This document shows positions 1-64,000 of a DNA stretch of 64,000 nt, piece after piece (the stretch's first letter is position 1; each line of letters opens with the position of its first letter). The stretch covers positions 1-64,000 of the forward strand of contig CANMIX010000005.1 of assembly GCA_947497985.1 (NCBI GenBank). Direction: 5' to 3'. This DNA is from an uncultured Paracoccaceae bacterium (GTDB taxonomy: Bacteria; Pseudomonadota; Alphaproteobacteria; Rhodobacterales; Rhodobacteraceae). Made by a program: the position numbers and the translations under genes. The notes under the pieces are model-generated. The model was given only the letters and a program-made list of their open reading frames with translations. It did no database searches and was not told the DNA's origin.

Positions 1-77
1 CGAAACCATCGTCCAGATGGACCCAAGGCCGGTCATGCACTAACAATCAAATTGGACCACTCAGGTGGGGCTGACCA
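1..77 (+). mobile_element. Right end of an IS3-family element (partial copy)
   Basis: These 77 bases are identical to 11533-11609, the right end of the complete IS copy in this window. They hold the last codons of the transposase (ending in Met-His-stop) and the right inverted repeat, with the terminal CA at 76-77. The rest of this copy lies upstream of the window. The base that follows the terminus differs from the one that follows the second copy, so this is a separate insertion. Confidence 0.9.
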
Positions 78-234
78 CAGCCATTCGCGCTCGATGCGCG
101 TTCGAAACTAAACCTCAACACAACTTGATGACCTGCGCGGTGAAGAGCGCATCACGGCTTTCGCAATGCCTGCGGAAGTGGGGTGTGAAGCTTTGCCGTG
201 TGGGATCCAAAAACTCTTAAAATGGAGACCAGAT

Positions 235-1388
235 ATGGCCACTAAGAAACAGATCCAAAATCGGAAAAAACAGACCCAGAAAAAACGCAAAAAAACGTCA
301 ACTAAGCCAAATGGGCCTTGTCTTCGTATGACGACCACTCAGACATCTTCCAATTGTGATGATTTAGATAACCCAGAATACCCTCAGGGTACTCAAACTG
401 AGAAATTGTCCATCGGCAACGTCCCCAAAAATCTGGACAATTATGATGACGATTTTGAACACAGCAAAAAGATCCACACCCAACATTGCAAAGAGCATCA
501 AAGTCGCTGGAGGACGTGCTTCGAGAACCGAGTGTTCAAATCAACAGACATCAAAGACTTTGACGCACTAATTGGATTGCGGAGTCTTCACGCCGACTTT
601 GTACCTGCCAGTGACATGAAGGCTCGTTATAAATTTGGCCATTTTATCATTGATGAGATGCAACGCCTCTACGACTTGGGCTTGAAACACCCTGATCTTG
701 ACTTTCAGTGGATCACCTTTGTCTCCGACCACTTCATGTTCAATGAGAGGGACGGGACCGCAGAAATCTATGCGTGCAAGAAAGCCACCCAAGACGTTCT
801 GCGTAACTACACTAGCTACAACGCTGTTGGGATAGTCGAGACACAGCCGATCATCAACTTTCCTCAAGATCAGAAGGGGAAGATGTTCGCCGTGCACACT
901 CATGTCTTCTGTTGGGGGCCGAAGGGGCAGACGCCTGATCTTAAGCGCCACAGCAAGCGGTTCAAATCCAGCATCACAAAGCTGCCCATTCACACACAAG
1001 CGGTCTACCACTACGAGGGCAGTTTTGGTCGATTGGGACGCTATATGATTAAGCCGCCGTTCGAAGGTAAGGAGGTGAACTTTGAGAGATACGCACAACG
1101 CAGAGCTTGCCTCAAGCCAGCGAGACGGGTCGAGAAGTTTCATGACCTGCGCCTGTTTGAGCTAAACGCAAAAACTCCAATGGAGGCTCTCGTGTTTGGT
1201 ATCCGAGACGGTGTAGCCGTTCGCCAGCGTATCGTGGAAAAGCTGCGGAACTGGCAAGCCTCGCGCGGGGGGGGGAGGTTGTCAACCTCAAGGACCGAGT
1301 TGACCAGTTGTTCGAAGACTTCCTTCGCGACAACAAAAATCTCAAAAACTACCAGCCGCTTGTGGTGAAGTACAAGAAGGGTCAGTAG
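235..1388 (+). pseudogene. HUH-endonuclease-like (replication initiator-like) protein, frameshifted at a G9 tract
   Basis: The gene starts at ATG 235 behind a GGAGA ribosome site; an upstream in-frame ATG at 166 lacks one. The N-terminus is lysine/glutamine-rich and basic. Around residue 220 there is HTHVF, which fits the metal-binding HUH motif, followed about 55 residues later by YMIKPP, which fits the YxxK motif of rolling-circle initiators and relaxase-like nucleases. A segment reading WITFV upstream may be motif 1. A run of nine G at 1267-1275 shifts the frame: as written the protein ends at 1368 with a Ser/Thr-rich tail of out-of-frame character, while one extra G gives an ordinary charged tail ending at 1388. 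I do not recognise the exact family and the HUH call is inferred from motifs only. It could be a phage or plasmid replication protein or a mobile-element nuclease. Confidence 0.5.
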
Positions 1389-1406
1389 TTGGTTTGCACA
1401 GGGATA

Positions 1407-1440
1407 GAGAGGGGACTTATCGCCCCCTCTCTTATTTCTA
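1407..1440 (+). terminator. Rho-independent terminator of the HUH-like gene
   Basis: GAGAGGGG (1407-1414) pairs with CCCCTCTC (1424-1431) across a nine-base loop and is followed by a T-rich run. It lies 18 bases after the restored stop at 1388, which supports that stop as the real gene end. Confidence 0.75.
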
Positions 1441-1682
1441 CTTTGCAGGTGCTGCCCTTTCCGGACATTCGGACCCAAAAGTTGATTCTATGATGCGGCC
1501 CGCCAGACCGGACCTTCGCCGCACTGCCGAAATGTTGCCCCGCTCGAACTTACAGATTGCGGACTTAGCCGCCGTTCCGAGACTTGTAGTCAAAGTCTGC
1601 TTTTGACTATGATATGGTGCGGGTAAGATAAATTCTGTTGATAAAAGGGTAAAACCTCATTCGTCAACGCCCTTTGTATCAG
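1441..1682. other. Intergenic remnant sequence without a supported gene
   Basis: About 240 bp between the terminator and the stop of the minus-strand ATPase. The short open frame here resembles no protein. The sequence has the look of the degenerate intergenic repeats found elsewhere in the window. Confidence 0.4.
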
Positions 1683-3221
1683 TCACCTAAAATTCGGGAT
1701 CAACGTTAGATGCTTCCAAAGAGACTTATGTATAGCGATACGCTCTGCATCGTTTAGCGTGGTGTTTCCACGAAAAACCCATCTATATCGCCGTCGCGTC
1801 CCTGCGCGGTCATCTCTTACAACGAAATCATTCCCGAGCACTCCAATCCTATAGAGATCAGACAGAATTCTTATGACACCCTTTTTCTGGAAAAGAGCTT
1901 GCACTTCGTGATCGGATTGATGTCTCGAACGTACTCGTTCTTCCAAATCGGCAGTAAAGAAATGTGTGTTGAACCCGAGGAAAACCCTTTGCAAGGCAGC
2001 GATTTGTGCAGGGCTGTAGGATGCCAAAAGCTCTTCTGTGATCTCCAACCAAGTTTGCTTTGAATACTCTGTCGATGTTTGGTCAAAATGAGCTGTTGTA
2101 AATGCCGCAACATTTCTGTCGTAATCACGCGCAACTCTTAATAACCGCACGATATCTCTTGGTCTATAGTATGATGAGTTCAGCAGAAACCTATGATAAT
2201 CCTGATTATTGATTTTATCTGGAAAGAACCTTGTCCATACTTCGCTTTCACTAGCATTCGAAGATACCGCTATTTTTTTGGCAATTAGGTTCAATAATGG
2301 GTGTTGTGGACTGTCTTTGGCATCCGACCAGTCAAGTTTATCACCGTAGTCGTCAACGTCACGTCCAATTTCATGACCTAGTTCCAATACTGAATGCAAA
2401 ACTTCCGTTCGCAATGATGAGACTATGAAAATTTTTCTATCATACTCGGCTGAATCACTGTTGATATGAGAGATGGCGGCAACCAAGTCTCGAATTATCC
2501 TTCTGTCTCTATCGAATTGTTCCGAAGTTTGGTGAAACAACTCTAATTCATCAAAGAATAGATAGATGGGCGTATCTAGCTCTATCTTGCTCAACAACGC
2601 TGAACAGGCACGATTGACGCTTGAAATAGACACTTCTGATATGTCTTTACTCGGATCAATGTCTATGCCAAGTTCAACAGCGACACCTAGAGCTTCCCCT
2701 GAAAAGCTTAAGCTTCCAGCTGAAATTTTGGAAAACAGTGAGCCAAGCGTAGAAGTGATGCGATTTTCTGTTACCCTAGTAAGCTTGTATAATTTTTGAG
2801 CATTCGATGAGGCGACACCTGCAGCTTCCAATTTTGCAGCAAGCTTTTGGTAAATAAACCATTTCCAAGGCTCTTTAAAATCTTGGATGAATGTTGGAAC
2901 GTCATTAGTTCCAACAATTTGGAAGCCTGCACCTTTAGATAGTTTTTGACGGTCTTCCTCGGTCACGTGGCTCTTAAATAACAATAACTCTGACAGGGAA
3001 CCATCGGCAGAAACTTTGTCATGCAAATAACGTAGTAGCGCTGTTTTCCCCGTTCCTTTGAGGCCAAGGATAAAGTGCTTTTTTCCATTCAGGTATTCTC
3101 CAGTATCAATTCTTTGAGGAACTGAATATGATAGAAAGAAATTTCTTTCGCCTGACCTCTTTTGTTTTAAAATCTCATTTTTGGCATCGACGTCACCAAA
3201 ACTAATGTCTTTTAAAAGCAT
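1683..3221 (-). CDS. P-loop ATPase, Sll1717-like
   Basis: A 512-residue ATPase. The Walker A motif GLKGTGKTALLRYL is near residue 53, and a Walker B with acidic pair (IYLFFDELELF) is near residue 220. The overall pattern, a GKGTGKT-type loop and FDELE followed by a long helical and winged-helix-like C-terminus, fits the P-loop ATPases named after Sll1717, which are related to KAP/STAND-type NTPases and are common in defence islands. No membrane segments are evident. The sequence is clearly more AT-rich than the metabolic genes downstream, a sign of transfer. A GAGG sits about 11 bases before the ATG. The next gene on the same strand, 567 bp upstream, is a DUF262 protein. A role in phage or plasmid defence is inference from family and context. 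Confidence 0.75.
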   Translation of the reverse strand: MLLKDISFGDVDAKNEILKQKRSGERNFFLSYSVPQRIDTGEYLNGKKHFILGLKGTGKTALLRYLHDKVSADGSLSELLLFKSHVTEEDRQKLSKGAGFQIVGTNDVPTFIQDFKEPWKWFIYQKLAAKLEAAGVASSNAQKLYKLTRVTENRITSTLGSLFSKISAGSLSFSGEALGVAVELGIDIDPSKDISEVSISSVNRACSALLSKIELDTPIYLFFDELELFHQTSEQFDRDRRIIRDLVAAISHINSDSAEYDRKIFIVSSLRTEVLHSVLELGHEIGRDVDDYGDKLDWSDAKDSPQHPLLNLIAKKIAVSSNASESEVWTRFFPDKINNQDYHRFLLNSSYYRPRDIVRLLRVARDYDRNVAAFTTAHFDQTSTEYSKQTWLEITEELLASYSPAQIAALQRVFLGFNTHFFTADLEERVRSRHQSDHEVQALFQKKGVIRILSDLYRIGVLGNDFVVRDDRAGTRRRYRWVFRGNTTLNDAERIAIHKSLWKHLTLIPNFR

Positions 3222-3788
3222 ACGTGGCCTCGCTTTATGCCAAATTTACACACTATTAAGTTGTTTGCGAAGAGAATTCTACATGTCAGAACCGTTTTCG
3301 TACAGTTTTTTTTGCAAGCTTACATCCAAGTGTATCAAGTAAACGACCGATAACTTGATACAGTGCGATTGCCGAATGCCGACCTTGGTGCAACTTGCAG
3401 CATCGGTGACATTGGGCTCAAAGCTATCTTGCGGCGGTGCGGCAGCACACCTGCAGCGAAATCACGTTTGATCCCAGGTGGGCGATGACTGGTGCCAGCC
3501 CAAAGCGGTCCCATATTCATCAGGACTGTAAGTGCGTGGAGCAACGCAAATACAGGTCAGGAATGCGCTAAAAAGCTGACTTTTGCAAAGTCAGTGGACA
3601 CTTCATACCTATGCCTACTTTGGCCTTAAAGCAGGCATAGGTGTGGCTCATAGAGCCAACAATGCAATGTGCTCTGCAAAGGGAGAGCTTTGGCATCCTA
3701 CACAGCATAGTTGATAGCGGTGCTGAACTCTTACAGACAATTCAATTTGCTCAAGAGGAAGATGCGAACAGCATCAACGCCTGACACG
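3222..3788. other. 567-bp AT-rich gap with inverted repeat and repeat fragments
   Basis: No convincing gene is present. The gap contains the promoter side of the ATPase gene, a block at about 3397-3420 (gcagcatc..tgac...gggctc) that recurs near 7240, and an inverted repeat at 3608-3641. Confidence 0.5.
3608..3641. terminator. Inverted repeat, possible terminator downstream of the DUF262 gene
   Basis: CCTATGCCT (3608-3616) and AGGCATAGG (3633-3641) are perfect nine-base arms with a 16-base loop. It lies about 150 bp past the stop of the minus-strand DUF262 gene. No clear T-run follows on the minus strand, so a terminator role is uncertain. Confidence 0.4.
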
Positions 3789-5588
3789 TCATTGTTTGTA
3801 AGGGTACTGTGAAGATTGGCTTTGGAACTCATTAAAGAAATCAAATAGATTCTCTTGAGCTATTGGTGAGGGATCGACATCAGCCATTTTTCTCACATAA
3901 TACTCACCGGCATATGCGATAGGTCTATCTGTTCGATCAATTTTCACTATTGCTACATCTTTATCATAGTAGCTCAAGAATACCGTGTTTCTGGTTATGT
4001 TTCGCTTAGTCGCGTCATCAATGCTGCATTTATCAATTTTTTGACGGAAAAATTGTTGGTATCGATCAAGGTCTCCACAAACTGTTTTTGCTTCAGCGTC
4101 CACTCCCACGATGTAAAATGGGGCATTTTCGACAACACGCCCACCATATGTTTTTTCGTGCTGATCCGCTGTGGACTTCTTATCGGCTACTCCGAGAAGG
4201 ACATAACTAGGGCCAAGGTTTGAGTTGTGCATTGCGCAAAGTGTTTTCACTATTTTTTCAACAATGTGACTCTCCTTACTCGCTCCGTCAGATATGGAGA
4301 ATATACCGGATTTAAAATCGTAGCTTACATTTTCAGTGCGTGATTGACTAAGTATGGTATTGAAGCTCTCCATCCAAGAGAACTTAGAAGCATCCGCCTT
4401 ATCAGATTTGGAAAAGCAATGATTAATTACTCCACTTACTGACTTTACTAATTGCTCTCGATGCCTATTTAGCCACTTTGCATCTTTGAAGAGAATTGGC
4501 ATACAGGACGTAGCGATACCCTCGAGGGCAGCATGCAGCTTTTCATGAGATGTTATGATCATATTTTTCTTAACAAGTAAGTCGTATGTGGACAAAAAGA
4601 TAACCTGATAGGCTTGTCCAATTTTCTTTGCATCACCCTCGTACAGATGAACTGCAAGGTTCTTATTGCCTGTTGAGAAGACCTCTTTGAGCGTATCAAA
4701 AGTCATGCAAAAGGATTTATACAGGTGGTCAAATCCATATTTTAATACTGCGTCATTTACTGCAGTATTTTCGCAAGTGCCGGTGGCGTATACTAGATCT
4801 AGAAACTTCGAGGAAGTTTGTGCCTGCTCCCCGATAACAATTCGAAGCAACATATGGGCAACTAACTCTTCGTCTCTCGATGCCATTACATTGTCTAAGG
4901 GCATAATATGGAAAGAATTCCAGAATGTATCACGCACCTTTATTCCGTAATCGAGATCGTTGTTGGTAAGTGAAATCTCATGCATCGCCCGCAAATCTAC
5001 GATATCGTTGTGAGATGCATCGCCCCTGATGTACGTCGAGCACTTTCTAACCAATTGAGGGAACTCACCAAGAGCGCCTGCTTGACGTACCTCATGGCGG
5101 GAGAGGCGAACCCCTCCGGTATTTATTCGCCGAAAAGCCTCATCTACCCCCTCGGAGTTGGTGTAGGTTGTCGTGGATATTGGAAGAGGATAGTTGAGAA
5201 GCTTGGCGCACAGGTCCTTTGACATCACAGGTTCACGCTGATGCAACTGCCCTTGCTCTTTTAAAGAGTTAGTTTCTGAAATAACTGATAGGTCGAAGTG
5301 ACTTCCATTGACGGGAAATCTACCTTCGATAAAAGAAGTAATAGCTTCAAGCCTTTGCATTCCATCCAATATTTCAAAACATGGACCCTTACTGGCATCA
5401 AAGAATGACACTCCTAGAAACAAGGGAACCGGAAACTCAGCCAAAATTGAATCAATGAACCGCTGCTTTTCCAATCTTGACCATACCAGCTTTCTTTGGT
5501 AGCGCCTGTTCACAATATACTGGCCCTTCCGATATGCGGAATAAACTGCCTGTATAGGCTCGCCACGAATATTCAAATTGTTTTGCAT
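3789..5588 (-). CDS. DUF262 (GmrSD/ParB-like) - Schlafen AlbA_2 fusion protein
   Basis: The start at ATG 5588 (599 residues) has an AAGGGTG ribosome site; a longer frame to 5648 does not. The N-terminal third is DUF262: RRYQRKLVW near residue 30 and FEILDGMQRLEAI near residue 70 are the usual conserved blocks, DGMQR giving the DGQQR-type motif of this ParB/Srx-fold family. The C-terminal about 180 residues (ESHIVEKIVKTLCAMHNSN, then YVLLGVADK) match the AlbA_2/Schlafen putative DNA-binding domain. DUF262 proteins include the GmrS half of the type IV restriction enzyme GmrSD, so restriction-like nucleotide-dependent activity is plausible but unproved. I see no HNH (DUF1524) nuclease half. It is AT-rich like the ATPase gene. 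The pairing with that ATPase suggests an island-borne defence module. Confidence 0.75.
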   Translation of the reverse strand: MQNNLNIRGEPIQAVYSAYRKGQYIVNRRYQRKLVWSRLEKQRFIDSILAEFPVPLFLGVSFFDASKGPCFEILDGMQRLEAITSFIEGRFPVNGSHFDLSVISETNSLKEQGQLHQREPVMSKDLCAKLLNYPLPISTTTYTNSEGVDEAFRRINTGGVRLSRHEVRQAGALGEFPQLVRKCSTYIRGDASHNDIVDLRAMHEISLTNNDLDYGIKVRDTFWNSFHIMPLDNVMASRDEELVAHMLLRIVIGEQAQTSSKFLDLVYATGTCENTAVNDAVLKYGFDHLYKSFCMTFDTLKEVFSTGNKNLAVHLYEGDAKKIGQAYQVIFLSTYDLLVKKNMIITSHEKLHAALEGIATSCMPILFKDAKWLNRHREQLVKSVSGVINHCFSKSDKADASKFSWMESFNTILSQSRTENVSYDFKSGIFSISDGASKESHIVEKIVKTLCAMHNSNLGPSYVLLGVADKKSTADQHEKTYGGRVVENAPFYIVGVDAEAKTVCGDLDRYQQFFRQKIDKCSIDDATKRNITRNTVFLSYYDKDVAIVKIDRTDRPIAYAGEYYVRKMADVDPSPIAQENLFDFFNEFQSQSSQYPYKQ

Positions 5589-5668
5589 TAAATTACACCC
5601 TTCAGAATTCCGCTCACACCTGAGCGTAGAAAAGCTCTTCCAAGTCACGAAAGCGAAGGAAGAGCTAG

Positions 5669-5803
5669 ATGGCTAACCAAGAGGCGAGTCACCTTGTCCG
5701 TGCCAGACCATCAACTATTCGGCGAAAAGTCCAGCAGACAATCAAAGATTGCGTGAGGGGAAATCACATCGTGGATGATCTATCCGTTTCCGTACCTTAT
5801 TGA
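5669..5803 (+). CDS. Possible 44-residue small ORF divergent from the DUF262 gene
   Basis: ATG at 5669 follows an AAGGAAGAG ribosome site by a few bases. The predicted peptide is basic (a RARPSTIRRKVQQ segment in the first half) and ends with TGA at 5801-5803. No family is recognised. It could be a real small protein or a fragment of a decayed mobile gene. Confidence 0.25.
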   Translation: MANQEASHLVRARPSTIRRKVQQTIKDCVRGNHIVDDLSVSVPY

Positions 5804-6293
5804 TCAGGCGCAGTCGAATTATCTAGGTTCACCATACAACGAGAATGACCGACTAATTCCCTACTTTTCGAACGTCTCTCTCCCTCATATTCAAGCTTCA
5901 AAGGTGCAATTTTTCGATCCATTACACACATACAGCGTCGTCCTGATAAGGTGAAACTTAATGTCCGCTTTGACCGGCGAAGTGGACAGACACATGAAAG
6001 CTAAAACGAAGTACGGAGCAGACTTTGCAAATGACGCTTCCTGCGCTTCGCTGCCATTGGTGCGGACGCAGCATAGTTCCAATCTGTCGCGACGCGTTGA
6101 GTGTCCGCTCTTGGGAAAGCCGTCGGTTGCTTTCGCTCATGCAGCGAAGCTGGCACCGCGTCAGAAGCGAATGTCGTGTTTGGGCTCAAGCCCGGCATTC
6201 GCCGCAAGACTGCCGATGGTCTCCTTTGGTGGACACTAAGCTAAGCAGATATTGTGAGCTTGGTCGACTGGTGACCGCTTAGCGGACTTTGGC
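5804..6293. repeat. Intergenic region with dispersed repeat, copy A (about 6020-6190)
   Basis: The 170 bp at about 6020-6190 align with 14225-14395 at clearly high identity; both contain gcttcgc.gccattggtgcgg and ctcttgggaaagccg. The short overlapping frames on both strands are by-products of this repeat. No gene is supported. Confidence 0.75.
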
Positions 6294-6320
6294 GCCGATG
6301 GCCACTCAGTGGCCATCGGC
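6294..6320. terminator. Perfect 12-bp hairpin after the SDR gene
   Basis: GCCGATGGCCAC (6294-6305) and GTGGCCATCGGC (6309-6320) flank a three-base loop. It lies seven bases past the stop of the minus-strand SDR gene. There is no T-run, so it may stabilise the 3' end rather than terminate by itself. Confidence 0.6.
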
Positions 6321-6326
6321 AGGCAC

Positions 6327-7082
6327 TCAGAGCAGCCGGGTTGCCATGCCGCCATCTACGGCTACCGGAGATCCTGTGACGAAGCTCGATCGATCAGATA
6401 GCAAGAACAAGGCTGTCTGCGCAATTTCTGTGGGGTCAGCCATCCGTTTCATGGGATGCAATCCAGCGATGAATTCATGGGTTGCCGGGTCGTCACCCGC
6501 CATGTCGGTCTTGGTCCCACCTGGCAAAACAATGTTGATGCGAATTCCTTCTGCAGCATATTCTGCAGCCAAGGACTGTACCAATCCAATCAACCCGGCT
6601 TTCGAAGCAGCATAGGCTCCCATTCCGGGTATTCCGCCGTTGCTGAAACCGACAAATGTACCGGTGAACACAATTGATCCGCCGCCTCCTTCTGCCATCG
6701 CGGGTAGCTGAGCTTTGGCTGCGAAGAATGCGCTGGTAAGATTAGTTGATAGCACGGACTGCCAATTTTCCTCGTCCATCGCAGGAATTGGCCCCATTTC
6801 ACCCATTTTGCCCGCATTATTAAATGCCCCGTCAAGCCCACCAAATTTCTTGCTGGCCAGTTCAACGAGAGCCTTCGCGTAGTCTTCGTCTTGAACGTCC
6901 CCAGCGAGGCAAACAGCTTTTCCGTTGCTCTGCGTGATCTGCCCAACCAGTGTTTTCAACTCGGGCTCGCGGCGCGCACCGAGTACGACATTCGCGCCTT
7001 CTGCGGCGAATAGAAGTGCGGCCGCCGCTCCGATCCCGCTACTCGCCCCGGTAATGATAATCGTTTTGTCTTTGAGCTCCAT
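6327..7082 (-). CDS. SDR-family NAD(P)-dependent oxidoreductase
   Basis: A classical short-chain dehydrogenase of 251 residues when started at ATG 7082, which has AAAGG nine bases upstream; an ATG two codons earlier is possible and the longer frame to 7217 has no support. The nucleotide-binding motif TGASSGIG is near residue 13, the NNAG motif near 88, and the catalytic Tyr-Lys in the YAASKAG segment near 157, with PGGTKTDM after it. The C-terminus has the usual SSFVTGSPVAVDGG. The substrate is unknown. The nearest regulator is the LysR gene upstream on the same strand. Confidence 0.85.
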   Translation of the reverse strand: MELKDKTIIITGASSGIGAAAALLFAAEGANVVLGARREPELKTLVGQITQSNGKAVCLAGDVQDEDYAKALVELASKKFGGLDGAFNNAGKMGEMGPIPAMDEENWQSVLSTNLTSAFFAAKAQLPAMAEGGGGSIVFTGTFVGFSNGGIPGMGAYAASKAGLIGLVQSLAAEYAAEGIRINIVLPGGTKTDMAGDDPATHEFIAGLHPMKRMADPTEIAQTALFLLSDRSSFVTGSPVAVDGGMATRLL

Positions 7083-7473
7083 CGTCATGCCTTTCAGTTT
7101 TGTGCACATCGAGGACCTAGCGGATGAGATGACGGTGGAGCGACCCGTTTCATGCGGCAGCTGATCTGCCAAATTTGAATGCACAAGATTCGGGTCGAAA
7201 AGCGCTTCAATCCCCAAAACGGATGTTCATTGAGCGCGCAGCATCAGTCACTTCGGGCTCGAACCGGACCAGATGGGGGCACGCCACCTGAACGTCGGGC
7301 GGAAATCTATGCTATCCGCCGCAGAGACAAACCTATGGGGCGCGTGAAGCGGAAACCTGGGAGGCTCTTAGAGAGCTGCTGGCGTGAAAAGCTGGATAGA
7401 GCACATATCTCGACGGCATCGTCAGAGCGTATACGGTATAACTCCGCATCCAAGCACAGCGCCTGCATCACAT
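7083..7473. other. 390-bp gap without a supported gene
   Basis: It holds the promoter side of the SDR gene. A block near 7240 (gcagcatcagtcacttcgggctc) matches one near 3397 with a few changes, so this is again repeat-derived sequence. An open plus-strand frame crosses the gap but has no ribosome site and no recognisable product. Confidence 0.45.
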
Positions 7474-8361
7474 CTACGTAGGCGCGCTTTCCGCGCTATC
7501 GTCACCCGCTAGGTATGAGATTAACGCCCTGACGCGATGTGGCAACCTGTCTCGCGATGGGTATGTCAAAACGCTCTCTTGCGGGTCCGTCTCGAAGCGT
7601 TCGAGTAGTGGAACAAACTGCATATCTGCAATGCCTGATTTAAAGTAGTTTTCTGCAAGCCGCGCAATTCCAAGGCCATTCTGACAGGCGTTGGCGAGGG
7701 CAACCCCACTATTGCTTGCCCACCGCGACTGCACTTTCACTTCAAAGACATTGGTGTCTTGACGAAATACCCAAGGCTGCCTTCGCCCCATAAGGCAAGA
7801 ATGTTCAAGCAGATCGCTTGGATGCTGCGGCGTTCCATGGGTTCGCAGGTAGTTCGGAGAAGCGCAGACCATAATCCGCCGTGTCCCGATCCTGCGTACA
7901 ATCAGATCCGGGTCGCTGGGCATGCCGTGACGTATCGCAAGGTCGAAACCTTCCCGGACAAGATCCACCTGACGATCGGTTACGTCGAGCTCAATTTCTA
8001 CACTAGGATGTAAGGCGCTGAAGCTTGCCAGTTGCGAGCTCACCCACGTGTCTCCGAACAAGCCTCCTGCGGTGACGCGAATGCGTCCTTTGACAAGGTT
8101 TTGTTGCTCAGAAATGTCTAACTCCAACGATCCAATTTCGTCCAGAATGTGCGTTGCGCGTTCATAGTAGCGTGCGCCGATGTCGGTCAGCTCTACGCTG
8201 CGTGTGGTGCGGTGCAACAGTCGCACGCCGAGCCGGGCTTCGAGTTCGGCAACCTTTCGGCTCACAAATGACGTGGAAACACCAAGTGTTTTGCTGGCGC
8301 GCGTAAAGCCGCCATCGGTGGCAACCGCGCAAAACTCAACTAGTCCATCGAACTGATTCAT
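7474..8361 (-). CDS. LysR-family transcriptional regulator
   Basis: The start at ATG 8361 (295 residues) has GGGGAAA just upstream. The N-terminal winged helix (FCAVATDGGFTRASKTLG, then STSFVSRKVAELEARLG) is followed by the linker helix and a periplasmic-binding-like effector domain of the CrgA/YafC type, with ATHILDEIG and FDLAIRHG. The gene is divergent from the DJ-1/PfpI-EamA pair, with 145 bp between starts, and reads towards the SDR gene. It most likely controls one or both. The effector is unknown. Confidence 0.85.
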   Translation of the reverse strand: MNQFDGLVEFCAVATDGGFTRASKTLGVSTSFVSRKVAELEARLGVRLLHRTTRSVELTDIGARYYERATHILDEIGSLELDISEQQNLVKGRIRVTAGGLFGDTWVSSQLASFSALHPSVEIELDVTDRQVDLVREGFDLAIRHGMPSDPDLIVRRIGTRRIMVCASPNYLRTHGTPQHPSDLLEHSCLMGRRQPWVFRQDTNVFEVKVQSRWASNSGVALANACQNGLGIARLAENYFKSGIADMQFVPLLERFETDPQESVLTYPSRDRLPHRVRALISYLAGDDSAESAPT

Positions 8362-8506
8362 TGTTTCCCCTGAGCAATAATCCATGAACCCACAGGGGGC
8401 TTAACAATCATATTGGCAATAGATAGCTGTCTGTCAACGGGCGCAAAAACATCCAAACACGGCGCTTGTCACCACGTACAGGCGAACTCTGCTGAAGGAA
8501 GATATC

Positions 8507-9199
8507 ATGACAAAGCCACGCATCCTTATGGTCCTGACCTCTCATGACCAACTGGGCAACACCGGCAATAAGACGGGTTATTGGTTGGAGGAGTTTGCCT
8601 CCCCCTACTACACATTTATCGACGCTGGCGCTGAGGTAGCTTTGGCTTCTGTGGCTGGAGGAGAGCCGCCCGTGGATCCCACGAGCACGCAACCTGATTG
8701 GCAGACCGACGCCACGCGTCGATTGGCCGCCGATGCCGCCGCGAACACGGCGCTTTCTCAAACAACACCGATTGCTGATGTCGATGCCACGGCGTTTGAT
8801 GCGATATTCTTCCCCGGTGGACACGGTCCGATGTGGGACTTCCCTGGCAACGTGAAGCTGGCGAAACTCATTGAGGCGTTTAACACGGCAACGAAACCAA
8901 TTGGTGCGGTTTGCCACGGCGTGGTGGCCTTGGTTGACGCGCAGAAACCTGACGGGTCGCCGTTGGTTGCGGGCCAAACAGTCACAAGTTTTACCAACGG
9001 CGAGGAAGAAGTTGTCGGCTTGACCGAAGTTGTCCCTTTCCTTTTGGAAAATTGCCTTCGAGAGCTGGGTGCTGCAATCAGCAATGGCGAGGATTTCAGC
9101 GTCAACGTCGTGACAAATGAAAACCTGGTCACTGGCCAAAACCCCCAATCCTCTGCGGCAGGCGCAAAGGGCATCCTTTCCTTGCTGAATGGCGCCTGA
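8507..9199 (+). CDS. DJ-1/PfpI family protein (Hsp31-like glyoxalase III / amidotransferase-like)
   Basis: 230 residues. ATG 8507 follows AAGGAAG. The fold marks are FFPGGHGPMWD near residue 102 and the nucleophile elbow AVCHGVVAL near residue 129, giving Cys-His of the DJ-1/PfpI superfamily; PGGHGPMWDF and the length place it with the Hsp31/glyoxalase III-like group rather than with classical PfpI proteases. Its likely role is detoxification of reactive carbonyls in the cytoplasm. The EamA exporter starts shortly after its stop, so the two form an operon. Confidence 0.8.
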   Translation: MTKPRILMVLTSHDQLGNTGNKTGYWLEEFASPYYTFIDAGAEVALASVAGGEPPVDPTSTQPDWQTDATRRLAADAAANTALSQTTPIADVDATAFDAIFFPGGHGPMWDFPGNVKLAKLIEAFNTATKPIGAVCHGVVALVDAQKPDGSPLVAGQTVTSFTNGEEEVVGLTEVVPFLLENCLRELGAAISNGEDFSVNVVTNENLVTGQNPQSSAAGAKGILSLLNGA

Positions 9200-9223
9200 T
9201 GTATGCTTAGCGGGAAGCTCTCT

Positions 9224-10141
9224 ATGTCTTACGCTGTTCGCAAGATTTCAGCTGCCATGATATCGCACCAACCGCTATTCGGTGTGTTAGCCGGACTTCT
9301 GGCGTCAGCGATATGGGGAGCTTACCTGTCTCTTTCACGGGTCGGGGTTACTTCCGGTTTGGATTGGTTCGATGTTGCGTTCGTGCGCTACGTTGTCGCC
9401 GGGCCTTTCGTTGCGTTCATCTGGACCACAACCTACGCAGGAACCCGCCCGATTGTGACGCTAGGTCAAGCCAGCGTTGTTGCCGCGCTTTTGGGTCCCC
9501 CATTTATCTTTGTGAGCGTTGGGGGGTATGCATATGCGCCCTTGGCCCATGGCGCGGTCATCTTGCCAACAACGCTCACGCTCGGGGGCTACGCCCTGGC
9601 CCGCCTTTTCCTGAAGCAGAGACTGTCGCTGCTGCAAATGGGCGGTGTGGTCACCATTTTAACCGGGTTGTTTGTGATCACCGGCGTCGGAAATCTGGGT
9701 GGTTCCAGGGGCGTGTTGCGCGGTGACCTGATGTTCGCCCTGGCCGGATTGTTGTGGTCAGGCTTCAGCGTTCTGCAGCAACGGTGGAAATTGAATGCCG
9801 TTGATGTGACGCTTGTTGTGTCACTCGCAGGTTTTTTGTCCATCGTTCCTGCCTATCTGTCGCTCAGAGGGGTAAGCGTCGTATCCAACCTGACAGCCCC
9901 CATGCTTGCGACACAGATTATCGTACAGGGGGTGTTGTCTGGCGTGGTCGCGATGATTGCATTCTCGCAAGCGGTCAAGTTGCTAGGTGCGACCAATGCT
10001 GCAACGTTTCCTGCCTTAGTTCCTGGTTTCGCATTGTTGATCGGGATCCCTTTGACAATGGAAATACCAACTCCGGTTCAATACATAGGGATCGCAATCC
10101 TCGCCTTGGGTTTGTGCATTTCGCTTGCTGAGAAAAATTAA
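9224..10141 (+). CDS. EamA/DMT-family transporter
   Basis: Ten hydrophobic segments in two EamA repeats, typical for a drug/metabolite exporter of about 305 residues. The start is ambiguous: ATG 9224 has GGGAAG at a good distance, while ATG 9203 almost touches the previous stop. The first repeat begins FGVLAGLLASAIWG and the second GDLMFALAGLLWSGFSVLQQRW. It is co-transcribed with the DJ-1/PfpI gene. The substrate cannot be told from sequence. Confidence 0.8.
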   Translation: MSYAVRKISAAMISHQPLFGVLAGLLASAIWGAYLSLSRVGVTSGLDWFDVAFVRYVVAGPFVAFIWTTTYAGTRPIVTLGQASVVAALLGPPFIFVSVGGYAYAPLAHGAVILPTTLTLGGYALARLFLKQRLSLLQMGGVVTILTGLFVITGVGNLGGSRGVLRGDLMFALAGLLWSGFSVLQQRWKLNAVDVTLVVSLAGFLSIVPAYLSLRGVSVVSNLTAPMLATQIIVQGVLSGVVAMIAFSQAVKLLGATNAATFPALVPGFALLIGIPLTMEIPTPVQYIGIAILALGLCISLAEKN

Positions 10142-10289
10142 CTTAACCGAGCATTGGAGATCGTTAATGATTAGATGCTAGCACCTAAACAATGTCGACA
10201 ACTTCACAGCTCGAAACATAAGGCTCGACGGCCTGATCCTCCCCCACTGAAGTGGTCCTCCGCTATGTTTAGGAAAATGGAGGAAACAC

Positions 10290-10568
10290 ATGTCCAACAA
10301 GCGACCCAAGCCCGAAGAGATTGTCACGAAGTCACGGCAAGTTGAGGTTCTGACGGGGCAAGGGATGCCACGTCTGGATGCGATCCGGCAGATCGGTGTG
10401 ACTGAACAGACATTCTATCGCTGGAAGAAGAAGTACGGCGGGATGGGTGCGGATCAATTGAAGGAACTCAAACGCCTACAGAAAGAAAATGAGCGGTTGA
10501 GAAAGGCTGTATCGGATTTGACGCTGGACAAACTGATCTTGGCGGAGGCGGCAAAGGGAAACTTCTAA
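10290..10568 (+). CDS. IS3-family transposase OrfA
   Basis: 92 residues with a strong GGAGG site. It has a helix-turn-helix (GMPRLDAIRQIGVTEQTFYR, then WKKKYGG) followed by a leucine-zipper-like helix (LKELKRLQKENERLRKAVSD). It ends just after the slippery heptamer, as usual for IS3 elements. It is intact. Confidence 0.95.
   Translation: MSNKRPKPEEIVTKSRQVEVLTGQGMPRLDAIRQIGVTEQTFYRWKKKYGGMGADQLKELKRLQKENERLRKAVSDLTLDKLILAEAAKGNF
10556..10562 (+). promoter_or_regulatory. -1 ribosomal frameshift site GGGAAAC
   Basis: G GGA AAC lies in the correct phase (preceding codon aag, then gga aac) at the end of orfA. Slipping by -1 enters the orfB frame directly (reading G-K-L-L-S-P-A-R). This is the expected way to make the OrfAB transposase. 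Confidence 0.7.
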
Positions 10569-10757
10569 GCCCCGCGCGTCGTCGTGCTTGCATTGATCGT
10601 GTTCGTGCTGAGCTGCATGTCTCGGAGCGCCGCGCGTGCCGCGTTCTGAGACAACATCTATCTACGCAACGCAAAATGCCTAAAGGTCGTGCCGATGAAG
10701 AACGATTGGTGGCCGATATGATCGAACTGACCCGGCAGTATGGCCGCTACGGCTATC

Positions 10758-10797
10758 CACTGCCTGGCAGGGCATTGCGCAGCAATGTCCCGAGAGG
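10758..10797 (+). repeat. Palindromic insertion 1 in orfB (40 bp)
   Basis: It sits between GGCTATC and GTCGGATC, splitting the codons for Gly-Tyr-Arg-Arg-Ile. It begins CACTGCCTGGCAG and contains the hairpin GGGCATTGC-GCA-GCAATGTCCC, then CGAGAGG. It is related, in opposite orientation, to insertion 3. Confidence 0.8.
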
Positions 10798-10874
10798 GTC
10801 GGATCGCTGCACTGCTGAGAGATGCTGGCTGGCATGTGAATGACAAGCGCATCGAACGCCTGTGGCGACGGGAG

Positions 10875-10920
10875 CGCGGAGGATCAGAAAACAGTCTGGG
10901 AGACTGTTTGCCCGACAAGC
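10875..10920 (+). repeat. Palindromic insertion 2 in orfB (46 bp, net 43)
   Basis: It lies between codons for Trp-Arg-Arg-Glu and Leu-Lys-Val-Pro, where the family has one Gly codon. It contains a perfect hairpin AAACAGTCT-GGG-AGACTGTTT. It differs in sequence from insertions 1 and 3. Confidence 0.75.
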
Positions 10921-10965
10921 CTAAAAGTACCAATGAAACAACCAAAGAAGGGGCGGCTTTGGTTG

Positions 10966-11009
10966 CATCCCTCTCGTGACATTCCTTCGGAATACACTGC
11001 CGGGCAGTG
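10966..11009 (-). repeat. Palindromic insertion 3 in orfB (44 bp, net 41), same family as insertion 1
   Basis: It lies between Arg-Leu-Trp-Leu and Asp-Gly-Ser-Cys, replacing one Asn codon. Its reverse complement begins CACTGCCCGGCAG and ends AATGTCACGAGAGGGATG, close to insertion 1 along its whole length, with the loop arms changed in a compensating way (ATTCC...GGAAT against ATTGC...GCAAT). Confidence 0.8.
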
Positions 11010-11251
11010 GATGGGTCGTGCGTTCGATTGCGGCCTGAACACCGCGATCATGTGTGGTCCTACGACTTCGTGCATTGTCGGACTGACGACGGAAAGGCGT
11101 TCCGTACGCTCAACATCGTCGATGAATACAGCCGGGAATTTTTGGCCAATACGGTGGATCGCAAGCTGAACTCCGGCAACGTCATCGACGTTTTGAGCGA
11201 TCTGTTCATCCTGCGCGGCGTGCCGTCGTTCATACGATCCGATAACGGCCC

Positions 11252-11290
11252 GCTCGCCATTGTGCTTGAACCAATGGCGCACAAACTCGC
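11252..11290 (+). repeat. Palindromic insertion 4 in orfB (39 bp, net 35)
   Basis: It directly follows the SDNGP motif and replaces the last base of Pro and the Glu codon before Phe-Val-Ala. It contains a perfect hairpin CGCCATTG-tgcttgaac-CAATGGCG. It is not obviously related to insertions 1 and 3. Confidence 0.75.
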
Positions 11291-11609
11291 TTCGTCGCTG
11301 GGGCAGTCCAAGACTGGATCAAAGCGGTTGGAGCCAAGACGGCTTACATCGAACCTGGCTCGCCGTGGGAGAACGGATACTGCGAAAGCTTCAACGCTCG
11401 GTTCAGGGACGAGTTCTTGAACGGCGAAATCTTCTATAGCCTGCGTGAAGCCCAAATACTCATCGAACAATGGAGAAAACACTACAACACGAAACGCCCC
11501 CATAGTGCTCTGGGTTATCGCCCACCGGCCCCCGAAACCATCGTCCAGATGGACCCAAGGCCGGTCATGCACTAACAATCAAATTGGACCACTCAGGTGG
11601 GGCTGACCA

Positions 11610-11972
11610 GGTTTTGTGGTGAACCACAAGAAAGTCAGGCGCATCTATACCGAAGAGAAGCTGCAGGTGCGGCGCAGAGGTGGTCGCAAGCGTGCGTTGG
11701 GCACTAGAAAGCCAATGGAGCTGCCGGATGGACCGAACCAACGCTGGAGCTTGGATCTCGTGTCAGACGCGCTGACAGACGGACGTCATTTCCGCATCTC
11801 GGCTGTTGTGGATGATTACAGTCGAGAGAACCTAGTGTTGGTCGCGGACACGTCCCTGTCAGGGCATCGTGTCGTGCGTGAGCTGGATAAGATCATCGCC
11901 GAACGCGGTATGCCGAAGACGATTGTGTCGGACAACGGCACCGAGTTCACCAGCATGGCGATCCTCAAATGG
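11610..11972 (+). pseudogene. Relict of a second IS3-type transposase OrfB, truncated at both ends
   Basis: It translates from VNHKKVRRIYTEEKLQVRRR through RWSLDLVSDALTDGRHFRI (first Asp) to TIVSDNGTEFTSMAILKW (second Asp), then loses similarity at about 11972. It starts exactly at the right end of the IS at 10234-11609 and lacks the catalytic Glu and both termini. The missing left part is not found on the far side of that IS, so a deletion accompanied or followed the insertion. Confidence 0.85.
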
Positions 11973-11974
11973 GT

Positions 11975-12475
11975 TCACCTCAGCACAGGTCCAGAAATTC
12001 TTGCGTTCTTGCGCGAGGCTCTTGCAACGCGACGCAGGGCATCGTGTGCAACAAGGATGTGAAACGGCATGATGCAGGCTAAATAGATGCGCCCGCCCAG
12101 ATTGTGCCGATGTACCCATGTCGCAAGGGATACACGGCCGTCGCCCGAGATAACCGACACACGGAAGTCGAGGTGCGCATCGTTAAACCCGGCGATCAGC
12201 TCTTCTGAGGTTTCGCTTTGCACTGGAAAAGGGCCAACCTTATCCTTTGCGTCGGGGCCGTCAGTTAACAGCCCCAAAGGTGTAACAACCACACTACGCA
12301 GCATGAGAAGCAACCGTGCCCACCATGGAAAGTCAGTGATAATTTCAGCTGCTTGGCGCGGTGTCATTACTGCATCGGTGACATAACAATCCAAAAAATC
12401 GCCGGTCTTAAAATGCAACCAAAGGAGACTGTTTTCGGGCAAATCGCAGTGCTTTACAGGAACTGGTTGAAACAT
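11975..12475 (-). CDS. DUF2867 domain protein
   Basis: About 166 residues when started at ATG 12475; the longer frame to 12718 overlaps the upstream gene and lacks family character. The body (SLLWLHFKTGDFLDCYVTDA, ITDFPWWARLLLMLRSVVVT, and a C-terminal IYLACIMPFHILVAHDALRR) is DUF2867-like, a family of unknown function. The stop lies within a few bases of the IS relict, so the last residues may be altered. Fifteen bases separate it from the upstream membrane-protein gene, giving a two-gene operon divergent from a LysR gene. Confidence 0.7.
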   Translation of the reverse strand: MFQPVPVKHCDLPENSLLWLHFKTGDFLDCYVTDAVMTPRQAAEIITDFPWWARLLLMLRSVVVTPLGLLTDGPDAKDKVGPFPVQSETSEELIAGFNDAHLDFRVSVISGDGRVSLATWVHRHNLGGRIYLACIMPFHILVAHDALRRVARASRKNARISGPVLR

Positions 12476-12489
12476 GTTGGGGCCTATTT

Positions 12490-12864
12490 TCACTTTAGAA
12501 TTTGGCTGCAAATGCCGAATACTGAGATGGAAAGAAACAATGGCATTGGCGGGAACTTGAACGGATTGACACCCTCCTGCAAGGCGACAAAGCCGGCCGA
12601 GACGGCCAGCCCGCCAGCAAGCAGCCCGTTGAAGCTTACCAAAAGGGTGTCCTCCATGACAAAGCCCGAGCCAAATCCGATGCTCATCGCAAGCATTAGA
12701 ATAGAATTCGCCCGCCATGAGAACGTCAAGGTTCTGCGCGGGTCTTCTGGCAAGGATCTGTTATCCAGTATCGGGGCCGCGTTCTGTTTGGTGCCGATTG
12801 TAATGTGCGTGAAGAGAGCCAATAAAGTGACGGCTGTCGCTAAACCTAGCAAAAGGGATGTCAT
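12490..12864 (-). CDS. Small membrane protein (four predicted TM segments)
   Basis: 124 residues. AGGAA precedes the ATG. Hydrophobic segments lie at about residues 3-22, 50-70, 76-96 and 105-122. I do not recognise a family. It is the first gene of the operon with the DUF2867 gene and is divergent from the LysR gene 100 bp away, its likely regulator. Confidence 0.65.
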   Translation of the reverse strand: MTSLLLGLATAVTLLALFTHITIGTKQNAAPILDNRSLPEDPRRTLTFSWRANSILMLAMSIGFGSGFVMEDTLLVSFNGLLAGGLAVSAGFVALQEGVNPFKFPPMPLFLSISVFGICSQILK

Positions 12865-12963
12865 GGCGCGTTCCTAACTGTTGTGTTCGAAATCAGTAAC
12901 TAGTCCCAGAAAGATCACACGTATAGTTGCCAAAATGAATGCACCACTTCTAAACTTGCAACC

Positions 12964-13824
12964 ATGATGGACTGGAACGACTACCCAATCGTGCTCGCGA
13001 TAGCGCGCCACCGCAGCCTTTACCGTGCGGCACGTGACCTTGATGTTGCCGTGTCGACCGTGATGCGGCGCCTCGCACAAATCGAAACACGCGCCGGGCT
13101 TGCGTTGTTCCACAAAACCCAAGACGGACATGAACCCACTGCGGCAGGCGACATCATTATTGCAAAGGCAGAAGAGATGGAGGCGTTGTCTCGGTCCGTC
13201 GAACTCTCTCTTCAAGCGGAACGCAGCGCGCAAGAACGCACCCTTCGGATCAGCGCCAGTCAGGTCATCGCCCCATTTTTTGTCGCCAAACATCTGTCAG
13301 CACTCAAGCGGGCGTGTCCTGAACATGAGATTATACTTACTATAACTGATAAAAGCCCAAGTCAGGGCATCGAAGGTTTTGACGTTTCTCTTTGGCCTTC
13401 CTCGCCGTCTAATGAGGACCTTTTTGGGCGGAAGTTGACAAACGTGAAATGGGCAACGTTTGGAGCATCGGATGCGACAGCGATCACGCCTGACAGAGAC
13501 GAAATAATCGAAATTATTGGGTTAGATAACAGCGCGCAATACCGGCCTTTGTCGGGAGAAGACATCCCTCCGACCACCGCGACCAATTCGCTTATCGCTG
13601 CTGCTGCCATGGCTTCTGCTACTGAAGGCCTTGCCTTTTTACCCTGCATTCTCGGGCGGAGTTTTTTACGACTAAAGCAACTCACCCCAGCGCAGGACCA
13701 TCACATCGGGCAACTTTGGGCGATCTATCGCAAGGACACGACACAACTACCGCAAGTTCGGGCCGCTCTCGGCGCCCTCGTCAAAGCAGCTGTCCAAGAT
13801 AAAAACCTTTTTTTGGGACTTTGA
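12964..13824 (+). CDS. LysR-family transcriptional regulator
   Basis: 286 residues. The N-terminal winged helix is YPIVLAIARHRSLYRAARDL followed by VAVSTVMRRLAQIETRAGLA. The effector domain is short and atypical in the middle, with a late conserved stretch ASATEGLAFLPCILGR. There is no strong ribosome site before the tandem ATG. It is divergent from the membrane/DUF2867 pair. Confidence 0.8.
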   Translation: MMDWNDYPIVLAIARHRSLYRAARDLDVAVSTVMRRLAQIETRAGLALFHKTQDGHEPTAAGDIIIAKAEEMEALSRSVELSLQAERSAQERTLRISASQVIAPFFVAKHLSALKRACPEHEIILTITDKSPSQGIEGFDVSLWPSSPSNEDLFGRKLTNVKWATFGASDATAITPDRDEIIEIIGLDNSAQYRPLSGEDIPPTTATNSLIAAAAMASATEGLAFLPCILGRSFLRLKQLTPAQDHHIGQLWAIYRKDTTQLPQVRAALGALVKAAVQDKNLFLGL

Positions 13825-14528
13825 CTGTCACCGATGAAGGTTCTATCGCATCGTTGAAAGCGGCATGAGACGGGTGTGCACTCTGGACGCAATTATTCTT
13901 TGAATGCGGCGAACTGCTTGACGATAGATGGTCCCTGCGTGCCGCATTGAGCATTGCGGATCACGTGAGAAACCCAAACCCCTGCAAGGTTAGGTTAGCT
14001 GACATTTTTTTGTTGGGTGCGGGGATCGTCGGACAACTGTACAAATTTATCCTGACATGGTCCAAGGATCTTAGATAAAGCGGACATTGTTGAAGTTGTG
14101 GCGAAAACCCGCTTCGTCCGCCTCCTTGCCGTTCGATGGTGTTTGTCGGCTGCACCTGCGGCGAAGGTCTGCTCTTGCCATTGCTCGTGCAGCATGTGCC
14201 CGCAACCCGGGTAACAGATCCCAGCGCTTTGCAAATGTCGCTAACCGCGCTTCGCGGCCATTGGTGCGGAGGCAGCATCGTTCCAACCTGTAGCGACGCT
14301 TTGAACGTCCGCTCTTGGGAAAGCCGCCAGTTGCTTTCGCACATGTAGCGAAGCTGGCACCGCGTCGGAAGGGAATGTCGTGTTTGGGCTGCTTGGCGTC
14401 ATCTGGCGGCGGTGACGAGGCGCGGGTTCGCAGCGCCGCAAAGCGGCTCTGAGCCCAAATTACAGTTTTTCTGCATCGCAGCCAAAACCTGAATTTCTCA
14501 AATTCATTGGTAAACGGCCGCTCTCAAC
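13825..14528. repeat. Intergenic mosaic of dispersed repeats, copy B (about 14129-14460)
   Basis: 14225-14395 is a diverged copy of 6020-6190. 14129-14165 (ccgttcgatggtgtttgtc and on) is nearly identical to 18120-18156. 14394-14458 (gcgtcatctggc and on) resembles 18176-18254. Several short frames cross the region on both strands but none is a gene. Confidence 0.75.
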
Positions 14529-15077
14529 CTAGAAGCCGCACAGATCCAATATCTGCGTACTCTCTTCAGCAACCAAGAATGGCGTAAATGTGAGGCCTCC
14601 GATGATAAGGGCTGTGATTGAACAAAGCAAAACAGCGCCTGCTCCCATGTCTTTGGCGAGACCGATCTGGGCGTTGGTATCCGTTGTTATAGCATCGCAG
14701 GCATTTTCGATTGCGGTGTTTATAATTTCAGATGCGATCACCATGCCGATACATAAGATGATCCAGCGCCAAGCTGCGAGGTCAATTTGCAAAACGACGC
14801 CCAACACAATGGCGCAGGCCGCCGCGCCCAAATGAATCCATGCGCTGTGTTCGCTGCGCAGAACGAGATACACGCCGTTAAATGCACACCGAAAACCACG
14901 TGCCCTGACGCGCCAATCAAATCGCATCGCTGGTGCGGGGCGCTGTATAGGAAGGGGGCGGCTTTCTAAACGCCATCTCAGCGGGTCAGCAGCCATTGAA
15001 CCAGGCAGCAGGCCAAGCTTACGAGCAAACCAAACAACGCTTCCAAACAAAAGCGCGATCACTGTACAGCAGATCAT
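14529..15077 (-). CDS. DgkA-like diacylglycerol/undecaprenol kinase family protein
   Basis: 182 residues. The C-terminal about 120 residues carry the small-kinase fold: RARGFRCAFNGVYLVLRSEH, three membrane segments, and the signature SEIINTAIENACDAI followed by GLAKDMGAGAV, with the glutamates and aspartates used for Mg-ATP. An N-terminal extension of about 60 residues with one hydrophobic segment is unusual for DgkA. The product should phosphorylate a lipid alcohol at the inner membrane. Its ATG overlaps the stop of the upstream gene by four bases, with a perfect GGAAGGAGGTG site inside that gene, so the two are translationally coupled. Confidence 0.8.
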   Translation of the reverse strand: MICCTVIALLFGSVVWFARKLGLLPGSMAADPLRWRLESRPLPIQRPAPAMRFDWRVRARGFRCAFNGVYLVLRSEHSAWIHLGAAACAIVLGVVLQIDLAAWRWIILCIGMVIASEIINTAIENACDAITTDTNAQIGLAKDMGAGAVLLCSITALIIGGLTFTPFLVAEESTQILDLCGF

Positions 15078-16963
15078 TGTGCACCTCCTTCCAGCGGGCG
15101 AACACTTATTGTCGCTCGACCAGCGAGCTGCGCTGTTAAAACGGCTTCACCATTGGGATCCGAACGACACATGTTTTGTTCTAGACCAGACACTTGATAC
15201 GTTGTGTTGGGAACCAGTCCAGCGATCGTAAACAAAGCGGTTGTTTCAGGTTTTGACGGGACCAATACACAGGTGAGTACGCCATCGTCGCAAACCGCTT
15301 TTGCGACAAGTACATCGGGGTAAGGTACGGATTTCAAATAGGAGGTTTGTGCTTGCACAGGCGATGTGACAAGTTCGCGTAAGCCATCAGTTCGTGCGAC
15401 CCGCGCAAACATATCGTTTGCATGTGCCCAGATGGACGCCTTTGGTCTGTGCGCAATACCATCCAGCGTATGCTCCGGCAGCTCTTGGGCAAGTGCATTT
15501 TTGATCTCTTCTGACGCTTTGCCGTCACCCATCTCCAGTGCCGCTGCAGCCGTCGCAGTGTAGCCCGCTGCGCGAGAAAACATGTAATTGCCCACATCGA
15601 CAGGCCAGATTACTTTACGCCAGTCCCGGCCTGCACGAGCGATCTGCATCACGGCCCATTGGCGTTTCGCGAGATCAGGGAATACGGCATTCAAGAAAAG
15701 ACAAGGGAAACTCTGCATGACCGCCCCACCTATGGCAGGGGCAGCAAGGCCCGTGTAACTTGATCGGAACGGAACAAATTGTCCTCTTGAGTCGATGAAT
15801 TCGGCTTCAAGGTGCGCTCTAAATGCAGGGGCAATGCTGTCCCAATGGTCCGTTTCATAAGTCGCATCATAGGCGCGGATCGCTGTCACAGTAATCGCGT
15901 TACACAGTGGGAACACCCAATTAGGCTCACAAGGTAGAAGTCCGTAGCCAGCTTGTTTGTATTGGTCGACCAGACCCTCAATGATCTCGTGGATGGTGTA
16001 GCTAAATACCTGCCCGTCTTTTGACGTACAGGTAAGCGCCATTGCATCGTCATCTAATGGATAACTAACTGCTTTTTGTTGATACAAGAGTTGTGCTGCG
16101 ACAAAGCCTGAATACATAATGTTGTCTCGGGCGAAGGGGTCACCGTTGGTATCAAAATTTCCCCAACTATTTTCGAGCTTCCAATACCCCCAAACTTTCG
16201 GGTCTGTTTGTTTTGCATTCAGGTTTGACTGAGCGGACGCCATATACCCAGCAAAGGCTGGCATTTGGGTCATCTGAACCATCGATAGCGCATACGAGAT
16301 GAAATTGAGCTGATACCGTAATGCAGCGGTTTGAAATTGATCCAAGACATCAAATCCATTGAAATCTGCCACGGGCTGCAAGGCGCGATCCAAGAGCAAT
16401 CGAATACAGGCGAGATCTTCATCCGTTAATCCGTCCGGCTTTGACACATCTGAAGCTTGCGTCTGTTGATAGGTGCTTAAGGCACGGTTGAGTTCTTCCC
16501 GTTTTGCAGGGAGCTGCCTCTTGTGAAACGCACTATAGGCGCTGATTAGAACAAAACCGATGGCTGGCACCGACAGAGCCCATGAGGTCTGACCCGACGG
16601 CGTCATCAACGTGGAAAGGAGAGCAAGGCCAAACCATGTCACGCAGGGCAAGATGACGCTCCCCGTCGCGAACCAAATCACCAAGGCAAGGCCAAATGCT
16701 GCCACACTAGCGAACAGCATCATCAGGGCTCCGATGTCCCAGCCTGTGAGAACAGCCGGTACGAAACCGAGACCAGGCAGCACTAGACCAAGCCCAAACG
16801 TTTGCCAATTGACGGAGGGCCCCAAAAAAACAAAGCAAAACCCAATCAGCGCCAGCAAAGCGTAACCTTTCAAGAGCCGCATTTGTTTTGCACGTGTTAT
16901 CGGTCCAATCTTGGACAAGTCAGTTGGATAGAATAGATTTTTGGAGCGTAAATTACTTTGCAT
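15074..16963 (-). CDS. Membrane-anchored linalool dehydratase/isomerase-family protein
   Basis: 629 residues from ATG 16963; a TTG six codons earlier is the alternative. The first about 150 residues hold four or five hydrophobic segments. The rest looks like an alpha/alpha barrel with the blocks GYWKLENSWGNFDTNGDPFA and RDNIMYSGFVAAQLLYQQ, and the pair CEPNWVFPLC, two cysteines nine residues apart, as in the catalytic pair of the Castellaniella defragrans enzyme LinD. A C-terminal stretch has beta character. LinD interconverts linalool, geraniol and myrcene; the substrate here is unknown. Following a winged-helix regulator and coupled to a lipid-alcohol kinase, it may act on an isoprenoid alcohol in the membrane, which is inference. 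Confidence 0.7.
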   Translation of the reverse strand: MQSNLRSKNLFYPTDLSKIGPITRAKQMRLLKGYALLALIGFCFVFLGPSVNWQTFGLGLVLPGLGFVPAVLTGWDIGALMMLFASVAAFGLALVIWFATGSVILPCVTWFGLALLSTLMTPSGQTSWALSVPAIGFVLISAYSAFHKRQLPAKREELNRALSTYQQTQASDVSKPDGLTDEDLACIRLLLDRALQPVADFNGFDVLDQFQTAALRYQLNFISYALSMVQMTQMPAFAGYMASAQSNLNAKQTDPKVWGYWKLENSWGNFDTNGDPFARDNIMYSGFVAAQLLYQQKAVSYPLDDDAMALTCTSKDGQVFSYTIHEIIEGLVDQYKQAGYGLLPCEPNWVFPLCNAITVTAIRAYDATYETDHWDSIAPAFRAHLEAEFIDSRGQFVPFRSSYTGLAAPAIGGAVMQSFPCLFLNAVFPDLAKRQWAVMQIARAGRDWRKVIWPVDVGNYMFSRAAGYTATAAAALEMGDGKASEEIKNALAQELPEHTLDGIAHRPKASIWAHANDMFARVARTDGLRELVTSPVQAQTSYLKSVPYPDVLVAKAVCDDGVLTCVLVPSKPETTALFTIAGLVPNTTYQVSGLEQNMCRSDPNGEAVLTAQLAGRATISVRPLEGGAQ

Positions 16964-16976
16964 CACAAAGTCTTTC
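16950..16976. promoter_or_regulatory. Degenerate second operator at the start of the LDI-family gene
   Basis: AAATTACTTT, seven bases, then AAAGTCTTTC: the left arm and the seven-base spacing equal those of the palindrome at 17960-17986, while the right arm is partly degenerate. It overlaps the start codon region of the LDI-family gene. Confidence 0.5.
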
Positions 16977-16986
16977 TTCAAATTTT

Positions 16987-17358
16987 TTAGAGGGCGGGTT
17001 TCGATTTCAAGTCGGTGGATGGAGCGGTTTCATCTGCAGTTGCATCCCTGACAATTCTTTCAAGCACCGCAACATACTCAAAGAACTGTCGCTGACCTTC
17101 TGCTGTGATCATACAATGGGTGTGAGGGCGGTTTTTCTCATACCCTTTTTCCACTGTTACCAAATCGGCATCTTGTAAGACTTTGATGTGTCGGCTCAAG
17201 TTGCCATCTGTGAGGTCGCACAAACGCTTTAATTCAACAAACGATAGCCCCTTTGGATGTGACACCAGAGACGTCAAAAGCCCAAGCCGAGCTTTTTCGT
17301 GAATTGTGCGCTCAAGCCCCTCATAGGAGAATCTAGCGCGATCAGTTTCGTCAGACAT
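16987..17358 (-). CDS. Winged-helix transcriptional regulator (HTH_34/ArsR-MarR-like)
   Basis: 123 residues from ATG 17358. RLGLLTSLVSHPKGLSFVEL, KRLCDLTDGNLSRHIKVLQD and ADLVTVEK form a compact winged helix of the type that represses small membrane-protein operons; no metal-binding cysteine pair is seen. It starts one base after the stop of the upstream membrane-protein gene. The palindrome ahead of the operon is its probable binding site, giving autoregulation. Confidence 0.8.
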   Translation of the reverse strand: MSDETDRARFSYEGLERTIHEKARLGLLTSLVSHPKGLSFVELKRLCDLTDGNLSRHIKVLQDADLVTVEKGYEKNRPHTHCMITAEGQRQFFEYVAVLERIVRDATADETAPSTDLKSKPAL

Positions 17359-17359
17359 T

Positions 17360-17959
17360 TTATGATACGCCTCTTCGCGTTTCTGGCGCCCAGTACAACA
17401 GACAAGCCAATAGGATTTGACCAAATCCAAACGGTACGCCCATTGCCCAAGGTGTTATTTCCTGGTTTTGAGCCGATAGTAACAGAACCAACAAACCCAC
17501 AACAAAGTACCATGCCGCTGCGAACATCACATTGCGCGGCAACATCGATGCAGCCGCAAATAGACCAAGCCCAATCAAAACTTGCCATAACCCCGGCAAC
17601 AGCCAGACCAGGCGCGGTTCTTGGCTCACAATAATCCAACCGATCCCTGCTCCAGCGGCAAGACACGGCAGGAACTTCTGGACAATCGCCCAGAGTAAGT
17701 CATATGCATTTACACCATTTTCCCGGCGGGTTAGTGCCCACATCTCAACGCCGATCAAAGCAGCACTGATGCAAGCAAGCACAATCCAGGGGACTATTAT
17801 CGAGGTCTCCCCATAAGCGTCTTGAAATGCAGAAAGCACGAGGGCCAATAGCCCCGTCAGCCCGATGACGAGCGGGCCAAAGCCCCGAAAAAGCTGCACG
17901 TCCGCAATTTGATTGCGAATAAGAGCGATATCATTCAATGCGCGATTTATGTCGGTCAT
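17360..17959 (-). CDS. Six-TM membrane protein of unknown function
   Basis: 199 residues with a short hydrophilic N-terminus (MTDINRALNDIALIRNQIAD) and about six hydrophobic segments between residues 27 and 190. Proteins of this shape often precede winged-helix regulators of the type found downstream. No function is recognised. There is no ribosome site between the operator palindrome and the ATG, so translation may be leaderless. It is the first gene of a four-gene operon. Confidence 0.7.
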   Translation of the reverse strand: MTDINRALNDIALIRNQIADVQLFRGFGPLVIGLTGLLALVLSAFQDAYGETSIIVPWIVLACISAALIGVEMWALTRRENGVNAYDLLWAIVQKFLPCLAAGAGIGWIIVSQEPRLVWLLPGLWQVLIGLGLFAAASMLPRNVMFAAAWYFVVGLLVLLLSAQNQEITPWAMGVPFGFGQILLACLLYWAPETRRGVS

Positions 17960-17986
17960 AAATTACTTTGTAACGTAAAGTAATTT
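17960..17986. promoter_or_regulatory. Perfect palindromic operator of the LDI operon
   Basis: AAATTACTTT (17960-17969), spacer GTAACGT, AAAGTAATTT (17977-17986): ten-base perfect arms directly adjacent to the ATG of the first gene. The position fits a repressor site. A degenerate copy with the same spacing lies at 16950-16976. Confidence 0.75.
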
Positions 17987-18554
17987 GACTTGCAATTGTC
18001 CGCCTGCGACCTCTGCATTTCTGCTTCGAGACATCTTTTTCAGCGGAGGCGAAAGAGCCGTTGCTTCAGAAGCAGCCATTTGTGCAATTGCAGTGAAGGG
18101 AAGCTTTGTCCGCTCCCTTCCGTTCGATGGTGTTTGTCTGCTGCACCTGCGGCGAATGTCTCAAAAGGGCTGGCTAGCGTCATCTGGCAGCGGAGACTAG
18201 GTGCGTAATCGTTGCAACCATAGTGCCGCAGTGCCGCAAGTCGGCTTGGAGCCCAACTTGCCGAATGCTGCGCTTTGCACGAGGGTCAGCGCGGAGGTGG
18301 AAGCGGACTTTGCAAAGCTTCTTGAATGACTTTTTGCAAACACCGTCGCACCAAGCGCAGTTTTTGGTTCCTGACCAGTTCCACGTTCGAAAGAAACCGC
18401 CGGTAAGTGGGCATCTAATTTCTTCTAAACCATTTGCTACTGGTCTTTTGAGGCTATTTCTCGTCAGAGATGCCCTTAGCTATGCTCCTTCCTACGGATC
18501 TTTCTAGGTCATGGAAGAAACACTCTGAGGTCAGGAGAATACAACCCCAGAACA
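17987..18554. repeat. Intergenic repeat mosaic, copy C
   Basis: 18120-18156 is nearly identical to 14129-14165, and 18176-18254 resembles 14394-14458, in a different relative arrangement. gcggactttgcaaagcttc near 18300 is another recurring word. No gene is supported in these 570 bp. Confidence 0.65.
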
Positions 18555-20006
18555 CTACTCACGGCCGCGAATATCATGTTGGGCGTCTTGTCCTTGATCC
18601 GCGTGGATACGAACAACACCGGCCTGACCGGCAAGCTGGGAATATCTTGGTAGCATAGCAGTTTCGTGGCCGCGATTATTCAGCGCTTCGATCGTTTGCA
18701 CGCCAAGGTGCTACTCTATTTTTAGATTGTCCGTCGCGTCCGAAAAGGTTCTTCCAAGGAGGAAACGAGGGGAGGTCATCGTGGAGCATGCGTCCGCGCC
18801 ATAGTCGATCAGATGTGTAAGAAGCATCGCGAGCGTCTGCGGCTGCCCGTCCGCACCTTGGGTACCATAAAGCAAATGCGGACGCCCGTTGTTCAAGGCA
18901 ATGCCGGGGTTGAGGGTGTAAAATGGCCGTTTCCCCGGCGCGATCATACTCGGGTGCTTTGGATCAGTCGAAAAGGCTGAACCTCGGTTTTGCCAGATGA
19001 TCCCGGTATCTCCGACAACAACGCCGCTGCCCCGGTCGAGATAGGTGCTTTGCAAGCAACTTGCACAGCGGCCCTGATCATCGACAACAGCAAAGTAGAC
19101 AGTGTCTGCAGGTTGAAAGACGTCCGGCCATGGAGCGGCACGTTCTGTTATTTGACCTGCGTGTTCTGTCAGATAGTCTGGCTGGAGACACTGGTCGATC
19201 TTTGGATCAGCAAAATCAGGATCCGCGAGCATTTTGCGGTCGCGAAACGCGTGTTTCACGGCCTCGGCCACCCTGTGAATATGCTCGGCACTGTTGCGTT
19301 TGACATCAGATATATCCAACGCGTTCAATATGCCCATGATTTGTAGTGTTGTTATGCCTTGAGTGGGAGGCGGCGGTGCCAGCAGCGTCAGGGTACGATA
19401 GGTTTGACGCAGCGGTGCCTCAAGCCGGGCCTTCGTTTCGGCAAGGTCTTTTGCGGAAATAGGAACCCCAAGCGCTGTCAATCCTGCCAATACATCCTGC
19501 GCGAGTTCGCCTTCATAGAAACTGCGAAACCCGTCACGCGCCAACTTGTGCAGACTGGCGGCCAGTTGCGGCTGTTTGAATCGTGCACCATGTGCGAGCG
19601 GTGTGCACGTAGGTTTGAACAACGCATCAAAGCCTAGCCAATGTGCGGTTTCATCCCCCCGAAACGCCAGCTAATGCGCCTGCGATTTCGAAACAGGAAT
19701 GCCGTCATCGGCATGGGTGATTGCCTAGTCCAAAAGATCTGGGACGGAACAGGTGGTCGGCAAAACCTCGGCATTGGTTGGAGCCGCATCAAAAGCCTGT
19801 CCTATACCCAGCAAACAGCGCGTCTCTCCCTCGGCGTCTGAAAGCAGCCAGACTGCATCACCGCCGAGGCCGCAGAAATGCGGGCAGACAACCGCCAGAA
19901 CCGCGTTGACGGCGATTGCCGCCTCGGCCGCGTGCCCACCAGAGGCAAGGATTACTTCGCCAGCTTGCGTCGCGAGAGGATGCGGGCTGATGACTGTTGT
20001 GCTCAT
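18555..20006 (-). pseudogene. Gamma-glutamyltransferase-family pseudogene with three in-frame TAG codons
   Basis: The frame from ATG 20006 runs through N-terminal GGT sequence (HAAEAAIAVNAVLAVVCPHF, CGLGGDAVWLL) to TAG at 19725, resumes in the same frame (AITHADDGIPVS), meets TAG at 19671, continues with most of the protein (APPPPTQGITTLQIMGILNA; the small-subunit region DTVYFAVVDDQGRCASCLQS) to TAG at 18711, and then shows a further GGT-like tail (ALNNRGHETAMLPRYSQLAG) to TAG at 18555. About 20-25 residues also seem missing before SVPDLLD. Intact, it would be an enzyme of the Ntn-hydrolase type acting on glutathione-like substrates. Its start overlaps the stop of the TauE-like pseudogene by four bases, so it was the last gene of the catabolic operon. 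Confidence 0.85.
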
Positions 20007-20814
20007 GCGAAGAAGCTCCAGAACATGCGTAGCGATGTGATCAGTAAAAAGAGACCGAACAGCAGTTTCAGCATGTCTTTTGGGATTTTATGTGCCAATT
20101 TTGCGCCGTGGGGCGCGCAGAATGCTGTCACCGGAACAATCAGGATAAAGCCGATCAGATTGACATAGCCAACCGACGCCGGAGGAAGATCTGCCGTTCC
20201 CCAACCAGCCAGCATGTAACCCACCACAGCCGGGGCCGAGATCAGGAAACCAATGCTGGATGCGGTGCCAACTGCCTTGCGGATATCAAAGCCAAAGGTG
20301 GTCAGGATCGGAACGCACAGTGTTCCGCCGCCAATCCCCATCATCGAAGAAAACAAACCAACAATGCCGCCTGGCCAAGACGCGCCGTTCCATTGGGAAA
20401 CCCATCCCATATCGGCTGACTGCCGCGGCGCAGGATCATATCGCTGGCAACCAGCAGGGCCACAACGCCAAAGATCAACGTCAGGAAGCGTCCGTCGATC
20501 TGCCCCGCGATATAGGTTCCGATGAAAGTGCCGACAACAATCGGCCCGGCCCAACTGCGCAAAAGGGACAGATCCACCGCCTTGTGCCGATGATGGCTGC
20601 GCGCAGAGCTAAGCGAAGTGACAACAATCGTGGCCAATGACGTCGCTACTGCGATCTTGATCGCCAAAGCAGCCGTATGGCCCTGTGCCTCGAGAATGGA
20701 AAACAGCACGGGCACAATCACAATACCGCCACCGACGCCCAAAAGCCCGGCCAACAAACCACCAAGAACACCAGCGCCAAGAAGCGCCAGAGCAAAGATC
20801 AGGAGTTCAAACAT
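20003..20814 (-). pseudogene. TauE/SafE-family permease, frameshifted
   Basis: The first half (LALLGAGVLGGLLAGLLGVG, GGIVIVPVLF) and the second (GGIVGLFSSMMGIGGGTLCV) are the two repeats of a sulfite-exporter TauE/SafE permease, but they lie in different frames. The shift is at about 20340-20400, between LRRGSQPIWDGF and the second repeat. Combined length would be about 270 residues, normal for the family. One frameshift could be a sequencing error, but the neighbouring gene is also broken. It was probably an anion exporter of the operon, for example for sulfite or an organic anion released in the pathway. Confidence 0.8.
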
Positions 20815-20828
20815 TTCTATGGGCTCTT

Positions 20829-22067
20829 CTAGGCAGAGTGAGAGACAGGATGGTGCAATACCGGAAGGTCATGCGTGAAACTGCGCCGCCCGTTTTTGAA
20901 ACCCATGATGGGTTTGGCAATTTCAGCCACGGCTGAAGCAGGGTTTGTGGCGTCCAGAACCAACAGATCTGCGGGATTGCCGACTTTGATACCGTAGTCG
21001 GTGAGGTTCATCAGCTTGGCCGCCCGCTCTGTGATCATTGAAAAGCAATCCGCCAGCTGGGTTCCGACACCGACTTGTGCGATATTGGCATAGAGGTTTG
21101 CTAGACGGATCAGGGAACAATCGCCAAAGGGAGTAAACGGGTTCAGAACGTTGTTGGTGGCCAGCGCGCAGTTGACGCCCAGATCCAACAACAGATGCGC
21201 CGCCGTAACCCCGCGCGGAACCGCGTGATCATATTCGCGCCCCATTAGGAACAGGTCCGTTGCAGGCAACACTGCCACTGCAACACCGCTGTCGGCGAGC
21301 TTTTTGGCCATCGCTCCCATCTTATCTGGCGGCAGGAAGGACAGCTTTGTCTCATGCCCGATGGCAACACGACCGCCCCACCCGAACTTATCTGCAAGGC
21401 GGCAGACATATTCAGCATCCAAAGAACTGGTGTCAGATGAAAAATCGAGGTGCATATCGATGTCGACATCAAACTCTTTGGCCGTCTGAAACACCCAATC
21501 CATCTGCGCCTGTGGATCTGTATCCGTATATGGGCAGGCACCAAGCACCGTTGCGCCGTTCTCCAGCGCTTTGATCAGCAACTTGTCTGTGCCGGTATTG
21601 TTGGTCAGCCCTTCTTGCGGGAAGGTGCAGATTTCGACATCGATGCCCCATGCGTAAGTTTCGATGGCGCGTTTGACCCCTTCGAAGCCGCGCAAGCCGA
21701 TCACGGGATCGACCTCCAGCTGGGTGCGCATCCGCATGGTGCCACTGGCGATACAATTGGCCAGTATACGCTCGGCACGCGCTTGCACGTCCTCAGCCGT
21801 GAAATCGGGTTTGATGGCTGAGACCAGCTCAACCGCTTCAGGCAGATCACCGCGTTTTATCGTGCAACGGTTGTTGATATAGGCTTTGTCGAGATGGATA
21901 TGGCTTTCGACCAGCCCGGGAACCACCAGCTTTCCTTGCAGATCAATCTCTTCGCCTGTCGCGGGAAGAGACTGACCAATGGCCGCGATCTTGCCATCCA
22001 CAACCGAGATGTCGACCTGCTGCCCGGACGTTTCGCTGAGAATGGCGTTTTTGAGGGTCAGTCCCAT
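20829..22067 (-). CDS. Cytosine-deaminase-like amidohydrolase
   Basis: 412 residues from ATG 22067 (GGAGA upstream). It has the metal site of the amidohydrolase superfamily: SHIHLDKA near residue 60, MHLDF near 205, GHETKL near 240 and a later conserved Asn-rich NNVLNPF segment in place of the usual D of the SDN motif. The sequence is closest in style to the CodA-type cytosine/isoguanine deaminase group. It overlaps the next upstream amidohydrolase stop region closely. It should remove an exocyclic amine or open a ring in the cytoplasm; the true substrate is unknown. Confidence 0.75.
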   Translation of the reverse strand: MGLTLKNAILSETSGQQVDISVVDGKIAAIGQSLPATGEEIDLQGKLVVPGLVESHIHLDKAYINNRCTIKRGDLPEAVELVSAIKPDFTAEDVQARAERILANCIASGTMRMRTQLEVDPVIGLRGFEGVKRAIETYAWGIDVEICTFPQEGLTNNTGTDKLLIKALENGATVLGACPYTDTDPQAQMDWVFQTAKEFDVDIDMHLDFSSDTSSLDAEYVCRLADKFGWGGRVAIGHETKLSFLPPDKMGAMAKKLADSGVAVAVLPATDLFLMGREYDHAVPRGVTAAHLLLDLGVNCALATNNVLNPFTPFGDCSLIRLANLYANIAQVGVGTQLADCFSMITERAAKLMNLTDYGIKVGNPADLLVLDATNPASAVAEIAKPIMGFKNGRRSFTHDLPVLHHPVSHSA

Positions 22068-22068
22068 T

Positions 22069-23613
22069 TCAGGTCTCCGCAAGCTTGTTATAGCGATAGG
22101 GCTGGTAGCCTTGGTCGTGGTCAGAGGTGCGTATGCTCGCTTCTACATGTGGCATCAGCTCGGCCACCATCTTGCGATTGTGGGCCTCTTGTTCGGTTTC
22201 AGGCGCGCTGAGACGTTCGTGGATTTCCCCCATGACGGCATCGCGATCGATTGTTGTGACACGCCCACCTTTGACGACCTGTTCGCCGCCGACAAAGACC
22301 GCATCAATGGCGGATTTGGTCAGCCTATGCAGCACTGTGTCCACCATTGGCGTCCGTGGGTCGACAAAGGGACGTTCCAGTTTTTCCTTGTCGATCAAAA
22401 CAATATCAGCCTTTTTGCCGGGTTCCAGACGTCCGGCAATGTCGCCAAAGCCCACGCTTTTGGCACCATGTTCGGTGGCAGATTGCAGCACTTGCGCCGC
22501 ATCAAGGCGTTCGTTGAATGCACCGGTCTCGCGGTGGAGCGCCCAGACCAGCTTCATCTCAACCGTCATGTCGCGGTCATCCAGGATGTTGGATTGATCA
22601 ATGCCCAAGGCCACTGGAATACCGCGTTTCGCCATGGCGTTCACGGGCGCAATGCCGCTGCCAAGCCGCAGTCCAGAGCTTGCATTATGGCACATGGCGC
22701 AGCCGCAGCCCGCGATCAGATCCAGATCGCTGTGGCTCATCCAGTTGCCGTGGCCAAGGGTCAGTTCTGGCCCCAAGACCTCAAGCCGGTGCAGGTGCTC
22801 AACGGCAGAACAGCCATTTAGCTCTTGCGCGAAGCGCGCTTGGCGCTCGGTTTCTACAAGGTGCATATGCACATTCGCACCTGCATCGCGCGCCGTTTCG
22901 ACCATCATTTGCAGGCTGTCGTCTGAACACCAATGCAGATTGGATGGTGCAAGGTTCATACGCACATGATCTGGCGCACGCTGGTGCCAATCCGCCCGCA
23001 TTTTGCGGAAGAAGGTCATATAATCCTGCGTCGGTGTATGGGTGGCGGCCAATTGCCCCTTGGCCCATTCACTGAGCGAGCCCCCCAAAACGGCAATAAA
23101 GGACGCATCAGACTGATACCCCATAACATTCTGGTTGCGCATCATAAAGGAATAGCCCGCGCGCATGCCGATCTCTCCATAGGCGTTCAGCACGGCGTTG
23201 CTTGTGGCTTCCCATGTCTCTGGGCCACCGATCAAACCGGAATGGATGTGATGCACCATGGTTGTGCCGCTCTCGAGCATCTCGATCGCGGAATATAGCG
23301 TATCCAGACGCGGACCAATTTGGCGCATGCCGCGAAATTGCGGCAACCACATTTCAAGCGGCGCAAACGGCACACCGTTCATCAGCGGTGTGATGCCAAA
23401 ATGATGGTGGCTGTTGACGAGACCTGGAATGGCAATCTTGTCGGCTCCGCCATACCGCGGCAGATGATCCATACCATAAGCCACGGCGGACATTGGCCCG
23501 ATCTGTGCGATCATTCCATCCTGTACGCGGATACAGGAGTCAAAGCGCAGCTCGGCCCCGTCCTCGCCCCGTCCGCACAGAATAGTGCCGGCTTCGATGA
23601 TGCAGTCTTTCAT
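22069..23613 (-). CDS. Guanine-deaminase/TrzN-like amidohydrolase
   Basis: 514 residues. Metal motif NSHHHFG near residue 69, MHLVETE near 250, GHGNWMS near 288 and LGIDQSNILDDRDM near 335 are the usual superfamily I positions for guanine deaminase and chlorohydrolase/hydroxydechloroatrazine-type enzymes. The start overlaps the stop of the questin-oxidase-like gene by four bases with CAGGAAA upstream. A second, different deaminase directly downstream suggests sequential attack on one heterocycle. Confidence 0.8.
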   Translation of the reverse strand: MKDCIIEAGTILCGRGEDGAELRFDSCIRVQDGMIAQIGPMSAVAYGMDHLPRYGGADKIAIPGLVNSHHHFGITPLMNGVPFAPLEMWLPQFRGMRQIGPRLDTLYSAIEMLESGTTMVHHIHSGLIGGPETWEATSNAVLNAYGEIGMRAGYSFMMRNQNVMGYQSDASFIAVLGGSLSEWAKGQLAATHTPTQDYMTFFRKMRADWHQRAPDHVRMNLAPSNLHWCSDDSLQMMVETARDAGANVHMHLVETERQARFAQELNGCSAVEHLHRLEVLGPELTLGHGNWMSHSDLDLIAGCGCAMCHNASSGLRLGSGIAPVNAMAKRGIPVALGIDQSNILDDRDMTVEMKLVWALHRETGAFNERLDAAQVLQSATEHGAKSVGFGDIAGRLEPGKKADIVLIDKEKLERPFVDPRTPMVDTVLHRLTKSAIDAVFVGGEQVVKGGRVTTIDRDAVMGEIHERLSAPETEQEAHNRKMVAELMPHVEASIRTSDHDQGYQPYRYNKLAET

Positions 23614-24659
23614 GACAATTTCCTGTAATCAGGGATCAGGCCCATGCGACGCGCCGCAACAACGCGGTACAATGGGTCCCCAATCACGCGCTCTTCCTCG
23701 TAGGCTGAATAGGCGATGGAGATATCGTGTTCATCATAGGACGCGGCGGCGACGGCCCAGATTTTGGACCAAGGCGGCGCATCAACCGCACGCCATTTGG
23801 TGAGCGTTTCAGCATCTGGAAGTGTCGGGTACTCCATGTCCGGGATCAGCGTCGAAATGCAGAGCCAGAATTTGCGCAGCATCACCTCTGGCTTGGTGCA
23901 GTAAGGCAAAACAATCCGCAGCCAATGCACGCCGGTCACTGCGTGAAGCGCTGCAAAATGCTGGGAACTCGCAAAGATCGCCAGCGACGCGGCGGCCATT
24001 TTGTCCAGCGTGCCGTCATCAATGGCGAGCCAATCCACGATACCCTCAAAATCAGGGTGTTCCGCATGGCCCCGCATATTGTGCCACAGCAATTCCCCAA
24101 TTGGGATCTCTCCAAAGGATGAGATTTGCGCAACCTTGGCTATCATTTCGACCGGGTCGTCCGTGATGGCGCCCGCACCCGTTGGCTCTGGCATCTCAAG
24201 GAAAGTTGCAGCCCAGTAGCCCAAGGCCACCGCCACATCTGTTTCATTGCGGCGCATCAACCCATAGGCCAAACGCATCAGCGCGTGAAAGGCGCTGGCG
24301 CCGACTCCCGGTGCGAGGCGATCAATATAGCAGCGCACCGCATCATCAATCCCCAACCGCGCGACCTCACCCGCAAAGAAAATGCGCAGATCAGGTTCTG
24401 CCGCGCGATTGCCAATTTGTGCGTGCCAGTTTTCAGCGGTCAGCGGCTTTTCGCTTGGGGTGCCGAATTCAAAAAGCGACTTGGTTCCATTGTAGTGATC
24501 AAAGAACTCCTGCATCCGTTCAGGAGCTCCCCCGATACGGTCCAGCGCCGTCAGTACCATCGGAGCGTGATTGGCAAAGGTCTTGGCGAATTCAGAGCCA
24601 AAGCTTGGCATTGCCTCTAAAATGGAGGCAACTTCAGGTGTTTCGATATGGGTCGGCAT
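23610..24659 (-). CDS. Questin-oxidase-like protein (DUF4243)
   Basis: 349 residues. Blocks such as FANHAPMVLTALDRIGG, SAFHALMRLAYGLMRRNETD and HAVTGVHWLRIVLPYCTKPE are those of the questin oxidase family, whose fungal members cleave an anthraquinone ring; they use NADPH and no obvious flavin motif. In bacteria the substrate is not known. Here it sits between a flavin monooxygenase gene (three bases apart) and a deaminase gene with overlapping stop/start, so it is likely an oxidative ring-opening or hydroxylation partner of the monooxygenase. Confidence 0.7.
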   Translation of the reverse strand: MPTHIETPEVASILEAMPSFGSEFAKTFANHAPMVLTALDRIGGAPERMQEFFDHYNGTKSLFEFGTPSEKPLTAENWHAQIGNRAAEPDLRIFFAGEVARLGIDDAVRCYIDRLAPGVGASAFHALMRLAYGLMRRNETDVAVALGYWAATFLEMPEPTGAGAITDDPVEMIAKVAQISSFGEIPIGELLWHNMRGHAEHPDFEGIVDWLAIDDGTLDKMAAASLAIFASSQHFAALHAVTGVHWLRIVLPYCTKPEVMLRKFWLCISTLIPDMEYPTLPDAETLTKWRAVDAPPWSKIWAVAAASYDEHDISIAYSAYEEERVIGDPLYRVVAARRMGLIPDYRKLS

Positions 24660-24662
24660 GTT

Positions 24663-26114
24663 TTACGCACGCTCCATTTCGACATCGGTGGGTGACAATG
24701 CCTGGTCAACCAAGACATCCAACCCAGCTTCGGGAAAAACCTCGTTTACAAGGCGATCAATGACGTTGGGTGCAACGTCTTGGAACAACTCGTTCACGAT
24801 GCCGGACACAACAAGCGGGGTGGCGTAGCGCAAAGCCGCGATCGAGTGGATGGTTGGCCCAAGGCTGAGCGACGATGCGCCGTTCAGCATGAAAACGCGT
24901 TTGAGGTAAGGGGCTTGCCCCGGATCTTTTTCCATCAATTGGGCGGTTTGCGATTGATACGGATGGCTGGCCAAATAGCTATGTTCCAGCCCCGCTGGCG
25001 GTTCATAAACATCCCCCCAGGACGCAACCGCCCCTGCGATTTCGGCAAGCTCTGGACGTTGTGCAAGGTTCAGATCGCTGCCGGTGGCTGCGATCAGGAA
25101 GTCATATGTTTTGGTGCCGCCTTCTGTTTCGATTTCAATTGCCCCCTCGGGCGTGACGCAGGCCGACAGCCATGGGGTCGAGGGACACAGAACTGCTCCG
25201 CTCGACAAAGCGCGTTGGTATGTCGGTGCCGGTGGAGGCTGCCCGATCTCTTGCAAATGGTGCCAGCAACGCCATTTCAGCTCATTGGGCATCCGGGGAT
25301 AGTGGCCAAGAAACCCTGCAGTTTCTAGAAAACGGCGTGGGTTCTGGATTGGAAATTCAGCGCGCCGAAAACAGATATCAGCGGATACGGCACCTGTTTC
25401 CATCGCGGTTGCAGCGGCATCAAAGGCAGATGCGCCTGCGCCCAAAACGCCGACCCGCTTGCCACGCAGCATTTCATGATCGAATTCTTCATTGGAGTGC
25501 CGCCAGAATTGACGCGGCAGATCAGACACAACAGCGGGTGTGAAATCGTCGCCTGCACCAAAGGCCCCGGTGGCAAACAGAACGGTTTTGGCAAAGACCT
25601 CTTGGACGCCGTCAGCTGTTTCAACGGTCAACGAAAACAGGTGATCAGTGACGGGCACCACCTTGGTCACGGTTGACTGGTTCTGCACTGGCAAATCCAG
25701 TGTTTTGCGGAACCAGACAAGATACTCCATCCAGTAGGTGCGCGGAATTTTCGTGATCTCTTCCCATGCCGACGTGCCATAAGCAGCCTCGAACCAAGCC
25801 TGAAACGACAGGTTCGCAAAGCCATGTTCTGGCCCCGAATAAACCTTGGGCGTGCGCAATGTCTGCATGCGGGCAAAGGTGACCCATGGACCTTCGCGAC
25901 CTTCGGGCTGGGCATCAAAGATGCGTATATTGGTGACCCGTTCACGCATCAGACCAAAGGCAACAGACAAGCCCAATTGCCCACCCCCGATAATGGCGCA
26001 ATCCAGCACTTCGGTCTCGTCACTGGCGTCGGCAACCCATTCCTGCTGGGGGTAGGCCAACAGCTCAAGATCCCGTTCGATGGCTTGTTCGAGCGCCTCT
26101 AAATCAAGTGTCAT
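24663..26114 (-). CDS. FAD/NAD(P)-dependent monooxygenase-like protein
   Basis: 483 residues. The first dinucleotide fold is DCAIIGGGQLGLSVAFGL near residue 38 and the second is GKRVGVLGAGASAFDAA near residue 218. A central ATGAFG and a late ATGSD support FAD and NADPH binding as in N-hydroxylating or class B flavin monooxygenases. A GAGGAA site precedes the ATG. It is the first enzyme gene after the ABC importer genes of the operon. The product may hydroxylate the imported compound. Confidence 0.8.
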   Translation of the reverse strand: MTLDLEALEQAIERDLELLAYPQQEWVADASDETEVLDCAIIGGGQLGLSVAFGLMRERVTNIRIFDAQPEGREGPWVTFARMQTLRTPKVYSGPEHGFANLSFQAWFEAAYGTSAWEEITKIPRTYWMEYLVWFRKTLDLPVQNQSTVTKVVPVTDHLFSLTVETADGVQEVFAKTVLFATGAFGAGDDFTPAVVSDLPRQFWRHSNEEFDHEMLRGKRVGVLGAGASAFDAAATAMETGAVSADICFRRAEFPIQNPRRFLETAGFLGHYPRMPNELKWRCWHHLQEIGQPPPAPTYQRALSSGAVLCPSTPWLSACVTPEGAIEIETEGGTKTYDFLIAATGSDLNLAQRPELAEIAGAVASWGDVYEPPAGLEHSYLASHPYQSQTAQLMEKDPGQAPYLKRVFMLNGASSLSLGPTIHSIAALRYATPLVVSGIVNELFQDVAPNVIDRLVNEVFPEAGLDVLVDQALSPTDVEMERA

Positions 26115-26145
26115 TACAAAGTTCCTCTGTCGTCGCGAAACCAGA

Positions 26146-27084
26146 TCAACGGTTTGCGGAATAAGGTTGCATCAGGGCAGCAGGATTTCTGGAGCGCCCA
26201 AAGACGCCAGAGACTGCTAGAATGGTCAGGAGATAGGGCAGCGCGACCAGCGCTTGTGACGGGATGCCCGTGTCAAACAGCTGGAGCGACAGCGGCAGCG
26301 CGTCCATTGCGGCAAAGCCAAGGGCAGCGGCAATCGCCAGATAGGGGTTCCAACGGGCAAGGATCACGATCCCAAGCGCGATAAATCCGCGTCCCTGAAC
26401 AATTGTGTCTCGGAACAGGCCGATCTGAACCAGTACGAAATAGGCCCCAGCAAGCCCCGCGCCGAGCCCAGAGATCAGCACGCAGATGATCCGCATCCTG
26501 ACCACATCAATACCGGCAGCAGCGGCTGCCCTTGGGTATTCACCCACGGCCCGCAGGTTCAGGCCAAAGCGTGTGCGATAAAGGACATAGCCGCCAAGGG
26601 CCGCCAACGCCAAAGTTGCATAAAGCAGCAAGGATTGTTCAAACAGCGCGCTGCCGATCACCGGAATGTCGCGGAGAAGCGGGATGGAAACTGGCTCGAA
26701 CATCGGAGCCAGTTCAACCCGCGGCACGTCCCCAAGAGCCATGCGAAACGCATAGCTGGCAGCCCCCATGGCAAACACGTTGAAGATCAGCCCCACAACA
26801 ACCTGGCTCGCCTGAGTGATCACATACATCCAGGCCAGAAACGCCGCCGAGGCGAGACCGATCACAGCAGCGCTGCCGATCCCCAATACCGGAGACCCTG
26901 TTTGGATCGCTGTGACGTAAGCGGCCAGCGCGCCCAGCAGGATGATCCCTTCGATGCCAACGTTCAAAACACCGCTGCGTTCGCTGAACAATTCTCCCAA
27001 TGCAGCCAACAAAAGCGGCCCAGTCAAGCGCACGGCGGCGGCAAGCCAAGTCGCCAAAAAACCAAGATCCAGTAGCGTATCCAT
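26146..27084 (-). CDS. ABC transporter permease, BMP/nucleoside type (second permease)
   Basis: 312 residues, eight to ten hydrophobic segments. GELFSERSGVLNVGIEGIIL near residue 30 is the signature of the BPD_transp_2 permeases that pair with BMP-type binding proteins (nucleoside/purine importers). Its start overlaps the stop of the other permease gene by one base. Confidence 0.9.
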   Translation of the reverse strand: MDTLLDLGFLATWLAAAVRLTGPLLLAALGELFSERSGVLNVGIEGIILLGALAAYVTAIQTGSPVLGIGSAAVIGLASAAFLAWMYVITQASQVVVGLIFNVFAMGAASYAFRMALGDVPRVELAPMFEPVSIPLLRDIPVIGSALFEQSLLLYATLALAALGGYVLYRTRFGLNLRAVGEYPRAAAAAGIDVVRMRIICVLISGLGAGLAGAYFVLVQIGLFRDTIVQGRGFIALGIVILARWNPYLAIAAALGFAAMDALPLSLQLFDTGIPSQALVALPYLLTILAVSGVFGRSRNPAALMQPYSANR

Positions 27085-28193
27085 CAGACGTCTTTCGTTG
27101 AGGTGGAAGAGGCCTTGGGTGCCGCGACAACAACGCGATGCGTCCGCAAAAACTCAAAGGCCAGAAGGAAAAGAACAATCGTGGCCTGCACGACAACAAC
27201 AATGGAGGATGGAAGCCCGGTCTGGCGTTGCATGGCATCACCCCCGATCGACAACCCGCCATAGAGAATGGACGCAATTGCCGAACCCAGGATGCTCATC
27301 CGACCTAACAGCGCTGCGACAATGCCAAGAAACCCAGTGCCGTCGGACAAGCCATCCAATAGCCGGTGATGCACGCCCAACACCACAACCGCGCCGCCAA
27401 GACCTGCCAAGGCTCCGGCCAAACATGCGGCCTGTCGGCGACGCACGGCGGCATTGATCCCGCCATATTTGGCTGCGGTTTCATTGAGGCCTGCCGCCAG
27501 CATCTCAAACCCGGCGCGGGTGCGATTGAGCAGCACAATAAGTACCGCCCCAACCGCAAGGGCAATCAGGATCCCCGCATGAAGCCGGGTGCCCGGCAGG
27601 ATGTAAGGCAGCCACATGTCGCGGCGAAATCGGATGGTCTGGGGTAGATCGCCGTCTACGCGCCATGGACCGACGACCAAATACTGGATGAGGTAGATCG
27701 CCAGAAAGTTCATCATCAAGGCGATCAGGATTTCGTTGCCGTCCAAGCGTACCTTTAGCTCTCCGACAATCCCGGACCAAATCGCGCCAAGCACCGCGCC
27801 CCAAATTAGCGCGAGTGCTATCAGGATCAACGGTGGGAAGTGTGCAAGAACCGCACCGTCAACAGCGGCCAGAGCCACCATCGCGGCCCCCATTGCGCCG
27901 ATCAGCAGGCAGCCCTCAAATCCCAGAAACATGAAGCCACAGCGCCAGGCGACAATGGTGCCGAAGGCGACAAACATCAGCGGTGTCGCTGCAACCAGAG
28001 TAAATCCGAAACCGCGCAGGCTTAGGAATGCATTGCTGATAAGGATCGAATATCCTTCGATCGGACTGGCACCAAACGGGATGAAAAGCAGACCCGCAAG
28101 TGCCATGCCCAAGATCAAGGCGACACCGATCAGTGCCGCGCTCGCCCACCATGAGGTCAAGGGTTCAGAGCGTTGTTCAATCCGCACTCTCAT
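27084..28193 (-). CDS. ABC transporter permease, BMP/nucleoside type (first permease)
   Basis: 369 residues with about ten membrane segments, including GTIVAWRCGFMFLGFEGCLL, the equivalent of the partner's GVLNVGIEG segment. The start overlaps the stop of the ATPase gene by four bases. Together the two permeases form the heterodimeric channel. Confidence 0.9.
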   Translation of the reverse strand: MRVRIEQRSEPLTSWWASAALIGVALILGMALAGLLFIPFGASPIEGYSILISNAFLSLRGFGFTLVAATPLMFVAFGTIVAWRCGFMFLGFEGCLLIGAMGAAMVALAAVDGAVLAHFPPLILIALALIWGAVLGAIWSGIVGELKVRLDGNEILIALMMNFLAIYLIQYLVVGPWRVDGDLPQTIRFRRDMWLPYILPGTRLHAGILIALAVGAVLIVLLNRTRAGFEMLAAGLNETAAKYGGINAAVRRRQAACLAGALAGLGGAVVVLGVHHRLLDGLSDGTGFLGIVAALLGRMSILGSAIASILYGGLSIGGDAMQRQTGLPSSIVVVVQATIVLFLLAFEFLRTHRVVVAAPKASSTSTKDV

Positions 28194-29731
28194 GCTGCCG
28201 CCTCCGCTTGTCGAAGGCTTTCGAGCGTGTTGCCAACCATCATCGCCCCAAGCAGGTCTTTGGTCGCCTCGTCCCGGTGGACAATTCCCATGATCTCGCC
28301 CTCAAACATCACCGCGATCCGATCCGACAGCGCCAGCACTTCTTCCAACTCGGTCGAGGCCATCAGGATCGGCACCCCAGAATTACGTTGTGCCATGATC
28401 TCAGCCCAGATCAGTTCAATTGCGCCGACATCCAACCCGCGTGTGGGCTGTTCGATCAAAAGAACCTTTGGATCTCGCGCGACCTCGCGGCCCAGAATGA
28501 CCTTTTGCAGGTTTCCGCCCGACAAGCTGCCTGCGATGAATTCCGCATTGGGCGTGCGCACGCCGAAACGTTCGATCAGGCCGTCTGCGGCTTGACGCAG
28601 CTTGGATCGGTCGATCATTCCTTTGGGCGAAAACTCCGCACCAGACCCCAGCAAGATATTGTTTTCAATGGAGAGACTGGTAAGAGACCCGGTGCCGCGC
28701 CGATCTGGTGGGATATAGGAAATTCCCAGTTCCCGTCGCTCGTGACAGGTCGATTTTGTCAGCTGTCGCTTGTCCAAAGTGATGGCTCCATCGACTGCCG
28801 AACGTAGCCCCATAATGGTTTCGAACAATTCGGTTTGCCCGTTTCCGTCCACGCCTGCGATGCCCAATATTTCGCCGTGGAACACTGCAAAACTGACGGG
28901 TGGCGGAAGTTTTTCGCCATCGCGGCGTGGCACCACAAGGCTGATGGCTTCCAGCCCGCGCTGACGCTCCTTGGTCGCGCTGCGCTCCAAATGGCTGTCG
29001 ACATCGCGCCCAACCATGGAACGGATCAACGCTTCGGGCGTTGTGGTCTTGGTGAACAACGTCTCGATCATACGACCAGCACGCATGACCGAGACACGGT
29101 CGGATATATCCATCACCTCTTGCATCTTGTGGGTGACGATCACGATGGCGCGGCCGTTGTCGCGCAGCTGCTTCAGGACTTCGAAAAACCGTTCGATTTC
29201 CAGCGGCGTCAGAACCGCAGTGGGTTCGTCCAGGATCAAAACCTTGGCGTCACGAAACAGAAGTTTGAGGATCTCGACCCGTTGGCGCTCACCGACCGAC
29301 AACTCTTCAATAAACGCATCTGGATCAACATCCAGCCCGAACTCGGCCGAAAGTGTGCGGATTTTTTCCCGCGCTGTTGCGACACCATCCACCCCGTCGG
29401 GCAGATCAGTGGTCCCCATCACCAGGTTTTCGGCCACAGTGAACGGGCCAATCAGCATGAACTCCTGATGGATCATGCCCAACCCGGCTGCGATCGCATC
29501 GGAGGGGCTGGAAAATTGGACCTCGTGCCCCTCCATGAAGATCTGCCCCTCGGTCGGGGCATAAAGCCCGTAGAGGATATTCATCAGCGTCGATTTCCCG
29601 GCGCCGTTTTCCCCCAAAAGCGCGTGAACCTCACCGGCATAGAGGTCGAGGTTGATATCGTCGTTGGCCAAAACCGAACGTCCAAAACGTTTGGTGACGC
29701 CAAGCATTTTCATCAGTGGTTGCGACTGCAT
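28190..29731 (-). CDS. ABC transporter ATP-binding protein, BMP/nucleoside type
   Basis: 513 residues from ATG 29731 (AAAAGGAC upstream); the frame to 29932 is not part of the gene. Two ATPase domains in tandem: the first has Walker A GENGAGKSTL, signature LSVGERQRVEIL and Walker B ILDEPTAVLTP; the second has a degenerate Walker A (GVDGNGQTEL), signature LSGGNLQKVILGRE and EQPTRGLD. This is the usual layout for YufO/RbsA-like importers. Confidence 0.92.
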   Translation of the reverse strand: MQSQPLMKMLGVTKRFGRSVLANDDINLDLYAGEVHALLGENGAGKSTLMNILYGLYAPTEGQIFMEGHEVQFSSPSDAIAAGLGMIHQEFMLIGPFTVAENLVMGTTDLPDGVDGVATAREKIRTLSAEFGLDVDPDAFIEELSVGERQRVEILKLLFRDAKVLILDEPTAVLTPLEIERFFEVLKQLRDNGRAIVIVTHKMQEVMDISDRVSVMRAGRMIETLFTKTTTPEALIRSMVGRDVDSHLERSATKERQRGLEAISLVVPRRDGEKLPPPVSFAVFHGEILGIAGVDGNGQTELFETIMGLRSAVDGAITLDKRQLTKSTCHERRELGISYIPPDRRGTGSLTSLSIENNILLGSGAEFSPKGMIDRSKLRQAADGLIERFGVRTPNAEFIAGSLSGGNLQKVILGREVARDPKVLLIEQPTRGLDVGAIELIWAEIMAQRNSGVPILMASTELEEVLALSDRIAVMFEGEIMGIVHRDEATKDLLGAMMVGNTLESLRQAEAAA

Positions 29732-29748
29732 GGGGTGTCCTTTTCCGT

Positions 29749-29774
29749 ATGCCGAGGCGTAATTGCCTCGGCAT
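29749..29774 (-). promoter_or_regulatory. Hairpin between binding-protein and ATPase genes
   Basis: ATGCCGAGGC (29749-29758) and GCCTCGGCAT (29765-29774) are perfect arms with a six-base loop, located after the stop of the binding-protein gene. It likely stabilises the upstream mRNA or partly terminates, raising the binding protein above the other subunits. Confidence 0.65.
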
Positions 29775-29811
29775 CGGGTGTTGGTCCTCAGGTTGCGAAG
29801 TGACCTTGGCC

Positions 29812-30774
29812 TTACTTGATGGCCGACCATGCTTTCTTGAACGTTTCCCAATCTGCATCGGACACAATCGCAGGGTTGTAGCTGCCATCGCCGTAAACAG
29901 TCAGCCAAACCATCCCGAGGTCTGGAACCCATGTGGTGCCGCCCTCAAAGCTGTCCTTTGCAACCATGCCGGCGACCGCCTGAACGATGCCAGTGTTGTT
30001 CGGGTTGAGACTGGTCGCCAGAACCTCAGGGGCCTGTTCGGTTTGATCCGAGAACATGCCAATCGCGGTGACCTTTTGTGCCGCGGCTGCGCTGACAGCG
30101 CCGATGCCGGTGATGTCAGCCGAGTGCCAGATCACATCAGCACCATTGCCGATCATAGTTGTTGCCGCTTCGCGTCCTTTGGCGGCGTCGTTATAGTCGC
30201 CGGTCACAATCGAATAGCTGGTGGTGCCATCAACAGTTTTGGCTGCGCCATCTGCATAGCCAGTTGCGAGGTTCTGGGTGGTTGGGTTGTCACCGCCACC
30301 TACGACGCCGATCTTGCCGCTGTCGGACAGCAGCGCGGCGAGCACACCTACGGCATAGCCAAGGTCTGGATAGCGATAATCAAGATACAGCGTGTTTTCG
30401 GGGATCTCGGTGTCACCGGGGGCCGATGTCGTCGCAAAGAACGCTTGGTCGGGATATTCCGGCGCCAGTTCCGCCATAAGGCTGCCGAATTGGAAGCCGT
30501 GTCCAATGATCAGGTCAAAGCCGTCATCGGCATAGCCCTGCACAACAGACGGAATGTCTGCCTGACTGACGTTTTCGGAAAACGCCACCTTGAACTCGCT
30601 CTCATCGAGCATGGTCAAACCAACATAAGCACCTTGGTTCCAGCCGCCGTCACCAATGGAGCCGGGCAAGACCAACGCGACAGAGGTCTCAGCGGCGGCA
30701 GCAGCGCTCAATACACAGGCTGCAACTGTGGAATAGCAAAGGGTCTGAACTGTTTTCTTAAGTACGGTCATCAT
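29812..30774 (-). CDS. BMP-family periplasmic substrate-binding protein
   Basis: 320 residues with a Sec signal peptide (hydrophobic core about residues 10-27, cleavage after AAAAA). SVALVLPGSIGDGGWNQGAY near the N-terminus of the mature protein and the later PDQAFFATTS and GKIGVVGG stretches are BMP/Med-type. No lipobox cysteine is evident; the cysteines in the signal are not in a lipobox. Relatives bind nucleosides, purines or related heterocycles. It is the first gene of the long catabolic operon. Confidence 0.85.
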   Translation of the reverse strand: MMTVLKKTVQTLCYSTVAACVLSAAAAAETSVALVLPGSIGDGGWNQGAYVGLTMLDESEFKVAFSENVSQADIPSVVQGYADDGFDLIIGHGFQFGSLMAELAPEYPDQAFFATTSAPGDTEIPENTLYLDYRYPDLGYAVGVLAALLSDSGKIGVVGGGDNPTTQNLATGYADGAAKTVDGTTSYSIVTGDYNDAAKGREAATTMIGNGADVIWHSADITGIGAVSAAAAQKVTAIGMFSDQTEQAPEVLATSLNPNNTGIVQAVAGMVAKDSFEGGTTWVPDLGMVWLTVYGDGSYNPAIVSDADWETFKKAWSAIK

Positions 30775-30989
30775 TTCCTCGTTCTAGATCGGGCACTTGG
30801 GAGGAGCGCCATTTCGATTTCAGGCAGCGTGTCCGAGCGAAAGATCAGTGAAGGGGAGGATCTGACGGCGACGCTGTCTAAAGCCTAGTGAGCGAAAAGA
30901 TGTGAGAACAATGTCCGTTTTTGGATATTTGTCATATCAAAAAAGTTATGGGATTATTCTTCAAATAACATCTGTGGTATGCGGCGTTT
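30775..30989 (-). promoter_or_regulatory. Promoter region of the catabolic operon
   Basis: 215 bp between the LysR stop and the binding-protein start. An AT-rich stretch at about 30905-30970 (including tgtcatatcaaaaaag) is the likely promoter and regulator site; a clear T-N11-A pair could not be chosen among several. Confidence 0.4.
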
Positions 30990-31940
30990 TTAATCCAAAT
31001 CGATGTTTCTGCCCCTTTTCGCGGCATCGAGGATCACTTTTCGTAACCAAATGCAGGAAGGGGTTTGGTCAGAAATCGAATGCCATAGGAGGCGGAACTC
31101 CAATTTCGGGAAAAAGTCAGGGGCGGGCGTCACAGTCAGCGGAAGAAGGCGTGCGAATCGTGAGGCAAATTCCCGGCTCGTCGTGAAAACCAGATCACTT
31201 TGCAGCAACACATATGGGATCAGGTTATAGTCCGGAATGGAGGCAAAGACCTTGCGCGGCTGCGAAAGCTTGCGCAGCGTATCACCAATCGGGTCATTTG
31301 CCGGTTCAGAGATCGGGTTGGGCGCGACATGTTTCCACTTGTGATAGTCGATATCGTCCAGCGGCGGATCCTGTTCAATCGGGTGGCCCTGCCGGGTGAG
31401 CAGCACCACATCCTGCGAGAGAAGCGGATAGAACTTGAGATGCTCGTGCAGATCACGGTTAAACCGGGTAACACAGTCGACCACCACATCAAGCTCGCGT
31501 CGTTCTAACAGCCCAATAACGCGATCTGCAGAAGCCACTGGTGACAACCTAGTTTGCAGGCTCGGTCCGCTTTTGAGAATTTCAGAAACCACTGCCGGGC
31601 CGAGGCTTGCAATATTTGAATCCGTAAACCCAAGAGAGAAAATACGATCCGCGTTCGATGGATCAAAGTCTTCTTCGGGGGCAAGAAGCATGGACAGGTT
31701 GCCAAGTATATCGTCCAGCTGGACGCTGACCGAACGCCCACGATCGGTGACCAGCATCTTGTCGCCACTGCGCACCAACAGCGGATCATTGAACCGCAAG
31801 CGCATATCAGCCAACAATCGGCTAACGCTGGATTGTGACGTGTTAAACTGATCTGCGGTTTGCGTCACACTTTGACGTTTCAACAGGTCGGCCAGAATGT
31901 TGAGCTGATTGGACGTGATGTTTCCAAAGGCTTTTGACAT
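30990..31940 (-). CDS. LysR-family regulator of the heterocycle catabolic operon
   Basis: 316 residues from ATG 31940 with AAGGGGG upstream; the longer frame to 32231 is not supported. It has the NodD/NahR-like pattern: LLKRQSVTQTADQFNTSQSS, then VSRLLADMRLRFNDPLLVRS and GDKMLVTDRG near residue 60. It lies upstream of the BMP operon on the same strand, so it is placed to control it. Confidence 0.8.
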   Translation of the reverse strand: MSKAFGNITSNQLNILADLLKRQSVTQTADQFNTSQSSVSRLLADMRLRFNDPLLVRSGDKMLVTDRGRSVSVQLDDILGNLSMLLAPEEDFDPSNADRIFSLGFTDSNIASLGPAVVSEILKSGPSLQTRLSPVASADRVIGLLERRELDVVVDCVTRFNRDLHEHLKFYPLLSQDVVLLTRQGHPIEQDPPLDDIDYHKWKHVAPNPISEPANDPIGDTLRKLSQPRKVFASIPDYNLIPYVLLQSDLVFTTSREFASRFARLLPLTVTPAPDFFPKLEFRLLWHSISDQTPSCIWLRKVILDAAKRGRNIDLD

Positions 31941-32747
31941 AACGCCCCCTTTCTTCCGTGTTGGTTCGCCTGTGGGTCCCGAAGGGCAACCCGTGTCAAC
32001 CTTTTGAATGAATGCGCGGCCAATCAAAACAATTCTAGTGGTTTCGAATTTAAAAGATAAAGCCAACTGCTGGATTTGCCGAAAATTGTCACACTCCGAA
32101 AAAATGTGGCTTTGGGCGGCATAGCATGTGAACGCACACGAAACCCTTAGCTGAACAGACGCAGCTGCACCGCAGCGAACTTTCGCAATCATCCAACATG
32201 CGGAATGCGTTATTTTGGCTTTGAGACGCACGCGGTCTGTGCCTGTTGATCAACAAAAGGCCGCTTTGTCCGCAGATTACCAGTTCGCGGGATACTCCAT
32301 TTCGCGCTCGCAGCGAATGGCGGCAATGCGGGCAGCGACCGCAGCATACGAGAGAGGGGTTCAAAGTCCGATATGGGCCTTTCGCCCGACTTTGCAAAGT
32401 TCACTATCTGCGCATCGCTGACCTTGGCATCCAACTCAGCAAACGGAATCAGCTCTGATAGGGTTTAAATGGCCGCTTTGCGCAGCCCGCTGGTCCCATG
32501 CGTCTGAGAGCATAGACGTCATGATAAGCGCTGACGTCAGACAGAAAACAGAAAATTTCGAAGCCGAGAGATCGAAGCTGGGCCAAAGGTTGAGGCCGTT
32601 TGCTGAGATCGCGTCGGCACGGGCCGCAGCGGCGGATATATCACTGATGGATGCCGCGATTGCTCCGGCATTCACGCAAATTTGGTTGTGCAGATCATTG
32701 CCTGAATTGCATGCCCAGCGTCGAAAAGAAGCGCTTTCGTCGTTCAG
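31941..32747. other. Large intergenic region with repeat-like sequence
   Basis: About 800 bp. The first 250 bp hold the LysR promoter side. 32210-32460 is of the same degenerate repeat type as the other gaps (words such as gactttgcaaagttcac and ctcgcagcgaatggcggcaatgcgggcagc). 32520-32740 has short frames on both strands that I could not assign; possibly a decayed gene. Confidence 0.4.
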
Positions 32748-33434
32748 TCAACCAAGATGATCCGCATAATCGCTGACCAGAAGGTGCTTTGGCACGATAT
32801 CCTCTTCGACTGCCGCAAACCGGCCGAGCTGTTCGCGGAAGATATTGTCGGTTTCATCGTCGTTGACGGTCGATACCTCGCCGATCAGAACATCGCCGCC
32901 TTCACCCCAGAACGCGTGCCAATCACCTGGACGCAGCGTCACGCTTTCGCCGGGTGATAACGTCAATTTTTCACCGGCCGCATAGGTGCGGACAATGCCA
33001 TCGCACATCACCTGACCGCCACGGTCTTCGGCGAAGTTGCCATCATCATCTGAGCCGAACAACTCCACCACCAATGTCGCACCACCTCGGTTGATGATAT
33101 CCTCGGCTTTGATGACATGGGTGTGCATCGGCGATAGCTGATCTTGGCGTGAGATCAGGAGCTTTTCTGCATAGCACATGCCGCCTCCGCCCTGAAGATC
33201 GGACAACAAGCCGTTGCGGAGGGTGAAAAGAAACAACCCCATTTTACCAAAATCACCTGCGCCATAGTCGGTGATGTCCCAGCCACAACGGCTGTCGATG
33301 ATGTGGGGTGCTTGCTTTGCCTTCACCAAGAACTCTTCGGGTGTCCAATAGGCAAACGAGGGCAACGCAAATCCGTGGCGGAGGATCATTTCATCTGCAT
33401 CGGATAAGATCGCGTTTATCTCTGAACGCTTCAT
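32748..33434 (-). CDS. D-lyxose/D-mannose isomerase family protein
   Basis: 228 residues, cupin fold. YAEKLLISRQDQLSPMHTHV near residue 90 provides the metal-binding His pair, followed by E in KAEDIINRGG and the late histidine in RPGDWHAFWGE, as in D-lyxose ketol-isomerases (which also isomerise D-mannose to D-fructose). AAGGTAG precedes the ATG. It is the last gene of the LacI-controlled operon and would feed a sugar released by the GH63-type hydrolase into fructose metabolism. Confidence 0.8.
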   Translation of the reverse strand: MKRSEINAILSDADEMILRHGFALPSFAYWTPEEFLVKAKQAPHIIDSRCGWDITDYGAGDFGKMGLFLFTLRNGLLSDLQGGGGMCYAEKLLISRQDQLSPMHTHVIKAEDIINRGGATLVVELFGSDDDGNFAEDRGGQVMCDGIVRTYAAGEKLTLSPGESVTLRPGDWHAFWGEGGDVLIGEVSTVNDDETDNIFREQLGRFAAVEEDIVPKHLLVSDYADHLG

Positions 33435-33443
33435 GGCGCTACC

Positions 33444-34496
33444 TTACACGCGTTGATCATTTGCATCAAAGAAATGCAGACGATCGGTGTCAAATTTCAG
33501 CCCTACGGTTTGACCTTCTAGATCTTCCGTCGCTCCGGTGGTGCGCACCGTAAGTAGCCCCAGCGCTCCACAATCGATGTAGTGGAAGAAATCTGCGCCG
33601 AGATATTCACTGACCTGCACCACTCCGTTGCAATGACCCTTTCTTTCTTCAACAATCTCGATGTGTTCGGGACGCGTACCTAGCTGTTCAGCGGCCCTTT
33701 GCTGTGACGTCTGCAAGGGACCCGTTCCGCCACCCGGCAGGGTGAAGGTGTCCCCCTCCGTGCCGCAGGCCATCATGTTCATCTTGGGGCTGCCAATGAA
33801 TTGCGCCACAAAGACATTGTCTGGACGCTCATAAAGCTCACGCGGGGTTCCGACCTGCATGATCTGGCCGTCTTTGAGGACAACAATCCGGTCAGCTAGG
33901 GTCATCGCTTCGACCTGATCGTGGGTCACATAGACCATCGTGCTTTCAAGGGTCTTGTGTAGGCGCGCAATCTCAAAGCGCATGTCTACACGAAGCGAGG
34001 CATCCAAGTTCGAGAGGGGTTCATCAAACAGAAAACCCTTTGGCTTGCGGACAATGGCGCGTCCGATGGCCACACGCTGGCGCTGACCGCCCGACAGATC
34101 CTTTGGGCGGCGATCAAGGTAGTCTGTGAGTTTCAGTGTCTCGGCGGCGACGCTGACTTTTTCTGCAATCTCCGCCTTTGAGGCTCCCGCCGTTTTCAAC
34201 GCAAAGCCCATGTTGTCGCCGACCGACAGGTGTGGATAAAGCGCGTAGGATTGGAAGACCATCGACAGCTCACGCTCAGATGGCACCTTGTGCGTAACGT
34301 CTTCACCATCCAACAGGATTTGGCCACGGCTGGTCTCTTCGAGCCCAGAGATCATACGCAACAGTGTGGACTTCCCGCAGCCCGATGGTCCAACAAAGAT
34401 AATCAGTTCACCGTCGCGTATATCAAGGTCGACGCCCTTGATGACTTGAATGTCGCCAAACCACTTTTCGACGGATTTAAGCTGAATAGAGCCCAT
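33444..34496 (-). CDS. Sugar ABC transporter ATP-binding protein (UgpC/MsmK type)
   Basis: 350 residues. Walker A GPSGCGKSTLLRM near residue 36, Q-loop QSYALYPHL, signature LSGGQRQRVAIGRAIV, Walker B GFLFDEPLSNLDASLR, then an OB-fold TOBE region at the C-terminus with TRPEHIE. It energises the importer formed by the two permeases and the binding protein of the operon. Confidence 0.93.
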   Translation of the reverse strand: MGSIQLKSVEKWFGDIQVIKGVDLDIRDGELIIFVGPSGCGKSTLLRMISGLEETSRGQILLDGEDVTHKVPSERELSMVFQSYALYPHLSVGDNMGFALKTAGASKAEIAEKVSVAAETLKLTDYLDRRPKDLSGGQRQRVAIGRAIVRKPKGFLFDEPLSNLDASLRVDMRFEIARLHKTLESTMVYVTHDQVEAMTLADRIVVLKDGQIMQVGTPRELYERPDNVFVAQFIGSPKMNMMACGTEGDTFTLPGGGTGPLQTSQQRAAEQLGTRPEHIEIVEERKGHCNGVVQVSEYLGADFFHYIDCGALGLLTVRTTGATEDLEGQTVGLKFDTDRLHFFDANDQRV

Positions 34497-34519
34497 TGTC
34501 TTGTCCTTCCCAAACGGCT

Positions 34520-35785
34520 CTACGCCGCGCCTTGTTGTTGTGTCTCATTGTCCCAAGCCAACCAAATGGCGGCCGTCCATGAAAAATTACGGCTCACGCA
34601 TCCTTCGCCTGTCATTGGGTCGAAACACTCCCAAAAACCGGACTTTTCAATTGCGTCGATGAGCCCGCACCGCAGTTCCATTGCATGTGCGGCATAGCCT
34701 TGCTCCCGCAATCCCATGGATGTCAGGTAATTCATTTGCGCCCACAGTGGGCCGCACCAGTACCGTTGCGGTTCGAACGCATCATCGTTCGGGTCCCAGC
34801 TGGGCAACATGTAGTTCACATCGGCGTTGATCCGATCAAGGTGCGCGAGTGTCTTTGACCGCTGTTCAACGCTGCCGGCATCGGCATAGAAGCAAAGACC
34901 ACTACAATTGCTAAATCCCGGTGAAAACGTTCCAGACCTCACATCTATTGCGGTGAAGGCCTCAAGCTCTGGGTTCCAAAGCCGGTCCGCGGCTTTCAGC
35001 CCTGCCTCAATCCAAGCTTCGATCTGAGCGATGACTGTGGGTGGCTTTCCGATGTCTTTGGCCATGGCCAGCAGATCCCGATTTGCACGCAGCAAAATAA
35101 AATGCAGGTTCGGATCGCCCATCAAAAACGGGCCTTCGTCTGTCAATCGGCGTTGATCCCACCCGATGCTTTCACCGAACTGCACGATCGAAATGTATTT
35201 GTCGTACTGCAGTTCTGTGGGCCGAAACCGTGGGTCGGAATGTTTGTTGTCCTGCCGTGTATAAGGGGCAAGATCGGGCGCGACGTCCATCCGATCCAAG
35301 CCGATGTCCCATTCTGGGCAGTTGTCGCGCCCCGTTTCCCAAGGATGCACATTTGTGATCAACCCATCGATGCCACGCTTGTCATGGAACCACGCGTGCC
35401 ATGCAAACATCTGATCAAAAACATCTTTGCGTCGCTGTTGGTCGCCGACAGTCAGTTGCCGAACAATTGTTGCAAGCACCGGCGGTTGACTGACGCCCGT
35501 CGATGCGATCGCGCCAGGCGTGTCGCCCCAACGATCTGGCCCAGGGAAATAGCCCGGTTCATCGCTACGAAAGATGATGGAAGGGATCATGCCGTCGGGC
35601 CACTGGCCCTCAAGCAGCGACAGGATCTCAGTCCATGCGCGATCGCTATCATATGTGGCGATCCCCAAGGCGATAAACACGCTGTCCCAGTTCCATTGGT
35701 GCGGATAAAGGCCCTGCGTGGGGATCGTATACGTGCCGCGGTCGTTCAAAGCGAGGATGTCGAGCGCTTGTTTCTTGAGTGACAT
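34520..35785 (-). CDS. GH63-type glycoside hydrolase (mannosylglycerate-hydrolase-like)
   Basis: 421 residues with an alpha/alpha-barrel pattern. LYPHQWNWDSVFIALGIA near residue 27 carries the catalytic-region Asp, and RYWCGPLWAQMNYLTSMGLR near residue 330 the C-terminal conserved block of GH63/GH37-like hydrolases; GWDQRRL lies in the middle. There is no signal peptide, so the substrate is imported first. With a downstream mannose/lyxose isomerase, cleavage of a small alpha-mannoside such as mannosylglycerate is the simplest reading, but glucosylglycerate or another disaccharide-like solute is possible. Confidence 0.7.
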   Translation of the reverse strand: MSLKKQALDILALNDRGTYTIPTQGLYPHQWNWDSVFIALGIATYDSDRAWTEILSLLEGQWPDGMIPSIIFRSDEPGYFPGPDRWGDTPGAIASTGVSQPPVLATIVRQLTVGDQQRRKDVFDQMFAWHAWFHDKRGIDGLITNVHPWETGRDNCPEWDIGLDRMDVAPDLAPYTRQDNKHSDPRFRPTELQYDKYISIVQFGESIGWDQRRLTDEGPFLMGDPNLHFILLRANRDLLAMAKDIGKPPTVIAQIEAWIEAGLKAADRLWNPELEAFTAIDVRSGTFSPGFSNCSGLCFYADAGSVEQRSKTLAHLDRINADVNYMLPSWDPNDDAFEPQRYWCGPLWAQMNYLTSMGLREQGYAAHAMELRCGLIDAIEKSGFWECFDPMTGEGCVSRNFSWTAAIWLAWDNETQQQGAA

Positions 35786-35788
35786 AAT

Positions 35789-37021
35789 CTACCCTTTCAC
35801 GCTTCCAGCGGTCAGACCGGTTACAAGAAAACGCTCGAACCACAGAAACAACGCAAGGACAGGGACCGTTGCGATCACCGCGCCCGCCATCAAGTGCTGG
35901 CGTGGAACTTCTGAAGAGTTCAATTCAGCGATCCCGCGTGAGAGCGTGAACAGGTCGACGTTATCAAGGAACATGAAAGCAAACAGGAATTCGTTCCAAG
36001 CGATCATAAAGACGTAAAGGGCGACCGATGCCAGAGCGGGCAACGCTAAGGGCAGCGTAATCTTGATGATCACGTTCAGGCGCGTCAGCCCATCCATTAA
36101 ACCTGCTTCTTCCAATTCGGCAGGAATGCCACGGAAGTATCCCTGCAACATGTAAAGTGCGACGGGGATCGTTGTTGCGGGATAGACAAACAGCAAACCC
36201 CAAAGCGTGTTGCGCATCCCCAATTGGGAGAAGATCGCATAAAGCGGAATAACCAGAACGATCATCGGCACCATGTAGATCAGCAGGATCGAGCGGGAGA
36301 GGAAGTTTTGCCCCGGAAACCGCAATCGTGCCACAGCATAAGCTCCGGGTACCGCGAAGAAGAGGGTGATTGCCACGGTTGCAACGGATACCAGTGCCGA
36401 GTTCATCAGATAGGTGCCAAAGTGGTACCGGGTGAACAGCTCGATATAGCTGCGGAACAATGCGGAAAAGCCTTGGCCAAAGTCGATAGAAAAATCGAGC
36501 GGATTGGACAGCAAGAGTTGCTGGTTCTTCAAACTCATCATGATCATTACGAAGAATGGCAAAGCGACGGCGATGGTGAAGGCCACGAGGCCAAAGCCTT
36601 TGATAAACCGCAGGCAAAGCACTTCGATATTGTAGCGTTTTTCAGAGCCGGGACCGAGGTTCGCTCCTACAAAATAGATCGACTGAACCACAAAAATCGC
36701 CGTCAAGATCACAAAGACAAACTGACCAAAGGCGTAGGTGCTGATTGGTTGGCCCATCGGCTCTGCTCCTGAGGCGACGAGCAGCAGGATGATAAATGCA
36801 AGTCCGGCAACCGCACGTAACGCTAAGGAGCGGCGCTCATGTGGTTGCCACATCAGGATACCTGCTGCCGCAAGACCTGCGAATGCACCTGCAGTGACCT
36901 GAGGCTGAAAGGTTAAACCCGAAACAAAGAGCGCAAGCAGCGTGACAATGACGGTCCAGATCGCGCCCCAGAGCGCTCCAAAAACGATTGAAATATAGAA
37001 GATGTTTCCAAGACGGCTCAT
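35789..37021 (-). CDS. Sugar ABC transporter permease (MalG type) with N-terminal extension
   Basis: 410 residues. The last about 270 residues are a MalG-type permease with the EAA loop EEAGLMDGLTRLNVIIKITL. An N-terminal extension of about 130 residues with four hydrophobic segments precedes it, longer than the usual 280-residue family members. The start overlaps the stop of the MalF-type gene by four bases with GGAGGATG upstream. Confidence 0.85.
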   Translation of the reverse strand: MSRLGNIFYISIVFGALWGAIWTVIVTLLALFVSGLTFQPQVTAGAFAGLAAAGILMWQPHERRSLALRAVAGLAFIILLLVASGAEPMGQPISTYAFGQFVFVILTAIFVVQSIYFVGANLGPGSEKRYNIEVLCLRFIKGFGLVAFTIAVALPFFVMIMMSLKNQQLLLSNPLDFSIDFGQGFSALFRSYIELFTRYHFGTYLMNSALVSVATVAITLFFAVPGAYAVARLRFPGQNFLSRSILLIYMVPMIVLVIPLYAIFSQLGMRNTLWGLLFVYPATTIPVALYMLQGYFRGIPAELEEAGLMDGLTRLNVIIKITLPLALPALASVALYVFMIAWNEFLFAFMFLDNVDLFTLSRGIAELNSSEVPRQHLMAGAVIATVPVLALFLWFERFLVTGLTAGSVKG

Positions 37022-38316
37022 GCGTCATCCTCCGGTGAGAATTTGAAGAAGATGACCGAAAAACAGAGCAGAACAAGGAACACGACCACGGCGACCGCAG
37101 CGCCGGCGCCAAGGTTGGACAGTGCAAAAGCCTGTTCGTAGACGTTCACAGTCAGCGTGCGCGTACCTGCTGCCCCGCCTGTCAGAAGGAAGATATCGTC
37201 GAATTTGTTGAACGTCCAAATGAAGCGCAAGAGGAAGAGAACCGCCATGATGCCCATCAGCTGCGGGAGCGAAATAAAGCGGAATTGCTGGAGCGGAGTT
37301 GCGCCATCAATTTCAGCCGCTTCATAGATGTCGGTCGACATCGATTGCATCCGTGCAAGGATAAAAAGCATCGCAAGCGGAAAGTAGCGCCAGATCTCAA
37401 AGATAATCACTACCGTCAGGGCGACAGGAAAGGTGAAGGTAAATCCCAAGATAGTAATGTCTACAGCGCGCTGGCCCAAAAAGCTGATCGGCCCGTCAAT
37501 GACGCCCAATTGGATCAAAAGCGCGTTCAGCGTACCGCCAGGGCCTGGATCCAGAAGCAGCACCCAAGCCAATGCCACCGCGATAACCGGCGCAACATAG
37601 GGCGACAGGAAAAGTCCACGCAAAATGGCCCGACCACCGAATGTGATATTCATCAATTGGGCCGCAAAGAGACCCATGACCAACGCTCCAACCGTGCCCG
37701 CGATTGTGTAATACATCGAAGCCCATAGAACGGTCCAAAAGTCGGACGCGTTGAAAAGGCGTTTGAAGTTGTCAAATGTGAATTCACCATTGGTCAGAAT
37801 GTTCTCGGGAACGAAGGTGAATTCCGGGTCACTGTCTTTGATGTTCTCGGGTGCGTCGATGAAGGCCTGCATCGCCGCAACACGCACCACGATGTCTTCC
37901 CGCTGACCGGGCGCATAATCGCCCAGATCACACCGAATGTTCTGACCGGTCGCGACACAGCGATCATTGACAGTCAAAATTTTGAGACTGTCCGGCACAG
38001 TATCTGTAAACACCACGTCAGTAATTGCGCTTTTGCGTGATGAATTTCGTGCGCGGTAACGAATATCGGCCTCGTCACCTGCGACTTCGAATTTGCCCAT
38101 CAATCGCTCATTCACAAGAATGGCAGGCGGGCGTAAGTCAGCAAGAGCGACGGGCTTAAAGCTGATCCAGACATTGGCGATCAATGGAAACAGAACAACT
38201 GAAAGCACGATCAGGAACGTAGGTAAAAGCAGTAAATAAGCAAAGCGCATTTCACGCTTTGCGAGTGGCCCCAAACCTTTCGGTGGGCCTGACGGCGGTG
38301 TTTCAGATGTCGACAT
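37018..38316 (-). CDS. Sugar ABC transporter permease (MalF type) with a DUF11-like periplasmic insert
   Basis: 432 residues against about 290-310 for simple MalF-type sugar permeases. After the first membrane segment (about residues 27-50) there is a periplasmic stretch of about 100 residues with TDVVFTDTVPDSLKILTVND and CVATGQNIRCDLGDYAPGQ, the pattern of a DUF11 Ig-like domain, with two cysteines that could form a disulphide. The rest is a normal permease with the EAA loop YEAAEIDGATPLQQFRFISL. It sits between the binding-protein and MalG-type genes. Confidence 0.85.
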   Translation of the reverse strand: MSTSETPPSGPPKGLGPLAKREMRFAYLLLLPTFLIVLSVVLFPLIANVWISFKPVALADLRPPAILVNERLMGKFEVAGDEADIRYRARNSSRKSAITDVVFTDTVPDSLKILTVNDRCVATGQNIRCDLGDYAPGQREDIVVRVAAMQAFIDAPENIKDSDPEFTFVPENILTNGEFTFDNFKRLFNASDFWTVLWASMYYTIAGTVGALVMGLFAAQLMNITFGGRAILRGLFLSPYVAPVIAVALAWVLLLDPGPGGTLNALLIQLGVIDGPISFLGQRAVDITILGFTFTFPVALTVVIIFEIWRYFPLAMLFILARMQSMSTDIYEAAEIDGATPLQQFRFISLPQLMGIMAVLFLLRFIWTFNKFDDIFLLTGGAAGTRTLTVNVYEQAFALSNLGAGAAVAVVVFLVLLCFSVIFFKFSPEDDA

Positions 38317-38337
38317 TGGTATGCTCGCGTCAAGAGT

Positions 38338-38362
38338 CTGAGGCAGCGAAACACTGCCCCAG
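38338..38362 (-). promoter_or_regulatory. Hairpin between binding-protein and permease genes
   Basis: CTGAGGCAG (38338-38346) and CTGCCCCAG (38354-38362) pair with one mismatch across a seven-base loop, just after the stop of the binding-protein gene. It is probably a 3' stabiliser or attenuator that raises binding-protein output. Confidence 0.5.
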
Positions 38363-38372
38363 AACGTTTGGC

Positions 38373-39722
38373 TTAATTGGCCATCAGAGCTTTATGCTCA
38401 GCCACAATCTTGGCGGCAGCTTCATCTACAGAGAGTTCGCCATCCGTCATCTCACGGATCACACGAGACATGATTTGACTGTTGATGACGTTGGAGGATG
38501 CAGCCAACTGGCCAGAATCCACTCCCCAGCGATCGCCGACAGACAGCCCGGCCACAATGTCATCAATGACTTGCTGTGGGTAGATGTCTGCGAGCGGCGC
38601 TTTGCGGTCCACACCGACATCCAGACCAGCCCACGTTAATTCATACGCGTTTGAACCTGCTTCCGGGCCAGTCCGAACCGGGAATTTGCCTTCAGGGGCT
38701 TGGCTGAGCCATGCACCATAGCCGTCAGACAGAAGGAACTTTACGAATTCCTGCGCCACTTCGGTGTTGGCGTCAGCAGTGATGCCCATGTAACGGACGT
38801 CTGACCATGCGGCCCCATCGGCGTTGCCTGGCCCCGAGACCATTGTCGCAAAGCCCGTATTGCCAGCCAGCTCTTTGGTTGTGGGGTCATCGTTGATGGT
38901 GACCGGTGCGCTGTCGCGCAGGCCGCCCAGCTCATCCAAAATAGATGGCGACCAGATGATCATTGCGGCTTTGCCATCAAGGTACAGCTCGCGCGATTGA
39001 GACCAGTACAGATCACCTTCGGGCGATGCTGAGACCAGCTCATTGTAGAGTTCCAGCAATTGTTTGAGGTTGGTTGTGTCTTCGTTGACAGAGCCATCAG
39101 CATTCACTGGAGAGTACCCTGTCGCGAGGGACAGATGCTCAATCAGCTGCATCATGTAGCCTTCGTCGATCTTTGTCGCAGCCACAAACCCGTACATCTC
39201 AGGCGGATTATGTAGCGCTTTTAGACCCGCGCGGATCGTGTCAAAGGATGTGGGCGCAGCAAGGCCGTTAGCTTCGAACAGGTCGCTCCGGTACACGACC
39301 ATCTGCGTCCAACCATCGGTGGGGACAGATACAATCTCTCCGTCGCTCGAAGCCATGCGAATTGGACCGGCTGCAAAGGTGTCGATGCCGAGGTCACTTA
39401 CAACCTCATCAGCTGCGGCTGTATCCAAGAGACCGGCTTCGGCATAGGGCAGAAGATGTTGCACGGTGTGGTTCAGAACGTCTGGCAGGTCCCCCGCAGC
39501 AAAAGCAGCCGTTGCACGTGTCTGAATGTCCGACTCCTCAACCGGGATCAGCTCTACGTCGTGGCCAGTTGCTGCGGTAAATGCCGCCGCCATTTCTTCT
39601 TGGATCGCCATGCGCTCTGGCTGAACTTCCATTGTCCAAACACGGATCGTGTCAGCAAATGCTGCCCCGACCAATGCAGAAGAAAGCATCAATCCTGTGA
39701 GTATGGTTGTTGTGCGTTTCAT
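38373..39722 (-). CDS. Extracellular sugar-binding protein (family 1)
   Basis: 449 residues with a Sec signal (KRTTTILTGLMLSSALVGAA). IRVWTMEVQPERMAIQEEMA at the mature N-terminus and AAWSDVRYMGITADANTEVA late in the protein are typical of solute-binding family 1. GGGAGGAC precedes the ATG, which overlaps the lacI stop by four bases, so regulator and importer form one transcript. Confidence 0.9.
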   Translation of the reverse strand: MKRTTTILTGLMLSSALVGAAFADTIRVWTMEVQPERMAIQEEMAAAFTAATGHDVELIPVEESDIQTRATAAFAAGDLPDVLNHTVQHLLPYAEAGLLDTAAADEVVSDLGIDTFAAGPIRMASSDGEIVSVPTDGWTQMVVYRSDLFEANGLAAPTSFDTIRAGLKALHNPPEMYGFVAATKIDEGYMMQLIEHLSLATGYSPVNADGSVNEDTTNLKQLLELYNELVSASPEGDLYWSQSRELYLDGKAAMIIWSPSILDELGGLRDSAPVTINDDPTTKELAGNTGFATMVSGPGNADGAAWSDVRYMGITADANTEVAQEFVKFLLSDGYGAWLSQAPEGKFPVRTGPEAGSNAYELTWAGLDVGVDRKAPLADIYPQQVIDDIVAGLSVGDRWGVDSGQLAASSNVINSQIMSRVIREMTDGELSVDEAAAKIVAEHKALMAN

Positions 39723-40789
39723 TGTTTGTCCTCCCTAACAGAAACGTCGTTTTGGCCAGCCTTAACGGGTGCTGGACCGTCAGTATTGCGTTGCACCAAA
39801 TGGGCGCGCTGCAACTCGTGAAATGAGCGGGGGTCTGCTCCATCGATGATCGACAAGAGCATATCGCCGAGGCGACGGCCCGCGTGGGCCTGTGGCTGCG
39901 CCATGGTCGTAAGCGGAGGATTGGCATGTTTGCCAAAGTGAAGACCGTCATAGCCGATAACGGACACCTGTTCTCCGGGCTTAATCCCGCGCGCATGTAG
40001 CGCTTCTAACGTCCCAAGCGCGACCATATCCGTGACGCAGACCACCGCCGTTGGCGGGGTCGGCTGCTCCATCAACAGACCCGCTGCGGCAGAGCCACCT
40101 TCATCTGTGAACTCTGCAATTTGGACCAGCTCAGGGTCATGTGCCAAAGCGTTGTGGCTCAGTCCTCGGAGGTAGCCATCAAGGCGCTCCTGCGCGAATT
40201 GATACTCAAGCGGCCCACCGATGAACCCAATCCGACGATGCCCCATCTGCACAAGGTGATTTACAGCAGTGAAAAACCCGTCTTCGCCGTCTACATCGTA
40301 CCACGCGTAATTGTCGCAATGGTCGGAACGGCCATGAACGACAAAGGGGCATCCCAGATCTTGCGCCAATGTGATACGTGGATCGTTCTTGAGCGGGCGC
40401 GAGATCACAAGCCCCGCGATCCGGCCCGACGTCACCAAACGATCGATGGTTTCAAGATCGCCAGCAGACGCATCCGCTTGGCAGACCAGTAAGTCCCAAT
40501 TGCGCTCGTTCAGCGCCTCACCCAATCCTGAAAGCAGTTGCGCGATAAAGGGTTGTGAACTGGCCCCATGCTGGCGCGGGATCAGATAGCACACCGTTTC
40601 AGGTGTGCCGATGGAAAGCCGCCGCGCATTTTGATTGGGACGATAGCCAAGCGCATCAGCCGCGTGCTTTACACGCTCACGCGTGGCACGGCTGATATCT
40701 GGATAATCATTCAGCGCCCGACTGACAGTGCTGACTGTCAAATCAAGATGTCCGGCAAGCGCTTTCAAATTGACAGATCGATCGCTCAT
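39719..40789 (-). CDS. LacI-family transcriptional repressor
   Basis: 356 residues. The helix-turn-helix is NLKALAGHLDLTVSTVSRAL followed by NDYPDISRATRERVKHAADA and LGYRPN; the rest is a sugar-binding periplasmic-like domain (AGLVISRP, MGHRRIGFIGG). It is the first gene of the sugar operon. The palindrome 27 bp upstream is its expected operator. Confidence 0.92.
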   Translation of the reverse strand: MSDRSVNLKALAGHLDLTVSTVSRALNDYPDISRATRERVKHAADALGYRPNQNARRLSIGTPETVCYLIPRQHGASSQPFIAQLLSGLGEALNERNWDLLVCQADASAGDLETIDRLVTSGRIAGLVISRPLKNDPRITLAQDLGCPFVVHGRSDHCDNYAWYDVDGEDGFFTAVNHLVQMGHRRIGFIGGPLEYQFAQERLDGYLRGLSHNALAHDPELVQIAEFTDEGGSAAAGLLMEQPTPPTAVVCVTDMVALGTLEALHARGIKPGEQVSVIGYDGLHFGKHANPPLTTMAQPQAHAGRRLGDMLLSIIDGADPRSFHELQRAHLVQRNTDGPAPVKAGQNDVSVREDKQ

Positions 40790-40815
40790 CCAGTTCCTCC
40801 CCGGCTGGACGGTAG

Positions 40816-40854
40816 GCGAAACCGTTTTCGGAATGCAACCGAAAACGGTTTCGC
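40816..40854. promoter_or_regulatory. Double LacI-type operator
   Basis: GCGAAACCGTTTTCGG (40816-40831), seven bases, CCGAAAACGGTTTCGC (40839-40854): perfect 16-base arms, each of which contains a LacI-like GAAAnCGnTTTC core. It lies 27-65 bp upstream of the lacI start and would give autorepression of the whole operon. Confidence 0.8.
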
Positions 40855-41034
40855 TAGCCGTTTGCTTTTCCTTAGGGTTGAGGTTACAGGACGCCTACAC
40901 GACAATGATGGGGGTAAATAATGCTCCGGGAAAAGTTGAAGCGAATGGTGTTGTGCCGCCTTTCGGGCCACCCATTGCGCGCGAGACTTTGCCGTCGGTC
41001 TGGCCGCACGCCACATGTCGCCGCAGGTAACGCC

Positions 41035-42258
41035 TTATTCCTCACTGTTGGCTTTGATAACCAACGCAGAAATCAGCCCCATGTGAGACGACTGATGTGA
41101 GATGTTGTCGCCGGGTTGCAGGAACCTGTGTGATCGGAGTTCTTCGTCAATAAATGCCGCGATAACAGCGTCATAGGGCGCGCGACCTTTCAATACATGT
41201 CCGTCAGTCACATACCGCAGTGCTCCACGCAGAATTTGGCGGAGGCTGGGCGGCATAAAAATCACCCCTTCCGCAGTGCCGGACATCAGAACCTGGCCTT
41301 TTGAAATGTTGGCATCGTCGACAAGGTGCCAATAGCGCGATTGATAGAGGAAACGCGCGTCTTCGGTGTCTGTCAGGACCTGTTTCACCAAGTCACGAAA
41401 CGAGAGGATCATATCACCTGCGCGCGTATCCTGACGGGGCTCATCGTTGACGGTTGTTGTAAGGCGTTCGGTTTCAACAAACGCCTGCCAATCCCGTGGC
41501 ATGACAAACAATCCGCCAGAGGGGAAATGGTCTGGACCACTTTTTGCGTCGCTAAATCCCTTACCTGAATCCAAATTGTCAGGGTCAATCAAACGCAACA
41601 TCGTTGCGCGATCTGTGAAATCCCCGCATAAGAAAAACCCTTTCTGTGCTTGGTCGAAGTCCGCCACGCTGTGGATGTCGCGATCAAAACGAACGCAGAT
41701 CTCAACCTCGTAATCAAGCAGTTCATTTGCGGTTAGAGATACGGTTGTTACGGGTGGTGCGGGCGCTCCGAATTTTGGGAAATTAAACACTGATTGAGCC
41801 TGCGTTTCTTCCTGGTGTTCCGGAAAATTGGTGCCGCTTGCAACATGGCGGCTGGCAGTGCCTGCCGCGGGCAGCAGGTCTTCGTAGGGGTGTTCAACAA
41901 GCGGGAAAACAGAGGTCTCAGGCGTAAGTGCTGCTGCCAATTCGCTGAGGCGCTGAAACCCGATCTGATCGGTGACGTGAAAAAAATCTGTTTCAGATGT
42001 CAGCCCCTGTGCGGTGAGATCGAGCCCCGCGACGGCCTGTGGAGTTACAACGCTCACCAACATGACATGCGGTGGATTCGTGGGGCCATTGTCGATTAGC
42101 GCCAAGGTGACGCCTTGGTTCGGTGGCAATACGCCCATCCTAATCGGTGTGGTTTCACGACTGAACGAGTTGCGGCGATTGGGGTCTTCGGGTTGCAAAA
42201 GAAAGAGCCCCGCAGCCAGTCCGATACTGGCCGCAGTGAGAACAATAGAAATGCGCAT
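41035..42258 (-). CDS. Exported FAH-family protein
   Basis: 407 residues. The N-terminal hydrophobic segment (RISIVLTAASIGLAAGLFLL) is a signal or anchor. The body contains the fumarylacetoacetate-hydrolase fold: LLDYEVEICVRFDRDI with the paired acidic ligands near residue 200, GDFTDR, and GKGFSDAKSGPDHFPSGGLF. FAH-family hydrolases are normally cytoplasmic, so export is unusual. AGGAA precedes the ATG. The gene follows the mipA-like gene on the same strand with a 39-bp gap, likely one operon. Confidence 0.75.
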   Translation of the reverse strand: MRISIVLTAASIGLAAGLFLLQPEDPNRRNSFSRETTPIRMGVLPPNQGVTLALIDNGPTNPPHVMLVSVVTPQAVAGLDLTAQGLTSETDFFHVTDQIGFQRLSELAAALTPETSVFPLVEHPYEDLLPAAGTASRHVASGTNFPEHQEETQAQSVFNFPKFGAPAPPVTTVSLTANELLDYEVEICVRFDRDIHSVADFDQAQKGFFLCGDFTDRATMLRLIDPDNLDSGKGFSDAKSGPDHFPSGGLFVMPRDWQAFVETERLTTTVNDEPRQDTRAGDMILSFRDLVKQVLTDTEDARFLYQSRYWHLVDDANISKGQVLMSGTAEGVIFMPPSLRQILRGALRYVTDGHVLKGRAPYDAVIAAFIDEELRSHRFLQPGDNISHQSSHMGLISALVIKANSEE

Positions 42259-42297
42259 CGCTATTCCTGTTTTGATAAACGTGAGACGTGGTCCAGC

Positions 42298-43086
42298 TTA
42301 GAATTGGAACAAAACGCCAGCAGTCAGGCTGGTTTGCGTATCGTCAAAGCTAACGCTGCTGTCTTTTGCGTCCCCTATGAGTGTAGACACATCGAGGCTT
42401 GTGAACAGAAGCGTGCGCGGACGTAGGGCATAGCTTCCGGTCAGCGTTACTCCGCCTTTGGCAAACCCCGAACTGGCATCAAATGTCGCCAGGCCTGATG
42501 CGGCGGACTGTACAGGCGTGACCGAGAAATAGGACGCCATCCAATCGTCATCTGCCCAGACGAGGTATGGTGTCGCTGAAAACCGCACGCGACTGTTGAC
42601 CTGTGCACTGTAAGTACCAAAAAGCGTTGCCTTGGTTCCATCGTGCCCCTCATCGGACAAGCCATGCTGGACTTCGATCCCATACGCCAAAGGACCAGTT
42701 TCATACTCCACAAACACTGTGGCAATCGGGCTCGCTTCGATATCTGGAAAACCGCTTAAGCGTGGATCATCCGCAGCAATGCGCTCGGCGAAGTCATATC
42801 CTATTCCAACCCCGAACTGCAGGTCACCGGCGGGCAAAGTTCGGGTGGTCTTGAGGCCCAATCCGCGCTGGTTCAAAAACCCATAGCGACCGATCTCAAG
42901 ATCCAGGATCGGGATCAGATTGCTTTCCCGTTCGTCGGATCCTGGGAACGTGGGCCCGGACGAAACCCCAAAGCCGACCGCGCCATGCACCAGGCGTTCT
43001 TGGGCAAGGGCGGCTGTGCTGACGAGGGACGCCGCAATTGCAACACCTGTCGCGGCGCGGACCTGTGATTGAATATTCAAATTCAT
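42298..43086 (-). CDS. MipA/OmpV-family outer membrane protein
   Basis: 262 residues from ATG 43086 (AAAGGTC upstream), with a signal peptide ending TAALAQ. GFGVSSGPTFPGSDERESNL and ILDLEIGRYGFLNQRGLGLK are the MipA/OmpV start, followed by beta-strand alternation and a C-terminal Phe (GVLFQF) as outer-membrane proteins need for BAM insertion. It is divergent from a LytTR membrane regulator that may control it. Confidence 0.85.
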   Translation of the reverse strand: MNLNIQSQVRAATGVAIAASLVSTAALAQERLVHGAVGFGVSSGPTFPGSDERESNLIPILDLEIGRYGFLNQRGLGLKTTRTLPAGDLQFGVGIGYDFAERIAADDPRLSGFPDIEASPIATVFVEYETGPLAYGIEVQHGLSDEGHDGTKATLFGTYSAQVNSRVRFSATPYLVWADDDWMASYFSVTPVQSAASGLATFDASSGFAKGGVTLTGSYALRPRTLLFTSLDVSTLIGDAKDSSVSFDDTQTSLTAGVLFQF

Positions 43087-43243
43087 TTTTTGACCTTTCA
43101 GACGCTTATTCGGACCACGCGGCTCCGCTGTGCGACAGATCACATCACGGGGTCCACGTTGGCCAAATCTGCGCAGTGCGCTTGCGTGTCTGAAAGCCAA
43201 ACAGCTTGAAACCACAGTCCTTTTTCGTGAACGGCAGACAGGG

Positions 43244-43277
43244 TTTCGCGACCGGTAGATTTCGACCGTTCGCGAAA
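43244..43277. promoter_or_regulatory. Inverted repeat in the mipA-lytTR divergent gap
   Basis: TTTCGCGACCGGT (43244-43256) and ACCGTTCGCGAAA (43265-43277) match at 12 of 13 positions with an eight-base spacer. It lies about 160 bp from the mipA-like start and 75 bp from the lytTR start, a good place for a shared operator. Confidence 0.55.
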
Positions 43278-43351
43278 TACCTGTGTTTCTCGGCATCATT
43301 CGTGGCTAACGTCTCAAACGAATCCCACCTTGCGTATGATTTTGTGGTCCC

Positions 43352-44185
43352 ATGTTTTCAGAGTTTAAAATCAGCAGTCTTCTAGTCCTTTTACGTGGTC
43401 AGACAACGTCATTGCGGCACCAGTTGTTGGTTTCTGTGATCGTCCTGCTTGTCTGTGCGACGGTTCTGGCAGGTTTGGAGCCCGGTGCCAGCCGAGCGCT
43501 TTCATTCCCATGGGCCTTGCTGCATTGGATCGTACATCTTCTTGGGGCGCTGTTGATTTTTGCCTTCCTTACGATTGCAGCTATGCGTTTGGGAATCCCT
43601 GACCTTTGGGCGATTGTTACAGCCGTTCTTGTGCTGCCGCTCTGCCTTGCGCCGCTGTCTTTGGGGACTGAGGCCATCATCGCCCATGTGACCGGGATAA
43701 CCGATCGAAATCCGGACGGATATTGGGAGGAACTCAGTCGTGTCGCCATACCGGCCATTGGCCTGACGACCTTGTCGGTTCTTTTTGTGTTTAAGGCCGC
43801 GGAATTTACTGTGAAATATCGTACACAGCTCGTTGCAAGGTTCGACAAAGAACCCTCCCTGCGCAGTCTGTTTGCGAATGTGCCCCATACGCTTGGCGAG
43901 GATTTGATTAGCGTGAGCGCCAATGATCATTACGTGCAACTGCGCACCACTGACGGCAGTGCGATGTTGAGCCTTAAATTCACTGATTGTGTAAAGAAAC
44001 TCGCAGCATTTAACGGTGTTCAGGTGCACCGATCACATTGGGTGCGTTTGAAGCACATCACAAACGTACGCCCAAACGGCAGTAGCTATCTGTGCACCAT
44101 GCGAGACGGTTCCGAGATCTCAGTCAGCAGGCGCAGATACAAAGATCTGAAACAGTCGCTTGAAAGGCTCAGCGCTGAAGCGTGA
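43352..44185 (+). CDS. Membrane-bound LytTR-family transcriptional regulator
   Basis: 277 residues. Four hydrophobic segments between about residues 23 and 155 are followed by a LytTR DNA-binding domain: LISVSANDHYVQLRTTDGSA, VQVHRSHWVRLKHITNVRPN and GSEISVSRRRYKDLK. There is no receiver domain, so it would sense the membrane directly. It has no strong ribosome site. It is divergent from the MipA/OmpV gene. Confidence 0.85.
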   Translation: MFSEFKISSLLVLLRGQTTSLRHQLLVSVIVLLVCATVLAGLEPGASRALSFPWALLHWIVHLLGALLIFAFLTIAAMRLGIPDLWAIVTAVLVLPLCLAPLSLGTEAIIAHVTGITDRNPDGYWEELSRVAIPAIGLTTLSVLFVFKAAEFTVKYRTQLVARFDKEPSLRSLFANVPHTLGEDLISVSANDHYVQLRTTDGSAMLSLKFTDCVKKLAAFNGVQVHRSHWVRLKHITNVRPNGSSYLCTMRDGSEISVSRRRYKDLKQSLERLSAEA

Positions 44186-44224
44186 GTGAACCGCCCCGGG
44201 GCTGCCGGAGGCTGATTTCAGTGA

Positions 44225-44397
44225 GTTATGCAGCAATGTCGTCAGTTTTCAGTGCGGCGTATAAATTGGCCGCTGCTCCTGCCGACGGAGTGTTTCCGAA
44301 AGGCTCAAGCAGACGACGGTTGTTGAACCAGTCCGCCCATTCGAGTGTCGTGTATTCAACCGCCTCAAAGTTGCGCCAAGAGCCGTGGCGGAGAAAG
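44225..44397 (-). pseudogene. C-terminal relict of an IS3-family transposase
   Basis: On the minus strand it reads GSWRNFEAVEYTTLEWADWF, then NNRRLLEPFGNTPSAGAAAN and ends DDIAA-stop at 44225, the standard C-terminus of IS3 OrfB. The upstream part is missing. It lies 180 bp from the tRNA-Arg gene and belongs to a different IS from the one at 10234-11609. Confidence 0.85.
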
Positions 44398-44577
44398 GAC
44401 CTGTCCCATTTTAGTGCCGCCCCAAGTGCTCGTCTATGCGACTTTTCGTTCGAAAGCGACGGGGCTTTTCCATCCCAATGCTGCGTGCCGTCACCTCAGA
44501 TCGTAGAAGCCGTTGCTGCATTGGCAGGGTGCCAACTCGGCGGCCTATCACGTCTGCCACGCACAACAGGAAATTTG
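44398..44577. other. Scrambled sequence between IS relict and tRNA
   Basis: 180 bp with no gene. A possible further mobile-element fragment (ttttcgttcgaaagcgacgg) is present but cannot be assigned. Confidence 0.35.
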
Positions 44578-44654
44578 TGGCGACCCCTGAAGGACTCGAA
44601 CCCTCAGCCTGCTGATTAGAAGTCAGCTGCTCTATCCAGTTGAGCTAAGGGGCC
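44578..44654 (-). tRNA. tRNA-Arg(TCT)
   Basis: 77 nt including an encoded CCA. Acceptor GGCCCCT pairs with AGGGGTC (one G-U); D arm AGCTCAACTGGATAGAGC; anticodon loop CTTCTAA with anticodon TCT; T arm GGGTTCGAGTCC. All arms fold. Confidence 0.95.
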
Positions 44655-44759
44655 TGACCACGCAAATCCATCTATCAGATGGATTTGGTGAGGAAAACCC
44701 ATCATCTGGTGCCCGGCGTTTTCCGATGAAGGTCTGTTGCGGAGCCGTGCGTGGGTTCG

Positions 44760-45326
44760 TTATAGAACAGTGACCACAGTGCCTACCGGAACCCTTCCGT
44801 AAAGGTCAGCGACATGTTCATTTGTCAGCCGGATGCAGCCGTTGCTTACGGCGCTGCCGATGGTCTCTGGTCGGTTGGTTCCGTGAATGCGGAAATAGGT
44901 GTCCACGCCATTTTGGTAGAGATACAGGGCCCGTGCGCCAAGCGGGTTTTGCGGGCCGCCGGGTTGGATGTATTCATTGTCGACAAATTTCGCGTAGGCA
45001 CGGGGGTCGCGTTTGATCATATCTGGCGTTGGACGCCAGCTTGGCCATTCTCGTTTTCGCTCAATCACGGCGGATCCGGTGAATTCTAACCCGGCTTTGC
45101 CAACACCAACACCGTAACGGATGGCGCGCCGTGGCTCGGTCACATAGTAGAGGTAGTAGGAGCGTGGCAGGACCAGTATTTGCCCGGGCTCGAACTGCTT
45201 TTTGATTTTCACTTCTTGAGGCGTAGAATCAAATGGTGTTGGTTCAGAGGCTTCCAAAAAACGTGGAAAAGCCATAGCCGCGAGGGCAACCGCAGAAGTT
45301 TCGACAAAGCGACGGCGTGAAATCAT
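44760..45326 (-). CDS. L,D-transpeptidase (YkuD), Tat-exported
   Basis: 188 residues from ATG 45326. The N-terminus has a twin-arginine signal (MISRRRFVETSAVALAAMAF). The YkuD domain carries GTNRPETIGSAVSNGCIRLT, with the catalytic Cys in SNGCIRL and the upstream His in IHGTN. It cross-links peptidoglycan or attaches proteins to it in the periplasm. It is single-gene, about 100 bp from the tRNA. Confidence 0.9.
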   Translation of the reverse strand: MISRRRFVETSAVALAAMAFPRFLEASEPTPFDSTPQEVKIKKQFEPGQILVLPRSYYLYYVTEPRRAIRYGVGVGKAGLEFTGSAVIERKREWPSWRPTPDMIKRDPRAYAKFVDNEYIQPGGPQNPLGARALYLYQNGVDTYFRIHGTNRPETIGSAVSNGCIRLTNEHVADLYGRVPVGTVVTVL

Positions 45327-45474
45327 TGGATAACTCGTAACTTTAAAACTCGCAAAAGTATGGTCACTGAAAGATAATATTAGGTCAATGGAATTTGAAA
45401 GCCAGCGCAAATCATTGTGGCCTAGAGGCCACCGCAAAACGGGCGGTCCATTTGACCGAAATAATGGACGGTTA

Positions 45475-45507
45475 AAAAAGATAAGGCCGCGCAAAGATCG
45501 CGCGACC
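45475..45507 (-). terminator. Terminator of the small membrane-protein gene
   Basis: On the minus strand GGTCGCGC pairs with GCGCGGCC around GATCTTT, followed by TTATCTTTTTT. It ends transcription of the gene at 45546-45824. Confidence 0.75.
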
Positions 45508-45545
45508 TGAAAACTGAATACTGGATAGTCTCGTCCTAGATTAAA

Positions 45546-45824
45546 TTACGCGACTTTGCGGCCGGCCTCTTCGGCGGCTTTTCCACGCGCCGCTTCCATC
45601 CATTGGCGGTCCAAAAAAGCCTCATGATCGTAGCCTGACATGGAACCATCGTCATCATCGCTATGGCGAAGATAGGTCACCATGACCACCCCGATCATCG
45701 TGACGCTCCCGGCTGCAGAATAGGTCAACAGACCGAACCACAGAGGGATATCAAACATTACAATTCCCAGCGCCGCGGCAAATGCCCCAGCAACCATTCC
45801 ACATACCAACCCGAAAAAAGCCAT
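45546..45824 (-). CDS. Small membrane protein, two TM segments
   Basis: 92 residues from ATG 45824 (AAAGGGTG upstream). Two hydrophobic segments (about residues 3-25 and 30-50) are followed by an acidic, soluble tail (HSDDDDGSMSGYDHEAFLDR). The family is not recognised. It resembles in layout the next gene upstream (45966-46202). Confidence 0.6.
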   Translation of the reverse strand: MAFFGLVCGMVAGAFAAALGIVMFDIPLWFGLLTYSAAGSVTMIGVVMVTYLRHSDDDDGSMSGYDHEAFLDRQWMEAARGKAAEEAGRKVA

Positions 45825-45965
45825 GGCCACACCCTTTGAACCTTCGGAACTCACCCGAAATCATTAATGACACGTAGACAGGCTTCATCAAGTTAAAGCT
45901 ATCTACACTTCTGTTAAAATTCTAATATCAAGGGCGACAACCGCCCCGTTACAGCCGGATTTTGG

Positions 45966-46202
45966 TTACTTAACCAATCCATCCGCATGCAGGAATAAAT
46001 CCGACATTGCCTTGTTTGGTTCATCTTGTGCCACATCAAGTTGGCTCCAAACCAAGTAGATGACGCCGGTCACAATCGCACCAATCACAGGGTAGATCAC
46101 GAGGATGCTCCACAAAGGAACGGACAGAAGAACAACGCAGGTGCAGGATGTAAAACCGCCGGTGAGGGCACCGATCAATGCGCTAAACCAAACCTTGTCC
46201 AT
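45966..46202 (-). CDS. Small membrane protein, two TM segments
   Basis: 78 residues from ATG 46202 with GGAG upstream. Two hydrophobic segments at about residues 3-26 and 30-50 are followed by a short soluble tail (DVAQDEPNKAMSDLFLHADG). The same layout as the protein at 45546-45824 suggests diverged paralogues. Function unknown. Confidence 0.6.
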   Translation of the reverse strand: MDKVWFSALIGALTGGFTSCTCVVLLSVPLWSILVIYPVIGAIVTGVIYLVWSQLDVAQDEPNKAMSDLFLHADGLVK

Positions 46203-46370
46203 CTGAGTTCTCCAACTGTTGTGATGCACTCAGTATGGATTAATTTTCGATAAAATGACGGGTAGCTTTGGTATCCCTGCGAACCCCAAAGGGTAGGGCG
46301 GACGCATGATACTATCCTTTGGGATAGGAAAAGGCGGGAAAGTGGCCGAAATCGATCCGCCGCATAAGAA

Positions 46371-46394
46371 CGCCGCCCTGTTTCCAAGGCGGCG
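46371..46394 (-). terminator. Hairpin downstream of trpA
   Basis: CGCCGCCCT and AAGGCGGCG pair around GTTTCC about 45 bp after the trpA stop. The T-run is weak. Confidence 0.5.
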
Positions 46395-46437
46395 AGCAAA
46401 GAGATTCGTAGGTTGCGGAGGCGTGTGCCGAGCGTGA

Positions 46438-47229
46438 TCAGCCCCGATGTGCGCCATCTGCAAGTGATCCGACAAACTCCAGCACTTCTGCCACGGGCTT
46501 GCCTTCTTGGATCTTGCTGACAATGGCACTGCCGACCACGGCACCATCCGCAATGGATGCGATGGATTGCGCATTGTCCGGCGTCTTGATGCCAAATCCA
46601 ACGATGACTGGCAGATTGCCTGCGGCTTTGATCCGCGCCACTTCCGGCGCCACATCTGACGCCTGAGCCTCCGCAGCTCCGGTGATACCGGTGATCGAGA
46701 CATAATAGACAAAGCCTGACGTGTTCTGCATCACGCGTGGCAGGCGCGCGTCATCCGTGGTTGGCGTTGCCAGACGGATAAAGTTCAGCCCGGCCGCCTG
46801 AGCGGGAATGCATAGCTCTGCGTCTTCTTCGGGCGGCAGGTCCACCACGATCAACCCATCAATCCCGGCCGCTTTGGCGTCAATCAGGAATTGATCGACA
46901 CCGCGATTGTAGATCGGGTTGTAATATCCCATCAGCACAATCGGGGTTGTGTCGTCAGTTTTGCGGAATTCACGCGCCAGTTCCAGCGTGCGTTCCAACG
47001 TCATGCCCGCTTGCAATGCGCGTTGACCTGCCAGCTGGATGGTGGAGCCATCCGCCATCGGATCGGTAAAGGGCAAGCCCAGCTCGATAATATCGACGCC
47101 CGCACCTGGCAGACCTTTGACGATCTCAAGCGAGGTGTCGAAATCGGGGTCGCCTGCCATCACATAGGTGACAAATGCTTTTTTGCCTTCGGCCTTCAGC
47201 GCGGCGAATTTGGCGTCGATGCGGGTCAT
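46438..47229 (-). CDS. trpA: Tryptophan synthase alpha subunit
   Basis: 263 residues, full length. [20 protein letters not shown] carries the catalytic Glu (ELG) and Asp (PFTDP) that cleave indole-3-glycerol phosphate; [19 protein letters not shown] and the phosphate loop [10 protein letters not shown] are all present. AAAGG precedes the ATG. The beta subunit gene is not adjacent, as trpA stands alone here between a small membrane-protein gene and a PagL-like gene. Confidence 0.97.
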
Positions 47230-47343
47230 GGGCGTGCCTTTATTCCTTGTTCCGCACTGATGTGCCGAAAGTTTTGCAAGAAATCAATCCCGGCCGCCCA
47301 TGTCTATGTCGTATAGCGCCGCGTTCATCGGCGCCGCTTCAAA

Positions 47344-47832
47344 TCACAGCGGTTTGTGCCAGCGCAGCATGACGCTGTTTACGCCTGGGTTGCGATCCGC
47401 GGTTGAGGCATTTGATTTATGCGACACCGACAGAGAAACCGCATTGCCGTTATTGAGGGTGCGCCCCACGCCCAGCAGGCTGCGGATTTCAAAGGTGGAA
47501 CCCAAATCGTTGCCTTCCTCGCTCTCGAAATAGGCGCCGGGCATTACGCTGGTTTCGATGAACCAACGGTTCTGCAGCTCAAATGTACCAACCAGGCCAC
47601 CACCAAGAAAGGCGTCGCCGGTTTCCTGGATCGAGGCAACACCGCCCCAACCAACAGAAAGATTCCCGCGTTCAAAAAAGGAATCACCGTGCAGTTCTAC
47701 GGCAAAAATTACGCCATCTTCGGAACCAGTTTCCGAAAAGTCCGATTGGCCCAGGCCAAACACAAGGGATTGTGCCTGCGCGGTGCCGGCAACCGAAACT
47801 GCCAGTGCGGCTGCTGTAAGCAAAGATTTCAT
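47344..47832 (-). CDS. PagL-like lipid A deacylase / acyloxyacyl hydrolase family protein
   Basis: 162 residues with a signal peptide (KSLLTAAALAVSVAGTAQAQ). The C-terminal HKSNASTADRNPGVNSVMLR has the His-x-Ser and Asn-x-Gly elements of PagL (catalytic His-Ser with a nearby acid), in a beta-barrel-like context (ELHGDSFFERGNLSVGWGG). It would remove an acyl chain from lipid A in the outer membrane. A shorter relative without the Ser is at 54420-54917. It is divergent from ychF. Confidence 0.75.
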   Translation of the reverse strand: MKSLLTAAALAVSVAGTAQAQSLVFGLGQSDFSETGSEDGVIFAVELHGDSFFERGNLSVGWGGVASIQETGDAFLGGGLVGTFELQNRWFIETSVMPGAYFESEEGNDLGSTFEIRSLLGVGRTLNNGNAVSLSVSHKSNASTADRNPGVNSVMLRWHKPL

Positions 47833-48023
47833 CCCACGTCCTCGTCGTGTTTTTAATTGTTGGCCAGCATATAGGCGAAAAACGGCCGGACAAAAGGGGG
47901 GATAACAACGTGGTGAACAATATGTCTCCATTTCCACACGAATAGTGTCCGCGCGCGCGCAATGCTTGCGCCTTGGGGCATAGGTGCCTAGAAGCGGCAT
48001 CCAAGTGGCATCAGGAGGCCAAG

Positions 48024-49121
48024 ATGGGCTTTAAAATGGGAATCGTGGGTTTGCCGAACGTAGGCAAGTCAACACTGTTCAACGCATTGACCAAAACTGC
48101 CTCGGCGCAGGCAGCTAATTTTCCGTTCTGCACGATTGAACCCAATGTGGGGGATGTGGGCGTGCCGGATGCGCGTCTGGACAAGCTGGCCGCGATTGCG
48201 GGTTCGGCCCAGATCATTCCAACGCGGATGACCTTTGTGGATATTGCAGGTCTTGTGAAAGGCGCATCCAATGGGGAGGGGCTGGGCAACCAGTTCCTGG
48301 CGAACATTCGCGAAGTGGACGCCATCGCCCATGTTCTGCGCTGTTTCGAGGACAAGGACGTCACCCATGTTGAGGACCGCGTAGATCCGGTTGCCGATGC
48401 CGAAACCATCGAGACCGAACTGATGCTGGCCGATCTGGAAAGCATCGAAAAACGGCGCGCCAATCTGGTGCGTAAACTCAAGGGCAACGACAAAGAAGCC
48501 CAGCAACAAGACCGCCTGCTGGCCGAAGCACAAGCCATGCTCGAAGAGGGCAAACCAGCCCGTCTGGTGGACGTGGATGCCGAAGATGCCAAAGCGTGGT
48601 CCACACTGCAGTTGCTGACCACCAAACCGGTGCTATATGTCTGTAACGTCGGCGAAAGCGAAAGCGTCGATGGTAACGACTATTCGAAACGCGTGGCAGC
48701 GATGGCGGCGGAGCAGGGCAACAGCCACGTCATCATCTCGGCCCAGATCGAGGAAGAGATCAGCCAGCTGGAACCTGATGAAGCCACCATGTTCTTGGAC
48801 GAAATGGGCCTCGCCGAGGCGGGCCTCGACCGCTTGATCCGTGCAGGTTACGAGCTGTTGCAGTTGGAAACCTATTTCACCGTCGGCCCAAAAGAAGCCC
48901 GCGCCTGGACCATCACCACAGGCACTGCGGCGCCTCAGGCGGCGGGTGTGATCCACGGCGACTTTGAAAAAGGTTTCATCCGCGCTGAAACGATTGCCTA
49001 TGACGACTACATCGCAGGTAATGGCGAGGCCGGAGCCAAAGACGCAGGCAAGATGCGCGCCGAGGGCAAGGGCTACATCGTACAAGACGGCGACGTCATG
49101 CACTTCCTTTTTAATACCTGA
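48024..49121 (+). CDS. ychF: YchF/OLA1-family ribosome-binding ATPase
   Basis: 365 residues from ATG 48024 with a perfect AGGAGG. It has the P-loop GLPNVGKSTLFNAL, switch DIAGLVKGASNGEGLGNQFL, the altered G4 motif that gives ATP preference (YVCNVGE region), a coiled-coil (residues about 130-190) and the C-terminal TGS domain with TYFTVGPKEARAWTI. It is complete and conserved in most bacteria. Confidence 0.97.
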   Translation: MGFKMGIVGLPNVGKSTLFNALTKTASAQAANFPFCTIEPNVGDVGVPDARLDKLAAIAGSAQIIPTRMTFVDIAGLVKGASNGEGLGNQFLANIREVDAIAHVLRCFEDKDVTHVEDRVDPVADAETIETELMLADLESIEKRRANLVRKLKGNDKEAQQQDRLLAEAQAMLEEGKPARLVDVDAEDAKAWSTLQLLTTKPVLYVCNVGESESVDGNDYSKRVAAMAAEQGNSHVIISAQIEEEISQLEPDEATMFLDEMGLAEAGLDRLIRAGYELLQLETYFTVGPKEARAWTITTGTAAPQAAGVIHGDFEKGFIRAETIAYDDYIAGNGEAGAKDAGKMRAEGKGYIVQDGDVMHFLFNT

Positions 49122-49275
49122 TACGCACCATATGCAGGTGGCACAGCGGGCGCGTCCTTGATCTCAGGGGCGCGCCCGTTTTGCGATTGAAGCAGGCGAC
49201 AAAACTGTGCAAGCCTTCTGCTTCCGGGGGGCATGTTTTCAACCGGGACAGACGGTGCGGACAAAGGAAGACAGG

Positions 49276-50196
49276 ATGAAACTGATCATTGATACGGACC
49301 CTGGCGTCGATGACGCGATGGCCATCTTCTATGCGGCGGCCGCGCCGGATATTGAGCTGGTAGGGCTGACCACGATCTTTGGCAATGTGACCACCGAAAT
49401 GGCCACCCGTAACGCTTTGCGCTTGGTCGAGGCCGCCGGGTTAGAGGATGTGCCAGTGGCGCAGGGCGCGCTCAAACCATTGGTCTTGCCACCGTTTCCA
49501 CCTTCGGCTGAGGTGCACGGCGCCGAAGGGTTTGGCGATATTGCCGCCGCCACGCCCAAGGGACAGCCGGTCGCGGAAGACGCGGCGGATTTCCTTATCC
49601 GCATGGCCGAGGCGCATAAGGGAGAACTGGTTGTCTGTCCCATCGGCCCCTTAACGAATATCGCGGAGGCCCTGCAGCGTGATCCGAAATTTGCCGAGAA
49701 TGTAAAAGCGATTGTGATTATGGGCGGCTCCCTGGAGGAAGGTGGCAACATAACCCCCTTTGCCGAGGCCAATATTTATCACGACCCCCATGCCGCGGAC
49801 ATTGTCCTGCAAGCCGGAGAAAAAGTGACCTTGGTTGGGTTGGATGTGACCCATCAGATCCTCTGCACTCCGACAGATTTCGACGCAATGGCAGCACAGT
49901 CACCGGAATTGGGTGGGATGCTGCAAGACATGTCCCATTTCTACATCGCCTTTTACAAACGCATGCGCGGCTTTGCGGGCTGTTCACTGCATGACCCGGC
50001 GGCGGTCATCGCCTGCACCGACCCGCAGCTGTTCGAACGGCGAAAGGTGGCGTTGCGGGTGTCCTGCGAGGGTGAAGATATTGGCGCAACCTTGGCAGCC
50101 CCTGACAGCGGGCGCGCGCCGGTTCAGGTCTGCATGAGCGTCGATAGCGACGCGGTCAAAGCGCAGTTTTTGAAACGGCTGGCCCTGTTGCCTTAG
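49276..50196 (+). CDS. Inosine-uridine nucleoside hydrolase family protein
   Basis: 306 residues from ATG 49276 (GGAAG upstream). The DTDPGVDDAMAI motif for Ca and ribose binding is at the N-terminus, with TIFGNVTTEMATRNALRLVE and, late, the acidic DPAAVIACTDP. It cleaves ribonucleosides to base and ribose in the cytoplasm. No transporter adjoins it, so it is a salvage gene. Confidence 0.9.
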   Translation: MKLIIDTDPGVDDAMAIFYAAAAPDIELVGLTTIFGNVTTEMATRNALRLVEAAGLEDVPVAQGALKPLVLPPFPPSAEVHGAEGFGDIAAATPKGQPVAEDAADFLIRMAEAHKGELVVCPIGPLTNIAEALQRDPKFAENVKAIVIMGGSLEEGGNITPFAEANIYHDPHAADIVLQAGEKVTLVGLDVTHQILCTPTDFDAMAAQSPELGGMLQDMSHFYIAFYKRMRGFAGCSLHDPAAVIACTDPQLFERRKVALRVSCEGEDIGATLAAPDSGRAPVQVCMSVDSDAVKAQFLKRLALLP

Positions 50197-50234
50197 GTTG
50201 GTTTTACCTGACTTCCAGCGGTGACAAGCCGGTC

Positions 50235-52007
50235 CTAATAGTCCTGCCATTCCCGCGCAGCAGCGCCAGCCCCAGCGGCCAATTCTGCAATCCTGCTGGA
50301 GGTTTGCGGCGGGGGAGGCACATCAGAGACTTCAGGCTCTTCGGGCTCATCCAGATCGAACAAGAAGATCTCGCCGCTCTCGCGGCGCTCAATATCGAAA
50401 TGGGCAACCAGCTCTGCCAGTTTCGCAGCCTCGTTCTTCAGCAAATGGCTGGCAGCCGTGGATTCTTCGACCATCGCGGCGTTCTGCTGTGTCACCTGAT
50501 CCAATTGTAAAACGCCCACGTTGATTTCGTTCAGGCCGGTTGATTGCAGTTCTGCTGCCTGTGCGATGCCGGTGATCAATCCGGAGATATGGCTGACCTG
50601 ACCCACAACTGCAGACAGTGCACCACCGCTCTCGCCCACCAGCTGAACGCCGTTGTCGACCTGCTCAGCACTGTTGCCGATCAATTCCTTGATCTCCATC
50701 GCCGCATCCGAGGACCGCTGTGCCAGGGCTCGCACTTCGGCCGCCACCACCGCAAAGCCGCGCCCGGCTTCACCTGCACGCGCTGCCTCAATTCCGGCAT
50801 TCAGCGCCAACAGATTTGTCTGGAACGAGATGTCATCGATCACAGTGATGATCTTGGAGATATGGTTGGAGCTTTCCGAAATCTCATTCATGGCATCCAC
50901 TGCACGTTTCACAACGCTGTCGCTGTCCTGCGCCACGGTTTGGGCCTCATCCATCGTGGTCTCAACCCCACGCGCGCCTTCGGCGGCGGTGCGCACACTG
51001 CCAGTTAACTCATCCAGCGCAGCAGACGTCTCTTCCAGTGTGGCGGCCTGGCTTTCGGTGCGCATGGCAAGATCATCGGATGCGGCGGAAATCTCGGACG
51101 CGCCACTGCGGATGTTATTCGAGGTCTCCACAATCTCATGCATTGTTTCTGACAGGGTCTCGACCGTGCGGTTGTAATCACGCCGCAACTGCTCATGATC
51201 TTCGGGAAATGTTTCAGAGATCACCACTGTCAGATCCCCCTTGGCCATCGCGTTCAGACCTTCACGCAGTCGGCTGACAACAAAGGCTTGCTGTTCCTGA
51301 AGCTCCGCGCGGGCTCCGTCTGCCAAATGCGCCTTGTGAAGATCCGCTTGTAATGAGGTCAGGGCGCGCCCGATCTTGCCAATCTCGTCAGCGCGGTTGG
51401 CTGTAGAGATGTCGAGATCCAGTCGACCGCGCGCCAGCTCATCCACGTCGGCGCAAATCGTGTCGATTGGACGCAGGACCGAACGCGCCGTTAGGATTGA
51501 CACCATCAGCACCACACATCCAAGCGCGGCCAGTCCTGCCAAAAACATCCAGGAGAGTTGGTCTGTCGCGGACATTGCATCGTCAATCGTGTGACGCACT
51601 TCGATCAGAGCGCCGTCAGAGCCGGTTTCATCAGCGGCAATCAATACCCGTAAAATATGGGCGCCCGTGTGGTTGGAATAGTGGCTGACAAAACCCGTGC
51701 CGCCCCCTGTCACGTCTGTTTGTGTATGGGCCAATGCCGGGTCCAATGCGACCGTTTGAGCCGTATGGACAATAACTTGCAAACTGTCATCGAACAGTCG
51801 CGTGTTAGACAGATCTACGTCTGGGTATTCTTGAAGCATGACCTGCACTTGGCGGGCGTTTTGCAAGGTCGTTTCGGTGCTAAGATACAGTGTCGTGCGT
51901 TCAACCAAAAACGGCACGATAAACAGTCCCGCCAAAACACAGGCAAAGATCATGATTGGTATCGGAGCCGCAAATTTGAACATAAGCGACCGTGCGGAAA
52001 ATCCCAT
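50235..52007 (-). CDS. Methyl-accepting chemotaxis protein with CheR-tether pentapeptide
   Basis: 590 residues. Membrane segments at about residues 12-35 and 150-172 enclose a small periplasmic sensor domain (about 110 residues). HAMP follows from about 175, then the signalling domain with the highly conserved hairpin IDDISFQTNLLALNAGIEAA. The C-terminus is REWQDY, which fits the W-x-x-(F/Y) tether motif for CheR/CheB after a flexible linker rich in Pro, Glu and Ala. AGAGGTGA precedes the ATG. The ligand is unknown. Confidence 0.9.
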   Translation of the reverse strand: MGFSARSLMFKFAAPIPIMIFACVLAGLFIVPFLVERTTLYLSTETTLQNARQVQVMLQEYPDVDLSNTRLFDDSLQVIVHTAQTVALDPALAHTQTDVTGGGTGFVSHYSNHTGAHILRVLIAADETGSDGALIEVRHTIDDAMSATDQLSWMFLAGLAALGCVVLMVSILTARSVLRPIDTICADVDELARGRLDLDISTANRADEIGKIGRALTSLQADLHKAHLADGARAELQEQQAFVVSRLREGLNAMAKGDLTVVISETFPEDHEQLRRDYNRTVETLSETMHEIVETSNNIRSGASEISAASDDLAMRTESQAATLEETSAALDELTGSVRTAAEGARGVETTMDEAQTVAQDSDSVVKRAVDAMNEISESSNHISKIITVIDDISFQTNLLALNAGIEAARAGEAGRGFAVVAAEVRALAQRSSDAAMEIKELIGNSAEQVDNGVQLVGESGGALSAVVGQVSHISGLITGIAQAAELQSTGLNEINVGVLQLDQVTQQNAAMVEESTAASHLLKNEAAKLAELVAHFDIERRESGEIFLFDLDEPEEPEVSDVPPPPQTSSRIAELAAGAGAAAREWQDY

Positions 52008-52129
52008 TACGCTTCACCTCTGGCCAAAAAAGAGGGGGCACAGAAACCCTCATTCCACAATAACCCTAGGCAAAGACGGTAAATAATCCGCAAACAAGCG
52101 CCATCACGCCGCCATGCCACAACAAATTC

Positions 52130-52162
52130 GGGCACAGTATGGCAATTACATACTGTGCCCGG
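52130..52162. terminator. Strong hairpin between RTX-type gene and chemoreceptor gene
   Basis: CGGGCACAGTATG (52130-52142) and CATACTGTGCCCG (52150-52162) are perfect 13-base arms with a seven-base loop. It lies about 50 bp after the RTX-type gene's stop and is the likely terminator, though its T-run is weak. Confidence 0.65.
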
Positions 52163-52210
52163 ACACTTCATCGAAAATAGTGAACCGTCGCGTAAACCGG
52201 CGGCCTGAGC

Positions 52211-53386
52211 TTAGCCCAGGAATTCATCCGTAACAAAGACGATGTCGTCTACGATGCTGTCGTCCTGGTCGCGAATGATGATCTTGTCGCGGTCACCTTC
52301 CAGCTGGATGTGAAGGTCGCCGTTACGCTCAAACGCGCGACGGATTTCCACGCCAGCTTCCAGAACAATGGTATCTTCGCTTGCATCAAAATTGGTGATG
52401 ATATCACGCTCGCGGTTGCCGTCATCTGCGTCGGAACCAAAGACAAATGTATCAGCTTCGGATGTGCCGGACAGACGGTCGTTGCCATCGGTGCCAACGA
52501 TTACATTTTCTTCGACTTCTGGAACGGGCTCTGGATCCGGGGTCGGAGCAGGGTCTTCGCCAACGGTTTCGCCGTCTGCCTCGAAGCCAACTTCCGCATA
52601 TGACAGGTCGTGGCTGGTGAAGCTTTCGAATTCCGCACCAACGATGTCGGCCAGCGTGTAGCCTGCGCTTTCAACTGTTGCGACTTCAACGGCATAGGCA
52701 CGGCTGTCGATGTTCTGGTTGTTGACGAAATCGATGCCACCGGATTGGTAGGCTTGAACGCCGGAAATCGAAGAACCATCGCTGAAGGATACGGTCACCA
52801 GAACTTCCGCATTGAACGGGTTGATCTCGGTGCTTTCGCCCTCGTTGAACGGGGTGTCGTCCGTGTCGATCACGGTGCGGGTGGTGCCCAGACCGGGGGC
52901 GTCGATGGAACCAGGACCGAAGACCGCGCCTTCGAATGTGGTCGCGCCCGGAGGTGTCATACCAAAGTCAAGCTGGTCGAATGCAACGCCGTTGTTACGG
53001 ATTTGGGAATTTGCGGTCACGGATGTGATCCCGTCGCCTGCAAAATCATTGCTTGGCAGGAAGTAGGTGTCGCCGCCTGCGGAGAAGGTGATGCCAAAGA
53101 CAACACCAGCGTTGGTGTTCAGGCTGACGTATTCATAGTCAGGGGATTCAGATGCGATCTGAACGCCATCGACAAAGAAGTCGATCTCTTCCGCTTCGTT
53201 CAGAACGATCTCGCGGCGGGTGCCTTCAAAGATCACCGAACGAGGTCTGACGGTAAAATCGCCGGCATCCGGATCAACAGTCATCAGCTCGACTGCGGTC
53301 AGGGATGTACCCGCCGAAATGATATCGGTCGAGCCAAGTTCGACACCATCAATACGGTATGCGGTACCGGTAAGAATTGTAGGCAT
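52211..53386 (-). CDS. Secreted Ca-binding RTX-type protein
   Basis: 391 residues without a Sec signal. The N-terminal about 290 residues are Asp/Gly/Ser/Thr-rich beta sequence. A Pro/Asp linker (APTPDPEPVPEVEE) is followed by RTX-like GTDGNDRLSGTSEADTF, an acidic RERDIITNFDASEDTIVLEA and an end DDIVFVTDEFLG, the layout of type I secretion substrates with a C-terminal signal. Few RTX nonapeptides are present, so Ca binding is limited. No T1SS genes are nearby. Confidence 0.75.
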   Translation of the reverse strand: MPTILTGTAYRIDGVELGSTDIISAGTSLTAVELMTVDPDAGDFTVRPRSVIFEGTRREIVLNEAEEIDFFVDGVQIASESPDYEYVSLNTNAGVVFGITFSAGGDTYFLPSNDFAGDGITSVTANSQIRNNGVAFDQLDFGMTPPGATTFEGAVFGPGSIDAPGLGTTRTVIDTDDTPFNEGESTEINPFNAEVLVTVSFSDGSSISGVQAYQSGGIDFVNNQNIDSRAYAVEVATVESAGYTLADIVGAEFESFTSHDLSYAEVGFEADGETVGEDPAPTPDPEPVPEVEENVIVGTDGNDRLSGTSEADTFVFGSDADDGNRERDIITNFDASEDTIVLEAGVEIRRAFERNGDLHIQLEGDRDKIIIRDQDDSIVDDIVFVTDEFLG

Positions 53387-53811
53387 GTCTTAATCCTATT
53401 CTAGATTTTGTAATATTTTTCAATAGCTAACGTCTGAATTGCTAACGGCGACAACATACGAGTTTTAGGAGTTAATTTTGTATTAAGGCAACATCCGCAC
53501 ATCTTCACGTTGATGTGGGTTCTCTGCGAGGAGGCGTGAATATGGCGCAAATATGGCGACAAAAAGATGTTCACATAGGGCACAAAATCGCACAATCACG
53601 GGTGTTTGCGGAGCTAACGCAAGGCTCACAATAAGTTCAGTAACTGGAATGTATGTGATGGAATTCCGTAAGGTCAGCTTGGAGCATCGGGTTGGAACAG
53701 ACGGGGGCTCAGCGAATGTCACCTGCATGAAGGGCTGTAAACCGCATCGATTGACAGGGGGGATTCGCTGAGTTTTTGCCCCGTAACACGCTCGGTTCCA
53801 CGGGGATCGTG
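53387..53811. other. 425-bp gap with inverted repeat
   Basis: It contains the promoter side of the RTX-type gene (AT-rich start) and the arms CAGCGAAT near 53710 and ATTCGCTG near 53765. No gene is supported; short frames have no recognisable product. Confidence 0.4.
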
Positions 53812-54150
53812 TCAGGAAATGATCTTTGCCTTGGTCAGAAAACGCGTCGTGCGACCATTGTCTAGGCTAAAGCCGTCGCCGCTGCCGGGACCCGCGTCGA
53901 TAATCAGTTGAGAGTTCTCCCAGATCTGTGCGATCGAAGGTGAGGCCCAAACCCCAGCCCCCTCGGCCTCACCCAGCTTGATGTCCTTGCTGCCAATGAA
54001 TGCGCTGCTTTCACGAAAACACATGGCACCGGTGCCATCGCAACAGCCGGCCGACAATTGAAACACAACTGGCCCATGCTCGGTGCGTAGCTCCGCCAAC
54101 AGGGCGCTCGCCGCCTTGGTTATCACGACCTTCTCCACAGTATCTGACAT
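53812..54150 (-). CDS. DUF779 domain protein
   Basis: 112 residues from ATG 54150 with GGAGGAGA upstream. PVVFQLSAGCCDGTGAMCFR, with a conserved pair of Cys, GSKDIKLGEAEG and IDAGPGSGDGFSLDNG are typical for DUF779 proteins, which often lie beside aldehyde dehydrogenase genes. No such gene adjoins it here. Function unknown. Confidence 0.8.
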   Translation of the reverse strand: MSDTVEKVVITKAASALLAELRTEHGPVVFQLSAGCCDGTGAMCFRESSAFIGSKDIKLGEAEGAGVWASPSIAQIWENSQLIIDAGPGSGDGFSLDNGRTTRFLTKAKIIS

Positions 54151-54419
54151 CGCAGTCTCCTCCCTTGACAGTATCGGAAAGGTACGGGCACGCGGGGATG
54201 AACCAAGCGAGACCAAAGTCGTAAACCAGCGGTCATCACATTTGCGTGGTGGCCCCATACCGAACCCGCTGCCCTAACACGATCAAACCGCTTTTGCGGT
54301 GTCTTGGGCGTACTCCGTTTGGCTAGTTTACCTTTTAGAGTATCGCTCTAGGACGGTGAAGAACTGCGTAAACCCTTTGATCAATTGACGAAAAAATAGC
54401 GTCAGGTGACACTAAGGGC

Positions 54420-54917
54420 ATGGCAAACCACATTTTGAAAACGATGATTGCAACCGTCATGATGGGGTCGGCTGCAAGCGGCGATGAATTTGCTTTTGGG
54501 GTCGGCTGGGACGATCTGTTTGACGCACACGGGCGCGAAAGCATGTCTGTTTTGATCGAATATCACTCAGATCCGATTTACCAAAGCCCCTGGTTCAACG
54601 TCTCGCTACTTGCGGTGATCCAGGCGGATAACAGAGGCGATGTCTTTGCAGGGCTCGGGGTTTATAACCTAAGCGATATTGGTCGTGCGGGGCGTTACTT
54701 TTTGGAAGCAAGCCTAGCCGTCGGGCATTTTGACCAAGGCGGGCATAGGGACATACGCGACAATGGAACCCGCTGGCGAACGTCGTTGGGTGGCGGTGTG
54801 CACCTCAATGAACGTCGACGGGTCTCTTTGACTTTGGACCATATTCTGGATATGGATTTCAAGAACTACAATCCCGGCAGCGAAACGCTGCATGTTCGCT
54901 ACACCGTTGGATTTTGA
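54420..54917 (+). CDS. PagL-like protein lacking the catalytic serine
   Basis: 165 residues. ATG 54420 follows AAGGG. A signal peptide (LKTMIATVMMGSAASG) precedes barrel-like strands; FAGLGVYNLSDIGRAGRYFL and RTSLGGGVHLNERRRVSLTL parallel the protein at 47344-47832. The catalytic region reads DHILDMDFKNYNPGSE: the His and Asn-Pro-Gly are kept but the Ser after it is replaced by Leu. It may be a non-enzymatic barrel. Confidence 0.65.
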   Translation: MANHILKTMIATVMMGSAASGDEFAFGVGWDDLFDAHGRESMSVLIEYHSDPIYQSPWFNVSLLAVIQADNRGDVFAGLGVYNLSDIGRAGRYFLEASLAVGHFDQGGHRDIRDNGTRWRTSLGGGVHLNERRRVSLTLDHILDMDFKNYNPGSETLHVRYTVGF

Positions 54918-54923
54918 CAGCGG

Positions 54924-55832
54924 CTAATTTCGTTGCGACAGGGTGCGATCTGCCAACACCGCGGCAGATGTTCGATTGTCCACGCCCAGCTTTTGAAACA
55001 CCTGTTCCAGATGTTTGTTCACCGTGCGGGCGCTAAGTTCGAGGATGACGCTAATGTCCTTGTTGGTCTTGCCCAAAGTGAGCCAAAACAGGATCTCGGC
55101 CTCGCGTTTGGTCAGAGAAAAGGCACGAACCAGCACGTCTTCTTTGGCCATGCCATTGGTATGAGACAGCTGCACCAAATATTCCTGAGCCGCAGACAGG
55201 CAAACAAATGAGAATTCAACCGGGCCCGCACGGAAATCACCGGTATTGGTGTTGAGGGAGGCGTTCAGCAACCAATCGGCCAAGGGTCCGGTGCCTTTGC
55301 CCGCGTCACTGCATTCTGCCTGTGCATTCTCTAACAAGGTCAACGCCTTGCGCGCACCCCAAAGGACCCGCCCGTCCTTGTCAAAGGCCAACACGGCACC
55401 CCCGAATGAGGTCACGGCGTCACGGGCACCCTGTATCAATTTGAAGTTCGCCACATGGGTGCTGATACGTGCCAGCATTTCATCCAGGATCACCGGTTTG
55501 GTGATGTAGTCCACGCCGCCTGCGCGCAGGCCTTTGACGATATGTTCCTGTTCGGTCAGCCCGGTCATAAAGATAATCGGAGCCAGCACCGCATTTGCAC
55601 CGGATTTCAAGGCGCGACAGGTGTCAAACCCGTCCATCTCGGGCATCACCGCATCCATCAGGATCACATCCGGCTGCACCCGGTGGGTCAGCTTGATCGC
55701 GGATGGTCCATCGCGCGCGACCAATACCGTCATGCCTTCCTGTTCCAGCGCTGATGACACCATGCCCAGCGATTCCGGGTTGTCATCTACCACAAGGGCA
55801 ATGCTACGGCCGTTTGCTTCACTGAGGTTCAT
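54924..55832 (-). CDS. LuxR-type response regulator
   Basis: 302 residues. An N-terminal receiver (ALVVDDNPESLG, phosphoacceptor in DVILMDAVMPEMDGFDTCRA, then KP at VDYITKPVILDEML) is followed by a PAS-like middle (AVLAFDKDGRVLWGARKALT) and a C-terminal LuxR helix-turn-helix (LTKREAEILFWLTLGKTNKD, then VNKHLEQVFQKLGVDNRTSA). GAAGGAGC precedes the ATG, which overlaps the kinase gene's stop. It is the cognate regulator of the fused kinase and likely binds the palindrome before urtA. Confidence 0.9.
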   Translation of the reverse strand: MNLSEANGRSIALVVDDNPESLGMVSSALEQEGMTVLVARDGPSAIKLTHRVQPDVILMDAVMPEMDGFDTCRALKSGANAVLAPIIFMTGLTEQEHIVKGLRAGGVDYITKPVILDEMLARISTHVANFKLIQGARDAVTSFGGAVLAFDKDGRVLWGARKALTLLENAQAECSDAGKGTGPLADWLLNASLNTNTGDFRAGPVEFSFVCLSAAQEYLVQLSHTNGMAKEDVLVRAFSLTKREAEILFWLTLGKTNKDISVILELSARTVNKHLEQVFQKLGVDNRTSAAVLADRTLSQRN

Positions 55833-58800
55833 GTTCGAGCTCCTTCAGAACTGAGGCGATGCCTTCGATGTCAAAGACGTCAAGCCGCGCCCGCAGTTGC
55901 GCCAGAAGCGCGGGCGGGCAGCTGCGTTTGAGTTCGAGATCGGTGAGTTTCGCGCGAATGGCACTGGCGTGACCGATGTGGGAATACTCCAGCAGAACCT
56001 GCAGGTCCTCCTGTGGCAGATCAATGTGGCCTGTCGGCTCCACCATATCTTGCCCTTCGACCACCAGCGTGACTTTCAACAACTCGGCCACCTGCAACAG
56101 CAGGTCATCCAGGTTATAGGGTTTGGCAATAAAGGCGTCATGCACCGCCAGTTCGGGGCGCGGCGGGGCTTCGTCCTTGGCGTGGCCCGAGATGACGATG
56201 ATCGGCATATTGCGCATCGGCCCGGCGCGCAATTCACGTGCAAAGGACCAGCCGTCGCGTTCCGGCATATCGATATCCAGCAACAAGATGTCGGGCGAGA
56301 CATCGGCCAGGATCATCTCTGCCGCATCGACGGACGAGACCGCCACGACCACAAAACCCAGCGCGCTGAGGTAGTTATCCGCAAGCGACAGATGGTTCAG
56401 ATCGTCGTCCACAACCATCACCGTCTTGCGTCGCCCCTTATAGCCGGAAAACTCCAACGTGCGGCCGCTGCGGGTGATGTCTTGGTCGTCAAAGATGCTG
56501 GGGGTTACCGTCGGCAACATCAGTCGCACGCGAAAGATACTGCCCTTGCCAACTTCGCTTTGCACTTCAATCTCACCACCCAGGATTTCGACCAGCAGTT
56601 TGGTGATCGTCAGCCCCAGCCCCGATCCATGGGCCGCAGCAGCATGCGCGCGTTCAAAGGGGCGCCAAATGCGCGACATCTCCTCAGGTGCGATCCCCAG
56701 ACCGGTGTCGGTGACGGTGATTATTGCCACCTCGTTGCGATAGGTCAGATCAAACCGCACCTCACCTTTCTGCGTGTAGCGGATCGCGTTGGACAACAGG
56801 TTGATCACGATCTGGCGCAGACGTTTTTCATCCCCGGCAATAAAATTGGGGATCCGTCCCTGGGTGGCCATGGTAAAGCGCAAGCCCTTGTTCTGCGCCT
56901 CGTTTTCGAAAATGGCCGAGGTCTGTTTCAGGAAAGTGCGCAGGTTGATCCGGTCGCGCATAATCTCAATCCGTCCGGCCTCAATCCGGGAGATATCCAA
57001 CAGTCCTTCGATCAAACCGGCCAGATGTTCGCTGGATCTGCGAATGCTGGAAATCGGGTGACGCCATTGTTCCAGCTTGGGGTCTTTTTCCAACAGCTGG
57101 GCAAAGCCATAGATCGCATTCAACGGCGTGCGCAACTCATGGCTCAGACCAGACATATAGCGTGTCTTGGCCAGATTTGCGGCCTCGGCCTTTTCCTTGG
57201 CTTGCTGCAGCGCAAGATCGGTGCGTTCGTGGGCGCGGATCTCTTTCAACAGCCGCTCGGTCTGTCGCTCGGCCTCAGCGCGGGCGTTGCGTTGGCTTTC
57301 ACCGCTCAGGATGAACATCCAAACAGAGATGCCAATCACGATCAAAACGGTGCAAAAAATCACCGTCAGAACCGCTTCGAAATTGGGCGCACCTTCGATG
57401 TTTCGAATGATCCTCAGCAATAACCCAAAGGAGCCGGACAACAGCGCCGTGGCAAAGAAGAACCGAAACAGACGCGATTGAACCGCCGCCGCCGCCGGTT
57501 TGGGCAGGTAGCGGGTCAATGTCTGTTGCGTGCAGTGCTCCAACGTCCCTTCGGGGCGGCACATGTCGTTACAGCTGGTGTCCAGCGTGCAACACAATGA
57601 GCATATCGGCGCCTCGTGAAACGGGCAGCTGATCATATCTTCGGGATCAAATTGATATTCGCAGACCGAACATTGATGACAGTCGGCCTGGGGCAGTTCG
57701 GCCGGGGCAGGGGTGACCAGATAATACCGCCCACCCGTCGCAAAGGCGATCACCGGCGCCATGATGAAGGCCGTGAGAAGCGCGACAAAGGACGACAGCG
57801 CCTGCATCTCAGCCCCCAGTACCCCGCCATAGGCCACCAAAGATACAACGCAGGCCAGCCCCATCGAACCCAAGCCAACGGGGTTCACATCATATAGGTG
57901 TGATCGACGAAATTCGATCCCCTTGGGGCTCAACCCAAGCGGTTTGTTGATGACAAGATCCGCCACCAACGCGCCAATCCACGCCACGGCCACATGGGAA
58001 TAAAGGCCCAGGATATGCTCCAACCCGTTGAAAACACCAAGCTCCATCAGCATCAGCGCGATGGCCACGTTGAACACCAGCCAGACCACCCGGCCAGGGT
58101 GGCTGCGGCTGAGACGGGAGAAGAAATTCGACCAGGCAATCGAACCCGCATAGGCGTTGGTGATATTGATCTTGAGCTGTGACAGAAGCACAAATGCCCC
58201 GGTCAGGGCGATCACCAGGAACGGGCTGTCCAACACCTGATCAAAGGCCACAAAATACATCCGTGTGGGATCGCTGGCCTCTTCGATTGAAATCGTGTGC
58301 TGCAAGGCCAGGACAGCCAGATAGGACCCGGCCAGCATTTTCAACACGCCCAGGATCGACCAGCCCGGACCTGCCGCCAGAACCGTCAGCCACCACTTGC
58401 GCCGCTCCCTGCGGGTTTTGGGCTCGGGCAGGAAACGCAGGAAATCCACTTGTTCGCCGATCTGCGCGATCAGTGAAAACACCACCCCAGAGGCCGCCCC
58501 CAGCATCAACAGCGTTGACTGATCGCGGGTTTCATCACGTCCAGAAAAGCTGGTCCAACCCTCAATATCATAGCCAACAAAGGCCAGCAGAACAAAGGGC
58601 AGCACATGTAACAGCACCCACAGCGGCTGCGTCCAAGTTTGAAAAGCTGAAATCTTGGAAAACCCATGAATAACCAAGGGTATTACAATCAACGAGCTGC
58701 CGACATAGCCCAGAAACAACGGCACGCCGAGGCAGAACTCCAAGGCTAACGCCAAAATGGCAGCCTCTAGCGCGAAGAATATGAAGGTAAAGGACGCATA

Positions 58801-59163
58801 TATCAGCGAGGTGATGGTCGAGCCGAGGTAGCCGAAACCCGCACCACGCGTCAGCAGGTCAATGTCCAACCCATAGCGCGCCGCATAGTAGGAAATCGGC
58901 AGACCCGTCAGGAACAACAGCAGGCCCACCAGCATGATGGCGGCGATGGCGATGTCGAACCCGTAGGTCAGGGTGATGGTGCCGCCAATGGCCTCTAACG
59001 CAAGGAATGAAATGGAACCAATGGCCGTATTGGCGACACGGCCAAAGCTCCATTTGCGCGCCCTATGGGCCGTAAAGCGCAGCGCGAAATCTTCCATTGT
59101 CTCGTTGGCAACCCAGCGATTGTAGATCCGTTTTTCCCGCGTGGCCCTCAAGGCGGCAACCAT
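55819..59163 (-). CDS. NCS1-permease / Cys-rich / histidine kinase / receiver fusion
   Basis: 1114 residues from ATG 59163 (AGGAGAACAGG upstream). Residues about 20-480 are an NCS1-type permease domain with about 12 membrane segments (WSFGRVANTAIGSISFLALE, INITNAYAGSIAWSNFFSRL). Residues about 490-540 hold a cysteine-rich stretch (CHQCSVCEYQF, then CPFHEAPICSLCC and CNDMC) like a zinc-binding B-box. Then two membrane helices, a coiled coil, HisKA with the phosphoacceptor His at about residue 675 (SGLSHELRTPLN), the ATPase N, G1 and G2 boxes, a receiver with DILLLDIDMPERDGWS, and a C-terminal helical tail. It is divergent from urtABCDE and overlaps the LuxR-type regulator gene, so it is probably a purine/urea-family sensor derived from a transporter. 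Confidence 0.9.
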   Translation of the reverse strand: MVAALRATREKRIYNRWVANETMEDFALRFTAHRARKWSFGRVANTAIGSISFLALEAIGGTITLTYGFDIAIAAIMLVGLLLFLTGLPISYYAARYGLDIDLLTRGAGFGYLGSTITSLIYASFTFIFFALEAAILALALEFCLGVPLFLGYVGSSLIVIPLVIHGFSKISAFQTWTQPLWVLLHVLPFVLLAFVGYDIEGWTSFSGRDETRDQSTLLMLGAASGVVFSLIAQIGEQVDFLRFLPEPKTRRERRKWWLTVLAAGPGWSILGVLKMLAGSYLAVLALQHTISIEEASDPTRMYFVAFDQVLDSPFLVIALTGAFVLLSQLKINITNAYAGSIAWSNFFSRLSRSHPGRVVWLVFNVAIALMLMELGVFNGLEHILGLYSHVAVAWIGALVADLVINKPLGLSPKGIEFRRSHLYDVNPVGLGSMGLACVVSLVAYGGVLGAEMQALSSFVALLTAFIMAPVIAFATGGRYYLVTPAPAELPQADCHQCSVCEYQFDPEDMISCPFHEAPICSLCCTLDTSCNDMCRPEGTLEHCTQQTLTRYLPKPAAAAVQSRLFRFFFATALLSGSFGLLLRIIRNIEGAPNFEAVLTVIFCTVLIVIGISVWMFILSGESQRNARAEAERQTERLLKEIRAHERTDLALQQAKEKAEAANLAKTRYMSGLSHELRTPLNAIYGFAQLLEKDPKLEQWRHPISSIRRSSEHLAGLIEGLLDISRIEAGRIEIMRDRINLRTFLKQTSAIFENEAQNKGLRFTMATQGRIPNFIAGDEKRLRQIVINLLSNAIRYTQKGEVRFDLTYRNEVAIITVTDTGLGIAPEEMSRIWRPFERAHAAAAHGSGLGLTITKLLVEILGGEIEVQSEVGKGSIFRVRLMLPTVTPSIFDDQDITRSGRTLEFSGYKGRRKTVMVVDDDLNHLSLADNYLSALGFVVVAVSSVDAAEMILADVSPDILLLDIDMPERDGWSFARELRAGPMRNMPIIVISGHAKDEAPPRPELAVHDAFIAKPYNLDDLLLQVAELLKVTLVVEGQDMVEPTGHIDLPQEDLQVLLEYSHIGHASAIRAKLTDLELKRSCPPALLAQLRARLDVFDIEGIASVLKELEHEPQ

Positions 59164-59286
59164 CCTGTTCTCCTGATCAACAGGCAGAGGGGCCCGGAAT
59201 CGCTTGCGCAACACCCGGAGAATTCAACACGTCCCCCACACCTTTACTGTGCTGCACATCAGCATAGTGCGCAAAACGCGCAGCCC

Positions 59287-59306
59287 TATACGTCAATTGA
59301 CGTATA
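59287..59306. promoter_or_regulatory. Perfect 20-bp palindrome between kinase and urtA
   Basis: TATACGTCAATTGACGTATA. It is centred in the 227-bp divergent gap, 85 bp before the urtA start, and fits a dimeric LuxR-type regulator site controlling one or both directions. Confidence 0.7.
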
Positions 59307-59390
59307 CTGCGCGGCAGCAATTCCAAGCATCCTTTTCAGCAGCCGGCATCGCAGAAATGCCCAAACATTACGCGCTGACAAGGAGACGAC

Positions 59391-60662
59391 ATGACCGACG
59401 AAACTTCAAAAAAACCAAATACAGGTGTGAGCCGCCGCGCCATGCTTGCAGGTGGTACAGCCCTTACGGCATCCCTGTTCCTGCCCAAGCAACTTAAGGC
59501 TGCGGACTATCCAACCTCAGAGGTCAACACCACGGGTCTGGCCGTCACCGATGACACCGTGACCATCGGTATCTTGCACTCCATCACCGGCACGATGGCG
59601 ATTTCTGAGACCGGTTCTGTGCAGGCTGAAAAACTGGCGATCGAACAGATCAACGCCCAGGGCGGCATCTTGGGTCGCAAGATCGAATACATCCAAGAAG
59701 ACGGCGGGTCTGACTGGCCGACATTCGCAGAGAAAGCCAAGAAGCTGTTGGTCAATGACAAGGTCGCCAGCGTCATGGGCTGCTGGACCTCTGCCAGCCG
59801 CAAGGCGGTGCTGCCGGTGTTCGAGCAATACAACGGCTTCCTATACTATCCGACCTTCTATGAAGGTCTCGAGCAGTCACCAAACGTGATCTACACAGGC
59901 CAAGAAGCCACACAGCAGATCATCGCGGGTCTGGATTGGGTCGCCAAGGAAAAGGGCGCCAAAAGCTTCTACCTCTTGGGGTCTGACTACATCTGGCCAC
60001 GCACCTCCAACAAGATCGCGCGCAAACACATCGAAAACTACCTCGATGGGGCTAAGGTCGTGGGCGAGGAATATTACCCGCTGGGCCACACCCAGTTTAA
60101 CTCGGTCATCAACAAGATCCGCCTGAAAAAACCGGATGTGATTTATGCGATCGTCGTGGGTGGCTCTAACGTGGCCTTCTACAAACAGCTCAAGGCGGCT
60201 GGCATCGACATGACCAAGGAAAGCCCGATTGTTCTGACCATCTCCGTGACCGAGGACGAGATCCGCGGCATCGGTGGTGAGAACATCGAAGGCGCCTATG
60301 CCTGCATGAAATACTTCCAGTCACTGACAAACGACAACAACCAGGAATTCGTCAAATCCTTCAAAGAGATGTGGGGCGATGACATGGTGATCGGTGATGT
60401 GACACAGGCGGCTTATCTGGGCCCATGGCTGTGGAAAGCGGCTGTTGAAAAAGCAGGCAGCTTTGACGTCGACAAGGTGCGCGCTGCGACACCGGGGATC
60501 GAGCTGACATCGGCGCCCGAAGGGTACGTTAAAGTGCACGACAACCACCACTTGTGGTCCAAAACCCGCGTGGGTCTGGCCAAGGCCGATGGTCAGTATG
60601 ATGTGGTCTTTGAAACGGCAGATTTGGTCGAACCGGATCCCTTCCCGGAAGGCTACCAATAA
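59391..60662 (+). CDS. urtA: Urea ABC transporter substrate-binding protein
   Basis: 423 residues with a Tat-like signal (SRRAMLAGGTALTASLFLPK). TVTIGILHSITGTMAISETG, the GGSDWPTFAEKAKKLL segment and the DVTQAAYLGPWLWKAAVEKA stretch match UrtA. AAGGAGA precedes the ATG. It binds urea in the periplasm. First gene of urtABCDE. Confidence 0.95.
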   Translation: MTDETSKKPNTGVSRRAMLAGGTALTASLFLPKQLKAADYPTSEVNTTGLAVTDDTVTIGILHSITGTMAISETGSVQAEKLAIEQINAQGGILGRKIEYIQEDGGSDWPTFAEKAKKLLVNDKVASVMGCWTSASRKAVLPVFEQYNGFLYYPTFYEGLEQSPNVIYTGQEATQQIIAGLDWVAKEKGAKSFYLLGSDYIWPRTSNKIARKHIENYLDGAKVVGEEYYPLGHTQFNSVINKIRLKKPDVIYAIVVGGSNVAFYKQLKAAGIDMTKESPIVLTISVTEDEIRGIGGENIEGAYACMKYFQSLTNDNNQEFVKSFKEMWGDDMVIGDVTQAAYLGPWLWKAAVEKAGSFDVDKVRAATPGIELTSAPEGYVKVHDNHHLWSKTRVGLAKADGQYDVVFETADLVEPDPFPEGYQ

Positions 60663-60690
60663 ACGCTGCGGGCTCTTGCCCAATGCGCAG

Positions 60691-60725
60691 GGTGGACGGG
60701 CTGGCTGCGGCCCGCCACCCGCTTT
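60691..60725 (+). promoter_or_regulatory. Hairpin between urtA and urtB
   Basis: GGGTGGACGGGC (60691-60702) pairs with GCCCGCCACCC (60711-60721), with one bulged base, followed by GCTTTCTT. It is a likely attenuator or 3' stabiliser that favours urtA expression over the rest. Confidence 0.55.
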
Positions 60726-60770
60726 CTTCTCCGATAATCAAAAAAACACCATCCACGCGGGGGTAATTGC

Positions 60771-61697
60771 ATGTTTGCCGACTATTCCATGTCCGAGCTT
60801 GGCGCGATTTTCGCCATGCAGGGCTTTGCCGGCCTGATCCTGTTTTCCGTCTTTGTGCTTATGGCGCTGGGCCTGGCCATTATTTTTGGCCAGATGGGGG
60901 TCATCAATATGGCCCACGGCGAATTCATGATCCTTGGGGCCTATGTCACCTATTTGGTGTCCAATTTCTTTGCCGCCTATTTGCCCGGACTGTTCAGTGC
61001 CTATTTCTTCCTCGCGATGATCCTCGCCTTCATCGCGTCGGGGGCTTTGGGGTTGTTTATCGAATGGTCGATGATCCGCCATCTTTATAAACGGCCTCTG
61101 GATACGCTTTTGGCGACCTGGGGGCTCAGCCTGATTTTGCAACAGATCTACCGGTCTGTTTTTGGCGCGCGCGAGGTTGGTGTCAGCATTCCCGACTGGA
61201 TGATGGGGTCTATGCCCGTGACCGATCTGATCGAAATACCGATCAACGGGATCTTTGTCATGGTGCTGGCGGTCGGCATTTCGCTGGCGGTCTATGTGAT
61301 GATGTTCCGCTCTGGCTGGGGCAAACAGGTGCGTGCGATCAACCAGAACCGGGTGATGGCGGGCGCGGTTGGCATCAACACTGAATGGACCGACCGGCTG
61401 ACCTTTGGCATCGGCTGCGGTGTGGCTGGCGTTGCGGGCTCTGCCTTCACCATGATCGGGTCAACCGGACCCACTGCTGGGCAGCTTTATATCGTCGACA
61501 CCTTCCTTGTGGTGGTCTTTGGCGGCGCGGCCAGCCTGTTGGGCACCATCGCCTCGGCGTTTTCCATCAGCCAGGCGCAATCGATCATGGAGTTCTTCCT
61601 GTCTGGATCCATGGCCAAGGTTCTCACGCTTTTGATCATTGTCGGCATCCTGATGATCCGCCCGCAGGGTCTCTTTGCCATGAAACTGCGCAAGTAA
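60771..61697 (+). CDS. urtB: Urea ABC transporter permease UrtB
   Basis: 308 residues, about eight membrane segments. LGLAIIFGQMGVINMAHGEF near residue 30 is the LivH-type signature, with DTLLATWGLSLILQQIYRSV and GTIASAFSISQAQSIMEFFL typical for UrtB. It forms the channel with UrtC. Confidence 0.95.
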   Translation: MFADYSMSELGAIFAMQGFAGLILFSVFVLMALGLAIIFGQMGVINMAHGEFMILGAYVTYLVSNFFAAYLPGLFSAYFFLAMILAFIASGALGLFIEWSMIRHLYKRPLDTLLATWGLSLILQQIYRSVFGAREVGVSIPDWMMGSMPVTDLIEIPINGIFVMVLAVGISLAVYVMMFRSGWGKQVRAINQNRVMAGAVGINTEWTDRLTFGIGCGVAGVAGSAFTMIGSTGPTAGQLYIVDTFLVVVFGGAASLLGTIASAFSISQAQSIMEFFLSGSMAKVLTLLIIVGILMIRPQGLFAMKLRK

Positions 61698-61709
61698 GGA
61701 GAGCCAGAC

Positions 61710-62840
61710 ATGAAAGCGAACGCATTATTCACCCGCTCCGAGATGATAGGTTTTGCCATCCTGGCCTGCGTCATCTTCCTCCTTCTACCGGCCGTTCTGG
61801 ACACGTTTCGTCTGAACCTCTTTGGCAAATACCTGACCTATTCCTTTGTCGCCATCGGCCTTGCGCTCTGCTGGGGGGCAGGGGGGATCCTCAGCCTTGG
61901 TCAGGGCGTGTTCTTTGGCCTTGGCGGCTATTGCATGGCGATGTTTCTCAAGCTTGAGGCCTCGACCCCGGAAAATACGGCGATCCAGTCCACCCCCGGT
62001 ATTCCGGATTTCATGGACTGGAACCAGCTCACCGCGCTTCCATGGTGGTGGGAACCCTTCCATTCGCTGGGGTTTGCTATGTTTGCCGTTGTGGCGGTGC
62101 CAGTGGTCTTTGCCTTTATCATCGGGGTCGCGATGTTCCGCCGTCGCGTGGGCGGGGTCTATTTCGCGATCATCACCCAGGCCTTTGCGGCAATCCTGAC
62201 GATCCTGATCATCGGCCAGCAGGGGTTCACCGGCGGGGTCAACGGCATCACCGATCTGCGCACCCTGTTGGGATGGGACATCCGCACCGATGAGGCCAAG
62301 GAAACGCTTTATTACGTCAACGGCATCCTCCTCTTTGCGGTGCTTTTTGCAGCGCAGTTCGTGCGCAGGTCCAAGCTCGGCCGCCTTCTGATCGCCATGC
62401 GCGACCAAGAAGACCGAGTGCGCTTCTCCGGATATGATGTGGCCAGTTTCAAGATCTTTATCTTCTGTCTGGGCGCGGCATTTGCGGGCATCGGCGGGGC
62501 GATGTTCACCCTTCAGGTCGGCTTCATGTCGCCAACCCTGGTGGGCATCGTTCCCTCGATTGAAATGGTGATCTTCTGCGCCGTGGGCGGTCGCATGTCG
62601 ATCCTGGGGGCGGTCTACGGTGCGCTTCTGGTGAACTGGGCCAAAACCACGTTTTCGGAAAGCTTTCCGGAGCTCTGGCTTCTGGGTCTGGGCGGTCTGT
62701 TTATCGCCGTGGTCATGGCCTTCCCCAATGGTCTGGCAGGCATCTGGTCTGAGAAGGTCGAGCCGCGCCTCTTGAAACTCATCAAGAAATCGCCCGCGCA
62801 GGCCGCCAGCCCGGCGCAGCAAAGCACACCGGCGGAATAG
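61710..62840 (+). CDS. urtC: Urea ABC transporter permease UrtC
   Basis: 376 residues. LCWGAGGILSLGQGVFFGLG near residue 55 is the LivM-type signature; GFTGGVNGITDLRTLLGWDI and AVGGRMSILGAVYGALLVNW match UrtC. AAGGAGA lies upstream and the gap to urtB is 12 bp. Confidence 0.95.
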   Translation: MKANALFTRSEMIGFAILACVIFLLLPAVLDTFRLNLFGKYLTYSFVAIGLALCWGAGGILSLGQGVFFGLGGYCMAMFLKLEASTPENTAIQSTPGIPDFMDWNQLTALPWWWEPFHSLGFAMFAVVAVPVVFAFIIGVAMFRRRVGGVYFAIITQAFAAILTILIIGQQGFTGGVNGITDLRTLLGWDIRTDEAKETLYYVNGILLFAVLFAAQFVRRSKLGRLLIAMRDQEDRVRFSGYDVASFKIFIFCLGAAFAGIGGAMFTLQVGFMSPTLVGIVPSIEMVIFCAVGGRMSILGAVYGALLVNWAKTTFSESFPELWLLGLGGLFIAVVMAFPNGLAGIWSEKVEPRLLKLIKKSPAQAASPAQQSTPAE

Positions 62841-62850
62841 GAGCTACCCG

Positions 62851-63600
62851 ATGAACACGACAAACGACAAATACGTGCTCCGCGTCGAAGGGCTGACTGT
62901 TAGCTTTGATGGCTTTAAGGCGGTGAATGACCTCAGCTTTTATGTGGAACCCAATGAATGCCGGGTGATCATCGGCCCCAATGGGGCGGGTAAGACTACG
63001 GTGCTGGATCTGATCTGTGGCCGCACCAAAGCCACCGAAGGCTCGGTCAAATTTAAGGGTCAGGAACTGCTCGAGATGCGCGAGGACCAGATCGTGCACG
63101 CCGGTGTGGGACGCAAATTTCAAACGCCCTCGGTCTATGAGGATCTGACAGTTTTTGAAAACCTCGAACTGTCCTACCCCAAAGGGCACGGCGTCTTTGG
63201 CGCGTTGGCGTTCAAACGCGACGCCGCTGTCAAAACCCGCATCCAGGAGATTGCCGAGACGATCTTTCTCGACGGGCAGCTGGATGAAAAAGCGGCCTAC
63301 CTCAGTCACGGGCAAAAACAGTGGCTCGAGATCGGAATGCTGCTCATTCAGGACCCCGAGCTGTTGATGCTGGACGAACCTGTTGCGGGCATGTCGGTCG
63401 CCGAGCGCAAGAAAACAGCCGAGCTTTTGAACCGCATCATCGCCGACCGCAGCGTCATCGTGATCGAGCATGACATGGGCTTTGTCGAAGACATCGCCAC
63501 CCGCGTCACGGTTCTGCATCAGGGCAAAACCCTGTCCGAAGGGTCGATGCAGCGCGTCCAGAACGACCCCAAGGTCGTCGAAGTCTACCTCGGCCACTAA
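62851..63600 (+). CDS. urtD: Urea ABC transporter ATP-binding protein UrtD
   Basis: 249 residues. Walker A GPNGAGKTTVLDL, Q-loop KFQTPSVYEDLTVFENLEL, the signature AYLSHGQKQWLEIGMLLIQD and Walker B LLMLDEPVAGMSV are complete. AGGAG precedes the ATG. Confidence 0.95.
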   Translation: MNTTNDKYVLRVEGLTVSFDGFKAVNDLSFYVEPNECRVIIGPNGAGKTTVLDLICGRTKATEGSVKFKGQELLEMREDQIVHAGVGRKFQTPSVYEDLTVFENLELSYPKGHGVFGALAFKRDAAVKTRIQEIAETIFLDGQLDEKAAYLSHGQKQWLEIGMLLIQDPELLMLDEPVAGMSVAERKKTAELLNRIIADRSVIVIEHDMGFVEDIATRVTVLHQGKTLSEGSMQRVQNDPKVVEVYLGH

Positions 63601-63619
63601 TGAAAAGGAGAGAGCCACA

Positions 63620-64000
63620 ATGCTGAATGTCAGCGATCTACGCGCCGCATATGGTGAATCCGAGGTTCTGCACAGCCTGGATCTGGATGTGAAACCGGGC
63701 GAAATTGTCGCCATCATGGGCCGCAACGGCATGGGTAAAACCACGCTTATGAAAACCCTGATGGGGATCGTGCCGGAAAAGACCGGGGCAATCACCGTGG
63801 GTGATACGCCGGTGACAGGGTTGAAATCCCACCAGCGGGTTGCCAATGGCATCGCCTATGTGCCGCAGGGGCGGATGATCTTTTCTGCGATGACAGTGCA
63901 GGAAAACGTCGAAACCGGACTGACGGTGACCGGCAAAACCAAAGTGCCCGATGACATCTATGAACTCTTCCCCGTGCTTCTGGAGATGAAGAACCGGCGC
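63620..64000 (+). CDS. urtE: Urea ABC transporter ATP-binding protein UrtE (partial, runs off the window)
   Basis: 127 codons are present. Walker A GRNGMGKTTLMKTLMG and the Q-loop VPQGRMIFSAMTVQENVE are seen; the signature and Walker B lie beyond the edge. AAGGAGA precedes the ATG, 19 bp after urtD. Confidence 0.95.
   Translation, partial: MLNVSDLRAAYGESEVLHSLDLDVKPGEIVAIMGRNGMGKTTLMKTLMGIVPEKTGAITVGDTPVTGLKSHQRVANGIAYVPQGRMIFSAMTVQENVETGLTVTGKTKVPDDIYELFPVLLEMKNRR

Follow-up and report, generated by a model that had tools for sequence, protein, structure and literature searches.

Introduction

To our knowledge, small palindromic repeats are common, and how they move is mostly unknown. REP repeats are moved by Y1/RAYT transposases, and the byps of Magnusiomyces mitochondria are bypassed elements. 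REPs are described as mostly intergenic and often high-copy, with dimers in opposite orientation being common. The CGTC class of REP is common in alphaproteobacteria and has no known transposase, its members have a CGTC tag, a stem of 8-9 bp, AT in the first positions and a CCA-like tail, and the few CGTC elements occurring with transposase genes are regarded as fortuitous associations (PMC3733652).

How does the present locus compare with these systems? Within the window, i.e., the whole stretch of 64,000 bp that was analysed, the transposase gene of an IS3-family element is interrupted by four short hairpins, which belong to three families named here A, B and D. The first-pass annotation of this stretch described the four hairpins, and it missed the property with which we are mainly concerned, a strong preference for the transposase genes of many IS families.

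Results

An IS3-family copy with four hairpin inserts

The IS3-family element lies at 10234-11609 on the plus strand of the window, as found by tblastn, by MAFFT and by BLASTN, in which copies on plasmids match as much as 98-99% of the query. Its OrfA, located by tblastn with OrfA/OrfB of an insert-free copy, is at 10290-10568 (plus strand), and its OrfB, from about 10619 on the same strand, is split by four inserts. Insert 1 is a family A hairpin of 40 bp at 10758-10797 (plus strand), between ..GGCTATC and GTCGG.., with no target base lost; its net is +40 against 12 of 12 homologues, and the covariance model of family A (R1) matches 10755-10799 with E=9e-14. Insert 2, a family B hairpin placed by alignment and covariance model at about 10875-10918 (plus strand), has a net of +43 against 11/11 homologues and a match of the family B model (R2) at 10871-10918, E=4e-16. 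Insert 3 is again of family A and in reverse orientation (about 10969-11010, minus strand, by alignment and covariance model), with a net of +41 against 10/10 homologues and an R1 match on the minus strand at 10968-11012, E=8e-13. Insert 4 is a family D hairpin at 11253-11290 (plus strand), where 38 bp stand for 3 bp; in the alignment it replaces GAG of the DNG-P-E-F motif, its net is +35 against 8 of 9 homologues, and the family D model (R3) matches 11252-11292 with E=2.5e-10.

The window copy was aligned with ten IS copies by MAFFT, and five of the ten (L050, L051, L053, L055, L056) have no A, B or D block. Against these five, the four extra hairpin blocks in OrfB that had been read from the sequence, with nets of 40, 43, 41 and 35 bp, are confirmed, and so is the expectation that IS copies lacking all of them exist. 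Both flanks of each block are homologous to the insert-free copies and clean. The nets total 159 bp, the window IS being 1376 bp and L050, L051 and L056 each 1217 bp; with the block columns taken out, OrfB is a single frame with zero stops, just as had been predicted along with a normal IS of 1217 bp. Inserts 1 and 3 are 84% complementary over 44 bp, in agreement with the earlier view that they are one family in opposite orientation, and inserts 2 and 4, then assigned to other families, fall into B and D.

Other copies have blocks of their own. In the Parasedimentitalea copy L052, two A and two D blocks were found; D at the window's site is also present in T. mobilis (L049), TM1040 (L054) and the genus genome G004 (L021), and L052 has D at this site in the orientation opposite to that of the window. 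Three copies (L022:1826-1886, L049:1825-1894, L054:1868-1945) have in common a longer insert, with a net of 54-63 bp, where OrfA ends, at the OrfA/OrfB junction; its stem resembles that of B, and one end, similar to GGGCGGAGCCCC, is shared.

Directly downstream, window 11610-11975 shows similarity by tblastn to codons 57-181 of IS3 OrfB, which indicates that the insert-laden IS adjoins or sits in another IS3 relic. In addition, 18 contig ends of the window's own genome (e.g., window 1-77) carry 67-111 bp of the ends of this IS at 89-100% identity; a high-copy relative of the window IS3 breaks the assembly of this genome, which shows no more of it than these 67-111 bp.

Structure and copy number of the three families

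Covariance models were built from 24 (A), 8 (B) and 12 (D) sequences, and 150 candidates were scored per model and genome, so that all match counts are lower bounds. In 18 genomes of the genus, E <=0.01 gave at least 83 matches for A, 46 for B and 47 for D, and the genomes with matches numbered at least 13 for A, 14 for B and 15 for D. In the own genome (G000, 4.19 Mb, the window being on its contig 5) the same threshold gave at least six A, three B and one D. The earlier expectation that the blocks recur elsewhere at high copy is thus half right: they do recur, but at least 10 sites in 4.19 Mb is not a high copy number.

The hairpins are roughly 38-46 bp long. Compensating changes in the stem had been noted between two blocks, and they extend to the families as a whole, where paired positions covary. 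Family A shows double changes at 8 of 11 pairs, with 27 double-changed cells compared with 5.8 in shuffles; for B and D the double-changed cells are above all 500 shuffles, the structure of D being drawn by hand, and it should be noted that kinship of the sequences can beat shuffles without structure. The recurrence of the sequences elsewhere and the covarying pairs together imply that the blocks are more than chance. The stems are free to differ: 47 distinct stems occur among the 69 A copies matching the core pattern, and they lie between the conserved ends TGCCCGGCAG and CGAGAGG. The elements also cluster, 45 of 137 unique genus elements having a second A, B or D element within 600 bp. Among 27 pairs of A no more than 600 bp apart, 12 are convergent and 2 divergent, a bias that is only suggestive because ten family loci were chosen for close pairs.

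At the gathering threshold, Rfam returned tRNA only for the six sources searched (the window, L052, L058, L070, L043 and L074), which fits the earlier remark that no described family with these sequences was known. A gap scan gave 131 inserts of 28-85 bp, 53 of them outside A, B and D; inspected by eye, many of the 53 are A or B with other stems and others are plain IS length variation. Inspection by eye also brought up a further palindromic insert family with the stem CGTGGCCCC/GGGGCC, at L199:2096-2145, L152:1616-1661 and L087:1636-1681, in transposases that are IS5-like or IS1182-like by eye. Another insert, of 72 bp at L086:1563-1641 (contig C145 of genome G009), consists of two hairpins in tandem, one of them A-like with a long stem.

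Net sizes and target sites

For 73 of the 138 elements in the genus DNA retrieved, a homologue without the element was found, and the closest pair with and without the element, among the matches listed, differs by about 5% in the flanks. The families are dispersed and conserve structure, and element-free homologues exist, so the earlier proposal, a palindromic repeat that is mobile and invades coding sequence, is supported. Net sizes were taken from inserts that are not duplicates and whose two flanks each reach at least 75% identity (n=42). They are 29-46 for A (n=22, mode 41; the two values of 29 are poorly aligned IS5 junctions), 42-43 for B (n=5) and 35-40 for D (n=15). Twelve of the 42 are divisible by three (A 3/22, B 3/5, D 6/15). 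In a separate check of the reading frame, some in-frame calls, e.g., in the window, are artefacts of one HSP bridging two inserts. Selection for the reading frame was rejected for family A; for family B it may apply.

In the junctions that were read, where the element ends are uncertain by 1-3 bases, no duplication of the target can be seen. Few target bases are lost at insertion, and both orientations occur. Each family has its own preferred context. Before family A comes a YCAT-like context and, in 72% of the copies matching the core pattern, the base after it is G. Family B is found at TGGA, mostly then AC, in transposases of the IS5, IS481 and IS1182 types. Family D is often at a GACAACG-like sequence, which in IS3 and IS481 corresponds to codons of the DNG motif, which has a catalytic role; the D target sites recur across IS lineages.

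Location in transposase genes

In which genes do the elements reside? With the elements masked, transposase homology was found within 250 bp of 99 of the 126 unique genus elements, on both sides for 65, on one side for 34 and on neither for 27. In the set enlarged by family loci the figure is 161 of 209 (A 89/117, B 35/43, D 37/49). The panel used for these counts was made up of 28 ORFs taken from element loci, together with OrfA/OrfB of L050 and one IS481 protein, and was drawn from element-bearing loci with the ORFs chosen by eye. Of the 50 ORFs that were tried, 30 match a Pfam family of transposase type at E 0.01, 25 of these above the cut-off; another three match other families in Pfam (FlgI, DAGK and acyltransferase). 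As a control, 20 stretches of 10 kb were taken from six of the same genomes, hand-chosen round mid-contig coordinates where collapsed IS are rarer; 0 of their 200,020 bp lie within 250 bp of a panel match, and they contain zero elements. For the window, the corresponding value is 2,185 of 64,000 bp.

Among the 27 elements without a panel match, L063 is in an IS3 and L171 in an IS91 according to NCBIfam, and other transposases missed by the panel were recognized by eye only. The best 12 A loci from 248 genomes of the family (L254-L265) were not chosen by hand; nine have a masked panel match within 250 bp (in L265 at a distance of 211 bp), and Pfam reports HTH_Tnp_1 for L254, Transposase_20 for L260 and DDE_3 for L263. 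As to the host types, IS3, IS481, IS110 and IS91 are named by NCBIfam, below its full-length cut-offs, and the naming of IS256 and IS5 comes in part from Pfam descriptions. We also take IS21, IS630 and IS1182 to be among the host types.

Several exceptions were observed. One A lies within a RelE toxin gene (L278:1523-1564), another, from D. shibae, is at L303 without transposase homology, and weak D matches are near genes that appear by eye to be housekeeping. The A at L022:3190-3234 was considered as a further exception and ruled out, as rve-type homology is 7 bp away. The plasmid annotation under A is mostly 'none' among the 60 matches listed, with transposase for 3, hypothetical protein for 2 and an unannotated record for 2, in a table that lists no pseudogenes. 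A literature search of titles and abstracts, with most subscription papers outside it, gave none on palindromes restricted to transposase genes.

Family B apart

The orientation relative to the transposase, as sense to antisense, is 33:2 for B (n=35), 53:36 for A and 14:23 for D; note that the 35 B copies are not independent, because several share one IS site. By eye, B reads as one peptide, EDQKTVxGTVFPTN, which is in frame with the right-hand transposase flank in hosts of the IS5, IS481, IS1182 and IS3 types (by eye). At L073:1309-2721 (contig C23 of genome G016) a stop-free transposase frame of 471 codons includes B, and a B match of equal score is on contig C6 of the same genome. Family B thus behaves differently, and one mechanism may not cover all three families.

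Host range and candidate movers

Across the bacterial family, with one genome per genus, A was found in 109 of 248 genomes at E 0.001. A class-wide draw at the different threshold of E 0.0001 gave A in 4 of 190 genomes, two from the family and two from other families. Among 72,556 plasmids, 95 have A, and the 60 matches listed are all from Rhodobacterales genera; phage records gave no A match at E 0.01. Relatives of the IS3 and IS481 hosts range wider, e.g., to plasmids of Rhizobium, Sphingomonas and Methylobacterium. Since A is confined largely to the family while the IS relatives range wider, we infer that its movement or maintenance needs a family-specific factor. Could this be a RAYT? Y1_Tnp (PF01797) is present in two of the 18 genus genomes, G009 and G010, and was not found in G000, G005, G016 and G017; with so few carriers, a resident RAYT was ruled out as the mover in most genomes.

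Fate of insert-bearing IS copies

Substitutions in OrfB were counted if unique to one copy (N:S). The window copy has 12 N and 12 S and no stop, some of the N changes being at insert junctions. The ratio is 6:20 in L051, 4:15 in L022 and 4:3 in L050, and in three copies it is accompanied by stops: 9:8 with 3 stops in L049, 15:4 with 3 in L021 and 21:3 with 4 in L054. Judging from these counts, the window copy probably lost function late and took its four insertions in a short time.

Insert-bearing copies are found in numbers elsewhere. In genome G017, nine of 12 IS481 matches cover the site, and all nine carry A at codon 10 with a net of +44; the five of these copies that were aligned have a common 1-nt deletion. 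An A at the same IS481 codon as in G017, with different stems, was observed in Leisingera (L228:1090-1137). In the finished genome of Dinoroseobacter shibae, three IS5 copies of 919 bp (L290, L291 and L292) lie on plasmid pDSHI04. They are 100% identical and have two A inserts each, the first of which breaks OrfA; a nonsense codon interrupts OrfB. L290 and L292 are identical over the 919 bp alone, and L291 and L292 also share a separate block of 1,476 bp. The same genome has three IS5 relatives of 824 bp at 73-75% identity, two of which were aligned and are without inserts, and a fourth relative, L299, which carries its own inserts, one of them sharing the site but differing in stem; no other close copy of the 919-bp IS5 was found in it. 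Nine of the 10 places of A in D. shibae are listed: six in the 919-bp copies, one in L299, one in L304 (IS3 OrfA by eye) and one in L303, the exception mentioned above. The identical but broken 919-bp copies indicate that a dead IS laden with inserts has moved since the insertion and that such IS still do so, the simplest route being in trans.

Discussion

The reading that we prefer, at a probability of about 0.6 and on the sequence comparisons given above, is that A, B and D are at least three mobile hairpin families of about 38-46 bp in Rhodobacteraceae/Roseobacteraceae that may live as hyperparasites of IS, mostly entering transposase genes. The hairpins insert at preferred short targets with few target bases lost and no evident target duplication, and they shift the frame in many transposases. 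Where the short targets fall in conserved transposase codons, these might act as a safe harbour, and IS transposition in trans could amplify and spread the passenger hairpins. The mover would be a host-restricted factor other than a resident RAYT. The preference for transposases may stem from target choice, safe-harbour selection, IS amplification or silencing.

Then what else might place hairpins in transposase genes? Insertion could be neutral and occur anywhere, with survival only in dead or dispensable DNA, mainly dead IS. This would suit the extra OrfB stops in the insert-bearing L021, L049 and L054 and the elements outside transposases, but it predicts many intergenic copies, and the 200-kb control held none while 99 of 126 elements are at transposases. 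Moreover, the window copy is little decayed yet has four inserts, the D sites recur across IS lineages, and the data lean against the idea that, per neutral base, intergenic DNA and non-IS pseudogenes have more copies than transposases do. We hold this explanation to be unlikely. A different view is that B, and perhaps all families, are in-frame coding inserts tolerated by a working transposase, like the Rickettsia palindromic elements. The sense orientation of 33 of 35 B copies, the peptide that is in frame by eye and the 471-codon frame of G016 speak for it; the shared IS sites of the B copies, the 12 of 42 nets that are multiples of three and the +43 of the window's own B make it rather improbable. 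A working transposase is also assumed if the blocks are passed over by the ribosome or in RNA processing. An OrfB intact apart from its blocks in the window and an insert kept in all nine G017 IS481 matches covering the site would agree with such a bypass, which we nevertheless consider highly improbable in view of the stops and frame shifts in other insert-bearing copies, such as the 1-nt deletion of the G017 IS481 and the nonsense codon of the D. shibae IS5.

The inserts might instead be made by the host, through a defence or silencing system that recognises transposase genes and inactivates them by hairpin insertion. Preference for transposases of unrelated IS families, insertion at the DNG codons and several inserts per IS copy are what such a system would leave behind. 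However, neither an enzyme nor a guide has emerged as a candidate, IS lineages that bear inserts go on multiplying, and short sequence targets could explain the choice of site without any recognition of function, so that the chance of silencing seems very small. Movement of REP elements by a RAYT (Y1 tyrosine transposase) is hardly credible here, even though the size, the hairpin, a bulged base, the lack of an evident target duplication and the excess of convergent over divergent A pairs (12 and 2 of 27) all recall it: Y1_Tnp is in two of 18 genus genomes and not in G000, G005, G016 or G017, the copies are few and mostly intragenic, the consensus sequences are without GTAG, and the features of CGTC-REP are lacking.

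Returning to the hyperparasite reading, one may tentatively go a step further and suppose a roseobacter guild of unrelated, structure-defined mini-hairpins on conserved transposase codons in many IS families, either hyperparasites or a product of IS silencing, served by an undescribed enzyme restricted to the family; this is possible and a good deal less secure. The families are of interest since they are compact, with before and after sites, preferred targets and a striking preference for host genes, and live in marine bacteria for which finished genomes exist. From them one could learn how a hairpin of 40 bp gets about when there is no RAYT, and whether parasites of its own transposases can keep mobile DNA in check.

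How do A, B and D stand beside described elements? Like the REPs with GTAG or CGTC tag (PMC3733652), they are short hairpins with heterogeneous stems. They depart from the extragenic and high-copy rule, with 99 of 126 at transposase genes and at least 10 sites in G000; CGTC is found in the A, B and D consensus sequences only for family B, on the reverse strand and with an 11-pair stem starting GAAAAC, which differs from the CGTC-REP rules. With the Rickettsia palindromic elements (described in part in PMC3733652), they share being short palindromes in alphaproteobacterial coding DNA, and family B in particular keeps the frame in many cases and yields a constant peptide; by description, the difference is that the hosts here are mostly transposases instead of varied cellular genes and that A and D mostly shift the frame. 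MITEs and small mobile repeats are likewise non-autonomous, dispersed and structured, whereas the present elements have only about 40 bp; terminal inverted repeats from a parent transposon were not seen in them, and with ends uncertain by 1-3 bases no target duplication is evident. The mitochondrial double-hairpin elements and byps are also tiny mobile hairpins inside genes, while A, B and D are bacterial and mostly in transposase genes. Mobile palindromes as such are already known; A, B and D are new in the class of genes that they target, in stems that are free to differ and in having no resident RAYT.
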